From Pontibacter sp. G13 (GTDB lineage: Bacteria; Bacteroidota; Bacteroidia; J057), in contig NZ_CP134696.1 of the NCBI RefSeq assembly GCF_031851795.1, forward strand, positions 5,952,001-6,016,000: a stretch of 64,000 bases of DNA. The letters run 5' to 3'. Below are positions 1-64,000 of the stretch, piece after piece. Both the position numbers and the translations under genes were made by a program. The notes under the pieces were generated by a model, which had not been told where the DNA came from, ran no database searches, and saw only the letters and a program-made list of their open reading frames with translations. Each line of letters opens with the position of its first letter. The stretch's first letter is position 1.

Positions 1-79
1 TCTTCAGCAGTCATTCTCGGAATAGATTTTCACAAAGACCACCCCTCTTGTAGGTGGTGGCCTCGGCAAAAATAAGAAA

Positions 80-119
80 ATCGGGGAAACAGTCCCGTTC
101 TGGAACCAGTTTCCCCGAT
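80..119 (-). terminator. Intrinsic terminator of the aspartate aminotransferase gene
   Basis: An 11-bp perfect inverted repeat (ATCGGGGAAAC with GTTTCCCCGAT) encloses an 18-nt loop. On the minus strand it is followed by a T-rich run (complement of 71-80). It lies 33 nt past the stop of the aminotransferase gene, as expected for its transcription end. Confidence 0.8.
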
Positions 120-151
120 GGTTGAATATCGTGAACGGTTATACTTTTCCG

Positions 152-1345
152 TTAGGAGAGCTTGCCCAAGCCACTACCGAGGCGCTTGGCTGCTTCCTTG
201 AGCTCCTGCTCGGAGTAGGCGTAAGACAGGCGCACATGGCTCTTGGTACCGAATGCGGCACCGGGTACCAATGCAAGTCCTTCCTCTTCGATCAGGTAGA
301 GGCACAACTCGTTGATGTCGGTGAGTTTCTGTCCAGCCGGAGTGGTCTTTCCGAGGAAATTCTTGAGATCCGGATAGAAGTAGAAGGCTCCGTCTGGCAG
401 GATGACTTCCAGTCCCTCGATCGCCTTGAGGTCTGCGAAGAGCATGTCGCGGCGTTTGAGGAATTCATCGCGCATGGCATTCACGGATTCCATGCCGCCG
501 GTCATGGCTGCAATGGCTCCCTGCTGCGCAAATGCGTTGGCTCCGGAAGTACTCTGCCCCTGAAGTTTTTCGGTGAGCTTGGCGATTTCGCGTGGTGCTG
601 CGATATAGCCCAAGCGCCATCCGGTCATGGCAAATCCTTTGGAGAAGCCATTGACGGTGATGGTGCGGTCAAACATGTTGCCCAGTGTACCGAGGCTCAC
701 GTGCTCCATGCCGAAGGTGATGTATTCGTAGATCTCATCGGAGATTACGTACACCTGTGGATGGCGCTCCAATACTTCCACCAAAGCTTCCAGTTCCTCG
801 CGGGAGTACATGGAGCCAGTAGGGTTGGAAGGGGTATTCAAGAACAACAGGCGAGTGTTGGGCTTGATGGCGGCTTCGAGCTGCTCGGGCGTCACCTTGT
901 AGGCAGCGGCGATGTCCGTTTCGATTTCGGTCACCTCAGCTTGTGCCAAGTGCAGCATAGCGCGGTATGATACCCAGTAAGGGGCGATCAGGATCGCGTG
1001 GTCGCCGGGATTGAGCATGGCCAATACCACATTGTAAAGCGACTGCTTCGCACCTGTGGAAACCACGATCTGGTCTGCGGCATAGTCCAATCCGTTGTCC
1101 CGTTTCAACTTGGCAACGATGGCTTCCCTGAGAGCAGGGTAACCTGTGACGGGTGGGTAGTGGGTAAACCCTTTGTCGAGGGCCTGCTTGGCTGCCTCGC
1201 GGATATGCTCGGGCGTGTCGAAGTCCGGTTCTCCTAGGGTCAAACCGATAATGTCGCGGCCTTCAGCCTTGAGCGCCCGTACTTTTTTGGCGATTCCCAA
1301 GGTGGCCGATTCCTCCATGGAGGAGATCAACTGTGAATATTGCAT
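152..1345 (-). CDS. aspC: Aspartate aminotransferase (class I/II PLP-dependent)
   Basis: A cytosolic pyridoxal-phosphate enzyme that moves the amino group between aspartate and 2-oxoglutarate. The 397-residue length is normal for the family. Visible marks are the early LGEPDFDTPEHI segment, TGAKQSLYN (phosphate loop), NTPSNPTG, SDEIYE (Asp to the pyridine nitrogen), and NGFSKGFAMTGWRLGY, whose Lys (about residue 236) forms the Schiff base. It resembles subgroup Ib aminotransferases, some of which also use prephenate or aromatic substrates, so exact specificity is inferred. An in-frame ATG exists four codons upstream at 1357. I chose 1345 because a TACCTTTG -7 box at 1374-1367 would leave almost no leader for the upstream ATG. 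The gene stands alone, with its own terminator. Confidence 0.9.
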   Translation of the reverse strand: MQYSQLISSMEESATLGIAKKVRALKAEGRDIIGLTLGEPDFDTPEHIREAAKQALDKGFTHYPPVTGYPALREAIVAKLKRDNGLDYAADQIVVSTGAKQSLYNVVLAMLNPGDHAILIAPYWVSYRAMLHLAQAEVTEIETDIAAAYKVTPEQLEAAIKPNTRLLFLNTPSNPTGSMYSREELEALVEVLERHPQVYVISDEIYEYITFGMEHVSLGTLGNMFDRTITVNGFSKGFAMTGWRLGYIAAPREIAKLTEKLQGQSTSGANAFAQQGAIAAMTGGMESVNAMRDEFLKRRDMLFADLKAIEGLEVILPDGAFYFYPDLKNFLGKTTPAGQKLTDINELCLYLIEEEGLALVPGAAFGTKSHVRLSYAYSEQELKEAAKRLGSGLGKLS

Positions 1346-1366
1346 GACTCTTTCCATAAGCTTCGC

Positions 1367-1374
1367 AAAGGTAA
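1367..1374 (-). promoter_or_regulatory. Bacteroidota -7 promoter box for the aminotransferase gene
   Basis: The minus strand reads TACCTTTG, an exact match to the TAnnTTTG -7 box of Bacteroidota sigma factor promoters. A TTG lies about 23 nt further upstream, slightly longer than usual spacing. The box sits only 9 nt before the first ATG (1357) and 21 nt before the second (1345). Confidence 0.55.
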
Positions 1375-1580
1375 TACATTTTTAACGGGAGGCTGTCAAC
1401 TTGTGAAGCTTTTTGCGCTTTCATCAACAGTTTTTGACCAAAAGCGGGCATTTGTTGATAATGATCCAACAGTTCGGAAGATCTTCTCGCTTCCAACCCC
1501 TCGTTTTTGTATGGGTCATTCCTTCACCTTGTGCGAACTAGCGTATCTGCATGTTGTTTTTCAATTCAATGCCCTACCTT

Positions 1581-2285
1581 ATGAAAAATCGAGTGATTTG
1601 GTGTGTGATGATCCTCATGGTCAGCTTGTCTGCCTGCTCGCAGTACAGCGAGAAAGAAGCCTACCTGGCACGCTATGAGCGCTTCATGACGCATGTGGAG
1701 CAGGACAGCAGGCGCTGGAGCTCGCATGAGTGGCAGGAGCGGGATCGTGAATTGCACGCACTGCTAGCCGACAAGTACCAGAAAATCGAATCCCAACTCT
1801 CTCGGGAGGAGAAAAAGGAAATCTGGACCGATGCCTTCAAATATGCGGTGCGACATGACAAGCACGGATGGACCGGCGATATCGAGGACGAGTACGAATC
1901 CCAGTGGGAAAAGGACTACGAATTCGAGTGGGAGGAAGATCCACGCTATGATCGTGAGGATCGTCGCGAACGGCGGGATCGACGTGAGCGGACAGATCGC
2001 AGGGATCGTGAAGATCGAGTGGATCGGAGGCATCCCCACCACGGAGATGATTTTGATGAAGAGGTCTTTGTGGATATGCTCGTGGCCAATGCGGAATTCG
2101 TAGGAGATATGTCCGACTTGTTTGTGGAGGATATCGCACCTGAATTGCGCGAGATCATGCCAGAGTTGGAGCGCGTCACCCGGAAATTCGCGCGGAGATT
2201 GGAAGAGCGGGGCACGATGGATCGCATCGAGCGTCGTGTCCAGCAGTGGGAGCAGGAATTGAAGCGACTGGAGCGAGAGTTGTAG
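1581..2285 (+). CDS. Lipoprotein with an Arg/Asp/Glu-rich charged tract
   Basis: A predicted 234-residue lipoprotein of unknown function. The chosen start (ATG at 1581) gives a short basic N-terminus, a hydrophobic stretch and a lipobox ending LSAC, so Cys18 would be lipidated. The upstream ATG at 1551 would spoil the signal. The middle (about residues 95-165) is unusual: runs of alternating Asp/Glu and Arg in RRERRDRRERTDRR style, then a His-rich patch. The C-terminal third looks like charged alpha helix or coiled coil (IERRVQQWEQELKRLERE). A strong terminator follows. I recognise no family; an envelope or periplasmic structural role is only a guess. Confidence 0.65.
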   Translation: MKNRVIWCVMILMVSLSACSQYSEKEAYLARYERFMTHVEQDSRRWSSHEWQERDRELHALLADKYQKIESQLSREEKKEIWTDAFKYAVRHDKHGWTGDIEDEYESQWEKDYEFEWEEDPRYDREDRRERRDRRERTDRRDREDRVDRRHPHHGDDFDEEVFVDMLVANAEFVGDMSDLFVEDIAPELREIMPELERVTRKFARRLEERGTMDRIERRVQQWEQELKRLEREL

Positions 2286-2348
2286 GCATCGGGAAATTCC
2301 TAGCCAGAGATCCGCTCATCTTTGTTGACTGCCATTGATTGACTATAG

Positions 2349-2382
2349 ACGGGATCATCCTTTTGGGGTGGTCCCGTTTTTC
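2349..2382 (+). terminator. Intrinsic terminator after the charged lipoprotein gene
   Basis: ACGGGATCATCC and GGGTGGTCCCGT pair over 12 bp (including G-T pairs) around a TTTTG loop, followed directly by TTTTT. It is a textbook plus-strand terminator 63 nt past the stop codon. Confidence 0.8.
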
Positions 2383-2403
2383 GTTGTGCGGCTGGCTGGT
2401 GTG

Positions 2404-2603
2404 GCGTGAGTGGGCGAAATGGCGCGCCCCGAGGCGCGGTCCGAGGGAGAAAGTTTCCTCTCAGGGCTTGATTCCTGATTTGAACTTGCAGGAGGTCTGC
2501 AAGCATAAAGGCCGAGGACGGAGCGTAGCGAACCCATGAAGCACGCGACCCCGCGACCGATCAGTCCAGTGAGGAACGATTGCCCGACCGCGGGGGCACG
2601 CCC
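2404..2603 (-). repeat. Modular structured repeat element, copy D
   Basis: Read on the minus strand it begins GGGCGTGCCC and ends CTCACGCC, with a CCCCGCG/CGCGGGG stem (plus positions 2589-2595 and 2549-2555) near its 5' end. A second stem, CGCGCC-CCGA-GGCGCG (2423-2438), lies near its 3' end. The same CCGA-loop stem in the copy at 27.5 kb has a T-A pair where this one has G-C, so the structure is kept while the sequence changes. It fills most of the gap between two genes (2286-2682), in which I see no coding sequence. Confidence 0.7.
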
Positions 2604-2624
2604 AAATCCTCCCAAGAAACAAGC

Positions 2625-2658
2625 AAAGGGCCCGCCTCATGATCGAGACGGGCCCTTT
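2625..2658 (-). terminator. Intrinsic terminator of the adhesin-like T9SS gene
   Basis: A perfect 10-bp inverted repeat, AAAGGGCCCG with CGGGCCCTTT, separated by 14 nt. On the minus strand it is followed by a T-rich stretch. It lies 25 nt past the stop of the minus-strand gene. Confidence 0.75.
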
Positions 2659-2682
2659 GGGTGTGGGATCGTAGCAGCTTGT

Positions 2683-3960
2683 TTACTGCTTGATGAATTT
2701 TTCCAGTGCGCGTGTGCGATCGCCCTGCTGGATTTCGAGGAAGTAGAATCCGTTCGGCAAATGACCGAGATCCAGTTTGAGCGTTTCCATGCCCATTGGG
2801 ATGCGCTGTTTGGCGATGACCATCCGTCCTTGAGCGTCCAATACGCGGAAATCTAGGGGTGATTCAGGTGCGTTGGGAATGTGTACGATCAGGGAAGATT
2901 CGACAGGGTTGGGGTAGATGCTCACGGGGAGATCGAAACCGGGATTCAGGGAGGTTGCTCCACCAATCGCCTGCATGAATCGGAGCGTGTCATTCTCGGG
3001 GTTCATGTCGCCGGAAACGGTGTCGATCCAAACTTCCACGAGATATTGGCGCTCCTCGGTAGGGGTCCAAGTGCTGTCATGCACAAAGGTCAGGGTATCG
3101 TTGGGGATCAATTCAAATTCGATGTCAATGGTCTGCTCTTCGATGTCGCCACCGTCGATGCGGTAGAACACGGAGAATTCCGCGCTATCGAATTCCAGTT
3201 CCACCAGGCCGCGGTTGATGAAAGATCCGCTGATGGTGATCTCCTGATTGATCGGAGCGCTGATCGGATCTACTTGGAACATGGCCATGTCGATCTCTTC
3301 CACTTCTGCGAGGCGGATATCATCGAGTACCAGCAAGAATCCATCGGTGGTCACTTGGCGGAATGCGATGTATACGTCCTCTCCTTCGTAATCGGCAAGG
3401 CTCACGGAGCGATAGTTGAGCTCTGATTTCTCGCTGAATACAGACGCCAGGTTGGAATTGGCGAAGAAAGAGTCCGGTTCGGGCAGAGTCGTGGAGATGA
3501 GTACCTGATAGTCCTCGTTGAAATCTGCATCCTGTGAATATGCGAGCCAAGACAGGCAGACATTGGCGGGGAGGTTCTGGATCTGTGGGGTGATGATCCA
3601 GTCATCGCTTCTTCCGACGGTGTCTTGGTAGAAGGAAGGGCTGGCGATGGATCGATTCTGGCCATTCATGGGGTCCATGAGGTCCTCGATAGATTGCCAT
3701 CCCGGATTGGGGGTGATGGGGTTGAGGTTGGAATCTGGAGCGAGTCCATCGAGATCCAAGACCGTCCATCCCGCAGGAATCGCAGTGGAGTCGAAGTTTT
3801 CCTCGAACACGGTCAAGCCGCCACAGGGAAACTGTCTGAGTGAGGCTTTGGAGATCTGTTCGGCGGGATTGCCTGAACGGCTGGGAGATTGGGCGAAGAT
3901 GGTGGTGCAGGACAGCAGAAGTCCCAACAGGCCCAGGCAGGTCTTACGCAGGTCGGTCAT
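2683..3960 (-). CDS. Secreted choice-of-anchor J/cleaved-adhesin protein with T9SS sorting domain
   Basis: A 425-residue secreted protein. It has a signal peptide (cleavage after about residue 24, ..TTIFAQ). Residues about 48-210 form a beta-sandwich of the cleaved-adhesin/choice-of-anchor J type: it opens with ENFDSTAIPAGWTVLD and contains DDWIITPQI and VYIAFRQVTTDGFLLVLDDI, both typical of that fold. A middle beta-domain (about 215-335) resembles CARDB-like modules (..NQEITISGSFINRG..). The last 80 residues are a type A T9SS sorting domain (YPNPVESSL ... FYFLEIQQGD). It is probably exported by T9SS and displayed on the surface, where it may bind ligands or help adhesion. No enzyme motif is visible. 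The machinery itself is not encoded here. Confidence 0.8.
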   Translation of the reverse strand: MTDLRKTCLGLLGLLLSCTTIFAQSPSRSGNPAEQISKASLRQFPCGGLTVFEENFDSTAIPAGWTVLDLDGLAPDSNLNPITPNPGWQSIEDLMDPMNGQNRSIASPSFYQDTVGRSDDWIITPQIQNLPANVCLSWLAYSQDADFNEDYQVLISTTLPEPDSFFANSNLASVFSEKSELNYRSVSLADYEGEDVYIAFRQVTTDGFLLVLDDIRLAEVEEIDMAMFQVDPISAPINQEITISGSFINRGLVELEFDSAEFSVFYRIDGGDIEEQTIDIEFELIPNDTLTFVHDSTWTPTEERQYLVEVWIDTVSGDMNPENDTLRFMQAIGGATSLNPGFDLPVSIYPNPVESSLIVHIPNAPESPLDFRVLDAQGRMVIAKQRIPMGMETLKLDLGHLPNGFYFLEIQQGDRTRALEKFIKQ

Positions 3961-4111
3961 GTTTTGTCAGTTTGGGTGCCGATTGATTCCGGATCGAGGT
4001 CGGCCACAATGCTAGGCAAATGTACAGGAAGATTGGCAAAGGGAAAACCCAGAAGCGGGGCAGTTTGCCATTCGCAGGACGTCAATGGAGGGCGATAGGG
4101 TTGCATGGCCC

Positions 4112-4153
4112 AAAAAGAAAGGACTCAAACCGTCCGAAAACGATTTGAGTCCT
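4112..4153 (-). terminator. Intrinsic terminator of rpmB
   Basis: AGGACTCAAA (4120-4129) pairs perfectly with TTTGAGTCCT (4144-4153), with an added inner CGT/ACG pairing. On the minus strand a TTTCTTTTTG run follows. It ends about 20 nt after the rpmB stop. Confidence 0.85.
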
Positions 4154-4173
4154 GAATATCTTGAAAGTCTAAG

Positions 4174-4410
4174 TTAGACTTTTTTTCCTTGCGCGCGCAT
4201 CTCCTTGACTACGGCACTGATGCCTTTCTTGTTGATGGTGCGGAGGGCAGAAGTGGACAGTTTCAAGGTTACCCAGCGGTCTTCTTCTGGGAGATAGAAA
4301 CGCTTCTTGATCAAATTCGGGTAGAATTTGCGTCTCACTTTGTTGTTGGCGTGGGAAACGTGGTTTCCACTAGCCGTACGTTTGCCGGTTACTTCGCAGA
4401 CTCTGGCCAT
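4174..4410 (-). CDS. rpmB: 50S ribosomal protein L28
   Basis: A 78-residue basic protein of the large ribosomal subunit, the same length as the E. coli protein. It starts [11 protein letters not shown], the standard L28 opening, and continues with [14 protein letters not shown] and a lysine-rich C-terminus. The frame is open for 27 more codons upstream, but that stretch is not L28-like, so 4410 is the clear start. It is monocistronic here; in many Bacteroidota rpmB lies next to rpmG, which is absent. A near-consensus -7 box (GATATTTG) lies at 4496-4489 on the minus strand. Confidence 0.97.
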
Positions 4411-4581
4411 GATGCTTATCGTTAGAAAAAATCGTTGTTCAACTGAAATTCCGAACACACATCCATGGCGCGAATCGGAATCGGATGGCAAATATCAGGA
4501 ATAAATCGGATAAATCAAATCCACTGCCCTAATTGTTGGACAATTTCCGAATCTTCGGTAGAAATGATTGGGAAGATGTGT

Positions 4582-5379
4582 CTATGCCTCTACAGTGGCG
4601 AGTGCTTTTCGTACCCGTACCACCTTCTCCAGCAAGGGTCTGAGCGAGTCCAGCTGCAACATGCTCTGTGCATCGCTCTTGGCGAGGTGTGGAGTTGGAT
4701 GGGTTTCGATGAAGAGTCCATCTGCGCCCGTAGCAACGGCTGAAAGCGCTACCGCTTCGATCAGGGATGCATCTCCCCCGGTGATGCCGCTGGTTTGATT
4801 GGGCTTTTGGACCGCATGGGTACAGTCCATGACGACAGGCACTCCATGTCTTTTCATCCGGACCATGGAAGTCGCATCTACGATCAGATCCGAGTATCCG
4901 AAGGTCGTTCCGCGTTCGCAGAGCCAGACTTGGTCATTGCCGGTAGATTGGATTTTCTCCAATGCAAATCCCATCGCTTCCGGAGAGAGGAATTGGCCTT
5001 TTTTCAGGTTGATGGCTTTGCCCGTTTTTCCGGCAGCGACGAGTAGATCCGTCTGGCGGCAAAGGAAAGCGGGAATCTGGAGGCAATCGATGTATTCGGC
5101 GACCTGCTCGGGCTCATGGCTTTCATGCACATCCGTGATGGTTTTGACGCCTACAGCCTCACCCACCGCCTGAATTGCCTTGAGGGCTTCTTCCTTGCCG
5201 ATGCCTGTGAAACTACCGAGTTTGGTGCGGTTGGCCTTTTTGTAGCTGGCCTTGAAAATGTATTCGATCCCCAGATCATCGCAAATCTGCTTGACGGTCT
5301 GGGCGATGTGAATGGCTGTATCGTAGTCCTCGAAGGCGCAAGGCCCTGACAAGAGGAATAGCGGTTTCTGGGATGTCAT
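4582..5379 (-). CDS. kdsA: 3-deoxy-8-phosphooctulonate (Kdo-8-P) synthase
   Basis: A cytosolic enzyme that condenses phosphoenolpyruvate with arabinose 5-phosphate to give Kdo 8-phosphate, the precursor of the lipid A inner-core sugar. The 265-residue TIM barrel shows FKASYKKANR, ITDVHE, FLCRQTDLL and FIETHP, all family signatures. Cys14 (LSGPCAF), where E. coli has Asn, together with the later THAVQ His, FIET Glu and SDAQ Asp, places it in the metal-dependent class; this class call follows from known family structure. Its start overlaps the end of the SIS isomerase gene by 4 nt (ATGA), so the two are translationally coupled and supply consecutive steps. Confidence 0.95.
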   Translation of the reverse strand: MTSQKPLFLLSGPCAFEDYDTAIHIAQTVKQICDDLGIEYIFKASYKKANRTKLGSFTGIGKEEALKAIQAVGEAVGVKTITDVHESHEPEQVAEYIDCLQIPAFLCRQTDLLVAAGKTGKAINLKKGQFLSPEAMGFALEKIQSTGNDQVWLCERGTTFGYSDLIVDATSMVRMKRHGVPVVMDCTHAVQKPNQTSGITGGDASLIEAVALSAVATGADGLFIETHPTPHLAKSDAQSMLQLDSLRPLLEKVVRVRKALATVEA

Positions 5380-5990
5380 GAGGATGAGTTGGATTTATGG
5401 ATGGATTTGGCTTTTTGGCCCAAATACCCTGAATGATGGCGCTTGGCGTATTCTTCGGCTGAAAAAGAGATACGCTCCATCAGCAGTACGACGAGCAAAT
5501 TGCCGATGACGGTCATGGTGGCGATAGAGGTCGTCGGCGTGAGGTCCAATGGGCAGATCTCCTTGGGGCTGCCTGTCAGTAGGCCAATATCCGCCAGTTG
5601 GTTCAAATCTCCATCGGCGTTGCCTGAGAGGGAGATGATGGGGATGTCGGATATCAGATTTCGGGACAGGTGAAACAGCTCCAGCACCTCGCGGGTCTTG
5701 CCGGAATTGGAGATCATGAACAGCAAATCGTCTCGTTGGATGATCCCGAGGTCTCCATGCTGGGCTTCTCCGGGATGTAGGAATACCGCAGGCGTACCCG
5801 TGGAACTGAGGGTCATGGCGAGGTTGTAGCCGATGTGTCCGGCCTTGCCCATGCCACTGACGACCACCTTGCCGGGCCTTTGATGCACATGCTCATGGAT
5901 CAATTCGACGGCATTGTACAGCTGCTCGTCGAGGGGAATATTGGTCAGCGCATCTATATGCTGCTGAATATAGGTTTTCAACTTCTCCAT
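5376..5990 (-). CDS. kdsD: Arabinose-5-phosphate isomerase, SIS domain only
   Basis: Interconverts ribulose 5-phosphate and arabinose 5-phosphate, feeding the next gene, kdsA. The chosen ATG (5990) has a good GGAG ribosome-binding site 7 nt upstream, unusual in this window; the 38 open codons before it are not conserved-looking. The 204-residue protein is a lone SIS fold: VVSGMGKAGHIG (Lys), LHPGEAQHGDLG (Glu), ISNSGKTREV, and RHHSGYLG (His) match the catalytic set known from KdsD. The tandem CBS domains of the 328-residue E. coli enzyme are missing. The 4-nt overlap with kdsA and the pathway fit make the assignment strong. Confidence 0.88.
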   Translation of the reverse strand: MEKLKTYIQQHIDALTNIPLDEQLYNAVELIHEHVHQRPGKVVVSGMGKAGHIGYNLAMTLSSTGTPAVFLHPGEAQHGDLGIIQRDDLLFMISNSGKTREVLELFHLSRNLISDIPIISLSGNADGDLNQLADIGLLTGSPKEICPLDLTPTTSIATMTVIGNLLVVLLMERISFSAEEYAKRHHSGYLGQKAKSIHKSNSSS

Positions 5991-6029
5991 ATCACTCCTG
6001 CTTCCGGTAAGCGGTGATTGACCATTGGG

Positions 6030-6037
6030 CAAATTTA
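6030..6037 (-). promoter_or_regulatory. Bacteroidota -7 promoter box for kdsD-kdsA
   Basis: The minus strand reads TAAATTTG, an exact TAnnTTTG match, 39 nt upstream of the kdsD ATG. This leaves room for the visible GGAG site in the leader. I found no clear -33 TTTG. Confidence 0.45.
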
Positions 6038-6401
6038 GGGCTTGCCATTGGAACCACACGGGAAAATGGAAAAAAGACCACAGCAAATTCTGGGGGACGT
6101 GCAAAATGAGAGAAAATTGTCTTTGTCTTCCAAGATGGTGTGGACAGGTTTGTATTGAGCCTGTAAATATTTTTTATCTCAAAGTTTTTAAAAAACGTGA
6201 TGGACAATATTTTGGGAATTCAATCAAATCATGTTGCTGAAGAGGTGGTAAGTTCATGCTTTGGGAATGGTGGAGTGAATCTGCCTTATTCCTGTAGCTG
6301 GAATCGCCATTTGAACCTATAAATTAGGCGATTATCCGAACTTATTTCCAAAAGTGAAGTTAAACAGGCAATACCATTTCTGCATACCATCTCACATTGC
6401 T
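6038..6401. other. Divergent intergenic region, no gene seen
   Basis: An AT-rich gap between the divergent kdsD and hydroxylase-like genes. It should hold promoters for both. I find no RNA gene, repeat or conserved hairpin. An in-frame ATG at 6354 would extend the plus-strand gene by 16 residues. Confidence 0.5.
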
Positions 6402-7061
6402 ATGAAGAAAGTCGCTTCCAAGGAACGCCCTAAGCGTACCACCAAGAAGTCCATTTTGGGATTCGATTTAGAGCGGATTACCAGAACTCATTCCTACGTT
6501 CCCATTACCATCCTATCGGTTGCCTCGATAGGATTTTTGGTTTGGGGAATCCTCTACACCGACATTGCATGGTACGCCATGATCGGAACCTTCGCGGTGG
6601 GGATGCTGGGTTTCACGCTGTTGGAATACAGTATCCACCGATTTTTGTACCATATCCAGTCCGACTCCAAATGGTTGGACAAAGTCAAGTACACGGCGCA
6701 TGGAATTCACCACGAACATCCTCGGGATGAGGAACATCTGGCTATGCCCCCGATCTTGAGTGCCTTGTTGACGACCCTGGTTTTGTGGGGCGTGTATCAA
6801 CTGGTGGGAGATTACTCCTTCTTTTTTACTCCGGGATTGATTCTGGGATATGCAGCTTATTTGTTTATCCATTACGTCATCCACGTGTACCGCCCACCCA
6901 AGAATTTCCTCCGGGTCTTGTGGACGCATCATGCTGTGCATCACTACAAAGATGATTCGGTCAACTATGGAGTGTCTTCTCCTTTGTGGGACCACATCTT
7001 CGGGACACTGCCCAAAAAGGCCTACAAAGTCATCAAGGACGTACAAGGAAAAAGGGAGTAG
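6402..7061 (+). CDS. Fatty acid hydroxylase/sterol desaturase family membrane protein
   Basis: A 219-residue integral membrane di-iron oxygenase. Four hydrophobic segments flank histidine clusters typical of the fatty-acid-hydroxylase superfamily: EYSIHRFLYH, HGIHHEHP, FIHYVIH and THHAVHHY, the last followed by YGVSSPLWDHIFGT, a classic C-terminal signature. The best-known relatives 2-hydroxylate fatty acyl chains (FA2H-like) or act on carotenoids and sterols. Alpha-hydroxy lipids are common in Bacteroidota, so an acyl 2-hydroxylase is my best guess. The start at 6402 (MKKVASKERP) gives a basic N-terminus; 6354 is an alternative. It is monocistronic, followed by a terminator. Confidence 0.82.
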   Translation: MKKVASKERPKRTTKKSILGFDLERITRTHSYVPITILSVASIGFLVWGILYTDIAWYAMIGTFAVGMLGFTLLEYSIHRFLYHIQSDSKWLDKVKYTAHGIHHEHPRDEEHLAMPPILSALLTTLVLWGVYQLVGDYSFFFTPGLILGYAAYLFIHYVIHVYRPPKNFLRVLWTHHAVHHYKDDSVNYGVSSPLWDHIFGTLPKKAYKVIKDVQGKRE

Positions 7062-7083
7062 CAACCCCATTTACATGAAATCA

Positions 7084-7118
7084 CGAGGCTGTCTTTCGGG
7101 GCGGCCTCGTTTTGTTTT
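7084..7118 (+). terminator. Intrinsic terminator after the hydroxylase-like gene
   Basis: CGAGGCTGTC pairs with GGCGGCCTCG (two G-T pairs) around a short TTTCGG loop, followed by TTTTGTTTT. It lies 22 nt after the stop. Confidence 0.75.
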
Positions 7119-7209
7119 GGTCGGATGAGGAAGGAAATGAATCTGGAAAATCAAGGGCAATCACGATCCTCGCCGTCTGGGATGACAAGAAATTGGCATC
7201 CGAAGGGTG

Positions 7210-8505
7210 TTAGCTTTCGAGCAATTTGCGAAGCGCTCTAGCCTTGATGAGGGTCTCTTCATACTCTTGGAGCGGGTCGGAATCATAGGTGATCGCTCCT
7301 CCGACATGATAACTCAAGCGCTCTGCATCGGCGTCATAGGCCAAGGTGCGGATGATGACGTTGAGGTCGAAATCTCCATTGGGCAATCCATACCCCAGAC
7401 TTCCTGCATAGGCGCCTCGGGCAAAATGTTCGAATTGATCAATATATCGGGCGGATCTCACCTTGGGGGCGCCTGTCATGGAACCCGGTGGAAACGTGTT
7501 GGCGATGGCGTCAGAAGGGGAAACAGATGGACGCTTGCGGCCTGTGACACTTGTGACCATCTGATATACTTGAGGAAAAGCCTGAATTTCGAACAAGTGT
7601 GGCACTTCCACCGAAGCGGTTTCGCTGGATCGGTACAGATCATTGCGGGTCAAATCCACGATCATGACATTCTCCGCACGCTCCTTGATGGATTCGGAGA
7701 GATGGGAGCGGTTGAGCTGGTCTTGGGCAGGATTAGGATCTCTGGGGGCGGTACCCTTGATGGGCTGGGAGAGTAGGCGATTTCCCTGAAGCTGAAGAAA
7801 GCGTTCCGGAGAAGCACAGAGTAGGTATTTCTGGTCGAATTTGAGGAAGGAGGCAAACGGAACGGGTGAAATTTCCTTGAGTCGCTGAAACCAATATGCA
7901 GGCTCTGGTAGCCGCCCTTCCGCCAAAAATGCCTGAGAAAGGTTGATTTCGTAGAATTCCCCCTCTTCGATTAATTCCCGACATCTGTGGATGTCCGACA
8001 AATAATCCGCCTGGTCGATGGTCGTCTGGAAGGTAGGCACAGAGCCTTCTGGTCGCTCCCAATGAGGGGCTTTTCTCCAATCTCCCAATTGCTTGAGAAT
8101 CTGCTCGATCAGGGCTTCCTTGCCCCGAATCTCCATCTGATGTTGATTCCTGCGAATTTCGAATACCACTTCTGGCTGGAATGCCGCGACTTCGGGCCAA
8201 TCGATCCATGCGGGATTCTCGGAGATCAGGCGGCCCTCAAATCTGGATTTCAGCTCGTAGGGAATCAATCCCATCCATTCACGATTCCGCAAATGCTCCC
8301 ATTCGGTGATGGGGGATAACCGCGAGATTCCGACCCTCAGTTCATACTGACCATATCGATCGATCTCAGATTCACAGTTGTCAAACCATCCCACGTACGG
8401 ATAGGAAGCCACTGCTCGGAGGAGCGCTTCCTTGAGTTGGCCGAGTTCCTCGGGGAGGAAGTCAATGGCTGGAAATGTACGGGTCTGTATGACTTGCTTC
8501 ATCAA
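7210..8505 (-). CDS. pabB: Aminodeoxychorismate synthase component I
   Basis: Converts chorismate plus ammonia or glutamine nitrogen to 4-amino-4-deoxychorismate for folate synthesis. The 431-residue chorismate-binding fold has PIKGTAPR, whose Lys marks PabB rather than TrpE (PIAGT). It also has NVMIVDLTRNDL, FPPGSMTGAPK and SLGYGLPNGDFDLNVIIRTL. Neither a glutamine amidotransferase (pabA) nor a lyase (pabC) is adjacent, so partners are elsewhere. Anthranilate or isochorismate synthase is less likely because of the PIKGT motif. Two ATGs start the frame (8505 and 8502). The leader is about 105 nt if the -7 box at 8619-8612 is used. Confidence 0.9.
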   Translation of the reverse strand: MMKQVIQTRTFPAIDFLPEELGQLKEALLRAVASYPYVGWFDNCESEIDRYGQYELRVGISRLSPITEWEHLRNREWMGLIPYELKSRFEGRLISENPAWIDWPEVAAFQPEVVFEIRRNQHQMEIRGKEALIEQILKQLGDWRKAPHWERPEGSVPTFQTTIDQADYLSDIHRCRELIEEGEFYEINLSQAFLAEGRLPEPAYWFQRLKEISPVPFASFLKFDQKYLLCASPERFLQLQGNRLLSQPIKGTAPRDPNPAQDQLNRSHLSESIKERAENVMIVDLTRNDLYRSSETASVEVPHLFEIQAFPQVYQMVTSVTGRKRPSVSPSDAIANTFPPGSMTGAPKVRSARYIDQFEHFARGAYAGSLGYGLPNGDFDLNVIIRTLAYDADAERLSYHVGGAITYDSDPLQEYEETLIKARALRKLLES

Positions 8506-8611
8506 ATGAAATCCCAGGTGGATACATATCCTTGTCGGGTAGGGGAGCAGCCGCTACGGATGGGCAAGCCTTTTTACCCGATTCGGTCGATCTCCGTTCC
8601 CGAAGGATCTG

Positions 8612-8619
8612 CAAAATTA
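8612..8619 (-). promoter_or_regulatory. Candidate -7 promoter box for pabB
   Basis: The minus strand reads TAATTTTG, matching TAnnTTTG, 107 nt upstream of the pabB start. It is inferred only from the motif; the leader would be rather long. Confidence 0.35.
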
Positions 8620-8726
8620 GCAAAATTGATGGGGAAATGTTTTTTTCAGTTTCGTTTATGTGCAGATATGATATCGGAACTTTTCGCGGGCGAATGAGTT
8701 TCGATCATTTGAGATAGAAATCGTTT

Positions 8727-9236
8727 ATGAAAAACACCATTTGGGGCCTATTGGCTCTGCTATTGTGGATCAATCCCCTTGCTATGAAGGCTCAGGAAAT
8801 CCCCACCTATACGATGGAAACGCTGGAACCCCTGCTGACTCAGGAGGATGATACCATCCGGGTTTTCAACTTCTGGGCGACTTGGTGCAAGCCATGTGTC
8901 AAGGAACTGCCTGCATTCGAAGCACTGGAGGCTCATTTTGCAGGCAAGCCATTCAAATTGGTGTTGATTAGTCTCGATTTTCCGCAAGCCAAGGAATCCT
9001 CCCTCATCCCGTTTGTGGAGCGCCGCCAACTCAAGCCCGAGGTATGGCATCTCGATCCTCAAATGAAGGACAACGTTTGGATTCCCAAGATCTCCGAGGC
9101 TTGGACGGGATCGATCCCCGCGACGTTGGTGACCGCCCGCGGAGGCGACCTGTACGAATTCAAAGAGCAATCCTTCGAGCAGGAAGCCTTGTTTGAATGG
9201 ATTGAATCCATCATGGAGGCCGAAATGACTCGATAA
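8727..9236 (+). CDS. TlpA-like secreted thioredoxin
   Basis: A 169-residue periplasmic or envelope thiol-disulfide oxidoreductase. A signal peptide (about 22 residues, ..LAMKAQ) leads into a thioredoxin fold with NFWATWCKPCVKELPAFE. Cys54 and Cys57 are the redox pair in the WCKPC form typical of TlpA/ResA reductants. The cis-proline segment is probably GSIPATLV. The next plus gene is another thioredoxin-fold protein 99 nt downstream, so they may share a role in envelope redox work, though a shared transcript is not shown. Client proteins are unknown. Confidence 0.88.
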   Translation: MKNTIWGLLALLLWINPLAMKAQEIPTYTMETLEPLLTQEDDTIRVFNFWATWCKPCVKELPAFEALEAHFAGKPFKLVLISLDFPQAKESSLIPFVERRQLKPEVWHLDPQMKDNVWIPKISEAWTGSIPATLVTARGGDLYEFKEQSFEQEALFEWIESIMEAEMTR

Positions 9237-9334
9237 CCGATCCAAAGTACCTGACGATACCCACATCTATATATTTCCCGCCACCATACTCAACTAGCGA
9301 TTGGCTGGCGTCACTCACTCAATTGATCAGCATC

Positions 9335-9937
9335 ATGAAGAAGCTATTGTCCACCCTCGTAATTTGCCTGACTATGACCGCAGCATGGGCGCAAGGATAC
9401 TCTGTCGGCGATGCCGCAGCGGATTTCTCCCTCAAGAACATTGACGGGAAGATGGTTTCCATGGCCGATTTTGACGAAGCCAAAGGATTTGTCGTGGTTT
9501 TCACCTGCAACCACTGCCCATACGCCAAAATGTACGAAGAGCGCCTCGTCGATCTGGATAAGGCTTATGCCCAAAAGGGATATCCGATTATTGCCATCAA
9601 TCCCAACGATGCCAATGCTTACCCAGAGGATGATTTCGCCAGCATGAAGGTCCGTGCCGAAGAGCGTGGATTCACCTTCCCGTACTTGGTGGATGGCAAT
9701 TCCGAGATTGCACGTACGTTCGGCGCAACTCGCACCCCACATGTCTACCTGCTCAACAAGGAAGGCGGCGAACTCAAAGTGCGCTATATTGGTGCCATCG
9801 ATGACAATGCACGCGACGCTAGCTCTGTGGAGGATACCTACCTGGCCAATGCCATCGACGCGCTGCTGGCTGGAGATGAGATTGCCGAGGCTGAAACTCG
9901 CGCGGTCGGCTGCTCCATCAAATTCGTAGGGCAATAA
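9335..9937 (+). CDS. Secreted thioredoxin-family protein with CNHCP motif
   Basis: A 200-residue exported protein of the AhpC/TSA-redoxin group. A signal peptide ends AAWAQ (start chosen at 9335; an ATG four codons earlier is in frame). The fold begins VGDAAADFSLKNIDGKMVSM, followed by VVFTCNHCPYAKMYEERL with Cys58 and Cys61 as the likely redox pair, then DGNSEIARTFGATRTPHVYLLN (cis-proline TPH). This CNHCP type is widespread in Bacteroidota and usually annotated only as thioredoxin family; peroxidase activity is not shown. A strong terminator follows. Confidence 0.85.
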   Translation: MKKLLSTLVICLTMTAAWAQGYSVGDAAADFSLKNIDGKMVSMADFDEAKGFVVVFTCNHCPYAKMYEERLVDLDKAYAQKGYPIIAINPNDANAYPEDDFASMKVRAEERGFTFPYLVDGNSEIARTFGATRTPHVYLLNKEGGELKVRYIGAIDDNARDASSVEDTYLANAIDALLAGDEIAEAETRAVGCSIKFVGQ

Positions 9938-9960
9938 GTCTAAGCTTGCCAAAAACTACC

Positions 9961-9999
9961 AAAGGGCTGTCTCTCACTGGGGAGGCAAGCCCTTTTGCT
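9961..9999 (+). terminator. Intrinsic terminator after the CNHCP thioredoxin gene
   Basis: AAAGGGCT pairs with AGCCCTTT, with further GTCTC/GGAGGC pairing inside, followed by TTGCTTTTTG. It begins 24 nt past the stop. Confidence 0.75.
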
Positions 10000-10017
10000 T
10001 TTTGAGAAGGTGGGGTT

Positions 10018-10236
10018 GGGTGTGTCCCGGCGTGCTTGGCAACATGGATGTGGCTTTACAGACTGGTCGCCGGGTCAGGCCCTTACGTGCTCGCTGGTCG
10101 CTCGGTCGGTGAGCATTGGGTTCCTGCATGGCAGGAATCTGCCTCAAGGATTGTGAAAGTACGCAATCCAATTGGGTGAGCATTCACCGACTGAACACTT
10201 CAGACCCTTCACACCGCACCTGCCAGCCGCACATTG
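10018..10236 (+). repeat. Modular structured repeat element, copy A
   Basis: It begins GGGTGTGTCCCGGCG; CCCGGCG (10026-10032) pairs with CGCCGGG (10068-10074). A conserved block GGGTCAGGC..CGTGCTCGCTGGTCGCTCGGTCGG follows. The variable section is closed by GTCGGTGA (10105-10112) with TCACCGAC (10184-10191). It holds two further hairpins, TTCCTGC/GCAGGAA (10121-10137) and GGATTG/CAATCC (10148-10169), so it can fold as a multi-branch junction. It ends with CCCTTCACACCGC..GCCAGCCGCAC, shared in variant form with copies B and C. No coding sequence is apparent. Confidence 0.75.
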
Positions 10237-10256
10237 AGATCATGATTGCTACCTCC

Positions 10257-10322
10257 ATAAAAGGCAATGGCTCCATCCTGGGGAGGGATGGAGCACATTG
10301 AGTTTGGGGTATTAGGTAGGTT
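10257..10322. repeat. 66-nt hairpin repeat, first copy
   Basis: Nearly identical to 10507-10572. The core folds as CAATG-GCTCCATCC (10265-10278) with GGATGGAGC-A-CATTG (10286-10300), one bulged A, then a conserved single-stranded tail GAGTTTGGGGTATTAGGTAGG. Compared with the second copy, A10275-T10289 is replaced by a G-C pair, a compensatory change. Orientation of any transcript is unknown. Confidence 0.75.
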
Positions 10323-10506
10323 TGGAGGGTCAAAAGCGTGTGCGCCTTTCATTGACCTCCATGTATATAACGGCTGAAAACCCATAATGCTTACAGAAAA
10401 GCAAAATTTTCTGGAAAAAAAATCCCAACATCGTACAAAATTACGCCTATCTGCGTTGAAGGGGGATTTTGGGGATGCGGGGGGCAGAGAAAAGAAAGGG
10501 AACCCT
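10323..10506. other. AT-rich spacer between the two 66-nt repeats, no gene seen
   Basis: 184 nt with long A-runs and no convincing coding sequence on either strand. Start codons are sparse and the open frames run through the repeat sequence, which argues against real genes. Confidence 0.4.
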
Positions 10507-10572
10507 ATAAAAGGCAATGGCTCCGTCCTGGGGAAAGACGGAGCACATTGAGTTTGGGGTATTAGGTAGGTT
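10507..10572. repeat. 66-nt hairpin repeat, second copy
   Basis: Second copy of the element, exactly 250 nt after the first. CAATG-GCTCCGTC (10515-10527) pairs with GACGGAGC-A-CATTG (10537-10550). The changed stem bases (G10525-C10539 here, A-T in the first copy) keep pairing intact. The remaining 200 nt up to the crcB stop (10777) are AT-rich without recognisable features. Confidence 0.75.
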
Positions 10573-10776
10573 ATAGATCGTCAGACTAGTGAGAGACTGT
10601 CTTGACTTTCTGTTAAGAATATACACACAAAACGGATTTCTGCCAAAATATATGGGAAGCACTCCTGAAAAGATATACGCAAATCGAGCAAAATTACCCT
10701 TGAAATCAAGCATTTAGCGCATAGGGAGTCCTAAATCCTACAGATTGCAGATTCTCCAACTGGTGGAAATCTTACA

Positions 10777-11139
10777 TTACTTCATCCACTTTCCGATGAT
10801 CATGAGGACCAACAAGCACGAAACCATGGAACCTATTACATAAAGTGCTGCAATGCCGTAGTTGCCTGCCTGAATCAACCTGAGGGTCTCAAAGCTGAAG
10901 GTGGAAAAGGTCGAAAAGCCCCCACAAAATCCGACGAGTACCATGGCCTTGACTTGGGAGTTTACCCCAGTGTGGCTCGCGAAATAATGCCAAGCTACCC
11001 CCAGCACCACACAAGCCAGAAAATTGGCGGCAAGCGTACCATAGGGAAATCCTTCTGGGCCCGCTGGAAATGCCTTGGCAAGGCCATATCTACACAGGCT
11101 TCCAGCGCCTCCTCCCAAAAATATGGCGAATAGCTCCAT
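10777..11139 (-). CDS. crcB: Fluoride ion channel/exporter CrcB (Fluc)
   Basis: A 120-residue, four-helix inner-membrane protein that works as a dual-topology dimer letting fluoride leave the cell. It shows GGGAGSLCRYGL near the N-terminus, GTLAANFLACVVLG (the conserved Asn) and GFCGGFSTFSTFSFE, which carries the Phe box lining the fluoride pore and the central Na+ site. Length is typical. Many crcB genes sit behind a fluoride riboswitch; I looked in the 200 nt upstream and did not see one. It is a single gene in an otherwise non-coding neighbourhood. Confidence 0.95.
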   Translation of the reverse strand: MELFAIFLGGGAGSLCRYGLAKAFPAGPEGFPYGTLAANFLACVVLGVAWHYFASHTGVNSQVKAMVLVGFCGGFSTFSTFSFETLRLIQAGNYGIAALYVIGSMVSCLLVLMIIGKWMK

Positions 11140-11249
11140 TTGATTTTGAGTTTAATGGGTCGAGTATTTGACGAAATCGGGATGCAATCTGCCCAAACAG
11201 ATCATCATGTCCCGCGTGAACTTGCTAGGCGTTCTGTCTTCCAAACAGG

Positions 11250-11274
11250 GCTGGATTGGTAGCTGAAATCCAGC
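11250..11274. other. Inverted repeat upstream of crcB
   Basis: GCTGGATT pairs with AATCCAGC across a 9-nt loop. It lies between the stop of the minus-strand lipoprotein gene (11340) and crcB. It could be a weak terminator of the lipoprotein gene or a leader hairpin, but no clear T-run follows. Confidence 0.3.
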
Positions 11275-11339
11275 TTTCCTTCAGGGCAGTGCATTGGGTA
11301 AGAAAAGCTCGGGCTTATAGGATCTTAAATGGGTTGGGA

Positions 11340-12005
11340 TCAGGGCTTGTTGCCAATATTCGAATAATCCATTTTTCCGCCAATTTGTACCGAAATGTCC
11401 CTTCCCACCATCGGAACCTGTGCTCTGATCCAAGTCTGCTGGAAATCTAGGCGATACTGGGAATCGAATTGGGCGGCACTATGAACCTCCATTTGGTAGA
11501 GCCAATTGTCCGCTTGGCGTACTGTATAGACAAATCGAATTTGCTGATCGGCGTCCATGACGATGTGCTGTTCGCGAAGCGGCGTTCGCTTGGCTTCGGA
11601 AGTCTTGCGAACCGCGATGACCGTATCTCCACGTTCAGTCACGTCGAAGTAGGAGAGAAGCTCGGGGGTTCCATAATACAGGTCCATCGCATAGGTGAGA
11701 TCTTGCTCCGGTACATAAAATCCAAACTCCTCTGTTTCGAGCGCAACTACAGAATCAAGGGTGATCACGCTTGCGGTAGAATCCCATTGGGGAATCGACC
11801 TCAACTCAGTAGGGGAGGGAGATTCGGACACTTGGCGGGTATATCCGGTGGCCGATTGGCAACTCGTTCTCACCTGCTGGTAAAATTGAGTGACCGCTTC
11901 GGGACGAGTATCAGAGCCTCCTGTCGATCCACAACCGGTGGTGACCAGGAGAAGAATTCCCAGTACCATCTTGAATATGGGGAAGGTCGTACCACGAAAT
12001 TTCAT
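11340..12005 (-). CDS. Putative lipoprotein of unknown function
   Basis: A 221-residue protein. The start at 12005 (MKFRGTTFPIF) gives a signal with lipobox VTTGC, so the mature lipoprotein would begin at that Cys. The upstream in-frame start (12047) adds an unlikely N-terminus. The remainder is beta-rich, with repeated antiparallel-looking strands (DTVIAVRKTSEAK, HIVMDADQQIRFVYTVRQADNWLYQMEVHS) recalling LolA-like or outer-membrane-lipoprotein sandwiches, but I cannot name a family. It ends with a conserved-looking IGGKMDYSNIG. It is monocistronic. Confidence 0.6.
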   Translation of the reverse strand: MKFRGTTFPIFKMVLGILLLVTTGCGSTGGSDTRPEAVTQFYQQVRTSCQSATGYTRQVSESPSPTELRSIPQWDSTASVITLDSVVALETEEFGFYVPEQDLTYAMDLYYGTPELLSYFDVTERGDTVIAVRKTSEAKRTPLREQHIVMDADQQIRFVYTVRQADNWLYQMEVHSAAQFDSQYRLDFQQTWIRAQVPMVGRDISVQIGGKMDYSNIGNKP

Positions 12006-12308
12006 AGACGAGAAGTAGTCTGGGAGAAGATGATTGTTACACGGCATTTCCGCAAGTTTTCTGCTTGGATGCGAAAATACTTACATCCTTGAGAAATTGC
12101 GGGATCGGCGTGAGAAATCCTTCGGAAATGTCCAAAAGTTCTTGGGCATTTTGCTGAGAGCGTCCTCTTGGACAGGTCGGTTGGCTGGAAGGTGAGGAAG
12201 CGCCAAGGTCTTGGAATGAGCTTCAGAAGGTCATTCAGAAGGAGCCGGGAGCCCGATTTTCAGGTACGCCGAGGATGCCCGAATCACCTCTGGACTCACC
12301 GCATGAAA
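12006..12308. other. Intergenic stretch, no gene seen
   Basis: About 300 nt between two minus-strand genes. It must contain the lipoprotein promoter. I see no RNA gene or repeat. Confidence 0.4.
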
Positions 12309-12340
12309 AGGCCCATCTCCTGAGTCCAAGAGACGGGCCT
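12309..12340 (-). terminator. Probable terminator of gpmI
   Basis: AGGCCC-A-TCTC pairs with GAGA-C-GGGCCT around a 10-nt loop. On the minus strand a short TTTC run follows, so it is a moderate terminator. It lies 21 nt past the gpmI stop. Confidence 0.6.
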
Positions 12341-12360
12341 GATTAGAGGATATGAAGCGA

Positions 12361-13899
12361 CTAGGCTTTTTCGACGAGGATATCGCCGGACATATCTTCG
12401 GGAATCTGCATGTCCATCAAGGTCAAGATAGTCGGAGCGATGTCCCCCAACTTGCCGAGTGTGTCCTTGAGCTTCCATTTCTTTTCGGGATCTACCAAGT
12501 ACATAGGCACAAGTGAAGTGGTGTGTGCCGTGTGTGGACTCCCATCTGGCTTGCGCATGCAATCGGAGTTGCCATGGTCAGCCGTTACGAGGACATAATA
12601 TCCATTGGCAGCAGCAGCTTCCACGACCGCCTTGGTACAGGCATCGACGGTTTCGCAGGCTTTGACCGCGGCGTCCCAATCACCGGTGTGCCCTACCATG
12701 TCGGCGTTGGCGAAGTTTAGACATACAAAATCTACCTCTCCTTCTTCCAACCGAGGAATGATGGAATCGCGGATCGCCTCTGCGCTCATCTCTGGCTGGA
12801 GATCGTAGGTCGCGACCTTGGGAGATGGGCATAGCAAATGCTCCTCGCCGGCCATGGGTTCCTCGCGTCCTCCGTTGAAGAAAAAGGTCACATGTGGATA
12901 CTTTTCAGTCTCGGCAATACGGATTTGGGATTTTCCTGCATTGGCAAGTACTTCTCCGAGCCCGTTGGAGATATTATCTTTTTCGTACAGTACGTGGACG
13001 TTTTTGAAAGACTCCTCGTATCGGGTCATGGTCGCGTACTCCAGCTTGAGGGTATGCATGCCTTCCTCGGGCATATCGGTCTGGGTGAGGACCTGCGTAA
13101 GCTGGCGGCCACGGTCTGTGCGGAAGTTGAAGAAGATTACGGCGTCTTCATCCTTGAGCTTGGCAACGGGTTGGCCCTGCTCGACGATAACTCGAGGTTC
13201 GATGAATTCATCGGTTACGCCTTCGTCATAGGAATCCTGGATGGCATCCAAGGCAGACTCAAACGGCTTGCCTTCGCCATTTACGATGAGGTCGTATGCT
13301 TTCTTCACACGAGGCCAGCGTTTGTCGCGGTCCATGGCGAAGTATCTTCCGATAACAGAAGCGATCTTGCCGGAACCAACTTGGTCGAGATGTGCCTGCA
13401 ATTCTTCGGTGTATTGGAGACCTCCGGTGGGAGAGGTGTCACGGCCGTCGGTGAACGCGTGGATGTAGATTTCCTTGACGCCAGCCTCGGCGAGGAAGGT
13501 GACCAACCCCTTGAGATGTCCAATGTGGCTATGCACGCCGCCGTCGGACAAAAGGCCCATCAAATGGACTGGCTTATTGTTTTGTGTACAATAATCGACA
13601 ATGTGACGGAACGTTTCGTTTTTCGCCATATTGCCCGATTCAACTTCGCGGTTTAGCCGTACCAAATCTTGGTAGACGATCCGTCCTGCGCCAATATTCA
13701 TATGGCCCACTTCGGAGTTGCCCATTTGCCCCTCTGGGAGGCCTACAGCGAGCTCTGAAGCCTGCAATTTGTTGTTGGACCATGTGCGAATGGCCTCGTC
13801 GTAAAAGGGTGTATTCGCAGCGTCAATGGCGCTCACGGACGGGTCTTTGGCAATGCCCCAGCCGTCCATGATGATCAATATAACTTTTCTCTTGCTCAT
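12361..13899 (-). CDS. gpmI: 2,3-bisphosphoglycerate-independent phosphoglycerate mutase
   Basis: A glycolytic enzyme that interconverts 3- and 2-phosphoglycerate using two Mn2+ and a phosphoserine. The 512-residue length fits. The phosphatase half opens IIMDGWG (Asp12, metal) and has QMGNSEVGHMNIGAG with Ser62 as nucleophile. The inserted transferase domain has HIHAFTDGRDTSP and IGRYFAMDRD. The C-terminal phosphatase half has CLNFANADMVGHTGD and VTADHGNSD for the remaining metal ligands. All key motifs are intact. A TACCTTTG -7 box lies 5 nt before the ATG, so the transcript may be leaderless or nearly so. Confidence 0.97.
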   Translation of the reverse strand: MSKRKVILIIMDGWGIAKDPSVSAIDAANTPFYDEAIRTWSNNKLQASELAVGLPEGQMGNSEVGHMNIGAGRIVYQDLVRLNREVESGNMAKNETFRHIVDYCTQNNKPVHLMGLLSDGGVHSHIGHLKGLVTFLAEAGVKEIYIHAFTDGRDTSPTGGLQYTEELQAHLDQVGSGKIASVIGRYFAMDRDKRWPRVKKAYDLIVNGEGKPFESALDAIQDSYDEGVTDEFIEPRVIVEQGQPVAKLKDEDAVIFFNFRTDRGRQLTQVLTQTDMPEEGMHTLKLEYATMTRYEESFKNVHVLYEKDNISNGLGEVLANAGKSQIRIAETEKYPHVTFFFNGGREEPMAGEEHLLCPSPKVATYDLQPEMSAEAIRDSIIPRLEEGEVDFVCLNFANADMVGHTGDWDAAVKACETVDACTKAVVEAAAANGYYVLVTADHGNSDCMRKPDGSPHTAHTTSLVPMYLVDPEKKWKLKDTLGKLGDIAPTILTLMDMQIPEDMSGDILVEKA

Positions 13900-13903
13900 G
13901 ATG

Positions 13904-13911
13904 CAAAGGTA
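13904..13911 (-). promoter_or_regulatory. Bacteroidota -7 promoter box abutting the gpmI start
   Basis: The minus strand reads TACCTTTG, an exact TAnnTTTG match, ending 4 nt before the ATG codon of gpmI. If used, transcription would begin at or within a few nucleotides of the start codon. Confidence 0.5.
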
Positions 13912-14052
13912 ACGTTATTCTGTTTAATTGGAGGTTGCGGAAACTTTATTGATCTGAAAACTAACTTGCGAAATGGGCAATATCTGATTTGGCACGGTTA
14001 TGGTAATATTCACCATGACCTACAGATAGATCAGATTCAAGGTTCCGAAAGT

Positions 14053-14454
14053 ATGAGATTCCTCAGTACCATCACTTTGCTTCTTGTATTGTTTTCATTT
14101 GGCTTGTCAAAGTCCTACGCGCAGGATGGTGATGACGTGCTCCACGAAGTGTGGGAGAGCATGACTGCCGGTGACGCCGACCGCCTCGCCGAGCAATTTG
14201 ATACCCGAGTGGAGATCAACCTATTCGGCAAAAGCGAGGAGTATACCCAAGCACAAGCCAAATACGTGATGGAGCAATTTTTTCAGGACTACCCCAACTC
14301 TATCTTCAAGATCCTGCACAAGGGAAACACCGATCGTACCACCTACGCTGTATGTGAATATACCTGCGACAAGGGTACATTTGATGTCAATGTGTTCATC
14401 CAGCAAACCGCCAATGGGGGCGTGCTGAGTGAAATCAGGTTTGAAGCTAGATAG
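14053..14454 (+). CDS. DUF4783 secreted protein (NTF2-like fold)
   Basis: A 133-residue exported protein. The start at 14053 (MRFLSTITLLLVLFSFGL) yields a clean signal peptide ending SYAQ; 29 open codons upstream look non-coding. The mature part matches the Bacteroidota DUF4783 pattern: an opening helix, TAGDADRLAEQFDTRVEINLFGKSEEYTQAQA, then FFQDYPNSIFKILHKG and a run of strands TYAVCEYTC..GTFDVNVFIQ. NTF2-like folds often bind small molecules, but no function is known. It is monocistronic with a strong terminator. Confidence 0.8.
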   Translation: MRFLSTITLLLVLFSFGLSKSYAQDGDDVLHEVWESMTAGDADRLAEQFDTRVEINLFGKSEEYTQAQAKYVMEQFFQDYPNSIFKILHKGNTDRTTYAVCEYTCDKGTFDVNVFIQQTANGGVLSEIRFEAR

Positions 14455-14480
14455 CTCGTAGTCTCCTTGCTACCAACCTA

Positions 14481-14518
14481 AAAGGGTGATGTCGGTTTTC
14501 GACGTCCCCCTTTTTTTT
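14481..14518 (+). terminator. Intrinsic terminator after the DUF4783 gene
   Basis: AAAGGGTGATGTCG pairs with CGACGTCCCCCTTT (one mismatch, one G-T), followed by an eight-T run. It is a very strong plus-strand terminator. Confidence 0.85.
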
Positions 14519-14671
14519 GCGCCAAAAGATAAGGGACAGGACAGGGTTGCACAGGTGCATGAGTCGAACCTAGGTTGGCAGTTGGCTCCATACCTAGCGA
14601 TGTGCGCCTCCTCTTGGGGCACCTCAGAATCGTCTCTTGCCCCGTTCGTCCTTGTGGGAGTGGGCATAAAA

Positions 14672-14705
14672 AATCCGCTTCTTTCTACTGGGAAAGAAGC
14701 GGATT
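14672..14705 (-). terminator. Intrinsic terminator of the glycosyltransferase-sulfotransferase operon
   Basis: A perfect 13-bp inverted repeat, AATCCGCTTCTTT with AAAGAAGCGGATT, with an 8-nt loop. On the minus strand it is followed by TTTTTATG. It lies 34 nt beyond the sulfotransferase stop. Confidence 0.85.
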
Positions 14706-14738
14706 AATTCTTTATCGTGGCGGTTATTAACTATCCGG

Positions 14739-15410
14739 CTAGGCGGTTTGTCTGGAGGTGTCTTTTTGCCATTTCGGAGAAGTCTCGGAGGATTTTTCCT
14801 TGAGGATGGCCTTGTGGGGGTAGACAAAATTATATTTCGGGCCTTCCAACATGCGCTCTTCGAAATCTAGTTCCAAGAATTCACAAATCCCTTTCAGGGT
14901 CTCAGTTGGCTCACCAACTAATTCAGAGAAGTTGATATTGTGGGCAATATGGCGCACTTTATCTACCTCGGCCATGGCAAGATCATATTCGCTGGAAGCC
15001 TGAGCCTCTGACATTTTGGTGCGATTGATGATGCTGCTCACCACTTCGTCTTTCTTGCGAGTAATGGTGATGATCTTGGCCCCCAAGTCGATGTAATCTT
15101 GAATGGAAAGTCGGGAGGTGGGGAATGGACGGGTTTTGTGAGGCTTGGCCTTCTTGTTGAGGTCGATGTTGGCCAGACGATTCATGAGATACCCAAATCG
15201 ACTTGCCCGTTGGTTCATGCGGATTTGACGCCAAGTCAACAGTTTGTTTCCGCGGTATTTCTTCCCGATCAGGGCCATCACGTCCTCGTCAGTAGACTCG
15301 AACAGCATACTGATTTCAGGGTGTCCCCCTAGCATGGCTGAAAGCAAGGTGGTACCACTTCGCTGGCAGCCTAAAATCAACAGTAATTTTGTATTGTCTT
15401 CCTTCATCAC
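14739..15410 (-). CDS. Sulfotransferase family protein
   Basis: A 223-residue cytosolic enzyme likely to move a sulfuryl group from PAPS to an acceptor. Near the N-terminus LLLILGCQRSGTTLLSAML is the 5'-phosphosulfate loop, and IITITRKKDEVVSSIINR is the usual 3'-phosphate-binding strand and helix (Arg, then Ser). A late segment, LKGICEFLELDFEERML, is typical of the family C-terminus. It is a bit shorter than average. Its start overlaps the stop of the glycosyltransferase gene by 4 nt, so the pair are coupled. The acceptor is likely a sugar or glycolipid made by that glycosyltransferase, which is inference. Confidence 0.82.
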   Translation of the reverse strand: MMKEDNTKLLLILGCQRSGTTLLSAMLGGHPEISMLFESTDEDVMALIGKKYRGNKLLTWRQIRMNQRASRFGYLMNRLANIDLNKKAKPHKTRPFPTSRLSIQDYIDLGAKIITITRKKDEVVSSIINRTKMSEAQASSEYDLAMAEVDKVRHIAHNINFSELVGEPTETLKGICEFLELDFEERMLEGPKYNFVYPHKAILKEKSSETSPKWQKDTSRQTA

Positions 15411-16315
15411 CCGAATACATTAAACCGTTTCTTCACAAAAGAAGAACCGACGTAAGTTGTAAGGTAGTACATTAAGGTTTTCATTCCAAAGCTCGACTTC
15501 AAGAAATAAAATCGGGCTTTGTGCATATTATCCATCAAATAGTAGTACCGAGCCCGGCTTCCGTTGATTCGTTTTCGGGCAGTCTCTACGGCCTTGGGAT
15601 AGGTATCCTCATAGTCTTCAATGAACATGAGAGAATAGTAGTAATCCTTCCTGCGATATCCTTCGTTCAGAGACAGATTACTGCCTTCCACATATCGGTT
15701 GTACAAAGACTGGCTGACCTCGATGGAGTCTTGCCCATGAAACAACCGAACTACCCAGTCAAAATCCACCATTCCAAAATGCTCCTCAAATAGGATGTGT
15801 TGGAATTCCTTGGAGTACAGGATGGAACCTAAATAGGTATTTTGTCCCGTGTGGGATTTGGTCAATTTCGTAAGAAAGGTCGCATTGCGCTCGAAATAGA
15901 GGTGGGGTTCTCCAGAGTTGTTGACCCGAACCATGTTTCGATGGGTGGTGCTGTCGATCACCGTATAGCCCGAGGTGACAATCTTGACTCGATCGGTAAA
16001 GGGTAGGAGGGTTGCAAGTTTGTGGGGTTCCCACTCGTCATCTTGATCTGCAATACAGATAAAATCTCCCGTCGCATGTTTGAGACCAATATTTCTGCCG
16101 GTATTGGGGCCACCACTGTTTTTGGGAGTACGGTAGATTTGAAGATCAAATGGTTCGAGCAGCGCAACCGTGTTGTCGGTAGAGCAGTCGTCCACAATGA
16201 TCAATTCGACCTTGAATTGCACGTTGATTCCGGTTTGTCCCAAGATGGATTTGACTGTTCGCTCAATGGCGTCTGCTCCATTGTAGGTGGCGAGAATGAC
16301 AGAAACAACGTGCAT
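15407..16315 (-). CDS. Family 2 glycosyltransferase
   Basis: A 302-residue GT-A fold enzyme. From ATG 16315 the protein starts MHVVSVILATYNGADAIERTVKSIL, the standard GT2 opening; the 41 open codons upstream run into the divergent nadC promoter and look non-coding. Next come VELIIVDDCSTDNT (UDP-sugar binding) and GGPNTGRNIGLKHATGDFICIADQDDEW (the DQDD metal motif replaces DXD). The C-terminal half is unlike known acceptor domains. It shares 4 nt with the sulfotransferase, so I infer synthesis and sulfation of one glycan. Sugar and acceptor are unknown. Confidence 0.88.
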   Translation of the reverse strand: MHVVSVILATYNGADAIERTVKSILGQTGINVQFKVELIIVDDCSTDNTVALLEPFDLQIYRTPKNSGGPNTGRNIGLKHATGDFICIADQDDEWEPHKLATLLPFTDRVKIVTSGYTVIDSTTHRNMVRVNNSGEPHLYFERNATFLTKLTKSHTGQNTYLGSILYSKEFQHILFEEHFGMVDFDWVVRLFHGQDSIEVSQSLYNRYVEGSNLSLNEGYRRKDYYYSLMFIEDYEDTYPKAVETARKRINGSRARYYYLMDNMHKARFYFLKSSFGMKTLMYYLTTYVGSSFVKKRFNVFG

Positions 16316-16448
16316 ATCTAAAAAGCTAGTTGGCAAAAGCCCAAATATACAACAATAGCAGGCAATTCTTCCAATGACAAACGCGCTGATCCGTTGCGAA
16401 AATTCGCCCCAACGGCTACCTTTGGCCTCCAAATCCAAATCTGTCCGA

Positions 16449-17303
16449 ATGATCGACTTTCTCCACCACCCAGAAACTGAAAGAATTATCCAATCCGGCC
16501 TCCAGGAAGATCTGGGACCGGGGGACTATACCAGCCTTTCCACCATTCCCGCAGGTAAGACCGCCAAAGCGAAATGCCTCATCAAGGACCATGGTGTGGT
16601 GGCAGGAATCGCCATCGCAGAAAAGATCTTCCACGCGGTAGATGCCGATCTCAACGTGGAGGTATTGATCGCAGATGGACAACCTGTCAAATATGGCGAT
16701 ATCGCCCTGACTGTGGAAGGTGATCCGCGTTCCATCACGATGGCGGAGCGTCTCGTGCTGAATATCATGCAGCGGATGTCTGGAATCGCCACTTATACGC
16801 GGAATGTGGTCGAGGCACTCGAAGGCTCCCATACACGCGTCCTCGATACTCGGAAAACCACTCCCTTGATCAGGCACCTAGAAAAATGGGCTGTGGCAAT
16901 CGGTGGCGGAACCAATCACCGTTTCGGGCTCTATGATATGATTATGATCAAGGATAATCATATCGATTACGCTGGAAGCATCACAGCGGCCGTCAGGGAT
17001 TGTGTGGCTTACTTGGCTGATAACCAGCTCGATCTCAAAATCGAGGTGGAAACCCGCGACCTCAAGGAAGTGCAGGAAGCACTCGATACGGGGAAGGTCG
17101 ACCGGATCTTGCTCGACAATATGAGCAATGAACTGATGACCGAGGCCGTGGCGTTGGTGGATGGTCGCTGTGAAACGGAGGCTTCGGGAGGGATCACCAT
17201 CGAGCGCATCCCTGAGATCGCCCAGACAGGGGTGACCTTTGTGTCGATGGGGGCCTTGACGCACTCCGTGAAAAGCCTAGACATTTCCCTGAAAGCCATG
17301 TAG
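16449..17303 (+). CDS. nadC: Nicotinate-nucleotide pyrophosphorylase (carboxylating)
   Basis: Converts quinolinate and PRPP to nicotinate mononucleotide, CO2 and PPi in NAD synthesis. The start at 16449 (MIDFLHHPETERIIQ) leaves a usual 284-residue protein; 25 upstream in-frame codons are unlikely to be used. Signatures are EDLGPGDYTS, MQRMSGIATYTR, DTRKTTPLIRHLEKWAV, GGTNHRFGLYDMIMIKDNHI, IEVETRDL and TEASGGI, all complete. nadA and nadB are not nearby. Its stop codon (17301-17303) directly abuts the stop of the convergent dinB gene with no spacer. Confidence 0.96.
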   Translation: MIDFLHHPETERIIQSGLQEDLGPGDYTSLSTIPAGKTAKAKCLIKDHGVVAGIAIAEKIFHAVDADLNVEVLIADGQPVKYGDIALTVEGDPRSITMAERLVLNIMQRMSGIATYTRNVVEALEGSHTRVLDTRKTTPLIRHLEKWAVAIGGGTNHRFGLYDMIMIKDNHIDYAGSITAAVRDCVAYLADNQLDLKIEVETRDLKEVQEALDTGKVDRILLDNMSNELMTEAVALVDGRCETEASGGITIERIPEIAQTGVTFVSMGALTHSVKSLDISLKAM

Positions 17304-18374
17304 TCAGAAATCCAAGGTCAGCTGAATGCCATACGGATTGGGCTGATTGTCGAGATTGGAAACCGATACTCCCAATAGCCGCACAGGCCGATCAGGAAAG
17401 TGCGGCTGATGTAATAGGCTTCGGGCCTCCGCAAGGATGTCCGGAGCCGTTTGTATAAATCGCTTGCCTGTATGACTCCGCGTGGTCTGGGTGAAGTCGT
17501 GATACTTGATCTTAAGGGTCACAGTCTTGCCGGAAGTATGCCGGGTGGTTAATCTCCGACTGACTTTTTCCGCTAAAGGAGAGAGTGCCTCGACCATTTC
17601 CGCCTCGCTCTGGATATCTTGCGAAAAGGTATTCTCCGCTCCCACGCTCTTGGCTATTCGGTCGGGCTTGACGGGGCGATCATCCAGCCCCCTGACGATC
17701 CGATAATAGTACCTTCCTGCTTTCCCAAATCGCTGGGCCAATTCCAATTCGGAACGTTTCTTCAGGTCTGCCCCGTTTCGGATGCCCAGTCGCTTCATCT
17801 TGTCTGCTGTTTTCTTGCCAATTCCGAAAAACTTATCGATCGGCAAGTCCTCCAAAAATGGCTCGATGCGATCCGGTGGAATGAGGGTAACGCCATTGGG
17901 CTTGTGAATGTCCGAGGCAACCTTGGCGAGAAACTTATTGATAGAAATGCCTGCGGAAGCTGTCAGGTGGGTTTCTTCGAAAATCTCCGCACGGATCTGT
18001 CTGGCAATTTGGGTGGCGGATTCCATTCCGCGCTTATTCTCCGTCACATCCAGAAAGGCTTCATCCAAGGACAGGGGCTCCACCAAATCCGTGTAGCTGA
18101 AAAAGATTTCACGAATCTGATAGGATACTTCCCGATATACTTCGAATCTCGCTTTGGCGAATATGATCTCCGGACACAGGCGAATCGCCGTCACCGAAGG
18201 CATGGCTGAACGCACCCCGAATTTCCGGGCTTCATAACTGGCAGCTGCCACAACTCCACGCTCGCGAGATCCACCCACCGCCAAGGGCTTACCGCGCCAC
18301 TCGGGATGATCCCGCTGCTCGATGGATGCATAGAATGCGTCCATATCCACGTGAATGATTTTGCGTTGCGCCAT
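17304..18374 (-). CDS. dinB: DNA polymerase IV (Y family)
   Basis: An error-prone translesion polymerase. The start at 18374 (MAQRKIIHVDMDAFYASIE) gives 356 residues, normal for DinB; the reading frame stays open to 18482 but that part covers the operator region. Catalytic residues are Asp10 (HVDMDAFYA) and Asp-Glu in SLDEAFLDVT. Also present are SYEARKFGVRSAMPS, SAGISINKFLAKVASD, the helix-hairpin-helix FFGIGKKTADKMKRLGI, and the little-finger domain. A C-terminal beta-clamp motif may be the terminal QLTLDF. An SOS box was not recognised. It diverges from the alpha/beta hydrolase gene across two palindromic operators. Confidence 0.95.
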   Translation of the reverse strand: MAQRKIIHVDMDAFYASIEQRDHPEWRGKPLAVGGSRERGVVAAASYEARKFGVRSAMPSVTAIRLCPEIIFAKARFEVYREVSYQIREIFFSYTDLVEPLSLDEAFLDVTENKRGMESATQIARQIRAEIFEETHLTASAGISINKFLAKVASDIHKPNGVTLIPPDRIEPFLEDLPIDKFFGIGKKTADKMKRLGIRNGADLKKRSELELAQRFGKAGRYYYRIVRGLDDRPVKPDRIAKSVGAENTFSQDIQSEAEMVEALSPLAEKVSRRLTTRHTSGKTVTLKIKYHDFTQTTRSHTGKRFIQTAPDILAEARSLLHQPHFPDRPVRLLGVSVSNLDNQPNPYGIQLTLDF

Positions 18375-18442
18375 GAGCGAATATAGCCATCTATCATCGT
18401 TTGGCGGCGAATTGATATAATTTTTGAGAAATGACTTGACAT

Positions 18443-18460
18443 TAAATACCAATCGGTATA
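18443..18460. promoter_or_regulatory. Palindromic operator 1 (TetR-type)
   Basis: ATACCAATCGGTAT (18446-18459) is a near-perfect 14-bp palindrome of the AATACCNNNNGGTATT kind seen at AcrR/TetR sites. It lies 30 bp centre-to-centre from a second copy. Confidence 0.65.
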
Positions 18461-18473
18461 TACTTGGGAGGTT

Positions 18474-18491
18474 AAATACCAATTGGTATTT
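18474..18491. promoter_or_regulatory. Palindromic operator 2 (TetR-type)
   Basis: AAATACCAATTGGTATTT is a perfect 18-bp palindrome. Both operators lie between dinB and the hydrolase gene, 16-60 nt upstream of the hydrolase ATG, where they would block its promoter. The TetR gene one position downstream (19549) is the obvious candidate binder, which is inference. Confidence 0.7.
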
Positions 18492-18506
18492 TTATTTCGA
18501 TATCTG

Positions 18507-19385
18507 ATGGCAGCAAAACAATCTCTTCCGATTCAGCTACGACTGATCCGCACGGGTTTCTCGGCAATGGACAAGATCTCTCCGAGGTTGACCGGCCGGA
18601 TGGCCGAGCGGCTGTTCTTCATCCCGCGCAAATATCCCGCTCGGGATCGTGAACGTGAGGTATTGGCACAAGCCAATCGCCAAGTGATCAAAGTGAAAAA
18701 CGAGGATATTCAATTGTACCGTTGGGGGACTGGTTCACGCAATGCCTGGCTGGTGCATGGCTGGGAAGGACATGCAGGCCATCTAGGGGCATTTGTGTCT
18801 CCGTTGGTGGAACAGGGCTACTCTGTCTGGTCTTTTGATGCCCCAGCTCATGGAGCATCCACCGGAAGGACCAGCTCCATTCCGCAATTCGCAGAGGTAT
18901 TGCATACCATGCTGGATCTTCAAGGAAGCCCCGAATTGTTGGTGGCTCATTCCATGGGAAGTGCCGCTTCGATGTATTTTGCCTTGCAATCGCAGGTACA
19001 TATTCCCAAGGCTGTATTCATCACTTCGCCCAACCGAATGGGAGACGTGCTGGATAGCTATTCGAAGATGATCTCCATTTCTTCCAAGTCAGTGGCACAT
19101 TTGAAGGCTTTTGCAGAACAGCGAATCGGCTTTGAAATCGAAGAGATGGATGTGTCCAAACTGGCGGATTCCACCCAGATTGGTCAAGCACTCTACATGC
19201 ATGATCGAAAGGACAAGATCATTCCGTTTGCCTATGCACAAGCTATTTGCGATGCATGGGACAAGGCTTCATTGATTCCGATGGAGGGAAAAGGCCACTA
19301 CCGGATCTTGTGGGACGATCAAACCTTGGCGGAATTCCGGAAATTCATTGGGGAGGTAAAGATGCCTCGAATTGAAGCGGTTTGA
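18507..19385 (+). CDS. Alpha/beta hydrolase
   Basis: A 292-residue serine hydrolase, probably cytosolic (no signal peptide). The start at 18507 (MAAKQSLPIQLRL) follows the second operator by 15 nt. The fold shows WLVHGWEGHAGHLGAFV (oxyanion HGW), SFDAPAHGAS, and the nucleophile elbow LLVAHSMGSAASM (AHSMG instead of GHSMG, still small-x-Ser-x-Gly). The acid is probably Asp in HDRKDKIIP and the base His in GKGHYRIL, so a full triad is present. Substrate is unknown. Its control by TetR operators suggests induction by a small lipophilic compound or ester that the enzyme may act on. Confidence 0.85.
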   Translation: MAAKQSLPIQLRLIRTGFSAMDKISPRLTGRMAERLFFIPRKYPARDREREVLAQANRQVIKVKNEDIQLYRWGTGSRNAWLVHGWEGHAGHLGAFVSPLVEQGYSVWSFDAPAHGASTGRTSSIPQFAEVLHTMLDLQGSPELLVAHSMGSAASMYFALQSQVHIPKAVFITSPNRMGDVLDSYSKMISISSKSVAHLKAFAEQRIGFEIEEMDVSKLADSTQIGQALYMHDRKDKIIPFAYAQAICDAWDKASLIPMEGKGHYRILWDDQTLAEFRKFIGEVKMPRIEAV

Positions 19386-19548
19386 TATTTTCTCTTCCGA
19401 AGACGTACCGGACATCTTGAAAATCCAAATGGGGCGTTTTCGGGTGAAAATTTAAGGGATTGAACCACTTCATTTTGTAAATTCACCTTAATCAGGGAGT
19501 TGGGACTTTTTCTGGCTCCTGTATGTTTAGGACTATTTTTACTACATC

Positions 19549-20160
19549 GTGGATAAACGCGCCAAAACTCGGCAACATATCATCGAATCCACTGCGGAGC
19601 TATTCAACAAAAAGGGCTTTGCGGGCACTTCTATGGCTGATATTACGCAAGCCACAGGATTGACCAAGGGAAGTGTATATGGCAACTTCAAAAACAAGGA
19701 TGAGGTAGCTACCGCAGTCTTTCTGCACAACTACCAATTGATCGTGGAAGGCATTGCGGCAGAACTCAAGCCCCGAAATTCTCCCCTTGACAAGATCTAT
19801 GGATACGTCGCCTTCTACCGGAGAGAATACCAGATGATGTTCCTCAAGGGAGGATGCCCATTGCTGAATACCGCTATGGATGCGGACGACACCCATCCTT
19901 TGTTGGCAGAACAAGCCAAGATGGTCTTGGGAAAATGGAAAAAGCACCTCATCCGATTGGTGGAAAAAGGGCAGGAAGCAGGCGAAATCGATCCGGAAAC
20001 TGTACCGAACCGATTTGCCATGATGATGATTTCCTTGCTGGAGGGGGGAATTGCGATGGCCAAGGCCAGTGGAGACCACAGCTACCTATTCCACGCATTC
20101 GAAGAAATCGAACTCCGAATCCGCGAAATGTCCCTTATCCCCGTTTCTGGAACGTCTTGA
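19549..20160 (+). CDS. TetR/AcrR family transcriptional regulator
   Basis: A 203-residue repressor. It starts at GTG 19549 (an ATG 5' of it runs at once into a stop in its own frame). Residues 1-55 form the TetR DNA-binding domain: TRQHIIESTAELFNKKGFAGTSMADITQATGLTKGSVYGNFKNKDEV has its helix-turn-helix at GTSMADITQATGLTKGSVYG. The all-helical ligand domain has KGGCPLLNTAMDADDTHPLL, typical of the group that includes several quinone or stress sensors. It probably binds the two palindromes at 18446-18491 upstream of the hydrolase; autoregulation is not evident. Its 3' end overlaps the convergent patatin gene by 26 nt. Confidence 0.9.
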   Translation: MDKRAKTRQHIIESTAELFNKKGFAGTSMADITQATGLTKGSVYGNFKNKDEVATAVFLHNYQLIVEGIAAELKPRNSPLDKIYGYVAFYRREYQMMFLKGGCPLLNTAMDADDTHPLLAEQAKMVLGKWKKHLIRLVEKGQEAGEIDPETVPNRFAMMMISLLEGGIAMAKASGDHSYLFHAFEEIELRIREMSLIPVSGTS

Positions 20161-22960
20161 GAATCGGGATGATTCCCTGAGCTTCGTGATCCCCCAATGC
20201 GCGATATGCTTCAAATTGTCCGTCATCAAAGTATTGGTCGGCCGTAGATTGATGCGGAAATTCCTTGTGCATCTTGGCATAGTTGAAGACACTCACCGGT
20301 AACTGTTCCTTGTTGAGGCTGGATTTGATGTATACCAAGTGCCCGCGGGTATTGTCCGGGTAGTCTATCGTTCCGACCACATAGCTTTGGTTGCTCGTCC
20401 TCAACTGATCGTCCTTGGCAGGTCCCGGCTCAAGCGGAGTCAAGTCGATATTGATCACGATATTCTCCTCGATATTGGCCATTCGCACCAAGTGGCTAAA
20501 GGACACAAATCCGAAGGTCGGATCCTCCTCGTTGTCCAGTGCCAAAATCACCTTGCATCTTCTTCTCAGAAGCGGCAATAGCCCAATATTGTCACCCGTA
20601 TGCCCGCCATCCGATAGATTGATCAAACGCTGATCCGCGGTGGTATTGCCCAACATTTCCCGCAAGAGGTACTTGGGCCAGAAGGTCCACTGTTCCTTGG
20701 GATCTTTCCATTTGGGATCGTCCTTTTGGCGGTAATACCAAGGATTTTCCATCCAATATCCCAGTCTCAAGTTCAACAGCGTAGTCAGGAAAGATTGGGC
20801 AAAGAAGGAGGAAAAGCCCATCCCAGATCCTACTGCAGCAGCGGAGATCGTCATAGCCCGTGCGAGTTTGGTTTCGCCCGAACGATAGACCTCAGTCTTG
20901 ACGTACCCGGTACTTTTGGAACCGACATAGTCTCGTGAAAAAGTGAAATGGTCAGATTTCAGGTCTTTGCGGGGCAGGTCCTTGGAACCATTGAGATTTA
21001 GAGCTGTGACGATGAGATGATAAGGAGCCCTCGGATTGATGGTTCTCTCTGTGGGGTTCAAGGGATTGACGGACCATCCGAGATCACTCAAGGGAAGATT
21101 TTCATCGTTTCTCAACGTCATCATCGGTTCCCCCTGTCCGGGATTGGAACGGGAGCGTTGGATACGTCCATCGGTTTTGAGGTAGGCTTCCGAGAGGCGA
21201 TCGCGGTAGAAATAGTGGAGGGAGATCTTGTTGCTATTCACAAAAAAACCGAGCAAGATGAACAGGACGATCCCAACGGCCAGCGTCAAACCCAGAATCA
21301 GAATGAAATCCTTTTGCCCTTCCATTTCGACAATTGCCGAGCAGAGTGTCCGAGAGATCCATGAGAAAATGATGGCTGTCAGGAGCAGTACACTGGAGCC
21401 CATGATCGGTTGTTTGAGTGCTTGACTCACTTTCGCGGTGATGGAATTTTGGTCCCCTCCGGCTGCATTGGCGGCGAGATAGCCCACAAAGACGGAGGTG
21501 ATCGAGGATGCGCCTGACATCAAGGAATAGGTGATCTGATCGGTGAAAAAGCCCAAGATGAACAACCCGATGATGAAGATTGGAACCAAGAAGGAGGCGG
21601 TAGCGCCGAAAATAGCGGCTCCTCGCAAATCTCCATAAAGGGATCGGGTCAATCTCTGAGCGATGATACTCGTGCTCAAAAAGGCCGGAACGAAGAATGC
21701 CACCAAGGCAAATCCAAGCGAATAACATGCTGGAAGCCCAAACAAGAGCCACATGTCGTATTTGTCGGTGACCAATTGTGTCAAGGGTGAGCCTTCAGGT
21801 ATCATGGCCAGCCGGAGCAAAATCGTGAATAGCGGTCCACCCAAAATTCCCAACCAGAAACTCACGGTTACGAATCGGTTTTCTCCCCAAGTGGAGGAGG
21901 TATGGCCTGCTGGGCAATTGGATTTGTCATAAGCTGGCTTCTCCAGCGTACGGCCCAACCTCAAGGCATACGAACTCAGGAACAGCGCCACGCCCATTCC
22001 CCATATTCCCATGAAGATGACCGCGGGAAGATTGTCATTGAGGGCCTGCCGAGATTGACTCACGGGTTCACTGATCACCGTCGCCCATATTTTGTCCAGG
22101 GTCAATTCCTCCCCCGCTTCTGTAGTTGGAGCTTCAGTTTGTCCTACCGTTCCTGCTTTGAACTGCTCAGGAATATTTCGATAGTTCTCCCACAAATAGG
22201 CGGAGAATTTCCCATTGGTTCCCAACTCTAGGACCAAAAAGTGGAAGGACACCAGAATCACCAACGTTACCAAAAACAGCAGGACATTGTGGATGATTCC
22301 GCCGAAAATGGTTCCTACTGCACGCTGAACATCAGGACTGAATAGCCGCTTGTTGAGGGTTAGGTATTCGCCGTGGGTACGCAAATGATGGATTTGATGC
22401 CGGACATCGAGCTTGGTTTCATCAGCGGGTTTGTTGTCCACTTCCGGGGTGAACTTCAAGCCTTCCGCTCCATAGATAGGTTGAGATGCTTGTGGGCTGA
22501 TTGCGCGGGATTTGGTCGTCTGAGTGTTGGGGTTTTGTACGGTGTCCGGCACAGCCTCCATCAGCATGGAGAGCGGGGAGGTCTCGCGATTGAGGCCGGG
22601 CACATCGGGCTGTCCAACGAACTTGAGGTGATCTGGCTGGACGAATTTTTTGGGATCGGTATTCATCAAGGTGCTGAGGCACGATCCCATGTATCCGCCT
22701 CCCGATACGGTGGAGATATAATCGAATTCCTTGAGGAGATCCTCCGAAATCAGTCGCTGCAATTGTCCCAAGGCGAGCGTTGCAGACCGAATTCCCCCGC
22801 CCGAAATAGCAATTCCCCAAAGATCATCCTGGGGATTGGGTTTGGGAATTTCGTAGTGATTCCGGCGTGCGGCGATGTAGGTGTGTTCTAGCTTCAGGAC
22901 TTCATCGAGATCTTGCGTGTAGTCCGGAGCTTGTGAAGGTTCGAGTGGGGAGGCTGACAT
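20135..22960 (-). CDS. Large patatin-like phospholipase split by a membrane domain
   Basis: A 941-residue integral membrane protein (start 22960, MSASPLEPS). The N-terminus has the patatin oxyanion loop GIAISGGGIRSATLALG (about 49-65) and a degenerate nucleophile elbow STVSGGGYMGS, with Ser86 in T-V-S-G-G rather than G-x-S-x-G. The catalytic Asp is in SDGGHTGDN at about residue 784. Between them, roughly residues 235-590, lie about eight hydrophobic segments, so the patatin fold is interrupted by a membrane domain. The C-terminal part continues with patatin-like KVILALDNEEDP. It presumably hydrolyses acyl esters at the cytoplasmic membrane; substrate is unknown. It is convergent with tetR. 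Confidence 0.8.
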   Translation of the reverse strand: MSASPLEPSQAPDYTQDLDEVLKLEHTYIAARRNHYEIPKPNPQDDLWGIAISGGGIRSATLALGQLQRLISEDLLKEFDYISTVSGGGYMGSCLSTLMNTDPKKFVQPDHLKFVGQPDVPGLNRETSPLSMLMEAVPDTVQNPNTQTTKSRAISPQASQPIYGAEGLKFTPEVDNKPADETKLDVRHQIHHLRTHGEYLTLNKRLFSPDVQRAVGTIFGGIIHNVLLFLVTLVILVSFHFLVLELGTNGKFSAYLWENYRNIPEQFKAGTVGQTEAPTTEAGEELTLDKIWATVISEPVSQSRQALNDNLPAVIFMGIWGMGVALFLSSYALRLGRTLEKPAYDKSNCPAGHTSSTWGENRFVTVSFWLGILGGPLFTILLRLAMIPEGSPLTQLVTDKYDMWLLFGLPACYSLGFALVAFFVPAFLSTSIIAQRLTRSLYGDLRGAAIFGATASFLVPIFIIGLFILGFFTDQITYSLMSGASSITSVFVGYLAANAAGGDQNSITAKVSQALKQPIMGSSVLLLTAIIFSWISRTLCSAIVEMEGQKDFILILGLTLAVGIVLFILLGFFVNSNKISLHYFYRDRLSEAYLKTDGRIQRSRSNPGQGEPMMTLRNDENLPLSDLGWSVNPLNPTERTINPRAPYHLIVTALNLNGSKDLPRKDLKSDHFTFSRDYVGSKSTGYVKTEVYRSGETKLARAMTISAAAVGSGMGFSSFFAQSFLTTLLNLRLGYWMENPWYYRQKDDPKWKDPKEQWTFWPKYLLREMLGNTTADQRLINLSDGGHTGDNIGLLPLLRRRCKVILALDNEEDPTFGFVSFSHLVRMANIEENIVINIDLTPLEPGPAKDDQLRTSNQSYVVGTIDYPDNTRGHLVYIKSSLNKEQLPVSVFNYAKMHKEFPHQSTADQYFDDGQFEAYRALGDHEAQGIIPILKTFQKRG

Positions 22961-23041
22961 GTGATTGGGTGAATGGGTCGGTTTCTCCCCAAAATACACA
23001 TTTTCAGCTTGTCGGGTAATCTGGTTTGGAGAATCTTCCGA

Positions 23042-23701
23042 TTATTCCTCCAAAGTCGCAAACGCGCGTACGGGAAAGGTCCCAAAACCTTTGATCTTTG
23101 GGGGAATGGCAGAAAATTGAAATCCCCGCTCTGGGAGTTCTTCCAAGGAATTGAGGTGTTCGACAATCGGAATTTCGGCCCCGAGTAGATGGGTGTGGGC
23201 CGGACGAGCATTGCCGCGGGTATCGTCGATATTGTACGAATCAATCCCCACGAGTGCCACCTTGGCTTCTACCAGAAATTGGGCGGCATCTTCGGTGATG
23301 AATGGGTGATTCTGATAATACCCCTCTGTGTTCCAACGCTTGTACCAACCGGTCCGGATGAGGACTGCATGACCTTTCAATTCCCAATCATCGAAGTACT
23401 CGGCATCAATTGCTTTGACATGCTCTCCGGCGACATCTACCACAATGGCAGGAAGATTGACCAATTTCTCCAAAGGTAGTTCCGAGAGGTCCTTGCCGTC
23501 TGCGAAGCGATGAAAAGGCGCATCTAGGTAGGTCCCGGAATTGCCGACCATCTCGATTTTGCCGATTTGAAACTCGGTCCCGTCTGCATAGTTGGCCTTC
23601 GAATCTTCACGGGAGAGAAAGTCGCAGATATGTACAGCAGGTAAGCCTTGGTAGGTTACCAGTCCGTCGTCAATAAGGTGGCTGAGGTCGATGAAACGCA
23701 T
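23042..23701 (-). CDS. Cyclase/kynurenine-formamidase family protein with altered metal motif
   Basis: A 219-residue member of the cyclase superfamily (PF04199 type). These enzymes usually bind Zn2+ through H-x-G-T-H-x-D-x-x-x-H. Here the segment reads N-S-G-T-Y-L-D-A-P-F-H at residues 54-64: the first and second His are Asn and Tyr, while Asp60 and His64 remain. Other family marks are present: IDLSHLIDDGLVTYQG at the start, VLIRTGWYKRW and LVGIDSYNIDDT. A hydrolase such as N-formylkynurenine formamidase is the family norm, but the changed ligands make activity uncertain. No kynurenine pathway genes lie nearby. Confidence 0.82.
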   Translation of the reverse strand: MRFIDLSHLIDDGLVTYQGLPAVHICDFLSREDSKANYADGTEFQIGKIEMVGNSGTYLDAPFHRFADGKDLSELPLEKLVNLPAIVVDVAGEHVKAIDAEYFDDWELKGHAVLIRTGWYKRWNTEGYYQNHPFITEDAAQFLVEAKVALVGIDSYNIDDTRGNARPAHTHLLGAEIPIVEHLNSLEELPERGFQFSAIPPKIKGFGTFPVRAFATLEE

Positions 23702-23818
23702 GGAAGAGAATGAATCATTACTACTGGCTCAAGGTGTCGAAATGGTGGAAATTCTCCAATGCCTGTGCCGATAATTCATCTGGGATGTCAGGAATATTGG
23801 GGAATTGCCAATATTCGG

Positions 23819-24376
23819 TCATTGCTCCGAAATCCAAGCCTCGAAAGTCGTTTCTCGCTTTTCATCCTTGAAAGTCTCTTGCCTTCCCTCCGAATAGCCT
23901 TGCTGAACCTCATGGCGGGACATGCTTCCATCCGCCGATATCACCGAAGAAACCGTATGGGTCTGACCGCTGAATGCGTGATAAGAAGCGAGCTCGTAAA
24001 TTTGGGTTACCTGTCCTGCGTCGATTTGGGCGATCCAACAGCTCATCCTCGCAAAATCATTCGCTCGCTCAGGATTGAGTTCGGAGAATATGAGGACCCA
24101 ATGCTCTCCCGAGACCAGGTCGATTTGTCCCAGCAATCGATAGATGAATGCAGGCGGTCCCGATTCCTCCGCCTGATAACTGGACAAGCAATCTGCCCCC
24201 AAAAGCGTACCCGATGATTGGGATTGGGTTTCGCGGAGAAAATTTTGATCGAGATTCAGGGGCAGGGAAAGGGGAGAAGCTGTATCCCAACTACAGGTGT
24301 TTTGGCCGAAAATGGGCTGAATGGCACACAGGCATGCGGTCAGGAAGGAGAGGAAAGAAGCAGGGGCGATTTTCAC
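23819..24376 (-). CDS. Secreted protein of unknown function
   Basis: A 185-residue protein with a signal peptide ending near IFGQ (residue 25). The mature part has three cysteines (CSW, ADC, MSC) and alternating strand-like segments (IYRLLGQIDLVSGEHWVLIFSE; ARMSCWIAQIDAGQVTQIYELASYHAF). It is probably periplasmic or released. I recognise no domain. It lies 117 nt upstream of the cyclase gene in the same direction, which could mean one transcript, though no functional link is visible. Confidence 0.55.
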   Translation of the reverse strand: MKIAPASFLSFLTACLCAIQPIFGQNTCSWDTASPLSLPLNLDQNFLRETQSQSSGTLLGADCLSSYQAEESGPPAFIYRLLGQIDLVSGEHWVLIFSELNPERANDFARMSCWIAQIDAGQVTQIYELASYHAFSGQTHTVSSVISADGSMSRHEVQQGYSEGRQETFKDEKRETTFEAWISEQ

Positions 24377-24433
24377 GGAGGAATGAGGTTGAAGCTTTTA
24401 CTGCGTTGGCGATGGCCAAAAACTAATTCAAAT

Positions 24434-25579
24434 TTAGGAAGTTTCTGTTATCCAATCCCAAATATTTTCAGGATGGATCGTTTCGAATGTGCTGTCTGGA
24501 TAATTTTTGGCCCAAGCCTTTGGTCGCTTGCCCGATTTCTGGGGATTCCATTTGAATTGATACGCATGCAATTGCCCATTCCGAGATTCGATCCAATCGA
24601 TTTCTTGCTGATCGTAGGTTCTCCAGAAGTAATGGGAACCGGCTATTCGGTGATTATGCAAGAACTTTACGCGCTCCGAAATGGCATAATTTTCCCAAAG
24701 TGCTCCTGCATCATTTCTTTGGTCCAATGGCCTCATGTCATCGATCAGGATATTTTTGATCCCGTTGTCCGTAAAGTACCATTTGCGGGATTTGGATATT
24801 TCTTTCCTGAGATTTCGGTTGAATCCTCCAACTGGAAAAATGATGAATACCTTGGAAAGTAGATCTAGGTATTTGTCAATCGTCTTGTTGTCCATCCCCA
24901 ATTGACTCCCCAATTCACGATTAGAAACGAGAGCTCCAGTCTGAAACGCCAAGAGCTTGAGGAGCTTGGAGATTTGATGGGAGTTTCTAAGTCCTTCAAG
25001 TTCAAGGATATCTTTCAGGAGATACGTATTGACTAGTTCACGGAGATACTCCGATTTCATCTCCAGATCTGGGTATTGTATCAGCTCAGGATAGCAGCCA
25101 TATACCATTCGATGGCGAAGTCCTTCTTGGCGAGTAACCACATTTTCGATTGGGGCATATTCTTCCGAAGAAAAAGGGAACAGCCTCACCATCCATGATC
25201 TTCCGGTAAGGGGCTCCCCAGCCTGATGAACGAGATCGAATGCAGATGAGCCTGTTGCGATAATCCTCAGGTCCGGAATATGGTCAATCATCAACTTGAG
25301 CTTTAGCCCGATTTCAGGAATCTTCTGAGCTTCGTCAATGAACAGGGCTTTATGATTGCCCATGAGAGTTTGGTAGGCCGCTACTGTCCGTCGAGCCAAT
25401 AACTCTGTCGTGCGCATGTCTTCCCCGGAGAGGTAGAGATAAGGCTCATCCATCCTCTGCATGAATTTGCGCATCAGCACAGTTTTGCCCACTCGGCGGG
25501 GCCCAAGTAGGAGTAGCACCTTGCCCGGGGTGAAGAATCGGTTGACTTGCCCCCAGATCGAGCGAGTTAGGAACTCCAT
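24434..25579 (-). CDS. ATP-binding protein, AAA_14 plus DUF4143
   Basis: A 381-residue cytosolic ATPase of the archaeal-type ATPase group common in bacteria. The Walker A is GPRRVGKT (residues 26-33), Walker B KALFIDEAQKI (about 94-104), and IIATGSSAFDLV is the sensor segment; LTGRSWMVRLFPFSSEEY follows as in the AAA_14 family. A winged-helix stretch (VSNRELGSQLGMDNKTIDKYLDLLSKVFIIF) leads to the DUF4143 domain with a PD-(D/E)xK-like core EIDWIESRNGQLHAYQFKW. The role is unknown; relatives are stand-alone genes often found in accessory DNA. Confidence 0.88.
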   Translation of the reverse strand: MEFLTRSIWGQVNRFFTPGKVLLLLGPRRVGKTVLMRKFMQRMDEPYLYLSGEDMRTTELLARRTVAAYQTLMGNHKALFIDEAQKIPEIGLKLKLMIDHIPDLRIIATGSSAFDLVHQAGEPLTGRSWMVRLFPFSSEEYAPIENVVTRQEGLRHRMVYGCYPELIQYPDLEMKSEYLRELVNTYLLKDILELEGLRNSHQISKLLKLLAFQTGALVSNRELGSQLGMDNKTIDKYLDLLSKVFIIFPVGGFNRNLRKEISKSRKWYFTDNGIKNILIDDMRPLDQRNDAGALWENYAISERVKFLHNHRIAGSHYFWRTYDQQEIDWIESRNGQLHAYQFKWNPQKSGKRPKAWAKNYPDSTFETIHPENIWDWITETS

Positions 25580-25613
25580 TTATGTAAATTTGAGGAATTA
25601 ATTCCTCAAATCT

Positions 25614-26408
25614 TCAGTTTTGGGATTGGGGGCGGACCTTCTCCAAGTGTATGCGGGGGATGCCAGTTTCGGGGTCCGACTGCTTGGATTGAGCGCTCCA
25701 TCCGGCTGACTGGAAGAAGTTAAGCGCGATGTCGTTGCCTTCGAATGTTTCAAGCCTGATGCGAGGATGTTTGGTGAAAAGCCGGGTTTCCACATGTGTC
25801 AAAAGCTGCTGGCCGAGCCCTTGGCGTTGGTGGCCGGGAGCGATCATCATCAGATGCAACAAATCGTCGAAATAAACGGCGAATCCCACCAAGTCGCCGC
25901 CCAGCATCAAGACGTCACATTGGTGGAGGTGTTCGTCTATTTCCTTGGCGGCGGCACCACGCTCGATGTGATTTTTGACTGCCTCTGCCCCCAGAAACTC
26001 TTCAAATTGGGACAGGATGATGGTCTGGGCCATGCTGACCAACACCTCCCGATCTGACGCGGCTGCCTTGCGGATATGTACCGTGGCGTCTGCCCTACGC
26101 CATCCCGCCTGAGATTCGAGCCAAGCCACGATGGGTTGAAGTTGGGCTTGGGGTTCATCTGCCATCAGGAAGATCTTGTCCCAGGCATCCAGTGTGAGGA
26201 GGATTCGGCCATGTGGCGTGTGGAATTGGATGAGGGATTCGCCTAAGAGCTTGCGGCGATGTAGCACTTCGGCCCCGTTGGCTTCAAGGACTTCGAGGAT
26301 CTGCATGAATCCTGCCGAGGGATCGGGGAAGGTGCCAAACTCAATCAGCCATTGGTTGGAGTGATGGGCTGGCCGGACATGGAAGGGAATTCGGTCAGAT
26401 GCTTGCAT
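25614..26408 (-). CDS. GNAT family N-acetyltransferase
   Basis: A 264-residue protein with a C-terminal GNAT domain. Residues about 115-245 contain IRKAAASDREVLVSMAQ and then the acetyl-CoA loop APGHQRQGLGQQLLTHVE and a closing strand NDIALNFFQSAGW. The N-terminal ~110 residues (DPSAGFMQILEVLEANGAEVLHRRKLLGESLIQ) are a separate beta-alpha unit I cannot name. It is cytosolic. The substrate is unknown. It is in the same direction as a second GNAT gene that ends 29 nt upstream, so a shared mRNA is likely. Confidence 0.8.
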   Translation of the reverse strand: MQASDRIPFHVRPAHHSNQWLIEFGTFPDPSAGFMQILEVLEANGAEVLHRRKLLGESLIQFHTPHGRILLTLDAWDKIFLMADEPQAQLQPIVAWLESQAGWRRADATVHIRKAAASDREVLVSMAQTIILSQFEEFLGAEAVKNHIERGAAAKEIDEHLHQCDVLMLGGDLVGFAVYFDDLLHLMMIAPGHQRQGLGQQLLTHVETRLFTKHPRIRLETFEGNDIALNFFQSAGWSAQSKQSDPETGIPRIHLEKVRPQSQN

Positions 26409-26436
26409 CCTACTATGTTCCGAAATTTTGCGGCGA

Positions 26437-27006
26437 TTACCAATTGTTCTGGGTTTGGATTTGCGACCACTCGTCCGGGAGGATGCTGTAGTAGATGGTG
26501 TCCCGCCTTCGGCCGCCTACCATGCGGGTATGGCTCCGCAGTACACCTTCCTCGACAAATCCCATGCGCACGAGTGCTTTGCGGGCCGGCTGATTCAGGA
26601 CATCGGTCTTGACTTCCACCCGGAGGGCCTTCCAATCTCCAAACGCCCAATGAAGCAGCGCCGCTTTGGAGGAATCGTTGAAACCTTTGCCCCAAAACGT
26701 AGGGGCGATCCATGTCCATCCGATCTCGATGCGGCAGTCTCGGAGGGACATGCTTCCGAGGCTCGTGCTGCCCACCATCTCTCCGGTTGCGCGATCACGG
26801 ATGGTGAAGGCCCATCGAGTTCCGGAGTCCCACGCCTGGACGGCCTGTTTGACCCAATCTTCCAATTCTGTGGGCTGGGACAGATCTTGGGTGAAATACT
26901 GCCACATGCCGGAATGCTGGGTGAGCGGGAGCATGTCCTCCCAATCGGACAGTTGGATGCGATCTAGTTGGGCAGTACCGTGAAAGAGGGAAGGAGGTTG
27001 AGACAT
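26437..27006 (-). CDS. GNAT family N-acetyltransferase (RimJ/RimL-like)
   Basis: A 189-residue single-domain acetyltransferase of the ribosomal-protein/Rim type: RIQLSDWEDMLPLTQHSGMW, WAFTIRDRATGEMVGSTSLG, IEIGWTWIAPTFWGKGFNDSSKAALLHWAFGDWKALRVEVKTDVLNQPARKALVRMGF and EGVLRSHTRMVGGRRRDTIYYSIL all fit. The acetyl-CoA loop (APTFWGKGFN) is a variant of Q/RxxGxG/A. Members acetylate protein N-termini, amino acids or small molecules, and the substrate cannot be read from sequence. It ends 28 nt before the next GNAT gene begins and starts 9 nt after the membrane-protein gene ends, so all three are likely one operon. Confidence 0.85.
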   Translation of the reverse strand: MSQPPSLFHGTAQLDRIQLSDWEDMLPLTQHSGMWQYFTQDLSQPTELEDWVKQAVQAWDSGTRWAFTIRDRATGEMVGSTSLGSMSLRDCRIEIGWTWIAPTFWGKGFNDSSKAALLHWAFGDWKALRVEVKTDVLNQPARKALVRMGFVEEGVLRSHTRMVGGRRRDTIYYSILPDEWSQIQTQNNW

Positions 27007-27015
27007 GATAAAAAG

Positions 27016-27378
27016 CTAGGGTTTGCTGAACATATTGAGGAATGTGCCTTTGAGGATGAGGAATCCTCCGCAAATCAATAGGATGACGAATAGCTGGAAA
27101 TTGGTATTCGAAAAAACCATTGCCAGTATCAATCCGAGGACGGAGATATTGAAGCCTTTCCGGATGAGTTGTTCATTCTTCTTGCGTCGGGCCAATCGGA
27201 ATTCGGACCGGGTCTGGATGAGGATCAATTCTGCATCGTCTTCAGAGATGCCCAATTCCAAAAGCACCTCGATGATCTCTTTTTTGGATTCTCCTGAGCT
27301 GAGATAATCGTAGGCAATCTGCTTGGGATCAATGCTGACAGTTGCGAAGGTTGTGGCTGAAGTGGACGGAAATTCCAT
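27016..27378 (-). CDS. Small membrane protein with UBA-like N-terminal helices
   Basis: A 120-residue protein. The first ~60 residues are a compact helical module with the pattern EVLLELGISEDDAELIL, recalling UBA/CUE-type three-helix bundles, then a basic linker (RLARRKKNEQLIRKG). Two closely spaced membrane helices (about 78-96 and 100-118) follow. Two proteins at 34451 and 34935 have the same design although overall identity looks low. It is the first gene of a likely operon with two GNAT genes. Function is unknown; the helical module probably binds another protein. Confidence 0.65.
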   Translation of the reverse strand: MEFPSTSATTFATVSIDPKQIAYDYLSSGESKKEIIEVLLELGISEDDAELILIQTRSEFRLARRKKNEQLIRKGFNISVLGLILAMVFSNTNFQLFVILLICGGFLILKGTFLNMFSKP

Positions 27379-27531
27379 GTTTGTGCGGGCTTGAATAATT
27401 TAAAGAATGATAAAGTACGATCAATTTAATATATGGGCTTCACATCTCCTACTGACAACCGAGTAGTTCCAGACCTGCATGGGGCAGGTCCACACTCGAT
27501 GGACTCGCCTCGTTCTATCTCGACAGGCACC

Positions 27532-27712
27532 GCGTGAGGGATCGGAGTGGCGCTCCCCGAGGAGCGGTCCGAGGGAAAAGATATGCCTGTTGGGTGGTCC
27601 ATTTTGGGTGGAGACATACCTTGTCAAGTCCACTTCCCACCGAGGACGGGAGCGTCAGCGGACCCACGGAAAAGCCCGACCCCGGATCAGCGCAGCATCC
27701 GGGGGCACGCCC
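27532..27712 (-). repeat. Modular structured repeat element, copy E
   Basis: On the minus strand it reads GGGCGTGCCCCCGGAT..ATCCGGGGTCGGGC at the 5' end (CCCCGGAT 27680-27687 pairs with ATCCGGGG 27697-27704) and ends GATCCCTCACGC. The CCGA-loop stem CGCTCC-CCGA-GGAGCG (27551-27566) matches copy D with a T-A for G-C swap. It occupies the middle of the gap 27379-27764, in which no gene is seen; nearby minus-strand sequence before 27765 may carry the end of the DUF481 transcript. Confidence 0.7.
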
Positions 27713-27764
27713 ACCTTCCAGTAATCAGGAGGAATGATCTTGTCCATTTGCGGGGGATGATCGC

Positions 27765-28862
27765 TCACAGTTTCCAGCCAAATACGGCTTGAGCGGCGAG
27801 GTCGTATCTGGAAGCTCCTTCGACTGGGCGGTTGTCGAAATTGAAGGTGAGATTGCCGGAGATGTAGAAATCGAGGGGTAGCTCGTATTTCATGATGTAG
27901 GTGAAGGTGGAGCGCCATCGGCCACGCTCGGTGAAGCTGGGATAGACAGACAGGTTGGCGCGCAGGTCCAGATCGCCCTGATTGAAGATGTTGGCTTCGG
28001 TGGTGAGGACGAATTCGCCGCTATTGCGCTGGGTCTGTTCGTCGTCGGTGTAGAATTCGGAGTTGTAGCCGATGCCGCCAGAGAAGTACCAGTACCATTT
28101 GTTGGAGCGGTGAATGAAGATCCCAATGCCTTGCTTGAGATTGCGTCGACTCCTCAGTTTCTGCTCAGAATTGGCGGTGAATTCGAGGGTGGTGGTGGAA
28201 AACCAGTTGTGGTCGAGGTAGAATTTGGCATTGAGGGTCTGGGTGTACCTGCGGATCTGATCCACATCGTCCTGCCGGATGGAGACGTTCTGACTGATGA
28301 ATGACATGACGCCTTTCTCGCCATTGTATTGCACGCTGCCATTGATGCCAAACTGGTGCAAGTGGTTGTCCATGACGAAGTTGTAGTTCAGGTCCAGCGA
28401 TGCATCGATACGCTTCCAGAATTTTTCCTCGACAGGGTGTAGGTCCACAATCTGGTCGATAGGCACGCGGATGGTGCCATTGACGGTCAAGATCTCAGCT
28501 TGTCCCGAGTCAGCCTTCATCAATCCCAAGATCCGGTCTCCATCGGCCAGGATAATGAGGGAAATCTGGTTGGTTCGGAGCCCGGTGACCTTTTCCCATT
28601 TGATTTTGAAATCCGATTCCGCATAGTCAGTATCGAAGGTGATGACACTGCTCTCGATCGTTTTGAGTTCGCCAGCGATCCGATCACCATTGCTGAGGTA
28701 TAGGGAATCCTTTTCTTCCACCTTGGTGGAAAATTGCAGCAGCGAATCGATCTCTTGCGAAATGACGGTGGGAGATTGCGCCCAAAGGGTCGTAGCTCCT
28801 GAAAACGTGAGCGTCAGGAGTATGTGCAGCAAGAGCAAGGGGCTTCGAGCCCAGTTGTGCAT
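27765..28862 (-). CDS. DUF481 outer-membrane protein (YdiY-like)
   Basis: A 365-residue protein. A signal peptide ends near TLWAQ (residue 29). Residues about 45-135 are a short beta-rich domain (LSNGDRIAGELKTIESSVITFDTDYAESDFKIKWEKV, twice repeated in pattern). The rest, from IDASLDLNYNF, is a DUF481-type small beta-barrel of alternating aromatic strands (DHNWFSTTTLEFTANSEQ, WYWYFSGGIGYNSEFYTDDE). It ends in a typical outer-membrane final aromatic strand, LAAQAVFGWKL. Related E. coli YdiY is also of unknown role. It is the gene downstream of the TonB receptor in the same direction. Confidence 0.85.
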   Translation of the reverse strand: MHNWARSPLLLLHILLTLTFSGATTLWAQSPTVISQEIDSLLQFSTKVEEKDSLYLSNGDRIAGELKTIESSVITFDTDYAESDFKIKWEKVTGLRTNQISLIILADGDRILGLMKADSGQAEILTVNGTIRVPIDQIVDLHPVEEKFWKRIDASLDLNYNFVMDNHLHQFGINGSVQYNGEKGVMSFISQNVSIRQDDVDQIRRYTQTLNAKFYLDHNWFSTTTLEFTANSEQKLRSRRNLKQGIGIFIHRSNKWYWYFSGGIGYNSEFYTDDEQTQRNSGEFVLTTEANIFNQGDLDLRANLSVYPSFTERGRWRSTFTYIMKYELPLDFYISGNLTFNFDNRPVEGASRYDLAAQAVFGWKL

Positions 28863-28932
28863 GCGCGAAAGATATGGCGTTTGCGGAATAAGCGGATGAC
28901 AGCCTTGGAGACTTCCCTACTTGGCTAGGGGG

Positions 28933-31464
28933 TCAAAATGCCACGTAGAGATTGGTCAAGAAGGTAAAAGGTATTCCTCGGGAAAAGGCTTCACGGTCAT
29001 TTGGGAAGAGAATGGTATTGTGGTATTTGGCATTGAAGGAATTGAGGACATTCAGGGCTGACAGTCCCAGCTGGCCTTGAAAATCCTTGAACGGGAGCTT
29101 GTACAGCAGGGCCGCGTCGAGCCGACTGTAGGGCAGCGTGCCTTTGGATTTGGCGCCTCTGGTGAATTCGAGTCCTGAGCCCCAAACATAGTTGGCGGAA
29201 AAATGAATTGGGGAAAAATCCCAGACGGCAGCTCCTTTCAACTCGTGGGTTTGGTTGTGTGGAGCGAGTTGATATTCCCCGAAATTGATTAGCGGAAATG
29301 ATTCCATCGCACTGGAGAGGGCGTATGAAAGCCAATATTCATGTTTGGCCATGCGCGCCTTCATCGACACATCCATGCCGTAGAACCTACCTTTGCCGGA
29401 TTGAAGGTCAAGTGCTGGTGTTCCTCGCCTGAGTGAATAGGTGTAGAGATTTTGAAGGTCCTTGCAATATCCTTCTATCCGAACCTCCAGCTTTTGGCTT
29501 TGCATGGTCGCCCCCAAAACTCCATGTGTGGAGGTGCTGGGGGGCGTCAGGTCCGAGTCTAGAATCCCCCAAAGACTCAAGACAGATTGCACATTCTCGA
29601 AGATGGTGGTTTTGTGGAAGAATTGGGTGTACCTACCTAATGCTGCATGTAGGCCCCACCGATGATTGAGGGCGATGGCCGCTCTGATCCTCGGCTGTAG
29701 ATACATCTTCCGATTGTCCAGCAGAAAATCTCCCCGGAGTCCGGCCTGAATGGTCACCTTGTCGGACAGGGAGAGGATGTCTTCCGTGAACAAACTCAGC
29801 CGATTCAAGTCTGCAGTTGCATCCTCCAATTCCAGCGAGTCCAAGGTGTAGTCGTATTGCGCGAAATTTCTGACAAAAGCACCAGACACCTTCCAGCTAT
29901 GAATCCCCCTTGCAGGAAAGACATGCAGGTGCTTGATAGACGTTTCCTGAATTCGATTAGCGAGTTCTGTCTCGGTGGAATATTCCAGATCGGGTTGGTT
30001 GGGATCAGAAAATTCTTGCTCGGATTCATGTTGGGATTCGAGGTCGGAATAGGACGCAATGGTGGTGGAATACCCACCCTGCTGGTAAAAGGCGTGGTAC
30101 ACGGCCGAACCGCCTAATTGGGTACGTTTATTTTGTCGCTCCTCATGCTTGCGACCATCGTGAGAAAAGTCGTATTCGAAGTTATCGTCGCTCGCCAAGG
30201 CGGTGAGATATATACGATTACGGCCATTGGTAGTGCCCGATAGTTTGAGGTTGAGGTCTTGGAACTGGTTTTCGGAGCTGAAAAACAGGATGTCATCGCG
30301 TTCCGACTCCTCATTGGGCTGTGGGGAAAATAAGTCCGGGAAGGTTCTTCGGTATGCTGCTTGGAGGGTAAACAGAGATCCGAGGGGTACGTTGAGGTAG
30401 CCACTGGCAGCTCGATTATTGATATTGGCAGTGGCTTCAAGTTGGTGCAGATTACCTTGTTTTCCGGTGATATCGACGATGCCTCCCACACTGTTTTCAT
30501 ATTCCACGCCAAACCCACCCTTGAGTACTTGGATCTCCTTGAGCATCAAGGGATGAACTACACTTTGGTTGTCATCGAAGCTATTGAGACTGAAGAGTCG
30601 GATGTGATCGTAATAGACTGCGCTTTGGCCCGGGTAGGAACCCCAGATGGTGTAGTCGTTGCTTTGCTCACCAGCGGCTAGGATGCCGGGCTGTAGTCTC
30701 AGCATATTGTACAGTCCGTGATCGATGCTGCCGGGAAGAAATCGACTGATCTGGTGATTGAGTTTGACAAGGCCCGAGATTGGCCATTCATCCCATTCGT
30801 AGCGGGTAGGATCGGATTGGACCACGATTTCGTTGATCTGCCAATCAACGGGATTCATGGAGATATGATGGAGCTTGTCAGCTTTGAGCAGGGTGTCTAA
30901 GGAGGAATACCCCAGATAGGAGATTCGTACCCGCTCGTGATTTTCGGAGGTTTTGAAGGAAAAATAACCCGTCTCGTCTGTCAGGATCAGCTTGCCATTG
31001 CAGTGGATCAGAGAGGAGGGAAGGGGTTCCCCACTCACCTTGTCGAGGACCGTTCCGGAAAACAATCGATGGGTAATCTTCGGTGCAGGAGGGATGAATT
31101 CGGTTGGGGCCGAGATCACGTAGATTTCTCCTTTTCGCTCGACCTTCAATCTGCACGGTGCCACAAGCGCGGCGAGGGCATCATCTGGATGGTCAAAGGT
31201 CGCGTGTAACGTAATACGACATGCTGTAAGATCTTCACTGTTGAACAAAAACTGGATTTGATACCGATCCCGCAATTGGTACAACACTTCAGCCAAAGGT
31301 TCCTTGTCTGCCTGAACGCTAATGGTTTGGGCATGAATTTGGAGGGAAATCAATAGGGTCCAACCCAGTACGAGTAGTAGATTTCGGAACAATGGATGAT
31401 TACTTTGGGGAAATGGTGAACGAATCCGGTTGATCTTGCCGATAGGCCAGTCCGAATTGTCCAC
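28933..31464 (-). CDS. TonB-dependent receptor with STN signalling domain
   Basis: An 843-residue outer-membrane transporter. After a signal anchor (..LLISLQIHAQ) comes an STN domain (about 47-120, ISVQADKEPLAEVLYQLRDRYQIQFLF), then a CarboxypepD_reg-like beta-sandwich (about 132-215), the plug (VQSDPTRYEWDEWP.. to GGIVDITGKQ) and a 22-strand barrel ending LTNLYVAF. The STN domain and the adjacent fecR and ECF sigma genes make this a Fec-type transducing receptor. No SusD partner is present, so uptake of a siderophore, metal complex or similar is more likely than glycan. Start may instead be a TTG at 31392, 8 nt after the fecR stop; the ATG at 31464 overlaps fecR by 65 nt. Confidence 0.88.
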   Translation of the reverse strand: MDNSDWPIGKINRIRSPFPQSNHPLFRNLLLVLGWTLLISLQIHAQTISVQADKEPLAEVLYQLRDRYQIQFLFNSEDLTACRITLHATFDHPDDALAALVAPCRLKVERKGEIYVISAPTEFIPPAPKITHRLFSGTVLDKVSGEPLPSSLIHCNGKLILTDETGYFSFKTSENHERVRISYLGYSSLDTLLKADKLHHISMNPVDWQINEIVVQSDPTRYEWDEWPISGLVKLNHQISRFLPGSIDHGLYNMLRLQPGILAAGEQSNDYTIWGSYPGQSAVYYDHIRLFSLNSFDDNQSVVHPLMLKEIQVLKGGFGVEYENSVGGIVDITGKQGNLHQLEATANINNRAASGYLNVPLGSLFTLQAAYRRTFPDLFSPQPNEESERDDILFFSSENQFQDLNLKLSGTTNGRNRIYLTALASDDNFEYDFSHDGRKHEERQNKRTQLGGSAVYHAFYQQGGYSTTIASYSDLESQHESEQEFSDPNQPDLEYSTETELANRIQETSIKHLHVFPARGIHSWKVSGAFVRNFAQYDYTLDSLELEDATADLNRLSLFTEDILSLSDKVTIQAGLRGDFLLDNRKMYLQPRIRAAIALNHRWGLHAALGRYTQFFHKTTIFENVQSVLSLWGILDSDLTPPSTSTHGVLGATMQSQKLEVRIEGYCKDLQNLYTYSLRRGTPALDLQSGKGRFYGMDVSMKARMAKHEYWLSYALSSAMESFPLINFGEYQLAPHNQTHELKGAAVWDFSPIHFSANYVWGSGLEFTRGAKSKGTLPYSRLDAALLYKLPFKDFQGQLGLSALNVLNSFNAKYHNTILFPNDREAFSRGIPFTFLTNLYVAF

Positions 31465-32236
31465 AGATCAGATCCAGTGCCTCTTGTGGAGTTTCTGGTT
31501 TCTGAAAATAAGCGCCAAACCTCAAATTCCCAACCGACTCGGGCGCCTGTATCTGAACTTTGTATTGACGTTCAATCTCTTCAAAAACTTTGTCCAATGG
31601 CATTTCCTTGAAACTCAGCTTTCCGGTTCTCCATGCAGTATGGACTTCTCCGGTATCCGTCCGCTTATTTCCCGATTGGCCCTTTCGGTCAAAAGAGACT
31701 GATTCGCCAGCCGTGATGATGAAGGTTTCATTTCCAGCTGGGTCGGCAACACGGACTTTTCCCGTCTGGCAAAAGACCCGATAGGCACCATCCCGAGCAA
31801 AAATATTGAAGCTTGTGCCCAATACAGACGTTTGTCCCTCAGGGGAATGGACGGTGAATGAGTTGCCCGATTCTACCTCGAAAAATGCTTCTCCAGTCAA
31901 GTTGAGCTCGCGACTGATGCTCCACCAAAGCGGATGATAGGAGAGCTCTGTGCCTGCATTCAGTTCCACAGAAGAACCATCTGGGAGTTCGTGGGTCAAT
32001 TGAGCTCCTAAGGGAGCAGTTACGGTATGGGGATAGAACCGTAGGAATCCGGCCAATCCAATCAACAGAAGGAACCCAGCCGCTACCGCATACCATACTC
32101 GGTTCATCCGGATGGTTTTGGCAGGCGGGCGTTGCTCCATTTTATCGGAAATGGAAGCCCAGAGCGCAGCATCCGATTTTTGGAAATCGGGTTCGAGATC
32201 TTCAAATCGATCAATGGGCTTACGGTGTGGTTGCAT
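31400..32236 (-). CDS. FecR-family anti-sigma factor
   Basis: A 278-residue membrane-spanning regulator. The cytoplasmic N-terminus (about 1-45, FEDLEPDFQKSDAALWASISDKM) should hold the ECF sigma factor. One transmembrane helix (about 48-68, VWYAVAAGFLLLIGLAGFLRF) leads to the periplasmic FecR domain (THELPDGSSVELNAGTELSYHPLWWSISRELNLTGEAFFEV to FIITAGESVSFD). The end is a DUF4974-type C-domain (SFKEMPLDKVFEEIERQYKVQIQAPESV). It overlaps the sigma gene by 17 nt and the receptor region at the other end, so the three form one operon. When the receptor engages ligand, this protein is expected to release sigma. Confidence 0.92.
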   Translation of the reverse strand: MQPHRKPIDRFEDLEPDFQKSDAALWASISDKMEQRPPAKTIRMNRVWYAVAAGFLLLIGLAGFLRFYPHTVTAPLGAQLTHELPDGSSVELNAGTELSYHPLWWSISRELNLTGEAFFEVESGNSFTVHSPEGQTSVLGTSFNIFARDGAYRVFCQTGKVRVADPAGNETFIITAGESVSFDRKGQSGNKRTDTGEVHTAWRTGKLSFKEMPLDKVFEEIERQYKVQIQAPESVGNLRFGAYFQKPETPQEALDLICGQFGLAYRQDQPDSFTISPK

Positions 32237-32711
32237 TCAAATGGGTTTTTAGCTTTTTCAGGGCCTTGCTCATCCGTTTCTCAATGGCTTTGACGCTCAG
32301 TCCCAGCGACTCGGCGATGTCCGGATAAGTGAGACCATCCATTCGGTTGAGCAGAAAGACGGTTCGCTCCTTTTCAGTCAATACCAGCAGGGCCTGCTCA
32401 CATTGCTGCAGGTAAAAGGTCGCATCGGGGTCGGGCGCAACGGATTCCTTGAGCTTGAAGGAAAACGCCTCCAAATGATCTATTTGCAGCTTCTCCCGGC
32501 GTACGAAATCCAAAAATAGTCCTCCCGCAATTTTAAACAGGAGTGCGCGGATCTTTTGTGGATCATACTCATAAGAGCCTTCCCAGACCTTGAGAAAGGT
32601 CTCCTGCGTCAGATCATTGGCAATCTCCTCCCGACCGGATCTGTAGTACAGGTGCCGGCGGATTTCTCCTACATGCTGGGTGTAGATATGTTCGAATAGC
32701 GTTTTGTCCAA
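32220..32711 (-). CDS. ECF sigma factor (FecI-like)
   Basis: A 163-residue RNA polymerase sigma factor. Region 2 contains RSGREEIANDLTQETFLKVWEGSYEYDP (-10 recognition) and region 4 ends with LLNRMDGLTYPDIAESLGLSVKAIEKRMSKALKKLK, whose helix-turn-helix recognises the -35. It lies directly upstream of fecR with 17 nt overlap, as in Bacteroidota FecI-type systems. It probably activates its own operon and others; the target promoters cannot be read here. Confidence 0.93.
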   Translation of the reverse strand: MDKTLFEHIYTQHVGEIRRHLYYRSGREEIANDLTQETFLKVWEGSYEYDPQKIRALLFKIAGGLFLDFVRREKLQIDHLEAFSFKLKESVAPDPDATFYLQQCEQALLVLTEKERTVFLLNRMDGLTYPDIAESLGLSVKAIEKRMSKALKKLKTHLNATTP

Positions 32712-32815
32712 GACGACTGATTGAGAGAAGGAAACTTCCGGGTGGATTCCAGCCCAGAAGTTTCCCCAAAAATGGGATAGGTAGGGAATTATTTCAAGGA
32801 CGAGTGTCTGACGTC

Positions 32816-33553
32816 TTATTCATCATCGTCGTCATCATCATCATCGTCATCATCATCATCGTCGTCATCATCATCATCATCGTCATCACAATCCTTTTCA
32901 GGACAACTTGCTAGCAGAAGCTCCAATTCTGATTCATTCTGAAGGGTTTGGTTGGTGCCGTCTTCCAGGACTACCTGCACGGGGAATACAGGTTCAGGCT
33001 CCTCTTCGCTACCGGGATGGTTGTGATACCAGTCGCGAATCAACTGCCAGTCATCTTCGCTCTGGACCGTGATCTGGGTGAGGCTATCTGGCATGGTGAA
33101 TGTGATCGGGAGTACCCATTCGAAGCACTCGAATTCGCGATCATGCTTGCGGCCGGGGCGTTTGTCATCTTCGAATACTTCATCGGCTTCCACGACTTTG
33201 GTTTGGAGATTTCCTTCACCATCTAGCCACTGGACCGTCGCTTCATCATCACAGGTGCCATCTCCGAAGTCTACCGAGAAAACCACTTGGCCATCAAGCG
33301 TGAACTCCACGATTCCAGAGACCACCTCTTTGGGGCAATCTGTACCGCGCACCAATTCTTCCACAATGGTGCGTTCGTAGTCGGCTTCTTCGCCAGATCC
33401 TTTGACAGTGACAGCAGGTTCAAGGCTCGTGAGTGAAACTTCTTCGGAGGAAGCGCTTGAGTCTCGGTCAAACAGGTCTATTTGCTCGCAAGCACTGAAA
33501 ATGAGCGCGAGGGCCAATAGCCATACTTGAGAAATTCCAAAAATGCTTTTCAT
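32816..33553 (-). CDS. Lipoprotein with a C-terminal poly-aspartate tail
   Basis: A 245-residue protein. The N-terminus is a lipoprotein signal, MKSIFGISQVWLLALALIFSAC, so Cys22 would be lipidated. The middle (about 60-215) is beta-rich, with VSGIVEFTLDGQVVFSVDFGDGTCDDEATVQW, which resembles a small immunoglobulin- or PKD-like module (DFGDGTC). The end is CPEKDC followed by 22 Asp and a final Glu, from GAT/GAC codons at 32822-32887. Such a tail would bind metal or lower local charge. It is the first gene upstream of the ECF sigma gene in the same direction (104 nt apart), so possible co-regulation exists. No homologous family recognised. Confidence 0.7.
   Translation of the reverse strand: MKSIFGISQVWLLALALIFSACEQIDLFDRDSSASSEEVSLTSLEPAVTVKGSGEEADYERTIVEELVRGTDCPKEVVSGIVEFTLDGQVVFSVDFGDGTCDDEATVQWLDGEGNLQTKVVEADEVFEDDKRPGRKHDREFECFEWVLPITFTMPDSLTQITVQSEDDWQLIRDWYHNHPGSEEEPEPVFPVQVVLEDGTNQTLQNESELELLLASCPEKDCDDDDDDDDDDDDDDDDDDDDDDE
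32822..32887 (-). repeat. GAT/GAC trinucleotide microsatellite encoding the Asp tail
   Basis: Twenty-two in-frame aspartate codons, mixed GAT and GAC, on the minus strand. The mixture of both codons makes it less slippage-prone than a pure repeat, yet length differences between strains would be expected. Confidence 0.8.
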
Positions 33554-33615
33554 ATTGAAATCGGGTTAGAACTGATTGTTGATCCTAAACCGAATGGGAA
33601 TTCTCAATACCCTAC

Positions 33616-33653
33616 CCCCCACTCAAAAAAGATGAAATTTTGTCAAGTGGGGG
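33616..33653. other. Intergenic hairpin between two minus-strand genes
   Basis: CCCCCACT-CAAAA pairs with TTTTG-(TCA)-AGTGGGGG, 13 pairs with a 3-nt bulge. It lies just after the SH3-like gene stop (33692) and upstream of the poly-Asp lipoprotein. No good T-run follows on either strand, so a processed or regulatory hairpin is as likely as a terminator. Confidence 0.4.
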
Positions 33654-33691
33654 ATAGACATACTACTGGAATGGCCTTCTGGAGTGCAGCG

Positions 33692-34417
33692 CTAGCAACC
33701 GGGAAGCTGGAAAAAGGATATGATCTTCCAATCGCCGTCAACTTTCGCGATGGTCAATATGCGGCTATACTGAAACGAGGTCAGGCTTTGGGCGACATAT
33801 CCGATCACCTCGCGGTCCGCATTGAGTACTTGAATCCAGTCTCTTCCTTCAGTATGGACAAAGGTCTCCTCCGTCACATGCTCGATGCCGCAATCGCAGT
33901 TGACGACCTCAAAAGATACTCGCTTGACGACCGGCGCAGAGGTGCTGGGAGATTTGCGGATGTTGACATTTTCTCCCAAGATGAGCATCTGAATCTGTCG
34001 GTCCACTGCATTCAGGTAGATGGGGGCTTGGAAGATCCTGCCTTCCACCTTTTGGCCCCTGGGGAAAGCGAACGCACTTTTCTCCTTTTCAGCTTGGGTG
34101 GACACCGAGATGAACCCAAATCTCAGATAGACCTTTAGGAGATCCCATTGTGTCTGGGCGTATTGGGGGTCTCCAAATAGATACTGGATGAATTTGTCTT
34201 TTGGACAGCCGGGGTAGTCGCAGCCGTCTTTACTCTCCATGACGGTATCGGCCAGCAATTCCTTGAGGCACGAGGTATCTTGATTCAATACGCAGTTCAT
34301 GAGCTGGTGCCGAAAAGCGCCGAATGAAGGATCAAGATACGTCTGATCGGCGGGTACTTGGGCAAATAGCGGTGCACTACCTAGCCATGCCAAGAGGAGG
34401 AAGAATAAGCGATTCAT
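33692..34417 (-). CDS. Secreted SH3-domain protein
   Basis: A 241-residue exported protein. The signal peptide ends PLFAQ (residue 20). A helical region with several Cys (NCVLNQDTSCLKELL, KDGCDYPGCPKDKF) precedes a bacterial SH3 domain at about 148-205 (ILGENVNIRKSPSTSAPVVKRVSFEVVNCDCG.. DWIQVLNADREVIGYVAQSL). It closes with TIAKVDGDWKIISFFQLPGC. SH3b domains often bind peptides or cell-wall components. The same gene order (SH3 protein next to small membrane proteins) has no known function to me. Confidence 0.7.
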   Translation of the reverse strand: MNRLFFLLLAWLGSAPLFAQVPADQTYLDPSFGAFRHQLMNCVLNQDTSCLKELLADTVMESKDGCDYPGCPKDKFIQYLFGDPQYAQTQWDLLKVYLRFGFISVSTQAEKEKSAFAFPRGQKVEGRIFQAPIYLNAVDRQIQMLILGENVNIRKSPSTSAPVVKRVSFEVVNCDCGIEHVTEETFVHTEGRDWIQVLNADREVIGYVAQSLTSFQYSRILTIAKVDGDWKIISFFQLPGC

Positions 34418-34450
34418 GGGAAATAAAGCTTGTAGAAGATGGGGAAATGA

Positions 34451-34852
34451 TCAGGATTTGCGCTTGATTTTCGCGGAAAAAAATATTCCTGTTATCACGA
34501 GGTAACAGCCGTATGCGCCTATTCCTTGGAAAGCTATGAGCATTTCTGAATTTACCCTAAAAAATTGTGCAGGTTCGATCCCCTCGGAAATCAAAAACAA
34601 CAAGGCGACACCGACCACCACGAGGCTTCCAAATCTGATCCGAGACCGCATCTCGCGTAAGAGACGGGATTTGTACTGGGCGATTCCCCGGTTGAGGATC
34701 GCTTGGCGGTCAAGCTCAGAAAGGCCCATATCTTCCAGATCTTGGAGAATGGATTCTTCAGGAGTTCCAGCTTGAGCCTGTTGATCGACAAATTCAATCA
34801 ACTCTTCTTTGGTCCACTGGATGGAGATAGGAGCAGGTTTCATGGTGTTCAT
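34451..34852 (-). CDS. Small membrane protein with UBA-like N-terminal helices (second member)
   Basis: 133 residues from ATG 34852 (MNTMKPAPISIQWTKEEL); the upstream frame runs into a terminator hairpin. N-terminal helices carry the pattern SILQDLEDMGLSELDRQAIL, the same module as in the 27016 protein, then a basic segment (KSRLLREMRSRIRFG). Two or three hydrophobic segments follow (SLVVVGVALLFLISEG; AFQGIGAYGCYLVITGIFF), and it ends with KIKRKS. Function is unknown. It lies 33 nt from the SH3-protein gene (upstream in the same direction). Confidence 0.65.
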   Translation of the reverse strand: MNTMKPAPISIQWTKEELIEFVDQQAQAGTPEESILQDLEDMGLSELDRQAILNRGIAQYKSRLLREMRSRIRFGSLVVVGVALLFLISEGIEPAQFFRVNSEMLIAFQGIGAYGCYLVITGIFFSAKIKRKS

Positions 34853-34867
34853 GATAGATAATTTATA

Positions 34868-34906
34868 CAAAAATAGGGAATATTGCCGCAATGGCAATAT
34901 TCCCTA
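34868..34906 (-). terminator. Intrinsic terminator after the third small membrane protein gene
   Basis: A perfect 14-bp inverted repeat, TAGGGAATATTGCC (34874-34887) with GGCAATATTCCCTA (34893-34906), 5-nt loop, followed on the minus strand by TTTTTG. It sits 29 nt after the stop of the 34935 gene and before the start of the next gene, so it should separate their transcripts. Confidence 0.85.
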
Positions 34907-34934
34907 AATAGAGGTTTTTTGGATGGTTTGTGCG

Positions 34935-35330
34935 TTATTTTTTGAAGGCTCGGAACAGGCAATATCCTGCTGTGAGGAAGGCCCCGATTCCTATTTTCGT
35001 TAAGGGGAAGGATTCAATCCCGAATATATCCAACCCCTCAGGAAATATGGATGCCAACACGAGGGACATGATGCCCATTACTCCTAGGATTGCTCCTCCA
35101 AACGTCCAGTCGGAGAAATGCCATGCGGTTTCCAAGTCCAGTTGAACCTCAGTGAGTGTCGCTATTTGTTGTGCTGAATCATGGTCAAGTCCGAGTTCCA
35201 TGAGTTGGTTGCGCGTCTCCTTCTGAGTCATGAATTCATTCTCTAGGCAATCTTTTGCGAAGCTATAAACATGAGAGAGGATCTCCCTCTCCACGGGGGA
35301 GAGTCGATCAAAGTCAGCGTAATGATCCAT
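34935..35330 (-). CDS. Small membrane protein with UBA-like N-terminal helices (third member)
   Basis: 131 residues. The first ~65 residues are helical with the pattern NQLMELGLDHDSAQQIATL, as in the 27016 and 34451 proteins. Two membrane helices follow: DWTFGGAILGVMGIMSLVLASIF and KIGIGAFLTAGYCLFRAF. It starts MDHYADFDRLSPVEREILSHVYSFAKDC with no signal peptide. It is adjacent to the second member but separated by a strong terminator. No known family is recognised. Confidence 0.65.
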   Translation of the reverse strand: MDHYADFDRLSPVEREILSHVYSFAKDCLENEFMTQKETRNQLMELGLDHDSAQQIATLTEVQLDLETAWHFSDWTFGGAILGVMGIMSLVLASIFPEGLDIFGIESFPLTKIGIGAFLTAGYCLFRAFKK

Positions 35331-35399
35331 TTAGGATAAATTATGGGTGTGTAGGATAAGTAAATCTGGCTCAAAAGTTTTGGTATTCAGGATAAAACA

Positions 35400-35606
35400 A
35401 TGAGAAATCTGGAAGAGCAGAATGAGTTGACGGTCTGGTTATACTTGTCGATCGATATTCATAACACTTCCAAGAAGCACATTTTCGACGTGCCGGAGTA
35501 TCCTTCTAATGCTGTGAATGATTCCCGCTTTTTGGAGGGTAACCTGCTCATTTGTGGGGGATGCCTCCTCTTTTTAGGGGGTGGTTTGGTATGTATTTCC
35601 GAATGA
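35400..35606 (+). CDS. Possible small membrane ORF
   Basis: A 68-residue open frame with a polar N-terminus (MRNLEEQNELTVWLYLSIDIHNTSKKHIF) and a hydrophobic C-terminal segment, GNLLICGGCLLFLGGGLVCI. It starts with ATG and stands on the opposite strand to its neighbours, in a 470-nt gap. No homologue or ribosome-binding site is evident, so it may be chance. Confidence 0.25.
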   Translation: MRNLEEQNELTVWLYLSIDIHNTSKKHIFDVPEYPSNAVNDSRFLEGNLLICGGCLLFLGGGLVCISE

Positions 35607-35744
35607 ACTCAAGATTTCGAATATCGGGCCCAGTTATTTTGGAGGGAATGGACTCTATGAAAGGTTGGGCCGTGCGCATCTTGTGGGGATGAATGCTTGC
35701 TGATTTCTTCTTCCCCCTCCAAACTAGCCATAGGCATGGGTATC

Positions 35745-35776
35745 AAAAAAGGCGAAAACCCGATGGATTTTCGCCC
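35745..35776 (-). terminator. Intrinsic terminator of the sulfatase gene
   Basis: GGCGAAAA-C-CC pairs with GG-A-TTTTCGCC around a short CGAT loop; on the minus strand it is followed by TTTTTTGATA. It lies 26 nt past the sulfatase stop. Confidence 0.75.
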
Positions 35777-35801
35777 TCATCATCTTGGTAAGATGCACAA
35801 G

Positions 35802-37574
35802 TTATCTGCTTGCAGCCGCTTGCTGATATTTCACTTCTACATAAAACGGCGTCGTGACGTTCATGCCATTTTCATCGCGATGCTCGGTCCAGCATTCCAG
35901 CAAACTCCGGCCTTTGGGAAGGATGACTTTGGGGAATGTGAAGGACGCTTGATCTGCCTCGGTATTTTTGATGCCCCATTTGCGCCCACCTATTCGGAGG
36001 TTCACCATTCGTTTTTGGATGGGGGCTAGGAATGTGACGGTGATTTCGTATGCGCCTGCTTCCGCGACCTCGACATCCCAAAATCCTCCTGCATTTTCAC
36101 TCAACCAAGTTCGTCCACCGAGTCCGCGCATGTCATTTCTAGAGAGCATGACAGGGTTTTCATTCGCAGTGCCCACCACGATTGGAAGCGGAGAAGCAAG
36201 GGCATGGGTCTGGATATCCTCAAACCATCCGTCCAATTCTTTCCGAAGAGAATCGACCACTTCAGGAAGGCTGTCCTGGAGATTGGTTTTCTCGCGGGGA
36301 TCTTGAGCAAGGTTGTACAGCAGGAATTGCTCATTGGAAGCATCGTATGGGCCAGTGCCAATGAGTTTGAAATCTCCCTTGCGGATGGCGGTGTTGTAGT
36401 ACGGGCTCAATCCTCCTCGCTGAAATTGATAGAACATCGAGCGATCCTCAAAGTCGGTTTTGGATTTTTTCCCCTTGAGCAGTCTTGCAAAGCTTTTTCC
36501 GTCTAGACCGTCCGGTTCATCGACTTTCGCGAGGTCCAGCAACGTCGGCATGAGGTCGTAATGTGCCAATGGGACATCCAACTCGGAAATACCATCGAAC
36601 CGATCGCCCAAAGCCATGATGCAAGGCACCTTGACCCCGCCTTCGTAGACAGAGCCTTTTCCACCGCGAAGATTGGCGTTGTATCTGCCTCGCCAAGGAC
36701 CATTGTCCGACATGAAAATCACGAGGGTGTTTTCGAGCTGTCCGGACTGCTTGAGTCCTGCCAGCAATTTGCCCAGTTGGTCATCGATGTTTTCCACCAT
36801 GGCATAGACTTTCTGGGCAGTCTCGTAATCCTGCGGTTTCATCCAGCTGGTTTCAGGCTGTGTCAGACTATCGTAATGGGTGAGATAAGATTCTGGCGCC
36901 AAAAGCGGTTCGTGGGGCGTATTGAAGGCCAAATAGGTAAAGAAGGGTTGGTCGCTTTCCTGCGTCATGAATTCGAGAGCCGCATCTGCAAAAACCTCTG
37001 CACAATATCCCTCAGAGGGTTCCCACACGCCATTGTGCTGGAGCATGGCATCCCAATAGGAGGTGGTTTTCCAGCGCTTGAAGTTTTCGATATGGTCTCC
37101 GGGTTGGCCGATTCCCCCAGCACCGTGAGTGAGCACTTCTTCGAATCCCTGATCTTGGGGGCGATAGGGATAGGTATCTCCCAGGTGCCATTTCCCAAAA
37201 AGCCCTGTCCTATATCCGCCAGATTGAAGCGCTTCCGGCAAGGTGCGAACTTCAGAGGACATGAGTGACCCGCCATTGTGGGTATCGTAAACGCCCGTTC
37301 GCATGGAGTACTGTCCAGACATCAATGCCGCGCGAGTAGGGGCGCAGACGGGCGATACATAAAACTGTTTGAGCTGGACACTCTGTTGGGCCCATGCATC
37401 GATATTGGGAGTTCGGACATCGGGATTGCCGTGAAGTCCCAGGTCCCCATACCCTTGGTCATCGGTGATGATGAGTAGAATGTTGGGGCGTTTGGATTGG
37501 GCAAATGTCCCTGAAATGAAAAGGAACATGAGGCCCGTGAGGAGCCCATAGCGTAGCGCGTGAAGTTTCGTCAT
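35802..37574 (-). CDS. Sulfatase (S1 family arylsulfatase)
   Basis: A 590-residue exported sulfatase. A signal peptide ends near GTFAQ (residue 26). The start of the catalytic domain, RPNILLIITDDQGYGDLGLHG, supplies metal-binding Asp-Asp; Cys77 in SPVCAPTRAALMSG is the CxPxR site converted to formylglycine by an anaerobic or FGE maturase not seen here. GLFGKWHLGD and FMSDNGPWRG complete the active site. From about 475 a beta-sandwich resembling a carbohydrate-binding module follows (AGGFWDVEVAEAGAYEITVTFLAP). It probably desulfates a polysaccharide. A marine glycan diet is a fair guess. Confidence 0.9.
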   Translation of the reverse strand: MTKLHALRYGLLTGLMFLFISGTFAQSKRPNILLIITDDQGYGDLGLHGNPDVRTPNIDAWAQQSVQLKQFYVSPVCAPTRAALMSGQYSMRTGVYDTHNGGSLMSSEVRTLPEALQSGGYRTGLFGKWHLGDTYPYRPQDQGFEEVLTHGAGGIGQPGDHIENFKRWKTTSYWDAMLQHNGVWEPSEGYCAEVFADAALEFMTQESDQPFFTYLAFNTPHEPLLAPESYLTHYDSLTQPETSWMKPQDYETAQKVYAMVENIDDQLGKLLAGLKQSGQLENTLVIFMSDNGPWRGRYNANLRGGKGSVYEGGVKVPCIMALGDRFDGISELDVPLAHYDLMPTLLDLAKVDEPDGLDGKSFARLLKGKKSKTDFEDRSMFYQFQRGGLSPYYNTAIRKGDFKLIGTGPYDASNEQFLLYNLAQDPREKTNLQDSLPEVVDSLRKELDGWFEDIQTHALASPLPIVVGTANENPVMLSRNDMRGLGGRTWLSENAGGFWDVEVAEAGAYEITVTFLAPIQKRMVNLRIGGRKWGIKNTEADQASFTFPKVILPKGRSLLECWTEHRDENGMNVTTPFYVEVKYQQAAASR

Positions 37575-37930
37575 AGCAATCGATTTTCAAGCTTCGAATA
37601 CACAGGTATCCGAGACTCGAAGATAGGACGATGGGCGGGGAAAGGGGAAGAGCGCCCTTGTCCGGATGGTTTATTCCCTAGATCAAATGGATTTTGGGGC
37701 GGACGATTGTCTGCCTTTTTCTTCCGGTGATTTTCTCTACCACAAATGTCTCAATGGTCCTTTGGGAATTGTCCATCTCACTGTCCAATCCACTAGGCAT
37801 CATCCGAGTTGCCCGAATCAGTGCCCCACTTGCTGTTTTCGCATAAAACCCAATAAACATTTTTTAGAAAAATACACTGATGTACATTTTTTGGTCATTA
37901 CGTGAATATAGGTGGTTCTTTGAAATGAAG
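37575..37930. other. Intergenic region, no gene seen
   Basis: About 350 nt between two minus-strand genes. It should hold the sulfatase promoter. I see no RNA gene or repeat; the only open frames are short and unconvincing. Confidence 0.4.
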
Positions 37931-37960
37931 ATCCCCGCTCTTTGGGAAAAGGGCGGGGAT
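37931..37960 (-). terminator. Probable terminator of the esterase gene
   Basis: ATCCCCGC-TC-TTT pairs with AAA-GG-GCGGGGAT (two G-T pairs), short loop. A T-run on the minus strand is short (TTCATTTC), so strength is moderate. Confidence 0.6.
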
Positions 37961-37981
37961 GCCGATGATTTTGGGGGGTGA

Positions 37982-40180
37982 TTATTCCTTGCGGAACTGC
38001 TTGACAAGTTGTCCTTGATCGGTGTGGAGGACCAACCAATACATACCAGCAGCCAGTCCTGTGACGTCCAATTTGTCTGTCTGAATCTGAGTGAGTAAGG
38101 TCCGTCCCTGCAAATCCATGACGCTCAGGCTCGAATTTCCTTCGAATCCTCCAGCCTCAATCGTCAGAAATGAACGAGTTGGATTGGGATAAGCATGCAG
38201 GGAAAGGCTTCCTTTGGCAGCCAATCTACTTCCACTGGTCGTGCTGAAGGTCGCACCAAATGCAGCATCGAAGACCGTGTAGGAGATGGAATTGTACCAA
38301 AAATTACCGCCCGCATATACGTTGGAGAAATTGTAGCGAATGGAGGCAGAGGTCAATTGGAAGGTGTAGACTTGACCTTGGCTCACGGCGAGTGGCGTGG
38401 TCAGGCTAATCGTCTGCCAACCGCTTCCGGCGTTCACGCTTGACTGTTCGTAGAGGGGCGTTCCCGAAGTGGTATTGCCAGCATAGATTCGCAGGGTCGA
38501 TCCGGAAATGGCCAAGTAGAGATTGGCGTCGATGGAGATCAGTTCGCCACTGACTGGAGCGGTGAATGACTGCCCGGTATTGACATTGTTGAAGTAGCTG
38601 ATGACTCCAGAACCGAGGGGTTGGTCGATTTCCACCAGCGTGGCCTGTCCAGCCGTGGTCGCACTTGCCTGAGCGGTAAAGGGGGAATTACCGTCTGTGT
38701 TGAATGCCCGGACGCGGTAGAAATATGTGGTGGAATTGGCGAGGTTGGCGTCTGTGTAGCTGGTTGCATTTGCTGCTACAGTGGCAAGCAGGGTGTAATT
38801 GCTTGCATCTCCCGTTGAGCGTTCGATCTGAAATCCATCTTCATTGGTGGAGGCGTCTGTCCAGCTCAAATCGATATTCGTGCCGCCCGAAACAGTCGCC
38901 GTCAAATTTGTGGGGGCATTCGGTGGGGTAGGGGTGCCATCACTTTGGGTCGTAGCGGATGTACTGGTGCTGGTGGCGGCATTTCCGCTTCCATCCTCGA
39001 TTCGGATTTGGTAGAAATAGGGGGTGCTGGCTGTCAATCCTCCATCTGAGTAACTTGTGCTGTTGGCGGCAAGGGTGGAGATTGTGGTAAATGGACCCGC
39101 TGCATTTCCGGAGCGTTGAACCAGCACTTGGGTTTCGTTGGCCTCATTGTCGTTCCATGTCAAATCGATCTGGCTACTGGAAACAGCAGTGGCGACCAAG
39201 TTGTCAGGCGCTTGGAGCGTTACGGGTGGAGGTCCGAGCAGTCCGAAGAATTCTGCGGCGTAGTAGCTGGACCAGAAATCCTCATCTGAAGTGTACGAAC
39301 CGGTATTCCCGCCTTGTGTAGTTCCTGTTCCCGGATCAATTGCCACAGCATGCCCCATTCCGTTGAAGCTGTAGGAAACGACTTTGGCCGTTCCGGAGGC
39401 ATCCTGAAATTCCTTCTTCAGTACATTGCTATTGCCGAGGTAGGCATTGTCGGTCAGGTCGGCGGTTTGGTCGATGCCCTGTACGTTGGTCCATTGCTCG
39501 ATCAGCTCTTGCTCATTGGCATAGTACACCGTGAAATCCGAAGTCCCGTGGAAAATGGCTACTGTCGGCCAATCCCCTGAGAAGCTGGACGCGTTTCGGA
39601 CTCGGTTGCCAAGCTGTGCAGGAGAGAGGTTTACGTTGCCAAACATCGCCTGAAACGCAGCAGTCGTACCCGTCGCCACATCGTAGGGTAGGCCGGACAT
39701 CACCGCTCCCGAGGCAAATACTTCTGGATAGGTGGCCAGCATGATGGAAGCCATCGCTCCTCCTGCCGAAAATCCGGTCACAAATACCCGGTCGTCATCT
39801 ACCGAATAGTTGTTTTTGAGGTAGGTGACCATATTGTTGAGCGAGGCTGCTTCTCCAAATCCGCGAGACTTGTCGCCATTTTCAAACCAGTTGAAGCATC
39901 CGGAGGAATTGTTAGAGGAGCGCTGTTCGGGATAGATCACATAAAATTTGTACTGGTCGGCCAGCTTGTTCCAGTCAGTTTCACTGGCGAAGGAGCTGGC
40001 ATTTTGGGTGCAGCCATGCAGCGCCATGACCACGGGGGCGTCGGCGGGCATGTTGGAGGGCGTGTAGATGAACATCCCCAAATTTCCCGGGTTCGAGCCG
40101 AAGTTGGAGACGGTCGTTAGTTGGGAAAGTCCAAGCGAGTAGGTGAGGCTGAGGAGTACAGCCAGTAGTGTCCTTTTCAT
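37982..40180 (-). CDS. Secreted PHB-depolymerase-type esterase with FnIII and T9SS domains
   Basis: A 732-residue exported enzyme. The signal ends near GLSQ (residue 20). Residues about 25-320 are an esterase of the PHB-depolymerase/feruloyl-esterase family: VVMALHGCTQNASSFA (oxyanion), Ser138 in VTGFSAGGAMAS, with an Asp/His likely in FHGTSDFTV and NGMGHAVAIDPG. Two fibronectin type III modules follow (about 328-415 and 423-510; both LTATVSGG..DLTWND type), then a beta-sandwich (about 517-640) and a type A T9SS sorting domain to the end. Likely target is polyester, acetylated or feruloylated glycan; unproven. Confidence 0.88.
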   Translation of the reverse strand: MKRTLLAVLLSLTYSLGLSQLTTVSNFGSNPGNLGMFIYTPSNMPADAPVVMALHGCTQNASSFASETDWNKLADQYKFYVIYPEQRSSNNSSGCFNWFENGDKSRGFGEAASLNNMVTYLKNNYSVDDDRVFVTGFSAGGAMASIMLATYPEVFASGAVMSGLPYDVATGTTAAFQAMFGNVNLSPAQLGNRVRNASSFSGDWPTVAIFHGTSDFTVYYANEQELIEQWTNVQGIDQTADLTDNAYLGNSNVLKKEFQDASGTAKVVSYSFNGMGHAVAIDPGTGTTQGGNTGSYTSDEDFWSSYYAAEFFGLLGPPPVTLQAPDNLVATAVSSSQIDLTWNDNEANETQVLVQRSGNAAGPFTTISTLAANSTSYSDGGLTASTPYFYQIRIEDGSGNAATSTSTSATTQSDGTPTPPNAPTNLTATVSGGTNIDLSWTDASTNEDGFQIERSTGDASNYTLLATVAANATSYTDANLANSTTYFYRVRAFNTDGNSPFTAQASATTAGQATLVEIDQPLGSGVISYFNNVNTGQSFTAPVSGELISIDANLYLAISGSTLRIYAGNTTSGTPLYEQSSVNAGSGWQTISLTTPLAVSQGQVYTFQLTSASIRYNFSNVYAGGNFWYNSISYTVFDAAFGATFSTTSGSRLAAKGSLSLHAYPNPTRSFLTIEAGGFEGNSSLSVMDLQGRTLLTQIQTDKLDVTGLAAGMYWLVLHTDQGQLVKQFRKE

Positions 40181-40197
40181 GAGAAATCTGTTGAATA

Positions 40198-40205
40198 CGA
40201 AAGTA
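40198..40205 (-). promoter_or_regulatory. Candidate -7 box of the esterase gene
   Basis: The minus strand reads TACTTTCG, one mismatch from TAnnTTTG, 18 nt before the ATG. Confidence 0.3.
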
Positions 40206-40371
40206 GCGTAGAATGATATTCAGCGATTTCTCGGGGATTAGCCTAACGGGAATCGGGAAAATGAGCGGTAGACTTTGGGAGAAATTTTCATTGATCAGTC
40301 AATGGAATGGGGGCTGCACGAAGAAATAGCTCACGGATTGAAAAAATGGTCAAGGGGGTGGACTTTGCCGA

Positions 40372-41055
40372 TTACCAATCGAATACAAACCCCTTGCCGT
40401 GGATATTTTCGATACGGATGGATGGATCTTGAGCGAGATATTTTCGAAGTCGAGAAATGAAGACATCCATACTTTTGCGGCTGAATTCGTCCGCATCTCC
40501 CCAGATTTGCTGCAAGGCCAGTTTTCGGGGAAGAAGTTTGCCACGGTGGGAGCAAAGCAGCGTGAGTAATTCGGTTTCTCTCCCGGTCAGTTTCCGTTCT
40601 TTATCTGGGTGAATGAGTTGGAAGCGTTGGGGAAGGAATTGGTATTGCCCGATGCGAAATTCGTCGAATTGGGCTTCTCTCGTTCTTTGGGTTTGTGCCA
40701 ATAAAGCGTTGATTTTGGCGACTAGCAACTCCTCGTCGATGGGTTTGGTGAGATAGTCGAATGCTCCCAATCGAAAGCCCTTCAATGCATCCACCTTGAG
40801 CGATCTCGCTGTCAAAAACACAAAGGGGAGTGCGGGGTGCTGTGACCGGACGATTTGGGCGAATTCGAACCCGTTCATCCCCGGTAAGGTGATGTCCAAC
40901 AGGGCCAGCGCAAAAGATTGATTGGCCAAAATCTGGGTAGCCTCCTCGGCAGATTTCACCCAAGTCACCTGAAAATCCTGTATGTCCAAATAGCTGGAAA
41001 GGATGTAGCCAAAGCTCTGGTCGTCTTCAAGCAGTAGGATGTGTGGATGGCTCAT
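40372..41055 (-). CDS. OmpR-family response regulator
   Basis: A 227-residue two-component regulator. The receiver has LLLEDDQS (acidic pocket), Asp54 in LALLDITLPGMNGFEF, and the conserved Lys in YLTKPID. The C-terminal winged helix (IGQYQFLPQ.. LTGRETELLTLL ... RKLALQQIWGDADEFSRKSMDVFISRLRKYL) binds DNA. The start overlaps the stop of the sensor kinase gene by 4 nt, so they are coupled. The regulon is unknown. Confidence 0.95.
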   Translation of the reverse strand: MSHPHILLLEDDQSFGYILSSYLDIQDFQVTWVKSAEEATQILANQSFALALLDITLPGMNGFEFAQIVRSQHPALPFVFLTARSLKVDALKGFRLGAFDYLTKPIDEELLVAKINALLAQTQRTREAQFDEFRIGQYQFLPQRFQLIHPDKERKLTGRETELLTLLCSHRGKLLPRKLALQQIWGDADEFSRKSMDVFISRLRKYLAQDPSIRIENIHGKGFVFDW

Positions 41056-42395
41056 AATTGGATGATCATTTCGCAGCCTGAGGAAGTCAGTGAATTCAGC
41101 CGAATGCTCCCTCCTTGCATCTCGAGTAGTTTGCGGACATGCGATAGCCCAATGCCAAATCCTTTGCCGCGATAGGAATTTCTTGCTTGTCCTCTATAAA
41201 ACGAATCGAAGATTTTCGGGGCATGCTCAGGCTCGATTCCAGGCCCATTGTCAGAAAAGCGGATTTCTACTGCATCCGTCAATTGCAGAACGTGAATCTG
41301 AATCTTTACCCCGGTTCCTCCATACTTCAGGCTGTTGTCCAGAAGGTTGGCTAAGCAGGTTTCCAGATGCTCCGGGTCGGTCCAGAGCATCAGATCTTCA
41401 GGGCAATCCCATCGGGTTTCGGCTTCATGTGCCGCCAGATGAGCCCGTCTCCTCGTGAGAAAATCTTGGAGGAATTCCGCGAGAAAAACCTGTGAAGGTT
41501 CAAATGGCAAATCCCCATGGTCGAGCAATGCGTGATTCAGCAATTGATCGACTTGTTCTTCCAGTTGCCAGCTTTCTCGCTCGATCAGATCGTGATATTG
41601 CTCGCTTTGCTTCATATCCTCCGTTTGTCGCAGAATTCGATTGGCGAGCCGAATGGAACTGATGGGGGTTTTGAACTCGTGGGTCACCTGATTGAAAAAA
41701 TCTTCCTTGACTTGGTGCAGATGCTTGGAGCGGGCCAACTGCCTAAGCACATAAAAGAACAATGCTATCACAATTCCCAGCAGGAGGACATTGACCACAA
41801 ATAGCCAAAGCAGTGATTGAATAGCGCCTGTAGTCAAGTCCGGCGCATACCAAACCATCCAGAGGATCTCGTCTTCGGGTCTGTTGAGCCGGTCCATAGC
41901 AGAATAGTACTGAAACTCGGAGATTCCATTCAATCGTTTGCCGAACTCCTGATCTGATTCGTCAGGCCGCTGCATGGTGCCTTTGGGAGCAACCGAAATC
42001 GAAATGATGCAACTCATACAAGCTCGAATATCGGACATTCGCAGGGCCTCGATAGAGGACGGATGCGGGGTGGAAATATGATCAGCTCCGAGGCTGAATC
42101 CCACATGGACGGGTACTTGCCATCCTTGCGCATGCACAGCAGAGTCTACCAATGACTGGACCTGTTGAAGCAACTGTGGCTGGGTCTGGATGGAATCCCC
42201 ATGAAAGGCCAAATGGTCCAATCCATTCACGTGGAGTGCGACCTCGGGGATCATCCGTTTGAGGGCCATCTGAATTTCGGACTTCCGGAACGCTACGGTT
42301 TGGGCCAGCCAATATCCTTGCAGTCCCACCAGAAAGAAGAGGATGCCTCCAGCTATCCATGCAATTCTTCTGTCAAATCGAGGCGTCAGATTCAT
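41052..42395 (-). CDS. Sensor histidine kinase
   Basis: A 447-residue membrane kinase partner of the regulator. TM1 about 12-31, TM2 about 192-216, with a periplasmic sensor of about 160 residues between and no HAMP domain. The sensor part has a CxxC pair (Cys126, Cys129 in RACMSCI). The H-box is His239 in NQVTHEFKTPISSI; N box NLLDNSLKYGG; G boxes DNGPGIE and GKGFGIGLS. Being anchored by two helices with no HAMP is typical of Bacteroidota kinases. The signal is unknown. Confidence 0.93.
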   Translation of the reverse strand: MNLTPRFDRRIAWIAGGILFFLVGLQGYWLAQTVAFRKSEIQMALKRMIPEVALHVNGLDHLAFHGDSIQTQPQLLQQVQSLVDSAVHAQGWQVPVHVGFSLGADHISTPHPSSIEALRMSDIRACMSCIISISVAPKGTMQRPDESDQEFGKRLNGISEFQYYSAMDRLNRPEDEILWMVWYAPDLTTGAIQSLLWLFVVNVLLLGIVIALFFYVLRQLARSKHLHQVKEDFFNQVTHEFKTPISSIRLANRILRQTEDMKQSEQYHDLIERESWQLEEQVDQLLNHALLDHGDLPFEPSQVFLAEFLQDFLTRRRAHLAAHEAETRWDCPEDLMLWTDPEHLETCLANLLDNSLKYGGTGVKIQIHVLQLTDAVEIRFSDNGPGIEPEHAPKIFDSFYRGQARNSYRGKGFGIGLSHVRKLLEMQGGSIRLNSLTSSGCEMIIQL

Positions 42396-42552
42396 AGCGC
42401 CAAATTACGAAATGCGCGTACTTCTCGCCGGACGTTAAGTTTTCATTCGTCCTTTTTGCCAATCATTGGGGTTTCTTCGCTTTGCAACCACCCATTGACG
42501 ATCGGATGAATCGGTAATTGCCCGCATCATTTACCCATAACCGAACAAGAAG

Positions 42553-43275
42553 ATGAGAGCATTCATCCTAAGTATGATCATGATTGGCGGATCGCTACTA
42601 TCCGTTTGGGGACAAACCTCAGATTATGGGCTCAAGAAGCCTGTAAGCGAGTTGGAGATCCAATTGATCCAAGGCATGTTTCAACGCATATTGGAGACTG
42701 ACCAGCAGTGCCGCAAGTATGCCGCGTCGAATACCTTGGACGACCGTATTCTGGCGCAGCTGGATTCTGCCGGAGAAGCTGGGGGGCTAGAGGGGTACAT
42801 TCAATTTCAGGAATCCCTCCATCTGGAACTTCCCAAATCTGTGGAGGACTCACTCTGGAAGGTTCAGCACCAACTGGATTTACAGAATCATCTCGCCCTC
42901 CGTGGAATTTTCGAAACGTATGGCTATTTGCCAGAGGAAATCACGGGAGAATTGGACTATCTGCAGCTATTGGTTTTGATGCATCCTCCCTGCGAATGGG
43001 ATGTCAGAACCTACTTGGAAAGCTACGCCGAGCTGTTTCGGGATGAGGTGAAAGCTGGACGAATGCCTGCCAAGACGTTCGCATCCTTTTATGATAATCA
43101 GCTTGGCAAAATTTTGCGTGAGCCTCAGCTTTATGGAACGAATGAGGTATATAGCCGTGAGACAGGCAAGATCGGACCGCCAGTCATTGCCGATCTGGCC
43201 CAGAGTAATGCGGCTCGGGCGGAGATTGGGTTGCCGCCTTTGACCGAAGGAGAATATCAGCTGGCCGAGGAGTAG
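42553..43275 (+). CDS. Secreted protein of unknown function (DUF6624-like)
   Basis: A 240-residue exported protein. The signal ends SVWGQ (about residue 21). The mature part is mostly helical (MFQRILETDQQCRKYAAS; LHLELPKSVEDSLWKVQHQLDLQNHLALRGIFETYGYLPEE). It has LVLMHPPCEWDVRTYLESYAELFRDEVKAGRMPAKTFASFYDNQL, then REPQLYGTNE near the end. That last stretch resembles DUF6624 proteins, but from memory only. Role is unknown. It is divergent from the kinase gene. Confidence 0.6.
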   Translation: MRAFILSMIMIGGSLLSVWGQTSDYGLKKPVSELEIQLIQGMFQRILETDQQCRKYAASNTLDDRILAQLDSAGEAGGLEGYIQFQESLHLELPKSVEDSLWKVQHQLDLQNHLALRGIFETYGYLPEEITGELDYLQLLVLMHPPCEWDVRTYLESYAELFRDEVKAGRMPAKTFASFYDNQLGKILREPQLYGTNEVYSRETGKIGPPVIADLAQSNAARAEIGLPPLTEGEYQLAEE

Positions 43276-43895
43276 TCAACCCTGCCATCAATGGAGTGCT
43301 TTCAGAGACTCGAATCAGTGGAATACTGCGAATCTCTGGAGGCGCTTTGTTAGGATAGTCATTCTGGCGAATACAGGCCCTGACCCACTTAGAGCTCCAT
43401 CCTTTTTCCATCCCAACAGAGCTATTGCCTGAGCTTGGTTCCGCATTCGCAGTAGGTACTTTCGTCGTAGAAGCATAGCCTTTCAGCTATGAAAAAGAAA
43501 GATACGTTTCCAAAATGTATGGGCCTGAGGCTGAATGGGTTTTGTGTTGATTGTCAATGGCTTGTGGTGAATTTGTGGGCGAGTGATAAGGGTCGAGTTC
43601 CAAAAGTCAGGAGATTTCCTTTTGGGAAATATTGGGAACGGGGCTGTGAAAATGATTGAGGCATCTCTTAACAAGAAATGAAATATGCAGATAGATCGAT
43701 TTTGAATAGTGTTAGGTGGATCGAACTATTATAAAATTTGGATATATGTGATATTTAAATGAAATATTGTTAATATCGAATTAATTGGTAAGTCAAACCA
43801 TCCTGAAAGTAATCTTTTGGTTTTTCGCCAGAAGCGTTCAAAGTGCTTCATTTTCAGGAAACTGTAATTCTCATTTTCGCATTAACCGAGTTTTC
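43276..43895. other. AT-rich intergenic region, no gene seen
   Basis: 620 nt between two plus-strand genes. The last ~200 nt are AT-rich and may hold the promoter of the T9SS protein. A small hairpin CATAGC/GCTATG lies at 43474-43491. No RNA gene is recognised. Confidence 0.45.
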
Positions 43896-45374
43896 ATGAA
43901 ACGTGCTGTTTCTCTTCTTTGGGCTGTCATTTGGATAGCTCCAGTGGGACTGTTTGCCCAACTTATTCAATCGCCTACCCAGGCGGATAATCCCCTTCCA
44001 GTATCGCTGTCCATGCCTGCTGCGAATACCTCCATTGATTTTTCGGAGTATACGTCTAGCCAGTTTGATCTTGTGATGGTGGCCTACGATGATTTTCAAT
44101 CGCATAAATATGAGGTGCAGTGGATTGCGCCGAATGGGGCATCATTTTCTCACATCAGCAGGCCCGGGGTCGATCCTGATGCTCAATTCTTCGCAAATGC
44201 GGACGTAGCCTTTGTTGCCTATCAAGACCTCAACGCAGGGTCTATCATCAAAATAGACCAATACGCGCTACAGACTAGCCCGCTCCAATACAACTTGGAC
44301 AAGACTTTTACGGTCGGACCAGGTCGTTACCCCAATCTGGACATCAACAAAGATGGCAATGGGGTCATCACTTGGGAAGAGGCGGGTGAAATCTGGGTTG
44401 CCTCCTTTTACACGCCAGTATTAGGGCCTCCAGTAAGTATTGGACCTGGAATTCATCCAGACGTGATCTTGGCGGATGACGGACAGACTGTCGTCCTCAC
44501 CTATGTGGATGGAGGCGAATTGTTCATCATTCAGATGGATTATACGAGCCTTACAATGGGGACCTATTCGATGATCCACATGGATGTCGAAAGCCCATGG
44601 GTTTATTTCATGTATCCTCGGATTGCGGCTTCCAGACAGGGGACCTATTTGACTCCGCTAGATTTTACGGTAGTGGCCGAGGACGTATTCAACCCTACAG
44701 AAACCCGACTTGTGGCATATACCTATCAAGGAGGGGCACTTGCAGGGGATTATGAGGTGAGTGCCGGAATGACCGCCTGCCTCCATCAAAGACCAGTCGT
44801 CGCCTATCAGGAAGATGAAATCCTCTTCGCATGGTCCGCCGACTACAACGGCTGTAGCTTTTCATTGATGCCTCCCAATGGTCACTTTCAGGATGTGTTG
44901 TTTGCCCAGTACGATGCCAATACTCTGACCAATACTTTGGGAGGAGATCTCATTGAGATCAACCAAGCGCAAGGCCCCTTTTTCCATCGAAATGTATCCA
45001 TTGCCAGTCGTCCGGATGGGTTTGGTGCCTACACGACTCCGGAAGACGGCATTGTCTATTCTGATGCGGCAGAGCTGTATTGGAAGCGCAGAACCTCTGG
45101 TGGCGCTTATCGGAAAGCCGCTGAAGCAATGCCTCGGGTTCAGATTCTCGGCAATCCGATCTCCGAAAGCCTCCTGTTGAGCTATCCAGAGGAGGAAGAA
45201 CCTGAGATTCTTCTACTCAACCTCATGGGGCAGGAAATCAATCTCGCAGGCATGTTGTCCCATCGCGACGGTCTGGCTCGTGTACATACCGTAGATCTTG
45301 CGGCTGGAATCTATACGGTAGTTTGCCGATTTGCTGACGGTGAGACTGAGACCCATCAGGTCATTCGCCGATAA
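43896..45374 (+). CDS. Secreted T9SS-sorted protein
   Basis: A 492-residue exported protein. From ATG 43896 (MKRAVSLLWAVIWIAPVGLFAQ) the signal peptide is clean; the 37 upstream codons are not credible. The body is beta-strand rich with repeated strand units (VSIGPGIHPDVILADDGQTVVLTYVDGGELFII; RYPNLDINKDGNGVITWEEAGEIWVASFY), like WD/Kelch-type or beta-propeller blades. The C-terminus is a T9SS-type sorting domain (VQILGNPISESLLLSYP ... GIYTVVCRFADGE). The role is unknown; probably a surface or released protein. Confidence 0.75.
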   Translation: MKRAVSLLWAVIWIAPVGLFAQLIQSPTQADNPLPVSLSMPAANTSIDFSEYTSSQFDLVMVAYDDFQSHKYEVQWIAPNGASFSHISRPGVDPDAQFFANADVAFVAYQDLNAGSIIKIDQYALQTSPLQYNLDKTFTVGPGRYPNLDINKDGNGVITWEEAGEIWVASFYTPVLGPPVSIGPGIHPDVILADDGQTVVLTYVDGGELFIIQMDYTSLTMGTYSMIHMDVESPWVYFMYPRIAASRQGTYLTPLDFTVVAEDVFNPTETRLVAYTYQGGALAGDYEVSAGMTACLHQRPVVAYQEDEILFAWSADYNGCSFSLMPPNGHFQDVLFAQYDANTLTNTLGGDLIEINQAQGPFFHRNVSIASRPDGFGAYTTPEDGIVYSDAAELYWKRRTSGGAYRKAAEAMPRVQILGNPISESLLLSYPEEEEPEILLLNLMGQEINLAGMLSHRDGLARVHTVDLAAGIYTVVCRFADGETETHQVIRR

Positions 45375-45398
45375 CCATCATGCACTTTGAACAAATTC

Positions 45399-45434
45399 AA
45401 GGCCCCGTTTCCATGTTTGGATCGGGGCCTTTGT
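45399..45434 (+). terminator. Intrinsic terminator of the T9SS protein gene
   Basis: AAGGCCCCG pairs perfectly with CGGGGCCTT (9 bp) across a 15-nt loop; TTTGTGG follows. It starts 25 nt past the stop. Confidence 0.75.
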
Positions 45435-45474
45435 GGTAGAGAAACTAGTTGTTGAAATCAGAGATGGAGGTGCT

Positions 45475-46485
45475 TCAGTTGACCGTGTACCGCACCAGCA
45501 CCCAGTTGTCTAGGACCAAATTGCTGGTCCAGATGAATCGGGCATCATGAGCCCCATTGTCAAATACATCGGTGAAATTGGCGTATGCAGGATCACTCTC
45601 CAGCCCGACGGTGGCATTGCTGAATTCGATGGCACTCGGCCAATCCGAGTCGTCAAATCCTTCCGTTTCCCAATTCTCGGGGACATTCCAATGTAGCCCA
45701 TAGAAACCAGCACCTTGGTCCGTTCCTTCGGTACTGCATGCCGAGGTGTTTCGGACGCTTCCTTGTTCAGAGGGACATTCCAAATCTTGGATGGGGGAAA
45801 TGTAGTAGACCTGTGCGTGCCAAGCTGCGTCGGATTTTGCAACAAAAGCGCCGGTCGAATCTTGAAAATAGGCCACCATCCCTCCATCTCCGGGTTGGTA
45901 GCGAGTACCCCCATTTTCCTCGGACCCCAGCCCGAGGTTTTCCTCCCAATCCACCAAGGACATGGCCAGTGTGAATGGACGATTCACCCGAAATTGGACG
46001 ATATGAGAATTGAACGGCGTGTAGGGAATGGCATCTTTCCCAACCTGGACACCATTGACATAGAGCTCGAAGTAGTTGTCTGTCAGGATGAACCCAGTGA
46101 TTACTTCCCCACCTTCATCGACCGTGATGATGTCGTCATCTCTCAATTTGTCCAATGCTTGCTGAGTATTGCTGTTGGGAGCATCGTCAGGATGATAGAG
46201 ATCTGAGGCGGTGGGAAATTGGCGGTTGGAAAACTCCACATCGGCAGGAACTGTCCAGTTCTGGAATCGCAGGGAAGTGATGATTCCCAGTGGGGCGTTC
46301 CTCGTGCCTTGTGGGTATATGTTTCGGTTGGTAGCAGTGCCAATCCCTTGTGTCACCGAGCCTGTTCCGCTGTAATTGACGTCTTCGGGAATGGTGTACC
46401 CATTGTCATCGGTTCGACAGCCATTCAATAGAATAATCAGGCATGCCAAAGCGAAGGTGAGGGCATAGTTGTGCAAACGATGCAT
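45475..46485 (-). CDS. Putative lipoprotein of unknown function
   Basis: A 336-residue protein with a lipoprotein signal ending LLNGC (Cys22-23). The mature part is beta-rich; NYFELYVNGVQVGKDAIPYTPFNSHIVQFRVNRPFTLAMSLVDWEE recalls the galactose-binding-like jelly roll. The end has many Trp and Asp (HWNVPENWETEGFDDSDWPSAIEF, which is typical of discoidin-like sandwiches: DDSW) and FIWTSNLVLDNWVLVRYTVN. It may bind carbohydrate at the surface, but no catalytic motif is seen. Monocistronic. Confidence 0.65.
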   Translation of the reverse strand: MHRLHNYALTFALACLIILLNGCRTDDNGYTIPEDVNYSGTGSVTQGIGTATNRNIYPQGTRNAPLGIITSLRFQNWTVPADVEFSNRQFPTASDLYHPDDAPNSNTQQALDKLRDDDIITVDEGGEVITGFILTDNYFELYVNGVQVGKDAIPYTPFNSHIVQFRVNRPFTLAMSLVDWEENLGLGSEENGGTRYQPGDGGMVAYFQDSTGAFVAKSDAAWHAQVYYISPIQDLECPSEQGSVRNTSACSTEGTDQGAGFYGLHWNVPENWETEGFDDSDWPSAIEFSNATVGLESDPAYANFTDVFDNGAHDARFIWTSNLVLDNWVLVRYTVN

Positions 46486-46596
46486 ATAGGTTGATTTAGG
46501 TTAGAGGTTGACCCCTGAACCGCAAATCAGCCGAATGGTTTACATGAATGCATGGGGATTGGCACTGCTTCTCGTGCTTACAGGGAGGGAAGATGA

Positions 46597-47202
46597 CTAT
46601 GGCTTCAAGCTATCAGGTAGTGCTTCCCAATACTCCTGTGCCCAAGTTCCCAAGGGGATGTCATCGACCATGACTTCATCTACAATGGCCGTGCCTTGAT
46701 GGATTCGCACAATGGCATAGGTATTTCGGATGGAATCTCGGTTGGCCGCCCGAAAGGCTTCCTCAGCGATGGGAGCGATTGATTCCTCCATGTAGAATTG
46801 ATCGAAGGGATAGTCAAATTGAAGGGTGTAGGTCGAATCCCAATTTCGCTTATAGGTAATTTCAGTTTTCAGAAAGGCTTCAGTATCTGCCGGAGGAATC
46901 GAATCAGCTGATACGATCTTGGCGAAGCCTTGAGCGTCAACTTCAAAGGATAGGTAATAGGCCTCCCCATATTCGTAGGCCTCAAACTCTTCGGCAGTGG
47001 GTTGGAACCTGTCTTCACTAAAATTCAGCCACACGTATCTCCCGCGGAAGGGATCGACCGGATCGATCGGCTCAGTCTTGAATTTGTAGGAAACGCCTTG
47101 TACGAGTACTTGTTCTCGGTTCCAGATCATCTGGGCCGGGACGAATAGCTGTGCGAGGGCGACAAGCCCAAATATGGCAATGATTATTTTACTTGGCTTC
47201 AT
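46597..47202 (-). CDS. GDYXXLXY-domain membrane protein
   Basis: A 201-residue protein. One N-terminal helix (IIAIFGLVALAQLFVPAQMI) anchors it; the rest should lie outside the membrane. It carries the signature in variant form, PVDPFRGRYVWLNFSEDRF (the domain is named for GDYVALRY-like residues; here GRYVWLNF), and a second small repeat, STYTLQFDYPFDQFYMEE. These proteins usually occur with DUF2157 proteins, as here: the start overlaps the DUF2157 gene end by 14 nt. Function of the pair is unknown. Confidence 0.85.
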   Translation of the reverse strand: MKPSKIIIAIFGLVALAQLFVPAQMIWNREQVLVQGVSYKFKTEPIDPVDPFRGRYVWLNFSEDRFQPTAEEFEAYEYGEAYYLSFEVDAQGFAKIVSADSIPPADTEAFLKTEITYKRNWDSTYTLQFDYPFDQFYMEESIAPIAEEAFRAANRDSIRNTYAIVRIHQGTAIVDEVMVDDIPLGTWAQEYWEALPDSLKP

Positions 47203-48472
47203 GGTGCTTGGGGGTTTTAATCATCCGATAATTGGCAACGAAAAATCCGATTCCCACTCCGAGGAACAGTAGGCCCTTTAGAATGAAACTGAGGCTGTCA
47301 TCGAAGAAGCGAATCCCGACCAGAATGGCAATCGACACAAGCCCGTAATTCATCGTAAGGAGATGATTCTCCCGAGCCCCTTTGAGGGTGTAGGCGATTC
47401 CTACGGCCAATACCATCGCACTCATGATCCAGTGCATGAAGGGAACTTCCAGCAGGAATAGGTATGCCAAAAAGGAAGGAATGATGGTGGCGGCCAGAAT
47501 GGGAATTTCCCGTACGCCTTGTTTGCGGTAAATGACATACAGGATTCCTGCCCAGAGCAACGACAGAGCCCCGATCGTCAACCATACAGGGATATTCTCT
47601 GCATCCCACCGATGGGTCCATCCATGATTGGGGCCCCAAAATTCGCTGGCACACCCTATAAACAACAAGATCCACGTCCCGATACTTCCCACAACTCGGT
47701 AGGCATTGGAACGGATCAGCGTTTGCTCAAAAATGGGCAAGTGACCGATCAGATGGAAGATTCCCACTGCGAACAAATACACGGCAACCGTCCAGCCACT
47801 GATCGGAGGAATGGTGGCAATCATGATCATCACTGCAAGTGCCCAAAACCAATGGTGGAAAACTGTGAAGTTGCTGTTGAAACGATCGCGAATTTGCCAG
47901 AGATAATAAGGCAAAAGCGCCGCCATCATCCCCCAAAAACCCCATGTCATCTGTTCTCGGTCAAACTCGTAGCCAACGATACAACCATAGTACACAGCTC
48001 CTCCGATGCATAGTAGCGAAAGCATGGAAGATCGCATCACGTAAACCATCGGAATACACAGCAGCATCCATGTCAGGAGATAGCTCTCCATGCTTCCGGG
48101 AAGGTTGTAGATCTGTCCTACGAGGGCGATAGACGAACCCACCGCACAGAATAAGGCGGTGGCAGCTCCCTCACGCCAACCCATCAGGTCAGGTTTCCGG
48201 ACGATGGCATACAAGCTCAGCAGTTGGGCGATCAACAAGGGAATGAACGCGAAGCTGGTCTGGACTCCTCGACCGAGGGACTCCCAGTTGTGGGCGATGA
48301 GCAGAATGCCCCCCGCACCCACCAGCAATCCTCCCAGAATGCCAAAGGCTGTAAACAGGCGATTGTTGCCGATAGGGGCCCGCTGGTGGTAATATTGCTC
48401 GATCTGGTTGGCGGTATCCTGATCGAGAATGCCCGCTTGGATCAGATCTTTTGTGTCTATTCGAATTTTCAT
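47189..48472 (-). CDS. DUF2157 membrane protein
   Basis: A 427-residue polytopic protein with about 12 transmembrane segments. The N-terminal cytosolic helices (LIQAGILDQDTANQIEQYYHQR) and the FGILGGLLVGAGGILLIAHNWESLGRG segment are typical of DUF2157. It overlaps the GDYXXLXY gene by 14 nt, which supports the family pairing. No enzymatic motif is present. It may be a membrane-scaffold or stress-response protein; unproven. Confidence 0.88.
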   Translation of the reverse strand: MKIRIDTKDLIQAGILDQDTANQIEQYYHQRAPIGNNRLFTAFGILGGLLVGAGGILLIAHNWESLGRGVQTSFAFIPLLIAQLLSLYAIVRKPDLMGWREGAATALFCAVGSSIALVGQIYNLPGSMESYLLTWMLLCIPMVYVMRSSMLSLLCIGGAVYYGCIVGYEFDREQMTWGFWGMMAALLPYYLWQIRDRFNSNFTVFHHWFWALAVMIMIATIPPISGWTVAVYLFAVGIFHLIGHLPIFEQTLIRSNAYRVVGSIGTWILLFIGCASEFWGPNHGWTHRWDAENIPVWLTIGALSLLWAGILYVIYRKQGVREIPILAATIIPSFLAYLFLLEVPFMHWIMSAMVLAVGIAYTLKGARENHLLTMNYGLVSIAILVGIRFFDDSLSFILKGLLFLGVGIGFFVANYRMIKTPKHHEAK

Positions 48473-48528
48473 GGGATTGGGGTGAATATATCAAAGTCCC
48501 GAAAATTACGGATAAAAGCAAGTCGCGG

Positions 48529-49374
48529 TTATCGTTGGGGGTTCTGGGAAGGGGCGGGGGTTTCGTCGGTCTGACTACGGATCATGCCGCCGATAAACAT
48601 CTGCATAATGCGTATTCGGATACTTCTGGGGGCGGCATTGAGGGCCCAAACGATCACTTTCGAGAGGATGCCGGGATTGACCACGCCGTCCCGCCCAAGC
48701 GATTCGAGGATCTCTTCGGAAATATCCTCGGGCTTGCTGGAATACTTCAATTGAAGGTGCGCCCGCTTGACAAATCCAGAATTGATAGGGCCGGGAACTA
48801 CCGAGAGAATATCGATTTTTCGGTGGCGCAATTCCACCCTGAGACTTTCTGCCAATGATTGGACGTAAGCCTTGGTAGCGGCGTACTGGGCTGTATGCGG
48901 GGAGCTTTGATAGGCTAGGAGGGAGCTCATGAAGATTATTCCACCTCGGCCCATTTCCAGAAATCGGTGGGTGAAATGATGGGCAATGGTCCCGACTGCC
49001 TCACAATTGAGCCTGACCATCGAGAGATTTTCCGAAAGATTGGAATCAGAAAAATCCCCGAATGCCCCAAAACCTGCCGCCTGCACCACCAACCCGATTT
49101 CCAGAGATTCGGACTCCAACAGAAGGGTTTGCAAAGATGGGTGATCGGTGAGATCCGTCTTTACGGCACGGATTTGTATGCCAAATTGTGCTCGCCAAGC
49201 CTGATCCAATGCCGCCAATTTGTCCCCGTTTTTGGATACCAATAGGAGATTGAATCCTGCCTCACCCAAGAGACGAGCCAGCACCCGACCTACTCCAGAT
49301 GTCGCCCCGGTCACCATTGCCCAAGGACCATATTTGCTCCTCAACCTCGATTGTTCCTTATCAGAAAGTCCCAT
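48529..49374 (-). CDS. Short-chain dehydrogenase/reductase
   Basis: A 281-residue NAD(P)H-dependent oxidoreductase with a classic Rossmann fold. TGATSGVG (residues 22-29) binds the cofactor. The catalytic set is present: Ser150/151 in IIFMSSLLAY, Tyr164 and Lys168 in YAATKAYVQSL. PGPINSGF follows. The C-terminal ~50 residues form an extension (SKVIVWALNAAPRSIRIRIMQMFIGG) with amphipathic character, so it may be membrane-associated like other long SDRs acting on lipids. Substrate is unknown. Confidence 0.9.
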   Translation of the reverse strand: MGLSDKEQSRLRSKYGPWAMVTGATSGVGRVLARLLGEAGFNLLLVSKNGDKLAALDQAWRAQFGIQIRAVKTDLTDHPSLQTLLLESESLEIGLVVQAAGFGAFGDFSDSNLSENLSMVRLNCEAVGTIAHHFTHRFLEMGRGGIIFMSSLLAYQSSPHTAQYAATKAYVQSLAESLRVELRHRKIDILSVVPGPINSGFVKRAHLQLKYSSKPEDISEEILESLGRDGVVNPGILSKVIVWALNAAPRSIRIRIMQMFIGGMIRSQTDETPAPSQNPQR

Positions 49375-49702
49375 GATGATGCTTTGTCAAAAAGAATCGT
49401 AGGATTTCGACTGCGAAATGATCCGAATTGTTTTCCAAAGGGGTAAGGGGAATCGGTGCCAAGGATGATGTGGAGGTCTATTTTGGCATGACCATTTGCG
49501 CGGGCGGGTTTACAATTGCACGCTATTTGGCACCAAGACTGGGAAAGAAGTAAGGGGGACAGATATTACCAGTGTTAGTGAAATTTATGGATAATATTCT
49601 CTTCATGATTATCAGATAATTGGTAGATTGAAACCACTTTTCTTCCCAATAGGCTGATACGATTAATTATTAACAGTTTTACCTACTAACAACCTCTTCG
49701 GT
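49375..49702. other. Intergenic region between divergent genes, no gene seen
   Basis: About 330 nt between the SDR gene and the plus-strand tail-fibre-like gene. The right half is AT-rich, as expected for a promoter. No repeats or RNA genes are recognised. Confidence 0.4.
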
Positions 49703-50812
49703 ATGAAAGCCAACATGTATTTCCGGGCGATTCTGTGCCTGTTGCTATTGGGAGCCTTTGGCACTCAGCAGATTTCCGCTCAAGATCGCGGGATCAACTA
49801 TCAAGCGGTACTTTCGGATGCTACCGATCAGCCACTATCCAACGCGCTGGTAAATGTCCGTTTCACCATTTCCAACGATATTGCCCAAGTGTTTCAGGAA
49901 ACCCACAGCGGTGTTTCCACTTCTGAAAAAGGACACCTTTCTCTGATAATTGGTAGCCAAGATTTTCCAAGCTTCAATGCGATCGACTGGTCCAATGGAA
50001 CTTTCGAACTGCAGGTGGAAGTAAATGATGGAAGCGGATACGTGGATTTGGGAACGACGATCATCGAGTCCGTACCATTTGCCAAATCTTCCATCAAGGC
50101 GACGAACATGAGCTTGTCCGAGCTGGTGGATGTATCGGATGTTGCACCAAGTGCCGAGCAAGTATTGACTTGGGATGGAAGTGCTTGGGTTCCAGCACCA
50201 GCGGCGAGTTCTTCTCTGTGGCAGCAAGCCAATGGGAATCCAAATGACGTGTACTACGATCAGGGCCGTGTGGGCATTGGAACCAATTTCCCTACTTCCC
50301 CATTGCATGTGTACGATTCTATTCAGGCTGTTCGCCACGCCAATATCGAAACTGGAGATCTTTCTGTCTCCAATGACGCGCTCCAGATCAAAGTAGGCGA
50401 CAACAGTAGCGATGACGGCCAATTCATCGAATTCGAAAAAGGCAATAACATCATAGCAAAGATCAATGTGGACGGTTCTGCTGAATTTACAGCCGTAGAA
50501 TTCCCAGATGGAACTTCCATGAATACCGCCGCTGCTGGACCACTGGCGTTTGGATGTATTTCTTCCGGTGCAACGATCAACTCTGGTTCTGGAAACTACA
50601 CGGTGACATGGAACTCCAACAGTGATCGCTATGAAATCGATATCGACAACAATTACTACTTCTTCACGGACTTCGCAACTGTGGTAACTCCCAACGCTAC
50701 CAATGTCCACAAATGGTCTGCTTCCAGCTCCGGTGGAAAACTGTTGGTGTACCTGTATGACTCCAGCGGCAACAAGATCCAAGGCGTATTCTACTTTGTC
50801 ACTTACGAATAA
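49703..50812 (+). CDS. Secreted tail-fibre-like surface protein
   Basis: A 369-residue exported protein. The signal peptide ends QQISAQ (about residue 27). The N-terminal module, DRGINYQAVLSDATDQPLSNALVNVRFTISN, is the standard Bacteroidota collar seen on many fibre-like proteins; it is followed by ELVDVSDVAPSAEQVLTWDGSAWVP and RVGIGTNFPTSPLHVYDSI, a phage-tail-like repeat motif. The C-terminal ~100 residues are a beta-rich domain (INSGSGNYTVTWNSNSDRYEIDIDNNYYFF). It sits 9 nt before a small T9SS-sorted gene, so the two are likely one operon; perhaps a fibre and its cell-surface partner. Confidence 0.8.
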   Translation: MKANMYFRAILCLLLLGAFGTQQISAQDRGINYQAVLSDATDQPLSNALVNVRFTISNDIAQVFQETHSGVSTSEKGHLSLIIGSQDFPSFNAIDWSNGTFELQVEVNDGSGYVDLGTTIIESVPFAKSSIKATNMSLSELVDVSDVAPSAEQVLTWDGSAWVPAPAASSSLWQQANGNPNDVYYDQGRVGIGTNFPTSPLHVYDSIQAVRHANIETGDLSVSNDALQIKVGDNSSDDGQFIEFEKGNNIIAKINVDGSAEFTAVEFPDGTSMNTAAAGPLAFGCISSGATINSGSGNYTVTWNSNSDRYEIDIDNNYYFFTDFATVVTPNATNVHKWSASSSGGKLLVYLYDSSGNKIQGVFYFVTYE

Positions 50813-50821
50813 TCAGCGTTT

Positions 50822-51340
50822 ATGAGAATGACCATATTGACCATCGCATGGGCGCTATGCCTGACTTTGGGGACATTGGAAGCTCAAGCTCAGGTGAAAC
50901 TCGTCAGACAAGTGATCGGAACCACTGGCCAGTCTGTTACCGTAGGGAATCTGAAAGTCAACTACACCGTCGGTGAAGTGGCGATTCAGGAGGTTACTAC
51001 AGGTTCGCTGATTGTCCGAGAGGGATTCCAGCAACCTGAACAAGCTGGGGCAAATGCCAATGATGAGTGGCTGGGGACACAGGTGGATTACACCTTGTTT
51101 CCAAGTCCTACTGCCGGGCCCATGACTTTTCGTCTTGAGGCTACCACCGCCACCAGCCTTCAGGTACGTATCACCGATCTAGCAGGGCGTGAAATTGCCG
51201 GAACTACCCGTGAGGTGAACCAGCAATCGAATGCAGAGCTCCAATACGACCTGTCCGAGGAAGCAGCCGGATTCTATCTGCTGCTTATCCAAGATACCAA
51301 CGGAAACCTCCTACGCACGGAGAAATTCCAGAAACGATAG
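50822..51340 (+). CDS. Small T9SS type A sorting-domain protein
   Basis: A 172-residue exported protein. Signal to about EAQAQ (residue 24). The first part (VKLVRQVIGTTGQSVTVGNLKVNYTVGEVAIQEVTTGSLIVREGFQQPEQ) is a short beta-unit usual in these proteins; the rest (YTLFPSPTAGPMTFRLEATTATSLQVRITDLAGREI ... FYLLLIQDTNGNLL) is a T9SS sorting domain. It is the second gene of a pair with the fibre-like gene 9 nt upstream. Being little more than signal plus sorting domain, it may be a processed or scaffold component. Confidence 0.82.
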   Translation: MRMTILTIAWALCLTLGTLEAQAQVKLVRQVIGTTGQSVTVGNLKVNYTVGEVAIQEVTTGSLIVREGFQQPEQAGANANDEWLGTQVDYTLFPSPTAGPMTFRLEATTATSLQVRITDLAGREIAGTTREVNQQSNAELQYDLSEEAAGFYLLLIQDTNGNLLRTEKFQKR

Positions 51341-51366
51341 TGCAGGGACTTTCTCCTACACATTCA

Positions 51367-51401
51367 ATGAAAAAAGCGGCTGCCCAATGGGTGGCCGCTT
51401 T
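51367..51401. terminator. Bidirectional intrinsic terminator
   Basis: AAAGCGGC-T-GCCC pairs with GGGT-G-GCCGCTTT (8 bp plus inner pairing). The plus strand lacks a strong T-run (TTGGG), but the minus strand has a TTTTTTCATT run, so it best serves the minus-strand thioredoxin gene, possibly both. Confidence 0.7.
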
Positions 51402-51436
51402 GGGTTGATAAGGAGAGGTGAGGGAATGGGCCAGCT

Positions 51437-52543
51437 TTACTGCCTAAACTCGTCGATAAACTCCTTGGAGTAGCCAATTTGGATGTTTTCGATCATGCCC
51501 TGTTCATCGATCAAGAAAAAGCGCGGGTAGCTATTGACCGCGTACTGTTGGGCGATTTCTTGGGCATCAGGGATGACCGGAAATGGAATAGCCGTTTTTT
51601 CCATGTAGGTAACCAGCCGCTCCGAATTATCCTCGGGGTTGAGGTAAAGAATGGGGATTTCTTCCGAAAGAACATAGCCTTCCTGTGTGAAATGATTGAG
51701 AGTCTTTTTGCAATTGCCACAAGCGATAACCGAGAAATTCAACAGCACTTTACCTCCCGAAAACATCTCCAAATTCACAGAATCGCCTTCCATATTTACT
51801 GCGTGAAAGGCTGGTGCGGGATCTCCCACCTTCAAGTTTTCCATCGGTTTCGCCTTGCCATAGGCAGAGGTGTAGTCTGCCGGAATATCGTAATGCAGCG
51901 CATCATGAGTTTGGTTGTAATCGGAATAATGGATGGTAATTTTCTGCGATAGCGTCCCGTCGATGAAATTTTTGCGCTCGAATCGCTCCATCCATGCATC
52001 TGCATGGATGAAGATATGATTTTCGGTATGGATCTTCCTGCCTTCGTATTCACGATCGCTTTCCACACGGGAATAATGCTTGAGACGTGTCTGATCCATG
52101 ATCGTATCTCCGACGAATTCCCAATCCAATCCAAGCAAGGTCATAGGCGACCATCTACTTCTGAAATTCCCTTTGACTGTCTGAAAAAATCCCTCCCTGC
52201 TATCAAAATGCTCAGGGGTGTAGGTCCTCACGAGTTTGTCGGAATGCTTGGTGACTTGTAGGACTTCCGCTTGATAAAACTGGACTTCGCCTCGCGTTTT
52301 TTGGATGAATTGGTAACCCAGAGAATCCTCAGCTTGAACTAAGTACTCGATCTGGGCGATTACGGTGTCGACGAGATCTGACTCTGGGATGGGATACAGT
52401 GCGGTTTCTGTGTAGCTGATGGATGGACTTGCTGCCAGTTTGCGTTGTGCTTCGGCAAGCCAATCGACCGGTTCGGTACAAGAAAAAGCGATAAGCGTGA
52501 GGATGGCGAGGGCAACTCTGGAAATCTTTGGGTGGAGGTTCAT
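51437..52543 (-). CDS. Thioredoxin-domain lipoprotein (TlpA-like)
   Basis: A 368-residue lipoprotein: signal MNLHPKISRVALAILTLIAFSC, Cys22 lipidated. Residues about 40-225 form an N-terminal beta-sandwich of unknown type (FQTVKGNFRSRWSPMTLLGLDWEFVGD; ERFERKNFIDGTLSQKITIHYSDY) seen in Bacteroidota thioredoxin-like proteins. The C-terminal thioredoxin fold (about 238-368) starts VGDPAPAFHAVNMEGD and carries Cys275 and Cys278 in ACGNCKKTL; RFFLID with cis-proline SYPRF completes it. It is presumably an outer- or inner-membrane-anchored disulfide reductant facing the periplasm. Confidence 0.85.
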   Translation of the reverse strand: MNLHPKISRVALAILTLIAFSCTEPVDWLAEAQRKLAASPSISYTETALYPIPESDLVDTVIAQIEYLVQAEDSLGYQFIQKTRGEVQFYQAEVLQVTKHSDKLVRTYTPEHFDSREGFFQTVKGNFRSRWSPMTLLGLDWEFVGDTIMDQTRLKHYSRVESDREYEGRKIHTENHIFIHADAWMERFERKNFIDGTLSQKITIHYSDYNQTHDALHYDIPADYTSAYGKAKPMENLKVGDPAPAFHAVNMEGDSVNLEMFSGGKVLLNFSVIACGNCKKTLNHFTQEGYVLSEEIPILYLNPEDNSERLVTYMEKTAIPFPVIPDAQEIAQQYAVNSYPRFFLIDEQGMIENIQIGYSKEFIDEFRQ

Positions 52544-52856
52544 GTGGGCTGAGGTTACTTCGAATGGATAGGAATATCAAGCTAAAGTGGAGGATGCGAA
52601 TCAGCGAAAATTCCTATTCCAATGATGCGAAAAATATCAAAATTTGGATCAATGTATCTGATCCTGTTGCCAAGGACAAGCGGTGAGGGGAATCATTGCA
52701 TGAGGAGCGGGGTTTATTTTTGCTACGTTTCCGCTAAAAACTCCCCAACCCAGAAATCTGCGTCCCAGAGATGAACTCGGGAATTCCTTTTTGCTTGGGT
52801 CTATGAGGTCATCGGGAACCATCACGCTTGAACCAAAAGTAGTACCTCATTTTTTG
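52544..52856. other. Intergenic region, no gene seen
   Basis: About 310 nt upstream of the thioredoxin lipoprotein gene, before repeat copy B. It should hold the promoter. No recognised RNA gene. Confidence 0.4.
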
Positions 52857-53072
52857 AATGTAGCGATGGCCTGCCGCGGCGTAAGGGAGCTGCAGGAGTA
52901 GTCGGTGGAGGCCAACTCATGGGTTAGGCAAAATGAGAGAATTGAATATCTCATGAATGCCGGGGTTGTGCATCCTCCCACCGACCGAGCGACCAGCGAG
53001 TCCGGAAGCGCCCGACCCGGCGGCATTTCTTGTCAGGCAGGAACCCCATGCCAAGACGCCGGGATACGCCCC
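52857..53072 (-). repeat. Modular structured repeat element, copy B
   Basis: On the minus strand it starts GGGCGTATCCCGGCG (53072 on) with CGCCGGG at 53057-53063 (plus) pairing with CCCGGCG at 53016-53022. The block CGCCGGGTCGGGC..GACTCGCTGGTCGCTCGGTCGG follows. The variable section is closed by GTCGGTGGAGG (52901-52911) with CCTCCCACCGAC (52974-52985), enclosing ATGAGA/TCTCAT (52933-52954). It ends CCCTTACGCCGCGGCAGGCC. It sits just downstream of the GT4 gene stop (53094). Confidence 0.7.
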
Positions 53073-53093
53073 AATCATCCTCCAGAAAATCGG

Positions 53094-54146
53094 TCAGTTT
53101 GCCAGGAGAATGCTGCAATATTCACTGAGCGAGAATTGAACGGTGCTTTCGATGGAATGGGTCATAAGAGATTGATATTCTGTGGGATTCGCATTCGCAA
53201 TTTGATTCACCGCTTTGAGGAATTCGTCAGAGGTATCGCATAGAAATCCATTTCTGCCATCGGAAATGAAATGTTGATTTTCACCCACATCGCTTGCAAT
53301 GGTGGGCACTCCACAGGATAGATATTGTTTGGCTTTGAACGCGGATTTGGCCTCGTTGAACGGGTGGGGAACCAACGGAGAAATACCAATGTCGAACTTT
53401 TTGATGATGTCAAATAGCCAGTCATCGTTTGTCCAATCGAGGTCTTGCGGGATGATGAGTTCGATGTTTGGGTGAGACTTGAAATATGACCTGATCTCTG
53501 GAATGTCCGCTTGATTTTTGACGCCTATGATGAACAGCTTGATCGGAAAAGAAATCTGCTTGATAAAGGGAAAGTACAGGTCGTACAGGCTTTTCTTGTG
53601 AGAAAATGACTTGGACACATCCTGGCCATTTCCAAAATCACCCACCCATCCTATGTGGATAGTTGGATTTTTCTGTTTCTTGACAATTCCGTGATCGTGG
53701 ACAGGAGAGGTGGCAATGCGCACATTCTGATTGAAAGCAAGGCAATAGTCTTGCAGCGCTTTGCTTCCGACCTGAATACTTTCGCACTTTTCGAGGAAAA
53801 AGTGCAAGGAATCTACGCCTTGTCTCAGGTACTCCGCATCATCAATGTCGTATAGCGTGTTTTGGTTTCTGACAGAGATAAGAAACTTGAGGGCCTTGGC
53901 ATAGAGTCCATTGGAACAAACCTTTTGGACGGCAATGAGGGAATTTTTCTTCCTGAAAAGCAGAACGGACAGAAACACCCTTAGAAAGGACAAAACACCT
54001 TTTAGGGAGCGATCTGGAGTGATGAAATGGTAGGTTATGCCAAATTGCTTGCTGGCGTGTTCTAGCGGCTTTAATCCTCGGTATCGGGTGCTGGGACAGT
54101 TTAAATTATAGTGAGCAAACCAATAGATGTGTTCTATATTGGGCAT
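53094..54146 (-). CDS. Family 4 glycosyltransferase
   Basis: A 350-residue GT-B fold enzyme. The end carries the usual nucleotide-sugar site: AFKAKQYLSCGVPTIASDVGENQHFISDGRNGFLCDTSDEFLKAV. IHIGWVGDFGNGQDVSKSF is the inter-domain segment. The first half (YWFAHYNLNCPSTRYRGLKPLEHASKQFGI) resembles glycosyltransferases that act on cell-envelope polysaccharides. The gene is visibly more AT-rich than its neighbours, suggesting recent arrival, and it stands alone beside repeat copy B. Donor and acceptor are unknown. Confidence 0.85.
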   Translation of the reverse strand: MPNIEHIYWFAHYNLNCPSTRYRGLKPLEHASKQFGITYHFITPDRSLKGVLSFLRVFLSVLLFRKKNSLIAVQKVCSNGLYAKALKFLISVRNQNTLYDIDDAEYLRQGVDSLHFFLEKCESIQVGSKALQDYCLAFNQNVRIATSPVHDHGIVKKQKNPTIHIGWVGDFGNGQDVSKSFSHKKSLYDLYFPFIKQISFPIKLFIIGVKNQADIPEIRSYFKSHPNIELIIPQDLDWTNDDWLFDIIKKFDIGISPLVPHPFNEAKSAFKAKQYLSCGVPTIASDVGENQHFISDGRNGFLCDTSDEFLKAVNQIANANPTEYQSLMTHSIESTVQFSLSEYCSILLAN

Positions 54147-54567
54147 GTGTCAGCAGGGTTGAGATTCTAGTCTGATGGAATTCGTGAGTAGTCCTTGATT
54201 GATTTGGGGAATATGTTGATTCCAGCCAATGGGAATGATTCGGACAGGTAGATTTAGAAATATGTTGTAAAACATACGTGTCGGCCCCTTCCGCCTTGAT
54301 TACTTGAATCCTTGACGAAGGGTGTTTCAATTCTGCTGCATGTAGAAAGGGGATATCTGGGCAGGAATAGAAGGTACGTGGAAGTTCTAAGCTTCAGCGT
54401 TTAGGAATGAATCTGAAATATGCTCCAGCATCACATAGCCTCAGAACCCGTGATTGGGGAGGCAGTTATTGGAGACAATTTCTGGGGTGATAGGTTTTTG
54501 GATCAATTACCTCCTGCTTCACCTCAAACATCTCCTACTGAAAAATAGGTACTCTTGCGCTCCGCCG
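54147..54567. other. AT-rich intergenic region, no gene seen
   Basis: 420 nt between two minus-strand genes, lower in GC than the flanking genes. Short open frames only. It should hold the promoter of the glycosyltransferase gene. No RNA gene or repeat is recognised. Confidence 0.4.
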
Positions 54568-55122
54568 CTACTCAATTTCCTTGATCACCTTGGCCGGATT
54601 GCCTCCTACCACGGTCCTTGGAGCAACATCCTTGGTCACTACCGCTCCAGCTGCAATGACCGCTGCATCTCCGATCGTCACGCCCGGGCAGATGATGGCA
54701 CCTCCGCCGATCCAAACGTCGTTGCCGATGGTGATGGGTTTGGCGAATTCCTTGCCTGAGCTGCGCTCCACCGGATCGAGGGGATGGGTCGCCGTATAGA
54801 TCTGTACATGGGGAGCGAGCATCACCCGATCGCCGATGGTGACGGGAGCCACATCGAGGATACAGCAGTTGAAGTTCATGAAGAAATTCTCCCCGACAGT
54901 GATGTGGTACCCATAGTCGCAGTAGAAGGGTGGCTCGATCCAAAGATTGGCCCCCGCGGAACCAAATAATTCATAGAAAAGCGCATTGCGCTCCGAGGCA
55001 GCGGCATCGTTCATGGCATTGATGCGCTGGAATAGCAGTCGGGCCATGAGCCGATCCTCGACCAGCTCAGGATCGGTGGGGTTGTACATGAGCCCCGCCG
55101 CCATTTTTTCCTTTTCTGTCAT
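54568..55122 (-). CDS. maa: Maltose/galactoside O-acetyltransferase (hexapeptide family)
   Basis: A 184-residue left-handed beta-helix acetyltransferase. The start ([24 protein letters not shown]) is the standard Maa/LacA opening. Next come [58 protein letters not shown] (catalytic His in ATHPLD) and repeated hexapeptides [37 protein letters not shown]. It transfers acetyl from acetyl-CoA to sugar hydroxyls. Sugar preference is not determined. It starts 3 nt downstream of the YfiT-like gene, so they are co-transcribed. Confidence 0.92.
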
Positions 55123-55125
55123 GAT

Positions 55126-55662
55126 CTACCAGTTTTTGCGTGAAGCCAAGTCCGTGATATGTCGAAGGTGGTGGCGGGTATGCCAACTGTACATGCAGAG
55201 TAGTTCATTGAGGTTGATCTCTCCGGCTTCCGGATGGCGAAGTTTGCGTTCAAAATCTGCGGCTTGCAATCCGTCCAACATGCGAGTCAGTCGAGTATGC
55301 AGCGCCTCCAACAGATCCAGGGAAACATCCACAGGCCCGGCTGAATCCGGCAATTGCGCCCATGCAACTTGATCATACACCTTGATGAGCGGATTGTCCT
55401 CGGTGAGTGCCCATCGAAACCGGATGTAGGCATTCATGTGGCTATCAGGGACGTGATGCAGCACTTGCCGGACCGTCCATCCTTCTGGGCGGTAGGGCGT
55501 GTCTAGCTGTTCATCGGACCATCCTGCAACGGCTTCCCGATAGAGGCTGGGACCCTCGCGGAGGATGTTGATGCGAGATTCACGGGCGGCAGCGTCTAGC
55601 TCCTTGTGAAGCTCCCAAGGGCCGATGGGGTAGGAGAGCGCGTACTGAGTGGAGGTATCCAT
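55126..55662 (-). CDS. YfiT-like DinB-superfamily protein
   Basis: A 178-residue four-helix bundle of the YfiT/BstA type (bacillithiol-transferase-like, putative metal enzymes). It contains YPIGPWELHKELDAAARESRI, WTVRQVLHHVPDSHMNAYIRFRWALTED, and the C-terminal YSWHTRHHLRHI. The three conserved metal His lie in LHHVPDSH and WHTRHH. Its partners in Firmicutes use bacillithiol, but whether this bacterium makes it is not shown here. It is the first gene of a likely operon with maa (3-nt gap). Confidence 0.85.
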   Translation of the reverse strand: MDTSTQYALSYPIGPWELHKELDAAARESRINILREGPSLYREAVAGWSDEQLDTPYRPEGWTVRQVLHHVPDSHMNAYIRFRWALTEDNPLIKVYDQVAWAQLPDSAGPVDVSLDLLEALHTRLTRMLDGLQAADFERKLRHPEAGEINLNELLCMYSWHTRHHLRHITDLASRKNW

Positions 55663-55690
55663 GAGTAAGTAGATTGAGAGATTACAAATT

Positions 55691-55716
55691 GGGCTTACCC
55701 GAAATCGGATAAGCCC
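55691..55716 (-). terminator. Intrinsic terminator of the histidine phosphatase gene
   Basis: GGGCTTA-C-CCG pairs with CGG-A-TAAGCCC around a 4-nt loop. On the minus strand an AATTTGTAAT stretch follows, so T-rich but short. It lies 7 nt past the stop of the phosphatase gene. Confidence 0.6.
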
Positions 55717-55722
55717 ATGCTA

Positions 55723-56379
55723 TCATCCATAATGCCCGATCATCTCCATGCCGGCGAGATGGGCAAAATCATTGATTCGTTCGTACATCCATCGTCCATC
55801 ATGCGCCTGCATACAGCTGATGGAGGTATTGTGGATCATCAGTCCTCTTGTGAGAAGTGGATTGGCTTCTAGGGCCTGTCCGATCAAGGTACGGATGGCA
55901 AATCCATGAGAAAACGCAGCGATATTGGCGGATTCTACCCCTTGGAATTCTTCGGCGACTTGATCCAGCCAAGCGCGCATCCGGTGGTAGACTTCGCGTT
56001 GGGACTCGCCTCCGGGTGGGGTGAAATCCAAGCTGTTTTGGGCGACTTCAGCTTTGCGCTCAGGCGTATAAATCAAGGCGCGCTCCTGGCCTTCCCATTC
56101 TCCTTGGGACAATTCGAGCAATGCATCCGTCCCGACAATGTCCGAAGCGGAGAATCCCAATGCCTCGCAGGCGATCTGGGCAGTGTGCTGTGCTCGTACG
56201 GCATGAGAGGCATATACCCGGTCAAATTGGAACCCCTCTTCCTTGAGGCGTTGACCTAGCTTCAGTGCCTGAAGCTGGCCGCGTTCAGTCAGTTGCAAGT
56301 GATTGGACTGTCCACCGATCAGGTGGTTGTTGAGGTTGCCATAGCTCTCGGCATGGCGGATGAGGTAAATGGAAATCAT
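55723..56379 (-). CDS. Histidine phosphatase family protein
   Basis: A 218-residue phosphatase of the phosphoglycerate-mutase-like superfamily. The catalytic RHG motif reads IYLIRHAESYGN; the second Arg is in YASHAVRAQHTA; the acid is E in LLELSQGEWEG; and the second His is in IAAFSHGFAIRTLIGQ. All four catalytic residues are intact. Substrates of such stand-alone members range from sugar phosphates to cofactor precursors such as alpha-ribazole phosphate; not resolvable here. Confidence 0.9.
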   Translation of the reverse strand: MISIYLIRHAESYGNLNNHLIGGQSNHLQLTERGQLQALKLGQRLKEEGFQFDRVYASHAVRAQHTAQIACEALGFSASDIVGTDALLELSQGEWEGQERALIYTPERKAEVAQNSLDFTPPGGESQREVYHRMRAWLDQVAEEFQGVESANIAAFSHGFAIRTLIGQALEANPLLTRGLMIHNTSISCMQAHDGRWMYERINDFAHLAGMEMIGHYG

Positions 56380-56381
56380 AA

Positions 56382-56409
56382 TGGCTCGTCAGGTCATCCA
56401 GACGAGCCA
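56382..56409 (-). terminator. Intrinsic terminator before the DUF4199-like gene end
   Basis: TGGCTCGTC pairs perfectly with GACGAGCCA (9 bp, 10-nt loop). On the minus strand a TTATGATTTCC stretch follows. It lies 27 nt past the stop of the 56436 gene and overlaps the leader of the phosphatase gene. Confidence 0.65.
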
Positions 56410-56435
56410 CAAGTTCTTCCTTTTTCCTGCAAGGT

Positions 56436-56930
56436 TCAAGCGTTGACCCCGACGTTTTTGAAATATTGCATCATAATAAACGAGACACAAAATCCGGAGA
56501 AAACACCTTCCATCAGCACGATACCACTAATCATCCACACATTGAGATTGTACCGGAGCGGAATCTCCGCCAATATTTGCTGGGCAAGACCCGGCGCAAA
56601 CAAGGTGAAGAACAAATACATGAAAATGGAGAAGAGGAGTGCGGCGACAATGGATGTGCCAAACCCGAGTAGGAATCCGTGGAAATAGTTGGTCTTGTGG
56701 GAGTCCGAATGTCCGTACCAATCCTTCATGGCCGCCCACAATACACCAATCATGATAAACAGGTTGAGGTAGCGCAATTCCGTGATTTGCTGCAGACCCA
56801 ACAATCCTGCCAGCAAGAACCAACCTGCCAGCCCTGCCGCGAGCATGGAACCATAACGAATGACGAATTTGCCCAAATCCGGATCGATGGACAATTCGTT
56901 CTGCATTTCTTGATCGGTGAGAAGGGGCAT
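56436..56930 (-). CDS. DUF4199-like membrane protein (first)
   Basis: A 164-residue membrane protein. Four hydrophobic segments: about 25-48 (FVIRYGSMLAAGLAGWFLLAGLLGL), 55-67, 88-112 (HGFLLGFGTSIVAALLFSIFMYLFF) and 132-156 (MISGIVLMEGVFSGFCVSFIMM). The order and the small cytosolic loop match DUF4199 proteins, which are Bacteroidota-specific and of unknown function. A homologous gene lies 170 nt upstream (57101), so this is a tandem pair from duplication. Confidence 0.7.
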   Translation of the reverse strand: MPLLTDQEMQNELSIDPDLGKFVIRYGSMLAAGLAGWFLLAGLLGLQQITELRYLNLFIMIGVLWAAMKDWYGHSDSHKTNYFHGFLLGFGTSIVAALLFSIFMYLFFTLFAPGLAQQILAEIPLRYNLNVWMISGIVLMEGVFSGFCVSFIMMQYFKNVGVNA

Positions 56931-57100
56931 AACGATGCGCTTATCCGTGAAACATGGGACGGGAACTTGGCTGTTTGTTTAGTGCCTAACAGTGTAGGAG
57001 TTGTTTAAACTGCCATTCCCCAGCGGAATGTTTGAAGCGCAAGCAAGAAAATGGGCGCTGGAGGGAAAATCAGGTGTAAGCGGGGAGAAAGGGGAACTGA

Positions 57101-57559
57101 CTACCGCATCCAACGAGCGATCAGGAAGGAGACGAGATATCCCGAGATCAGGGCTTCGAAGAATATCACTGTCACGGAGGTTTCGAGGGAGAAGAGGGTG
57201 GAATTGAGATCCATAAGCAAGGATTGGCCGAGATCCGGTCGCCACCACAGGAAAAACAGGTAGAGGAAGACGGAAAAGACGGTGCCGCTGACGATGGCCA
57301 ATGTGAGGCCTGTAGCAAGGATTTGGCGGTTGCGGAGGACGGGAATGGGGGAAAATGAAAGCGTGCGGATAGCCAGCATGATGCCTGCGATCAGGAACAG
57401 GAGGTTGGCGTACCGAAGCTCGACCGGGAGCAGATAGCCCAGACGAGTCATCAGAAGGAAGTAGCTGGCCAATAGCAGAAAGGTCAAAAGACCGAACTTC
57501 AATCCCGCCGCGAAGTAGGGTGTATGCTTCGTGCGGGCACTTGCTTTCTCACGTTGCAT
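57101..57559 (-). CDS. DUF4199-like membrane protein (second)
   Basis: A 152-residue membrane protein with four helices (LKFGLLTFLLLASYFLLMTRLGYLL; RYANLLFLIAGIMLAIRTL; GLTLAIVSGTVFSVFLYLFFLWW; TVIFFEALISGYLVSFLI). It is a clear homologue of the 56436 protein by arrangement and shared features: xELRYxNLLFxIxG in both, and VSGTVFSVFLYLFF against AALLFSIFMYLFF. The pair are head-to-tail on the minus strand. Function is unknown. Confidence 0.7.
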   Translation of the reverse strand: MQREKASARTKHTPYFAAGLKFGLLTFLLLASYFLLMTRLGYLLPVELRYANLLFLIAGIMLAIRTLSFSPIPVLRNRQILATGLTLAIVSGTVFSVFLYLFFLWWRPDLGQSLLMDLNSTLFSLETSVTVIFFEALISGYLVSFLIARWMR

Positions 57560-57907
57560 GGATGGTCGAGCAATTCAAAACGTTTCATAGCCTGAATGGC
57601 TGTCTAATGATACAGGAAAATTGGCGAAATAAAAATAAGCCCTCGCCGGATGGCTTGATAGATTTTCACGATTTCGTCAAATGGAGCTCAAAACCGGTGG
57701 AATTCAGCTTTGAACGAGACCTTCTGGAGCGAATGCGCTGGGCATGGGCGGATTAGCTCTATTGGAGGTAAGGATTTCCACATCTTTTCCACCCAGATTG
57801 TTGCGAGGCTTTGGTTTTTCGGTGGAACGGTGGGAGATTTGCAAGAATGATCCGACATCGGTCGCTCGGATATTTGTTCCATTCCAAAGCCTGAATTCTC
57901 CACCGCT
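57560..57907. other. Divergent intergenic region, no gene seen
   Basis: About 350 nt between the DUF4199-like gene and polA. It should hold promoters for both; GATATTTG at 57869-57876 is a one-mismatch -7 candidate for polA. No RNA gene or repeat recognised. Confidence 0.4.
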
Positions 57908-60685
57908 ATGCCTAAGCAGAAGATATTCCTCCTGGACGCCATGGCCCTGCTCTACCGTGCCTTCTTCGCGTTCCAGAAAAATCCCCGCATTACCAAGGAA
58001 GGTCTCAATACCTCCGCAGTTTTCGGCTTTGCCAATACCCTCCTCGAAATCATCAACAAGGAGGACCCTACCCACTTGGCAGTCGCATTCGATACTTCCG
58101 AACCCACTTTCAGGCATGTGCAATTTCCGGAATACAAGGCTCAGCGTGAGGCCATGCCCGAAGATCTTGCCACCGCGATTCCCTATGCCTATCGCCTGCT
58201 GGAAGTGCTGAATATTCCTGCACTTCGCCTGCCCGGATATGAAGCAGATGACATCATTGGCACCATCTCCGCACAGGTTGACCCCGCAGAATACGATGTC
58301 TACATGGTCACCCCAGACAAGGATTACGCGCAGCTCGTCAAGGAAAACGTCTTCCTGTACAAACCCGCTTTCCGTGGTGGTGGATTCGATGTGTATGACA
58401 CCGGAATGGTCGAGGAGAAATTCGGTGTCAAACCTGACCGGATCATCGACTTCTTGGGCTTGAAAGGTGACTCCGTGGACAATATCCCGGGTATCCCCAA
58501 GGTCGGGGACAAAACGGCTGTGGCATTGATCAATGAATTTGGAACTGTCGAGGAAATCGTTGCCCGTGTCGATGACATTACCCGGAAGGCGATCCAAAAA
58601 TCCGTCCGTGAATTTGGCGAACAAGGCATCCTTTCCAAGGAATTGGCGACCATCCACACCAGCGTTCCCATCGAGTATTCGCTAGACGAAATCAAGCTCA
58701 CCCACATGGATCTGGAAGCTACCCAGAAGCTCATGGGAGAATTGGAATTCCGGACCACCGCCCAGCGCCTTCTCAACTCTAAACTGAATCCCGCCCGAAT
58801 GGATCAGCAAATCGATCTATTCAACCAAGGCGGAAATGGAGGTGCGGCTCCCCAAATGGTCAGCTCCATCAAGACCATTGAAAATACCGAACATACCTAT
58901 GCCCTGCTGGAAACCGTGGAGGACCGCCAAAAATGGATCAAGCAGATTCAGGAAAAAGGCGCTTTCTGCTTCGATACCGAGACCACGGGATTGGACCCCA
59001 TGCAGGCGGATCTGGTAGGATTGTCGATCTCTACCGAGCCTTCCAAGGGAGCGTTTATTCATTTTCCATCGGATATGGACCGATTGGAAATTCAGGCGAT
59101 TTTGGGAGAATTCCGTGAGGTGATGACCTCCCCGGACATTCTCAAGATCGGGCAAAACCTGAAGTACGACATCCTGATGCTCCGCAATTACGACATGGAG
59201 GTCGAGGGGCCGATGTTCGATACGATGCTGGCGCACTATGTCGTCAAGCCCGAAGGCAAGCACGGGATGGACGCATTGGCCGAAGAATTCCTGAATTATC
59301 AGCCGGTGTCGATCGAAAGCTTGATCGGGAAAAAGGGCAAGAAGCAGAAAACCATGCACGATGTCGAGTTGGACAAATTGGTGGAATACGCCAGTGAGGA
59401 TGCCGACATTACCCTGCAATTGCACGAGAAACTCAAAGATCCGGTGAAGGACAACAAGGTCTTCAACCAGATTGAGCAACCGCTGATGCCTGTCTTGGCG
59501 GCAATGGAATTCGAAGGAATCAAGCTCGATGACGAGGCTTTGGCTGAATATTCCATCGACTTGGGACAACGACTCGAAGTGCTGGAAAAAGAAATCTACG
59601 AATTGGCGGGAGAGGAATTCAATATCAATTCCCCGCGTCAATTGGGCGATATCATGTTCGGCAAATTGGGCCTCGGCAAAGGCGAGAAACAAAAGAAAAC
59701 CAAGACCGGGCAGTATGTGACTGACGAAGCTACCCTGACTGTGCTGGCGGTTTCGCATGAATTGCCGGATCGAATTTTGGCGTATCGCGGGGTCAAGAAG
59801 CTCAAATCCACCTATGTTGATGCGCTTCCGAAATTGATCAATCCCAAAACCGGTCGCATTCACACGACATTCTCCCAGTCAGTGGCGGTGACTGGACGAC
59901 TCAGCTCCGTGAACCCCAACTTGCAGAATATCCCGATCCGGACTGCCGATGGTCGTGAAGTGCGTAAGGGATTCATTCCCCGCAACGAAGATTACATCCT
60001 GCTGTCTGCGGACTACAGCCAAGTGGAACTGCGGATTATGGCGGCGATGAGTGGGGACGAGAATATGATTTCGGCTTTCCAAAACAAGGAGGATATTCAC
60101 CGTGCGACAGCCGCTCGGGTATTTGGTGTGGAGCCCGAGGAAGTAGATTCCACCCAGCGAAGCAGAGCCAAAACCGTCAACTTCGGGATCATCTACGGGA
60201 TCTCGGCATTTGGCTTGAGTCAGCGGATGGGCATCAGCCGGAAGGAATCCAAGGAAATCATCGAGACCTATTTCGCCCAGTATCCACGGGTGAAGGCCTT
60301 CATGGACGAATGTGTAGACAAGGCCAAGGAACAGGGCTATGTGGAGACGCTGTTTGGAAGACGGAGAAATCTTCCGGACATCAATTCCCGCAATGCGACT
60401 ATTCGAGGATTTGCAGAGCGAAACGCCATCAATTCACCCATTCAGGGATCTGCGGCCGATATCATCAAATTGGCCATGATCAACATCCAAAAGGCCATGT
60501 TGGAGCAAAACCTCAAATCCCGCATGGTCCTGCAAGTGCATGATGAATTGGTTTTTGATGTCCACAAGGATGAATTGGACCTCATGAAAGCACTGGTGCA
60601 CGACAAGATGACGCATGCTGTCAACCTTGCCGTGCCCATGGAGGTGGAAATGGGTACTGGACAAAACTGGTTGGAAGCCCACTAA
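57908..60685 (+). CDS. polA: DNA polymerase I
   Basis: A 925-residue repair and Okazaki-fragment polymerase with all three activities. The 5'-3' exonuclease comprises residues 1-290 (LLDAMALLYRAFFAF; VTPDKDYAQLV; helix-three-turn-helix GDSVDNIPGIPKVGDKTA at 188-203). The 3'-5' proofreading domain keeps Asp356 and Glu358 (FCFDTETTGLDP), so it is active, unlike in Taq. The polymerase domain has SADYSQVELRIMAAMSGD, RSRAKTVNFGIIYGISAFGLSQRMGI and VLQVHDELVFDV. It is monocistronic and ends 4 nt before the convergent 60690 gene. Confidence 0.98.
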   Translation: MPKQKIFLLDAMALLYRAFFAFQKNPRITKEGLNTSAVFGFANTLLEIINKEDPTHLAVAFDTSEPTFRHVQFPEYKAQREAMPEDLATAIPYAYRLLEVLNIPALRLPGYEADDIIGTISAQVDPAEYDVYMVTPDKDYAQLVKENVFLYKPAFRGGGFDVYDTGMVEEKFGVKPDRIIDFLGLKGDSVDNIPGIPKVGDKTAVALINEFGTVEEIVARVDDITRKAIQKSVREFGEQGILSKELATIHTSVPIEYSLDEIKLTHMDLEATQKLMGELEFRTTAQRLLNSKLNPARMDQQIDLFNQGGNGGAAPQMVSSIKTIENTEHTYALLETVEDRQKWIKQIQEKGAFCFDTETTGLDPMQADLVGLSISTEPSKGAFIHFPSDMDRLEIQAILGEFREVMTSPDILKIGQNLKYDILMLRNYDMEVEGPMFDTMLAHYVVKPEGKHGMDALAEEFLNYQPVSIESLIGKKGKKQKTMHDVELDKLVEYASEDADITLQLHEKLKDPVKDNKVFNQIEQPLMPVLAAMEFEGIKLDDEALAEYSIDLGQRLEVLEKEIYELAGEEFNINSPRQLGDIMFGKLGLGKGEKQKKTKTGQYVTDEATLTVLAVSHELPDRILAYRGVKKLKSTYVDALPKLINPKTGRIHTTFSQSVAVTGRLSSVNPNLQNIPIRTADGREVRKGFIPRNEDYILLSADYSQVELRIMAAMSGDENMISAFQNKEDIHRATAARVFGVEPEEVDSTQRSRAKTVNFGIIYGISAFGLSQRMGISRKESKEIIETYFAQYPRVKAFMDECVDKAKEQGYVETLFGRRRNLPDINSRNATIRGFAERNAINSPIQGSAADIIKLAMINIQKAMLEQNLKSRMVLQVHDELVFDVHKDELDLMKALVHDKMTHAVNLAVPMEVEMGTGQNWLEAH

Positions 60686-60689
60686 ATCC

Positions 60690-61349
60690 TCACGAAGCTG
60701 AGCTGGTCAGTTCCATGTCCAAATGTTCGTATTGGGGCACGGGATTGATCAGTCGCTTGTGTACACGATGCGGCACCGAGAAGGTATCTACGATGGCTTC
60801 ATGCGGTGCAACGAGACTGGAAATGCACAAGTTGGGACCATCTATGAGTTGGAATCGGAGGAAATTGATCTTGTAGGGGAGAATCTGACTCACGAATACC
60901 TCGCAATCCTCGATCTGGCTCGTGTGAAACAAAATGTGGATTTTTAGCTTGGGATTGGTGTATTGGATATACCCGTTTTTGTGGTCAATCTCGATGACCG
61001 TTTTCTTGTCATGCTCAAAAAACTTGGCGTAGTAGTACAATCCCGGAATGTAGAGGGGAAGCAGGGCCAGTTGTACCCACATGATGTTCCAGGCCATGTC
61101 GGAATTGTTCTCCACTAGCCACAGGTAGTAGGCAACGATAGCCATAACCACCATGATTCCCGCGATGATCTGGAAAGGAAGGATGAATGGCCGCTTTTGA
61201 GAATGAGAAATGTCGTATCGTGAAACGTAGGGTTCGAGAGCAGGATGGGAATGACTGGGAGCAGTTGGCTCTCCGCTGAGAGACCTCAACATCTCAAGCA
61301 TATTTTGTCCGGTGTTTATTACGGAATTTAAAGTAGCTACTGAAGCCAT
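60690..61349 (-). CDS. Membrane protein of unknown function
   Basis: A 219-residue protein. Two membrane helices (about 57-80, LPFQIIAGIMVVMAIVAYYLWLV, and 88-108, IMWVQLALLPLYIPGLYYYAKF) are followed by a soluble beta-rich domain (KKTVIEIDHKNGYIQYTNPKLKIHILFHTSQIEDCEVFVSQILPYKINFLRFQLID), which resembles the PH-like folds of bPH domain proteins. The N-terminal ~50 residues are polar. It is probably an inner-membrane protein with a cytosolic domain. Convergent with polA, 4-nt gap. Confidence 0.6.
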   Translation of the reverse strand: MASVATLNSVINTGQNMLEMLRSLSGEPTAPSHSHPALEPYVSRYDISHSQKRPFILPFQIIAGIMVVMAIVAYYLWLVENNSDMAWNIMWVQLALLPLYIPGLYYYAKFFEHDKKTVIEIDHKNGYIQYTNPKLKIHILFHTSQIEDCEVFVSQILPYKINFLRFQLIDGPNLCISSLVAPHEAIVDTFSVPHRVHKRLINPVPQYEHLDMELTSSAS

Positions 61350-61670
61350 TTCGTCTATGGGTTGTTTGCTAGATAACTAACAAGATCCGAGGCGGCCTAC
61401 TATCCAGGCGGATTCGGGACGTACGAATCGAGCCGGGAAAAGCCTCTGAACGAAATGGAATGCTTGTCAAAATCAGGAAAATGCTTCCCTCAGAGCTATT
61501 TGGAGGATTCCCATTATCGGGAAATGACAAATGACACGTTCGGAATTTGAAGGGAAACGAGCCATTTAGGATGGACGAATCGCTAAATTCCCTGATTCGT
61601 CCCATTCTGCGAATGCTCATTCAAAGCTGATATCGAGCTTATTTAACAGCTTTACAAAAATTTCAGGATT
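61350..61670. other. Divergent intergenic region, no gene seen
   Basis: About 320 nt between two divergent genes. No recognised RNA gene; an 83-codon minus-strand open frame here has no protein-like features. Confidence 0.4.
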
Positions 61671-62438
61671 ATGCTGCTGAAAGGATTACAAGCGATTTAC
61701 AGCCTCTATGTGATGGTCATGTTTTTCCTCACGGCCATCCCCACTTTGCTGCTCTATGTCCTGATGGCATGGCTTCCCCGCAAACGATTTATGCGATTTG
61801 TCTATGCCTACAACTACGTCTGGATCAAGCTCTGGGGATATCTGTGCCTGATTCGCTTCGAAGTCAAAGGCCTCGACCTCAAGGACGATGATCAGGTATA
61901 CATCATCACGCCCAATCACAACAACCTCTTTGATCTTGTCATCACGTGTTCTCAACTTCAACATCTATTCCAGCCTTTGATCAAGAAAGAATTGCTGAAA
62001 TACCCGTTGATCGGACAGTTGTTCGCATTGACCTCTGTTCCGGTAGACAGATCCTCCAAAGAGAGCCGCGCCGAAAGCCTGAAAGTGATGACCGAACGCC
62101 TAGATAGCGGAATGTCCATCCTCCTATTCCCGGAAGGAACCCGGAACCGAACTGACAAGCCCGTCAAGAACTTCTATGATGGCGCCTTCAAATTGGCGAT
62201 TCAGGCTCAGGTCCCAGTCCTGCCCGTTGTCTATCTCAATACCCGGTTGCTGCAGCCCGTGGATACCTTTTGGATCAAACCCGGCAAGATCACCATCGAA
62301 TATATCCGCCCAGTTCCGACCGAGGGGATGACGTTGGATGATATGGAGAATTTGAAACAACATGTCCATGATTTGATGGAATCTCATATATTGTTACATG
62401 ACCGGGCATTTTCGGAGTCTGCGGATTCAAAGGTCTAG
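61671..62438 (+). CDS. plsC: 1-acyl-sn-glycerol-3-phosphate acyltransferase (first)
   Basis: A 255-residue membrane enzyme that adds the second acyl chain to lysophosphatidic acid. An N-terminal hydrophobic helix (VMVMFFLTAIPTLLLYVLMAWL) precedes the family motifs: block I PNHNNLFDLV (HxxxxD), block II around LTSVPVDR, block III LLFPEGTRNR and block IV VLPVVYL. All catalytic residues are present. It is followed 28 nt later by a second PlsC in the same direction, so the two form an operon. Which one is the main PlsC cannot be told. Confidence 0.92.
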   Translation: MLLKGLQAIYSLYVMVMFFLTAIPTLLLYVLMAWLPRKRFMRFVYAYNYVWIKLWGYLCLIRFEVKGLDLKDDDQVYIITPNHNNLFDLVITCSQLQHLFQPLIKKELLKYPLIGQLFALTSVPVDRSSKESRAESLKVMTERLDSGMSILLFPEGTRNRTDKPVKNFYDGAFKLAIQAQVPVLPVVYLNTRLLQPVDTFWIKPGKITIEYIRPVPTEGMTLDDMENLKQHVHDLMESHILLHDRAFSESADSKV

Positions 62439-62466
62439 CCCGGCGTTGGCTTGATATGATGTCCAG

Positions 62467-63267
62467 ATGAATCGGAAAACGAATTGGTTGAACGCACTCT
62501 TGGGTGGAATCTACACAGGATGGTGCCTGATCGTATTTATCGTACCCATCCCACTGGTGGTGCTTGGACATCTTGTTCTCAAGCTGCTCGATGAACGCAC
62601 CCGCCTCCTCAAGATCTACCGAATCCATCGCCTTTGGATCGCCTTTCTGGAATTCTTCACGGGACTCAGCTTCGAAGTCCGCGGTCGAGATCGCATCGAC
62701 CCAGATCAGACCTACGTCTTCGTATGCAATCACGTCAATATGCTCGACATTCCCATCGTCGGTTCCACCATCTTTCACCCCTGGAAATCCCTCGCCAAAG
62801 TTGAAATCCTTCGAGTTCCCGTGGTCGGTTGGATCATCCAAAACATCGCCATCGGAGTTGACCGAAAGAATCAGCAGAGCCGCAAAACCTCTCTGTTGGA
62901 AATGATGCGCAACCTCGAATCAGGAATTTCCATCATGATTTTCCCAGAAGGCACGCGCAATCGGACCGATCAACCCCTCAAACGATTCCATCCCGGAGCG
63001 TTCTCGCTGGCCATTCGCGCTCAGGTGCCGATCATGCCCCTGGTGATATTGGATTCGCGGCCGTTACAGGCTGCCAATCGCATGGAGCTGTATCCCGGTA
63101 TCGCTCGATTTACCATGCTTCCGCCCATCTCCACCGAGGGCCTGACGGAGGACGATGTGAAGGATCTTGCCCAGCGTGTCCACGATCAGATGGAGGCGTA
63201 TATCCGAGCACATGACGCACACTTTGCCCATTCTACCATCGAATCCCACCGTCCCGTGGAGGCATGA
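62467..63267 (+). CDS. plsC: 1-acyl-sn-glycerol-3-phosphate acyltransferase (second)
   Basis: A 266-residue PlsC-type acyltransferase. Block I reads CNHVNMLDIPIV, block II NIAIGVDRKNQQSRK, block III MIFPEGTRNRTDQPLKRFHPGAF and block IV IMPLVILD. One N-terminal helix (TGWCLIVFIVPIPLVVLGHLVLKLL) anchors it. It is clearly paralogous to the previous gene, with which it shares the same block order. Different acyl-chain or acceptor preference between the two is a reasonable idea, not shown. Confidence 0.92.
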   Translation: MNRKTNWLNALLGGIYTGWCLIVFIVPIPLVVLGHLVLKLLDERTRLLKIYRIHRLWIAFLEFFTGLSFEVRGRDRIDPDQTYVFVCNHVNMLDIPIVGSTIFHPWKSLAKVEILRVPVVGWIIQNIAIGVDRKNQQSRKTSLLEMMRNLESGISIMIFPEGTRNRTDQPLKRFHPGAFSLAIRAQVPIMPLVILDSRPLQAANRMELYPGIARFTMLPPISTEGLTEDDVKDLAQRVHDQMEAYIRAHDAHFAHSTIESHRPVEA

Positions 63268-63293
63268 TGGACTGAGAATTTGGAAGAAGCATT

Positions 63294-63484
63294 GGGCGTG
63301 TCCCGGCGGCTTGGCATGAGATCTCCGTTTGACATTCGATCCGCCGGGTCAGGCTCCTACGTGCTCGCTGTCGCTCGGTCTGGAATCTGGAGGCGAGATA
63401 TCGCCGCCTCCAGATTCCAGACTCCGCCTAAGGGCGGCCACTTCGGAGCCTTCACGCCGCCGCAGGCCATCCGCACGTTTCATG
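63294..63484 (+). repeat. Modular structured repeat element, copy C
   Basis: It begins GGGCGTGTCCCGGCGG; CCCGGCGG (63302-63309) pairs with CCGCCGGG (63341-63348). The block GGGTCAGGCTCCTACGTGCTCGCT..CGCTCGGTC follows. The variable section here is one perfect 17-bp hairpin (63379-63395 with 63405-63421, 9-nt loop). The 3' end reads GCCTTCACGCCGCCGCAGGCCATCCGCAC. It lies 26 nt after the second plsC stop, where the hairpin could also end its transcript. Confidence 0.75.
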
Positions 63485-63538
63485 CAGATCGCTCAGCCAA
63501 GGGTTTCCAACCCTTGACTATGCGAAAAAAAATGCCTC

Positions 63539-63593
63539 ATCCCGCAAAATTTCGAAGAGATGGCACCCATGGGCCGGGAAATTTATGCGGGAT
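63539..63593. repeat. Palindromic edge element, left copy
   Basis: ATCCCGCA-AAATTTC (63539 on) pairs with GAAATTT-A-TGCGGGAT (ending 63593), giving about 15 bp around a loop of roughly 25 nt. Its reverse complement closely resembles 63929-63979; the two copies face each other. Confidence 0.65.
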
Positions 63594-63928
63594 CTCAAGT
63601 ATCGTGTATGCCGGGATAGGTCTTTTGCCAAGCGCGGAACATCCATCCTCGCCACATCCCCAAGCCCCACACGTCATCCCCGACGGCGATAGCCAAGGCC
63701 CCAGCGCCCGCGCCGATCGGGGATCTCCTGAGCGCGTGCATGCATGCCGGGCCTGCCCCCCAGGCCCCCTTGGCGATCTCCTTGGATGCCATACGAGCTC
63801 GGGGAGATTCCACCTCTTCCGCCGACGGCGCAGGCCGCGGCCGATGGCAGGCTGGAATAACCTGATGGGGTGGGCTCCATCCTGCCCAGCGGGCGCCCAA
63901 TCGCCAAGCCCCGTTGTTGAGACGTGAG
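63594..63928. other. GC-rich segment between the two palindromic elements
   Basis: 335 nt, clearly more GC-rich than the rest of the window. A minus-strand open frame (63595-63960, 121 codons) crosses it, but its Ala/Arg/Trp/Gly composition, lack of a signal, and overlap with the right palindrome make a real gene doubtful. Frames on the plus strand are just as open, as expected from high GC. Confidence 0.35.
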
Positions 63929-63979
63929 ATCCCGGATAAATCCCGCCGCCAGAAGGCCATCGCAGGAATTTTCCGGGAT
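63929..63979. repeat. Palindromic edge element, right copy
   Basis: ATCCCGGA-TAAAT (63929 on) pairs with AATTT-TCCGGGAT (ending 63979). The outer stem differs from the left copy by a swapped G-C/C-G pair (ATCCCGGA/TCCGGGAT against ATCCCGCA/TGCGGGAT), so the stem is kept though the bases changed. Confidence 0.6.
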
Positions 63980-64000
63980 GACGCAAAATGTTTGTTGAGA

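Follow-up and report, generated by a model that had tools for sequence, protein, structure and literature searches.

A dispersed intergenic element of Pontibacter sp. G13 with a three-way-junction fold under selection and its apparent kinship to Rfam Flavo-1

Flavo-1 and other described systems

The core of Flavo-1 (Rfam RF01705), counted as an sRNA family since 2010, has been known as an RNA candidate without function (PMC2864571), and in one survey it was among the most abundant sRNA families (PMC9029176). In F. psychrophilum many of its matches are untranscribed, and with respect to transcripts the matches fall 'indistinctly' on the sense or the antisense strand (PMC9723704). The element described here resembles Flavo-1 and, in part, some DNA systems. 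REP, BIME and REPIN sequences with their RAYT are likewise high-copy, intergenic, palindromic, near gene ends and arranged in inverted close pairs, but our element is several times longer, shows no common GTAG/CGTC-type foot and has no RAYT linkage. Integron attC sites also conserve the shape of one strand and leave most of the sequence free; unlike them, the element has no fixed R''/R' core (GTGA/TCAC swaps for GTTA/TAAC), and no integrase or cassettes were seen. An attC site proper (RYYYAAC ... GTTRRRY) was rejected when the ends were read, where the boxes instead alternate between GCGTGA/TCACGC and GCGTTA/TAACGC. Frpo/ssi (Frpo model: PMC11541004), like the copies on several but not all Bacteroides plasmid types, is a structured single-strand site upstream of leading-region-type genes with the folded strand as template, whereas the element has hundreds of chromosomal copies.

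The element came to light in a window of 64,000 nucleotides (the whole stretch analysed: GCF_031851795.1, contig NZ_CP134696.1, positions 5,952,001 to 6,016,000 of the forward strand). The initial annotation placed elements of the form GGGCGT..GGTCGGGC..CCCTNACGC in other Bacteroidota too, and correctly so: a search with its pattern, GGGCGTN{10,40}GGGTCGGGC, retrieved such copies, here called type i, from one Flavo-1-rich family and related families. Left unnamed there, they do have a name: the core of these foreign copies is Flavo-1 (cmscan E down to 2.5e-11), and Flavobacteriaceae copies of the same architecture reach the Rfam gathering cut-off. A second foreign form, type ii (AGGAGC..CCCGC..TCGGGGCT), is the one described by Rfam's consensus. 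Flavo-1 matches occur in 37 of 247 Bacteroidota genomes; in one genus, which we take to be Flavobacterium, every genome has at least 18 copies. The 247-genome scan reported no match in the Pontibacter genome; the Rfam scan at the cut-off (42 bits) gave none in the window, and a search up to E=5 gave none on the loci with copies C, D and E.

The two groups are bridged by covariance models. Model R1, built from 18 foreign type-i copies with Pontibacter copies excluded, has 19 full-length matches at E<0.01 in 464 kb of the Pontibacter genome, among them copy B and copy E, the latter with exactly the ends first annotated; it also matches in 12 of 40 relatives, with 33 matches in one of them (G275), where the ends, delimited from 20 copies, are GCGT...ACGCCC with A-rich sequence beyond. 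Model R2, built from 22 Pontibacter copies including copy C, also matches compact copies in family- and order-level relatives. By sequence alone the Pontibacter copies are not Flavo-1 under Rfam's rule; judged by this model bridging they are of the same superfamily. The element is thus a larger, divergent member of a family that Rfam knows by its core, Flavo-1. Type-i copies share with RF01705 the strand and the core GCGTNAGGGAT..P4..AGCCCGACCC, to which the full element adds the outer stem P1 and hairpin P2, giving a three-way junction; Pontibacter copies have a tail, a 14-nt insert and one more hairpin besides. Members of the family occur throughout Bacteroidota, and outliers were met on plasmids of Bacillota. 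The type-1 core pattern itself gave scattered single matches in other species, mostly outside Bacteroidota. Compared with the Flavo-1 core already known as an RNA candidate, new here are the full three-way-junction element with its boundaries, the strand evidence, two subtypes in the Pontibacter genome with roughly one copy every 10 kb, the copies on plasmids and in another phylum, and a placement that argues against an sRNA gene; no description of the element as a DNA repeat was found in the literature searched.

The five copies of the window and the anatomy of the fold

All five copies first annotated in the window are matched by R2 as one family, and a common skeleton runs through their MAFFT alignment. 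Copies A, B and C are of type 1; copies D and E form type 2, which was revealed by the search with copy E. Canonical type 1 is represented by copy C (63294..63476, folding strand −; R2 E=8.3e-36, with copy C in the training set of the model). Its outer stem pairs 63295-63300 with 63453-63458, its second stem 63302-63309 with 63341-63348 and its third 63351-63357 with 63445-63451; an 18-bp hairpin (63378-63395 with 63405-63422) and a tail (63459-63476) complete it, and its folding z-score is -5.4. The other two type-1 copies have a long variable insert. In copy A (10018..10232, −; R2 E=5.3e-17) the outer stem pairs 10019-10024 with 10210-10215, the second stem 10026-10032 with 10068-10074 and the inner arms 10105-10117 with 10178-10191; its tail is at 10222-10232. 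Copy B (52857..53071, +) is matched by R2 at 52860-53071 (E=1.5e-14) and by R1 at 52879-53071 (E=0.0026); its outer stem pairs 53065-53070 with 52878-52883, its second stem 53057-53063 with 53016-53022 and its inner arms 52978-52985 with 52901-52908. In type 2, the outer stem of copy D (2386..2603, +; R2 E=3.6e-12) pairs 2597-2602 with 2403-2408 and its second stem 2589-2595 with 2549-2555; the copy also has a TCGG-loop stem within 2423-2446, a tail at 2386-2396 and a GGAGGATTT-like flank at 2604-2612. Copy E (27532..27712, +) is without the 3' tail; R1 gives E=4.5e-5 at exactly these ends and R2 E=0.0017 at 27513-27712. Its outer stem pairs 27706-27710 with 27532-27536, its second stem 27697-27704 with 27680-27687, and the TCGG-loop stem lies at 27552-27565.

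The first stem was said to exist in all five copies despite differing letters, and it does pair in each of them, as CCCGGCG/CGCCGGG, CCCCGCG/CGCGGGG or CCCCGGAT/ATCCGGGG. The same is true of the loop stem of D and E with its G-C to T-A swap (GCGCC..GGCGC against GCTCC..GGAGC, with a TCGG loop). Within the window the outer stem shows compensation as well, C and D having GGCGTG/CACGCC, A GGTGTG/CACACC and B GGCGTA/TACGCC. All five copies stand at the places annotated, but the element extends beyond CACGC, as most copies have a further tail, GCCGCmrGCCATCCGCAC; by this tail copy D starts at 2386. On the side opposite to the tail, about nine flanking bases (GGAGGATTT) ahead of GGGCG are also conserved. 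The intergenic position of all five stands, for four of them by codon-usage gene call; copy C lies at the end of the called region and is unclassified there.

In general the element is a non-coding, dispersed unit of about 160-240 bp. On the folding strand it forms a three-way junction of the outer stem P1, the side hairpin P2 and the long arm P3. P3 carries 3x3 G-N-A internal loops and ends in the terminal hairpin P4; P2 and P4 are free in sequence. A type-1 copy read along the folding strand begins with the tail GTGCGGATGGCCTGCGGC, P1 (GGCGTG), P3, a 3x3 internal loop and a short stem; hairpin P5, the 18-bp hairpin P4 and a 14-nt conserved stretch, CGAGCGNCAGCGAG, make up its middle, and it ends with the 3' arms that close the short stem and P3, then GA, P2 with its free loop, the 3' arm of P1 and the conserved AAATCCTCC flank. 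P3 of foreign copies consists of GGG, a conserved A-G mismatch, two pairs (the second freely AU, UA or GC) and G-N-A facing G-N-A.

Selection on the fold, copy number and placement

Selection on folding, proposed from the five copies, is strongly supported by covariation, strand asymmetry and folding energy. Across 22 type-1 copies 96.8% of 1010 helix cells are paired, and both sides have changed in 22 of 46 pairs, with all six helices contributing; controls in which one side was slid by 1-3 bases gave 35-46% pairing and 3-5 double-changed pairs. Double-changed cells number 112 in the Pontibacter copies versus 29 in shuffles, and 52 versus 21 in the foreign copies (n=18; score 0.266 versus 0.095). 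The P4 arms illustrate this: TCTGGAATC/GATTCCAGA, TCTGTGATC/GATCACAGA and TCTCGCATC/GATGCGAGA.

The strand first annotated turned out to be the wrong one. In the long hairpin, counted in 28 hairpins, mismatches on that strand number 17 A-C against zero G-T (binomial p=1.5e-5, with copies that are not independent), and on the complement the same mismatches become G-T/G-U pairs; a second count made there gave 19 G-T to 0 A-C. Owing to an A-C mismatch that is fixed in one subtype, the A2 wobble count says nothing on the strand. With DNA parameters the Flavo-1 strand folds better in 39 of 44 Pontibacter copies and 29 of 33 type-i copies. Folding energy agrees on the strand in the Pontibacter copies and two foreign sets, most clearly with DNA parameters. 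Mismatch asymmetry and folding energy thus indicate that selection sees the complement strand, which is the one Rfam modelled: the fold is under selection on that strand.

Five copies is far below the size of the family, which amounts to about one copy per 10.5 kb. An nhmmer census gave 44 copies in 464 kb of the Pontibacter genome, split 19 to 25 between the strands, that is about 95 per Mb and, by extrapolation, about 700 per genome if the density is uniform. The covariance-model search proposed in the initial annotation, carried out with R2, finds many further copies. As R2 matched all 150 candidates scored genome-wide, i.e. every candidate given, 150 is a floor. Copy C as a query gave at least 46 matches (45 besides itself) in the 7.67-Mb genome, with 226 first-look candidates, 40 of them scored.

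By codon-usage gene calls, 42 of 43 classified copies lie between genes and one overlaps a predicted gene. The gaps that hold them are convergent in 21 of 42 cases and divergent in one, versus 50 and 57 background gaps (Fisher p=1e-5). Of the copies in co-directional gaps, 7 have the folding strand as mRNA sense and 13 have it as template, a difference not significant alone. By hand count, 28 of 41 copies turn the GGGCG end toward the nearer gene end (p about 0.03), and read-through RNA accordingly tends to carry the non-folding strand. Close pairs are tail-to-tail in 8 of 8 cases. No replication-strand bias was found (32:33 and 39:45), taking as origin a point near 3.5 Mb that was guessed from the sparse GC skew. 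Copies avoid divergent promoter regions and follow neither the transcript strand nor the replication strand.

At some sites the element is orthologous. In the genus taken to be Flavobacterium it is present after one stop codon in four genomes (G206, G334, G358 and G356) with compensating arms (for example GACCC/GGGTC to GGCCC/GGGCC), and in five other species the same site is occupied by unrelated sequence, 33-38 bp long. Two more sites, judged by the start of the next gene to be upstream of lepA-like and rbfA-like genes, keep the element, and there the P4 hairpin is exchanged between species. Presence and absence together with P4 exchange indicate that copies are gained or lost, sometimes block-swapped, and kept folded. 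Between species, then, orthologous copies are retained while their arms change in compensation, and their persistence at fixed sites points to a site function rather than a purely selfish element. Among Flavobacterium-group species we also observed an orthologous element with a long side hairpin and compensating arm differences (L146 10809-10922 and L264-L266).

Competing explanations

We lean towards a non-autonomous DNA element, recognised by its fold when single-stranded and spread and maintained as DNA. Its folding strand would become single-stranded and then fold; a putative trans-acting protein would read the shape of the fold and a few bases, and might copy, move or convert the element, the step from fold to copying being a proposal. 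This reading is preferred because of copy number, independence of transcript strand (here and in F. psychrophilum), cross-phylum plasmids and block replacement. The initial annotation had offered either a mobile non-autonomous element or a repeated small RNA; the evidence leans to the DNA element, but mobility is not proven. The proteins encoded near 104 copies form no shared family, and neither a transposase partner nor an autonomous copy was found. The outer 6-bp stem is present, but the sites compared showed neither a target duplication nor a clean empty site. In Flavobacterium species, whole-region BLAST of filled and empty sites showed presence and absence and swapped hairpins, with junctions blurred by intergenic divergence and too diverged to show a target-site duplication of the kind first suggested as a check. 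Other points against a DNA element are that Y1 transposases carry other repeats, that orthologous copies persist at fixed sites with compensation, and that G-U tolerance and G-N-A loops are also expected of RNA.

Tentatively, Flavo-1 itself may be an element of the single-stranded DNA level, read by putative phylum-wide machinery, with hundreds of chromosomal copies and a presence on plasmids of another phylum; within this tentative reading the machinery may be a new kind of ssDNA transposition, or the element an ssDNA priming or promoter signal. If it is a DNA element, a curated sRNA family would have to be re-filed as a dispersed folded DNA element, and genome annotations would err in listing every copy as an sRNA gene. 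If it is mobile, machinery that recognises ssDNA would be at work across Bacteroidota; if it is an ssDNA signal, it bears on how Bacteroides plasmids establish. The full anatomy makes the question testable, as there are many copies per genome, present and absent sites, and near-minimal 77-nt plasmid copies.

The main rival is a structured RNA, as filed by Rfam, in which the transcribed folding strand is an sRNA or a mobile 5'/3' untranslated-region module. It owes this rank to the G-U tolerance and purine loops, which suit an RNA well; the strand-specific fold, G-U pairs and conserved mismatch are also typical of RNA, the Rfam class of Flavo-1 is sRNA, and copies are retained at orthologous sites. 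We nevertheless hold it to be unlikely. Hundreds of copies and plasmid carriage are unlike an sRNA gene, the folding strand is more often antisense than sense in the co-directional contexts counted above, the F. psychrophilum transcriptome has no consistent transcript link (PMC9723704), and in several plasmid copies the strand that folds is the template of the following gene.

These plasmid copies bear on another reading, an ssDNA priming or transcription signal for the entry of conjugative plasmids, analogous to Frpo/ssi on F and to single-strand origins, with the chromosomal copies as spread relatives. Bacteroides plasmids carry near-minimal versions of 76-82 nt. On several distinct backbones the next gene is of the ArdC, JAB or PcfK type, lies about 270-950 bp downstream and points away, and the folding strand is its template strand; ArdC, PcfK and JAB genes are leading-region genes. 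This agreement in gene type, direction and template-strand fold favours such a signal, but it has exceptions: one copy lies near a LuxR gene (L214), one near IS942 (L270), and those on Paraclostridium bifermentans (Bacillota) plasmids are in the other orientation. The latter (L268 2499-2584 and L269 2499-2584) have the fold (E=3e-10 and 2e-7) with P1 altered to GAGTT/AACTC. Chromosomal copies, moreover, lie at gene 3' ends and have no replication-strand bias. A signal of this kind appears improbable. No empty plasmid site was found, phage records gave no match, and viral contigs gave 14 and 3 short matches. In five Bacteroides plasmid loci (L213, L215, L209, L216 and L272) a CCCACC..TAAGGTA motif (CAAGGTA in L272) follows within about 30 bp of the element, together with further inverted repeats; a possible oriT or leading-region module may lie there.

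A REP-like repeat processed by a RAYT (TnpA-REP) or an IS200/IS605 transposase would account for high copy number, intergenic position, palindromic form and the tail-to-tail pairs, and the Pontibacter genome has a RAYT and an IS200-like Y1 gene. Both genes, however, are flanked by other repeats. The co-occurrence with a RAYT or other transposase that had been proposed as a check was looked for in this genome and at 40 foreign Y1 loci, and no RAYT/Y1 link was found: few of the foreign Y1/RAYT neighbourhoods have the element in reach, and the two close ones have their own repeats. The first Y1 test covered mainly IS200-type genes and was repeated on 20 RAYT-type loci, where one R1 match lies about 170 bp from a RAYT ORF with its own repeats and another more than 1.5 kb from the gene. 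Four genomes (G218, G202, G084 and G138) have at least 18 Flavo-1 matches each and no Y1 match, and replication-strand bias is absent. This makes a REP-like origin very improbable; on present evidence, from the Pontibacter and 40 foreign Y1 loci, a RAYT or IS200 transposase is rejected as mobiliser.

Least credible is that no selection acts and covariation is a mutational by-product of template switching in replication, which corrects imperfect palindromes: long P2 and P4 hairpins are the kind of arms so corrected, but covariation is also seen in P1 and the 2-bp P3 helix, bracketing most of the element beside conserved mismatches, symmetric correction does not yield the 17:0 strand asymmetry, and in type ii the GGG/CCC arm is replaced by CGGG/CCCG or CAGG/CCTG with the mismatch kept, a variation of arms around a constant mismatch that argues against such correction as the sole cause.

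The loci around Y1 genes have repeats of other kinds. In L062 (G000:C1:5488564 region) the gene at 1258-1803 on the minus strand encodes a RAYT of the NHIH...YIHQNP type, and a long palindromic repeat peculiar to it, GCGGACTTCCGGACCGTG..GGCCTGCCGCG.AGTCCGCG, lies on its flanks; gene and repeat fit the 'atypical' Bacteroidetes subclass 2.6 (PMC6006769). In L061 (G000:C1:1435526 region) many GTCAGGGAATGAAATTCCCTGCC-type and GGGTTTCCAACCCT-type repeats surround the IS200-like Y1 gene. Tandem matches to Rfam Acido-Lenti-1 (RF01687) occur beside a Y1 transposase gene in another genome (L189 2190-2367) and, below the cut-off, in the Pontibacter genome (L012 1750-2501); the Acido-Lenti-1 sRNA family may also be a DNA repeat.
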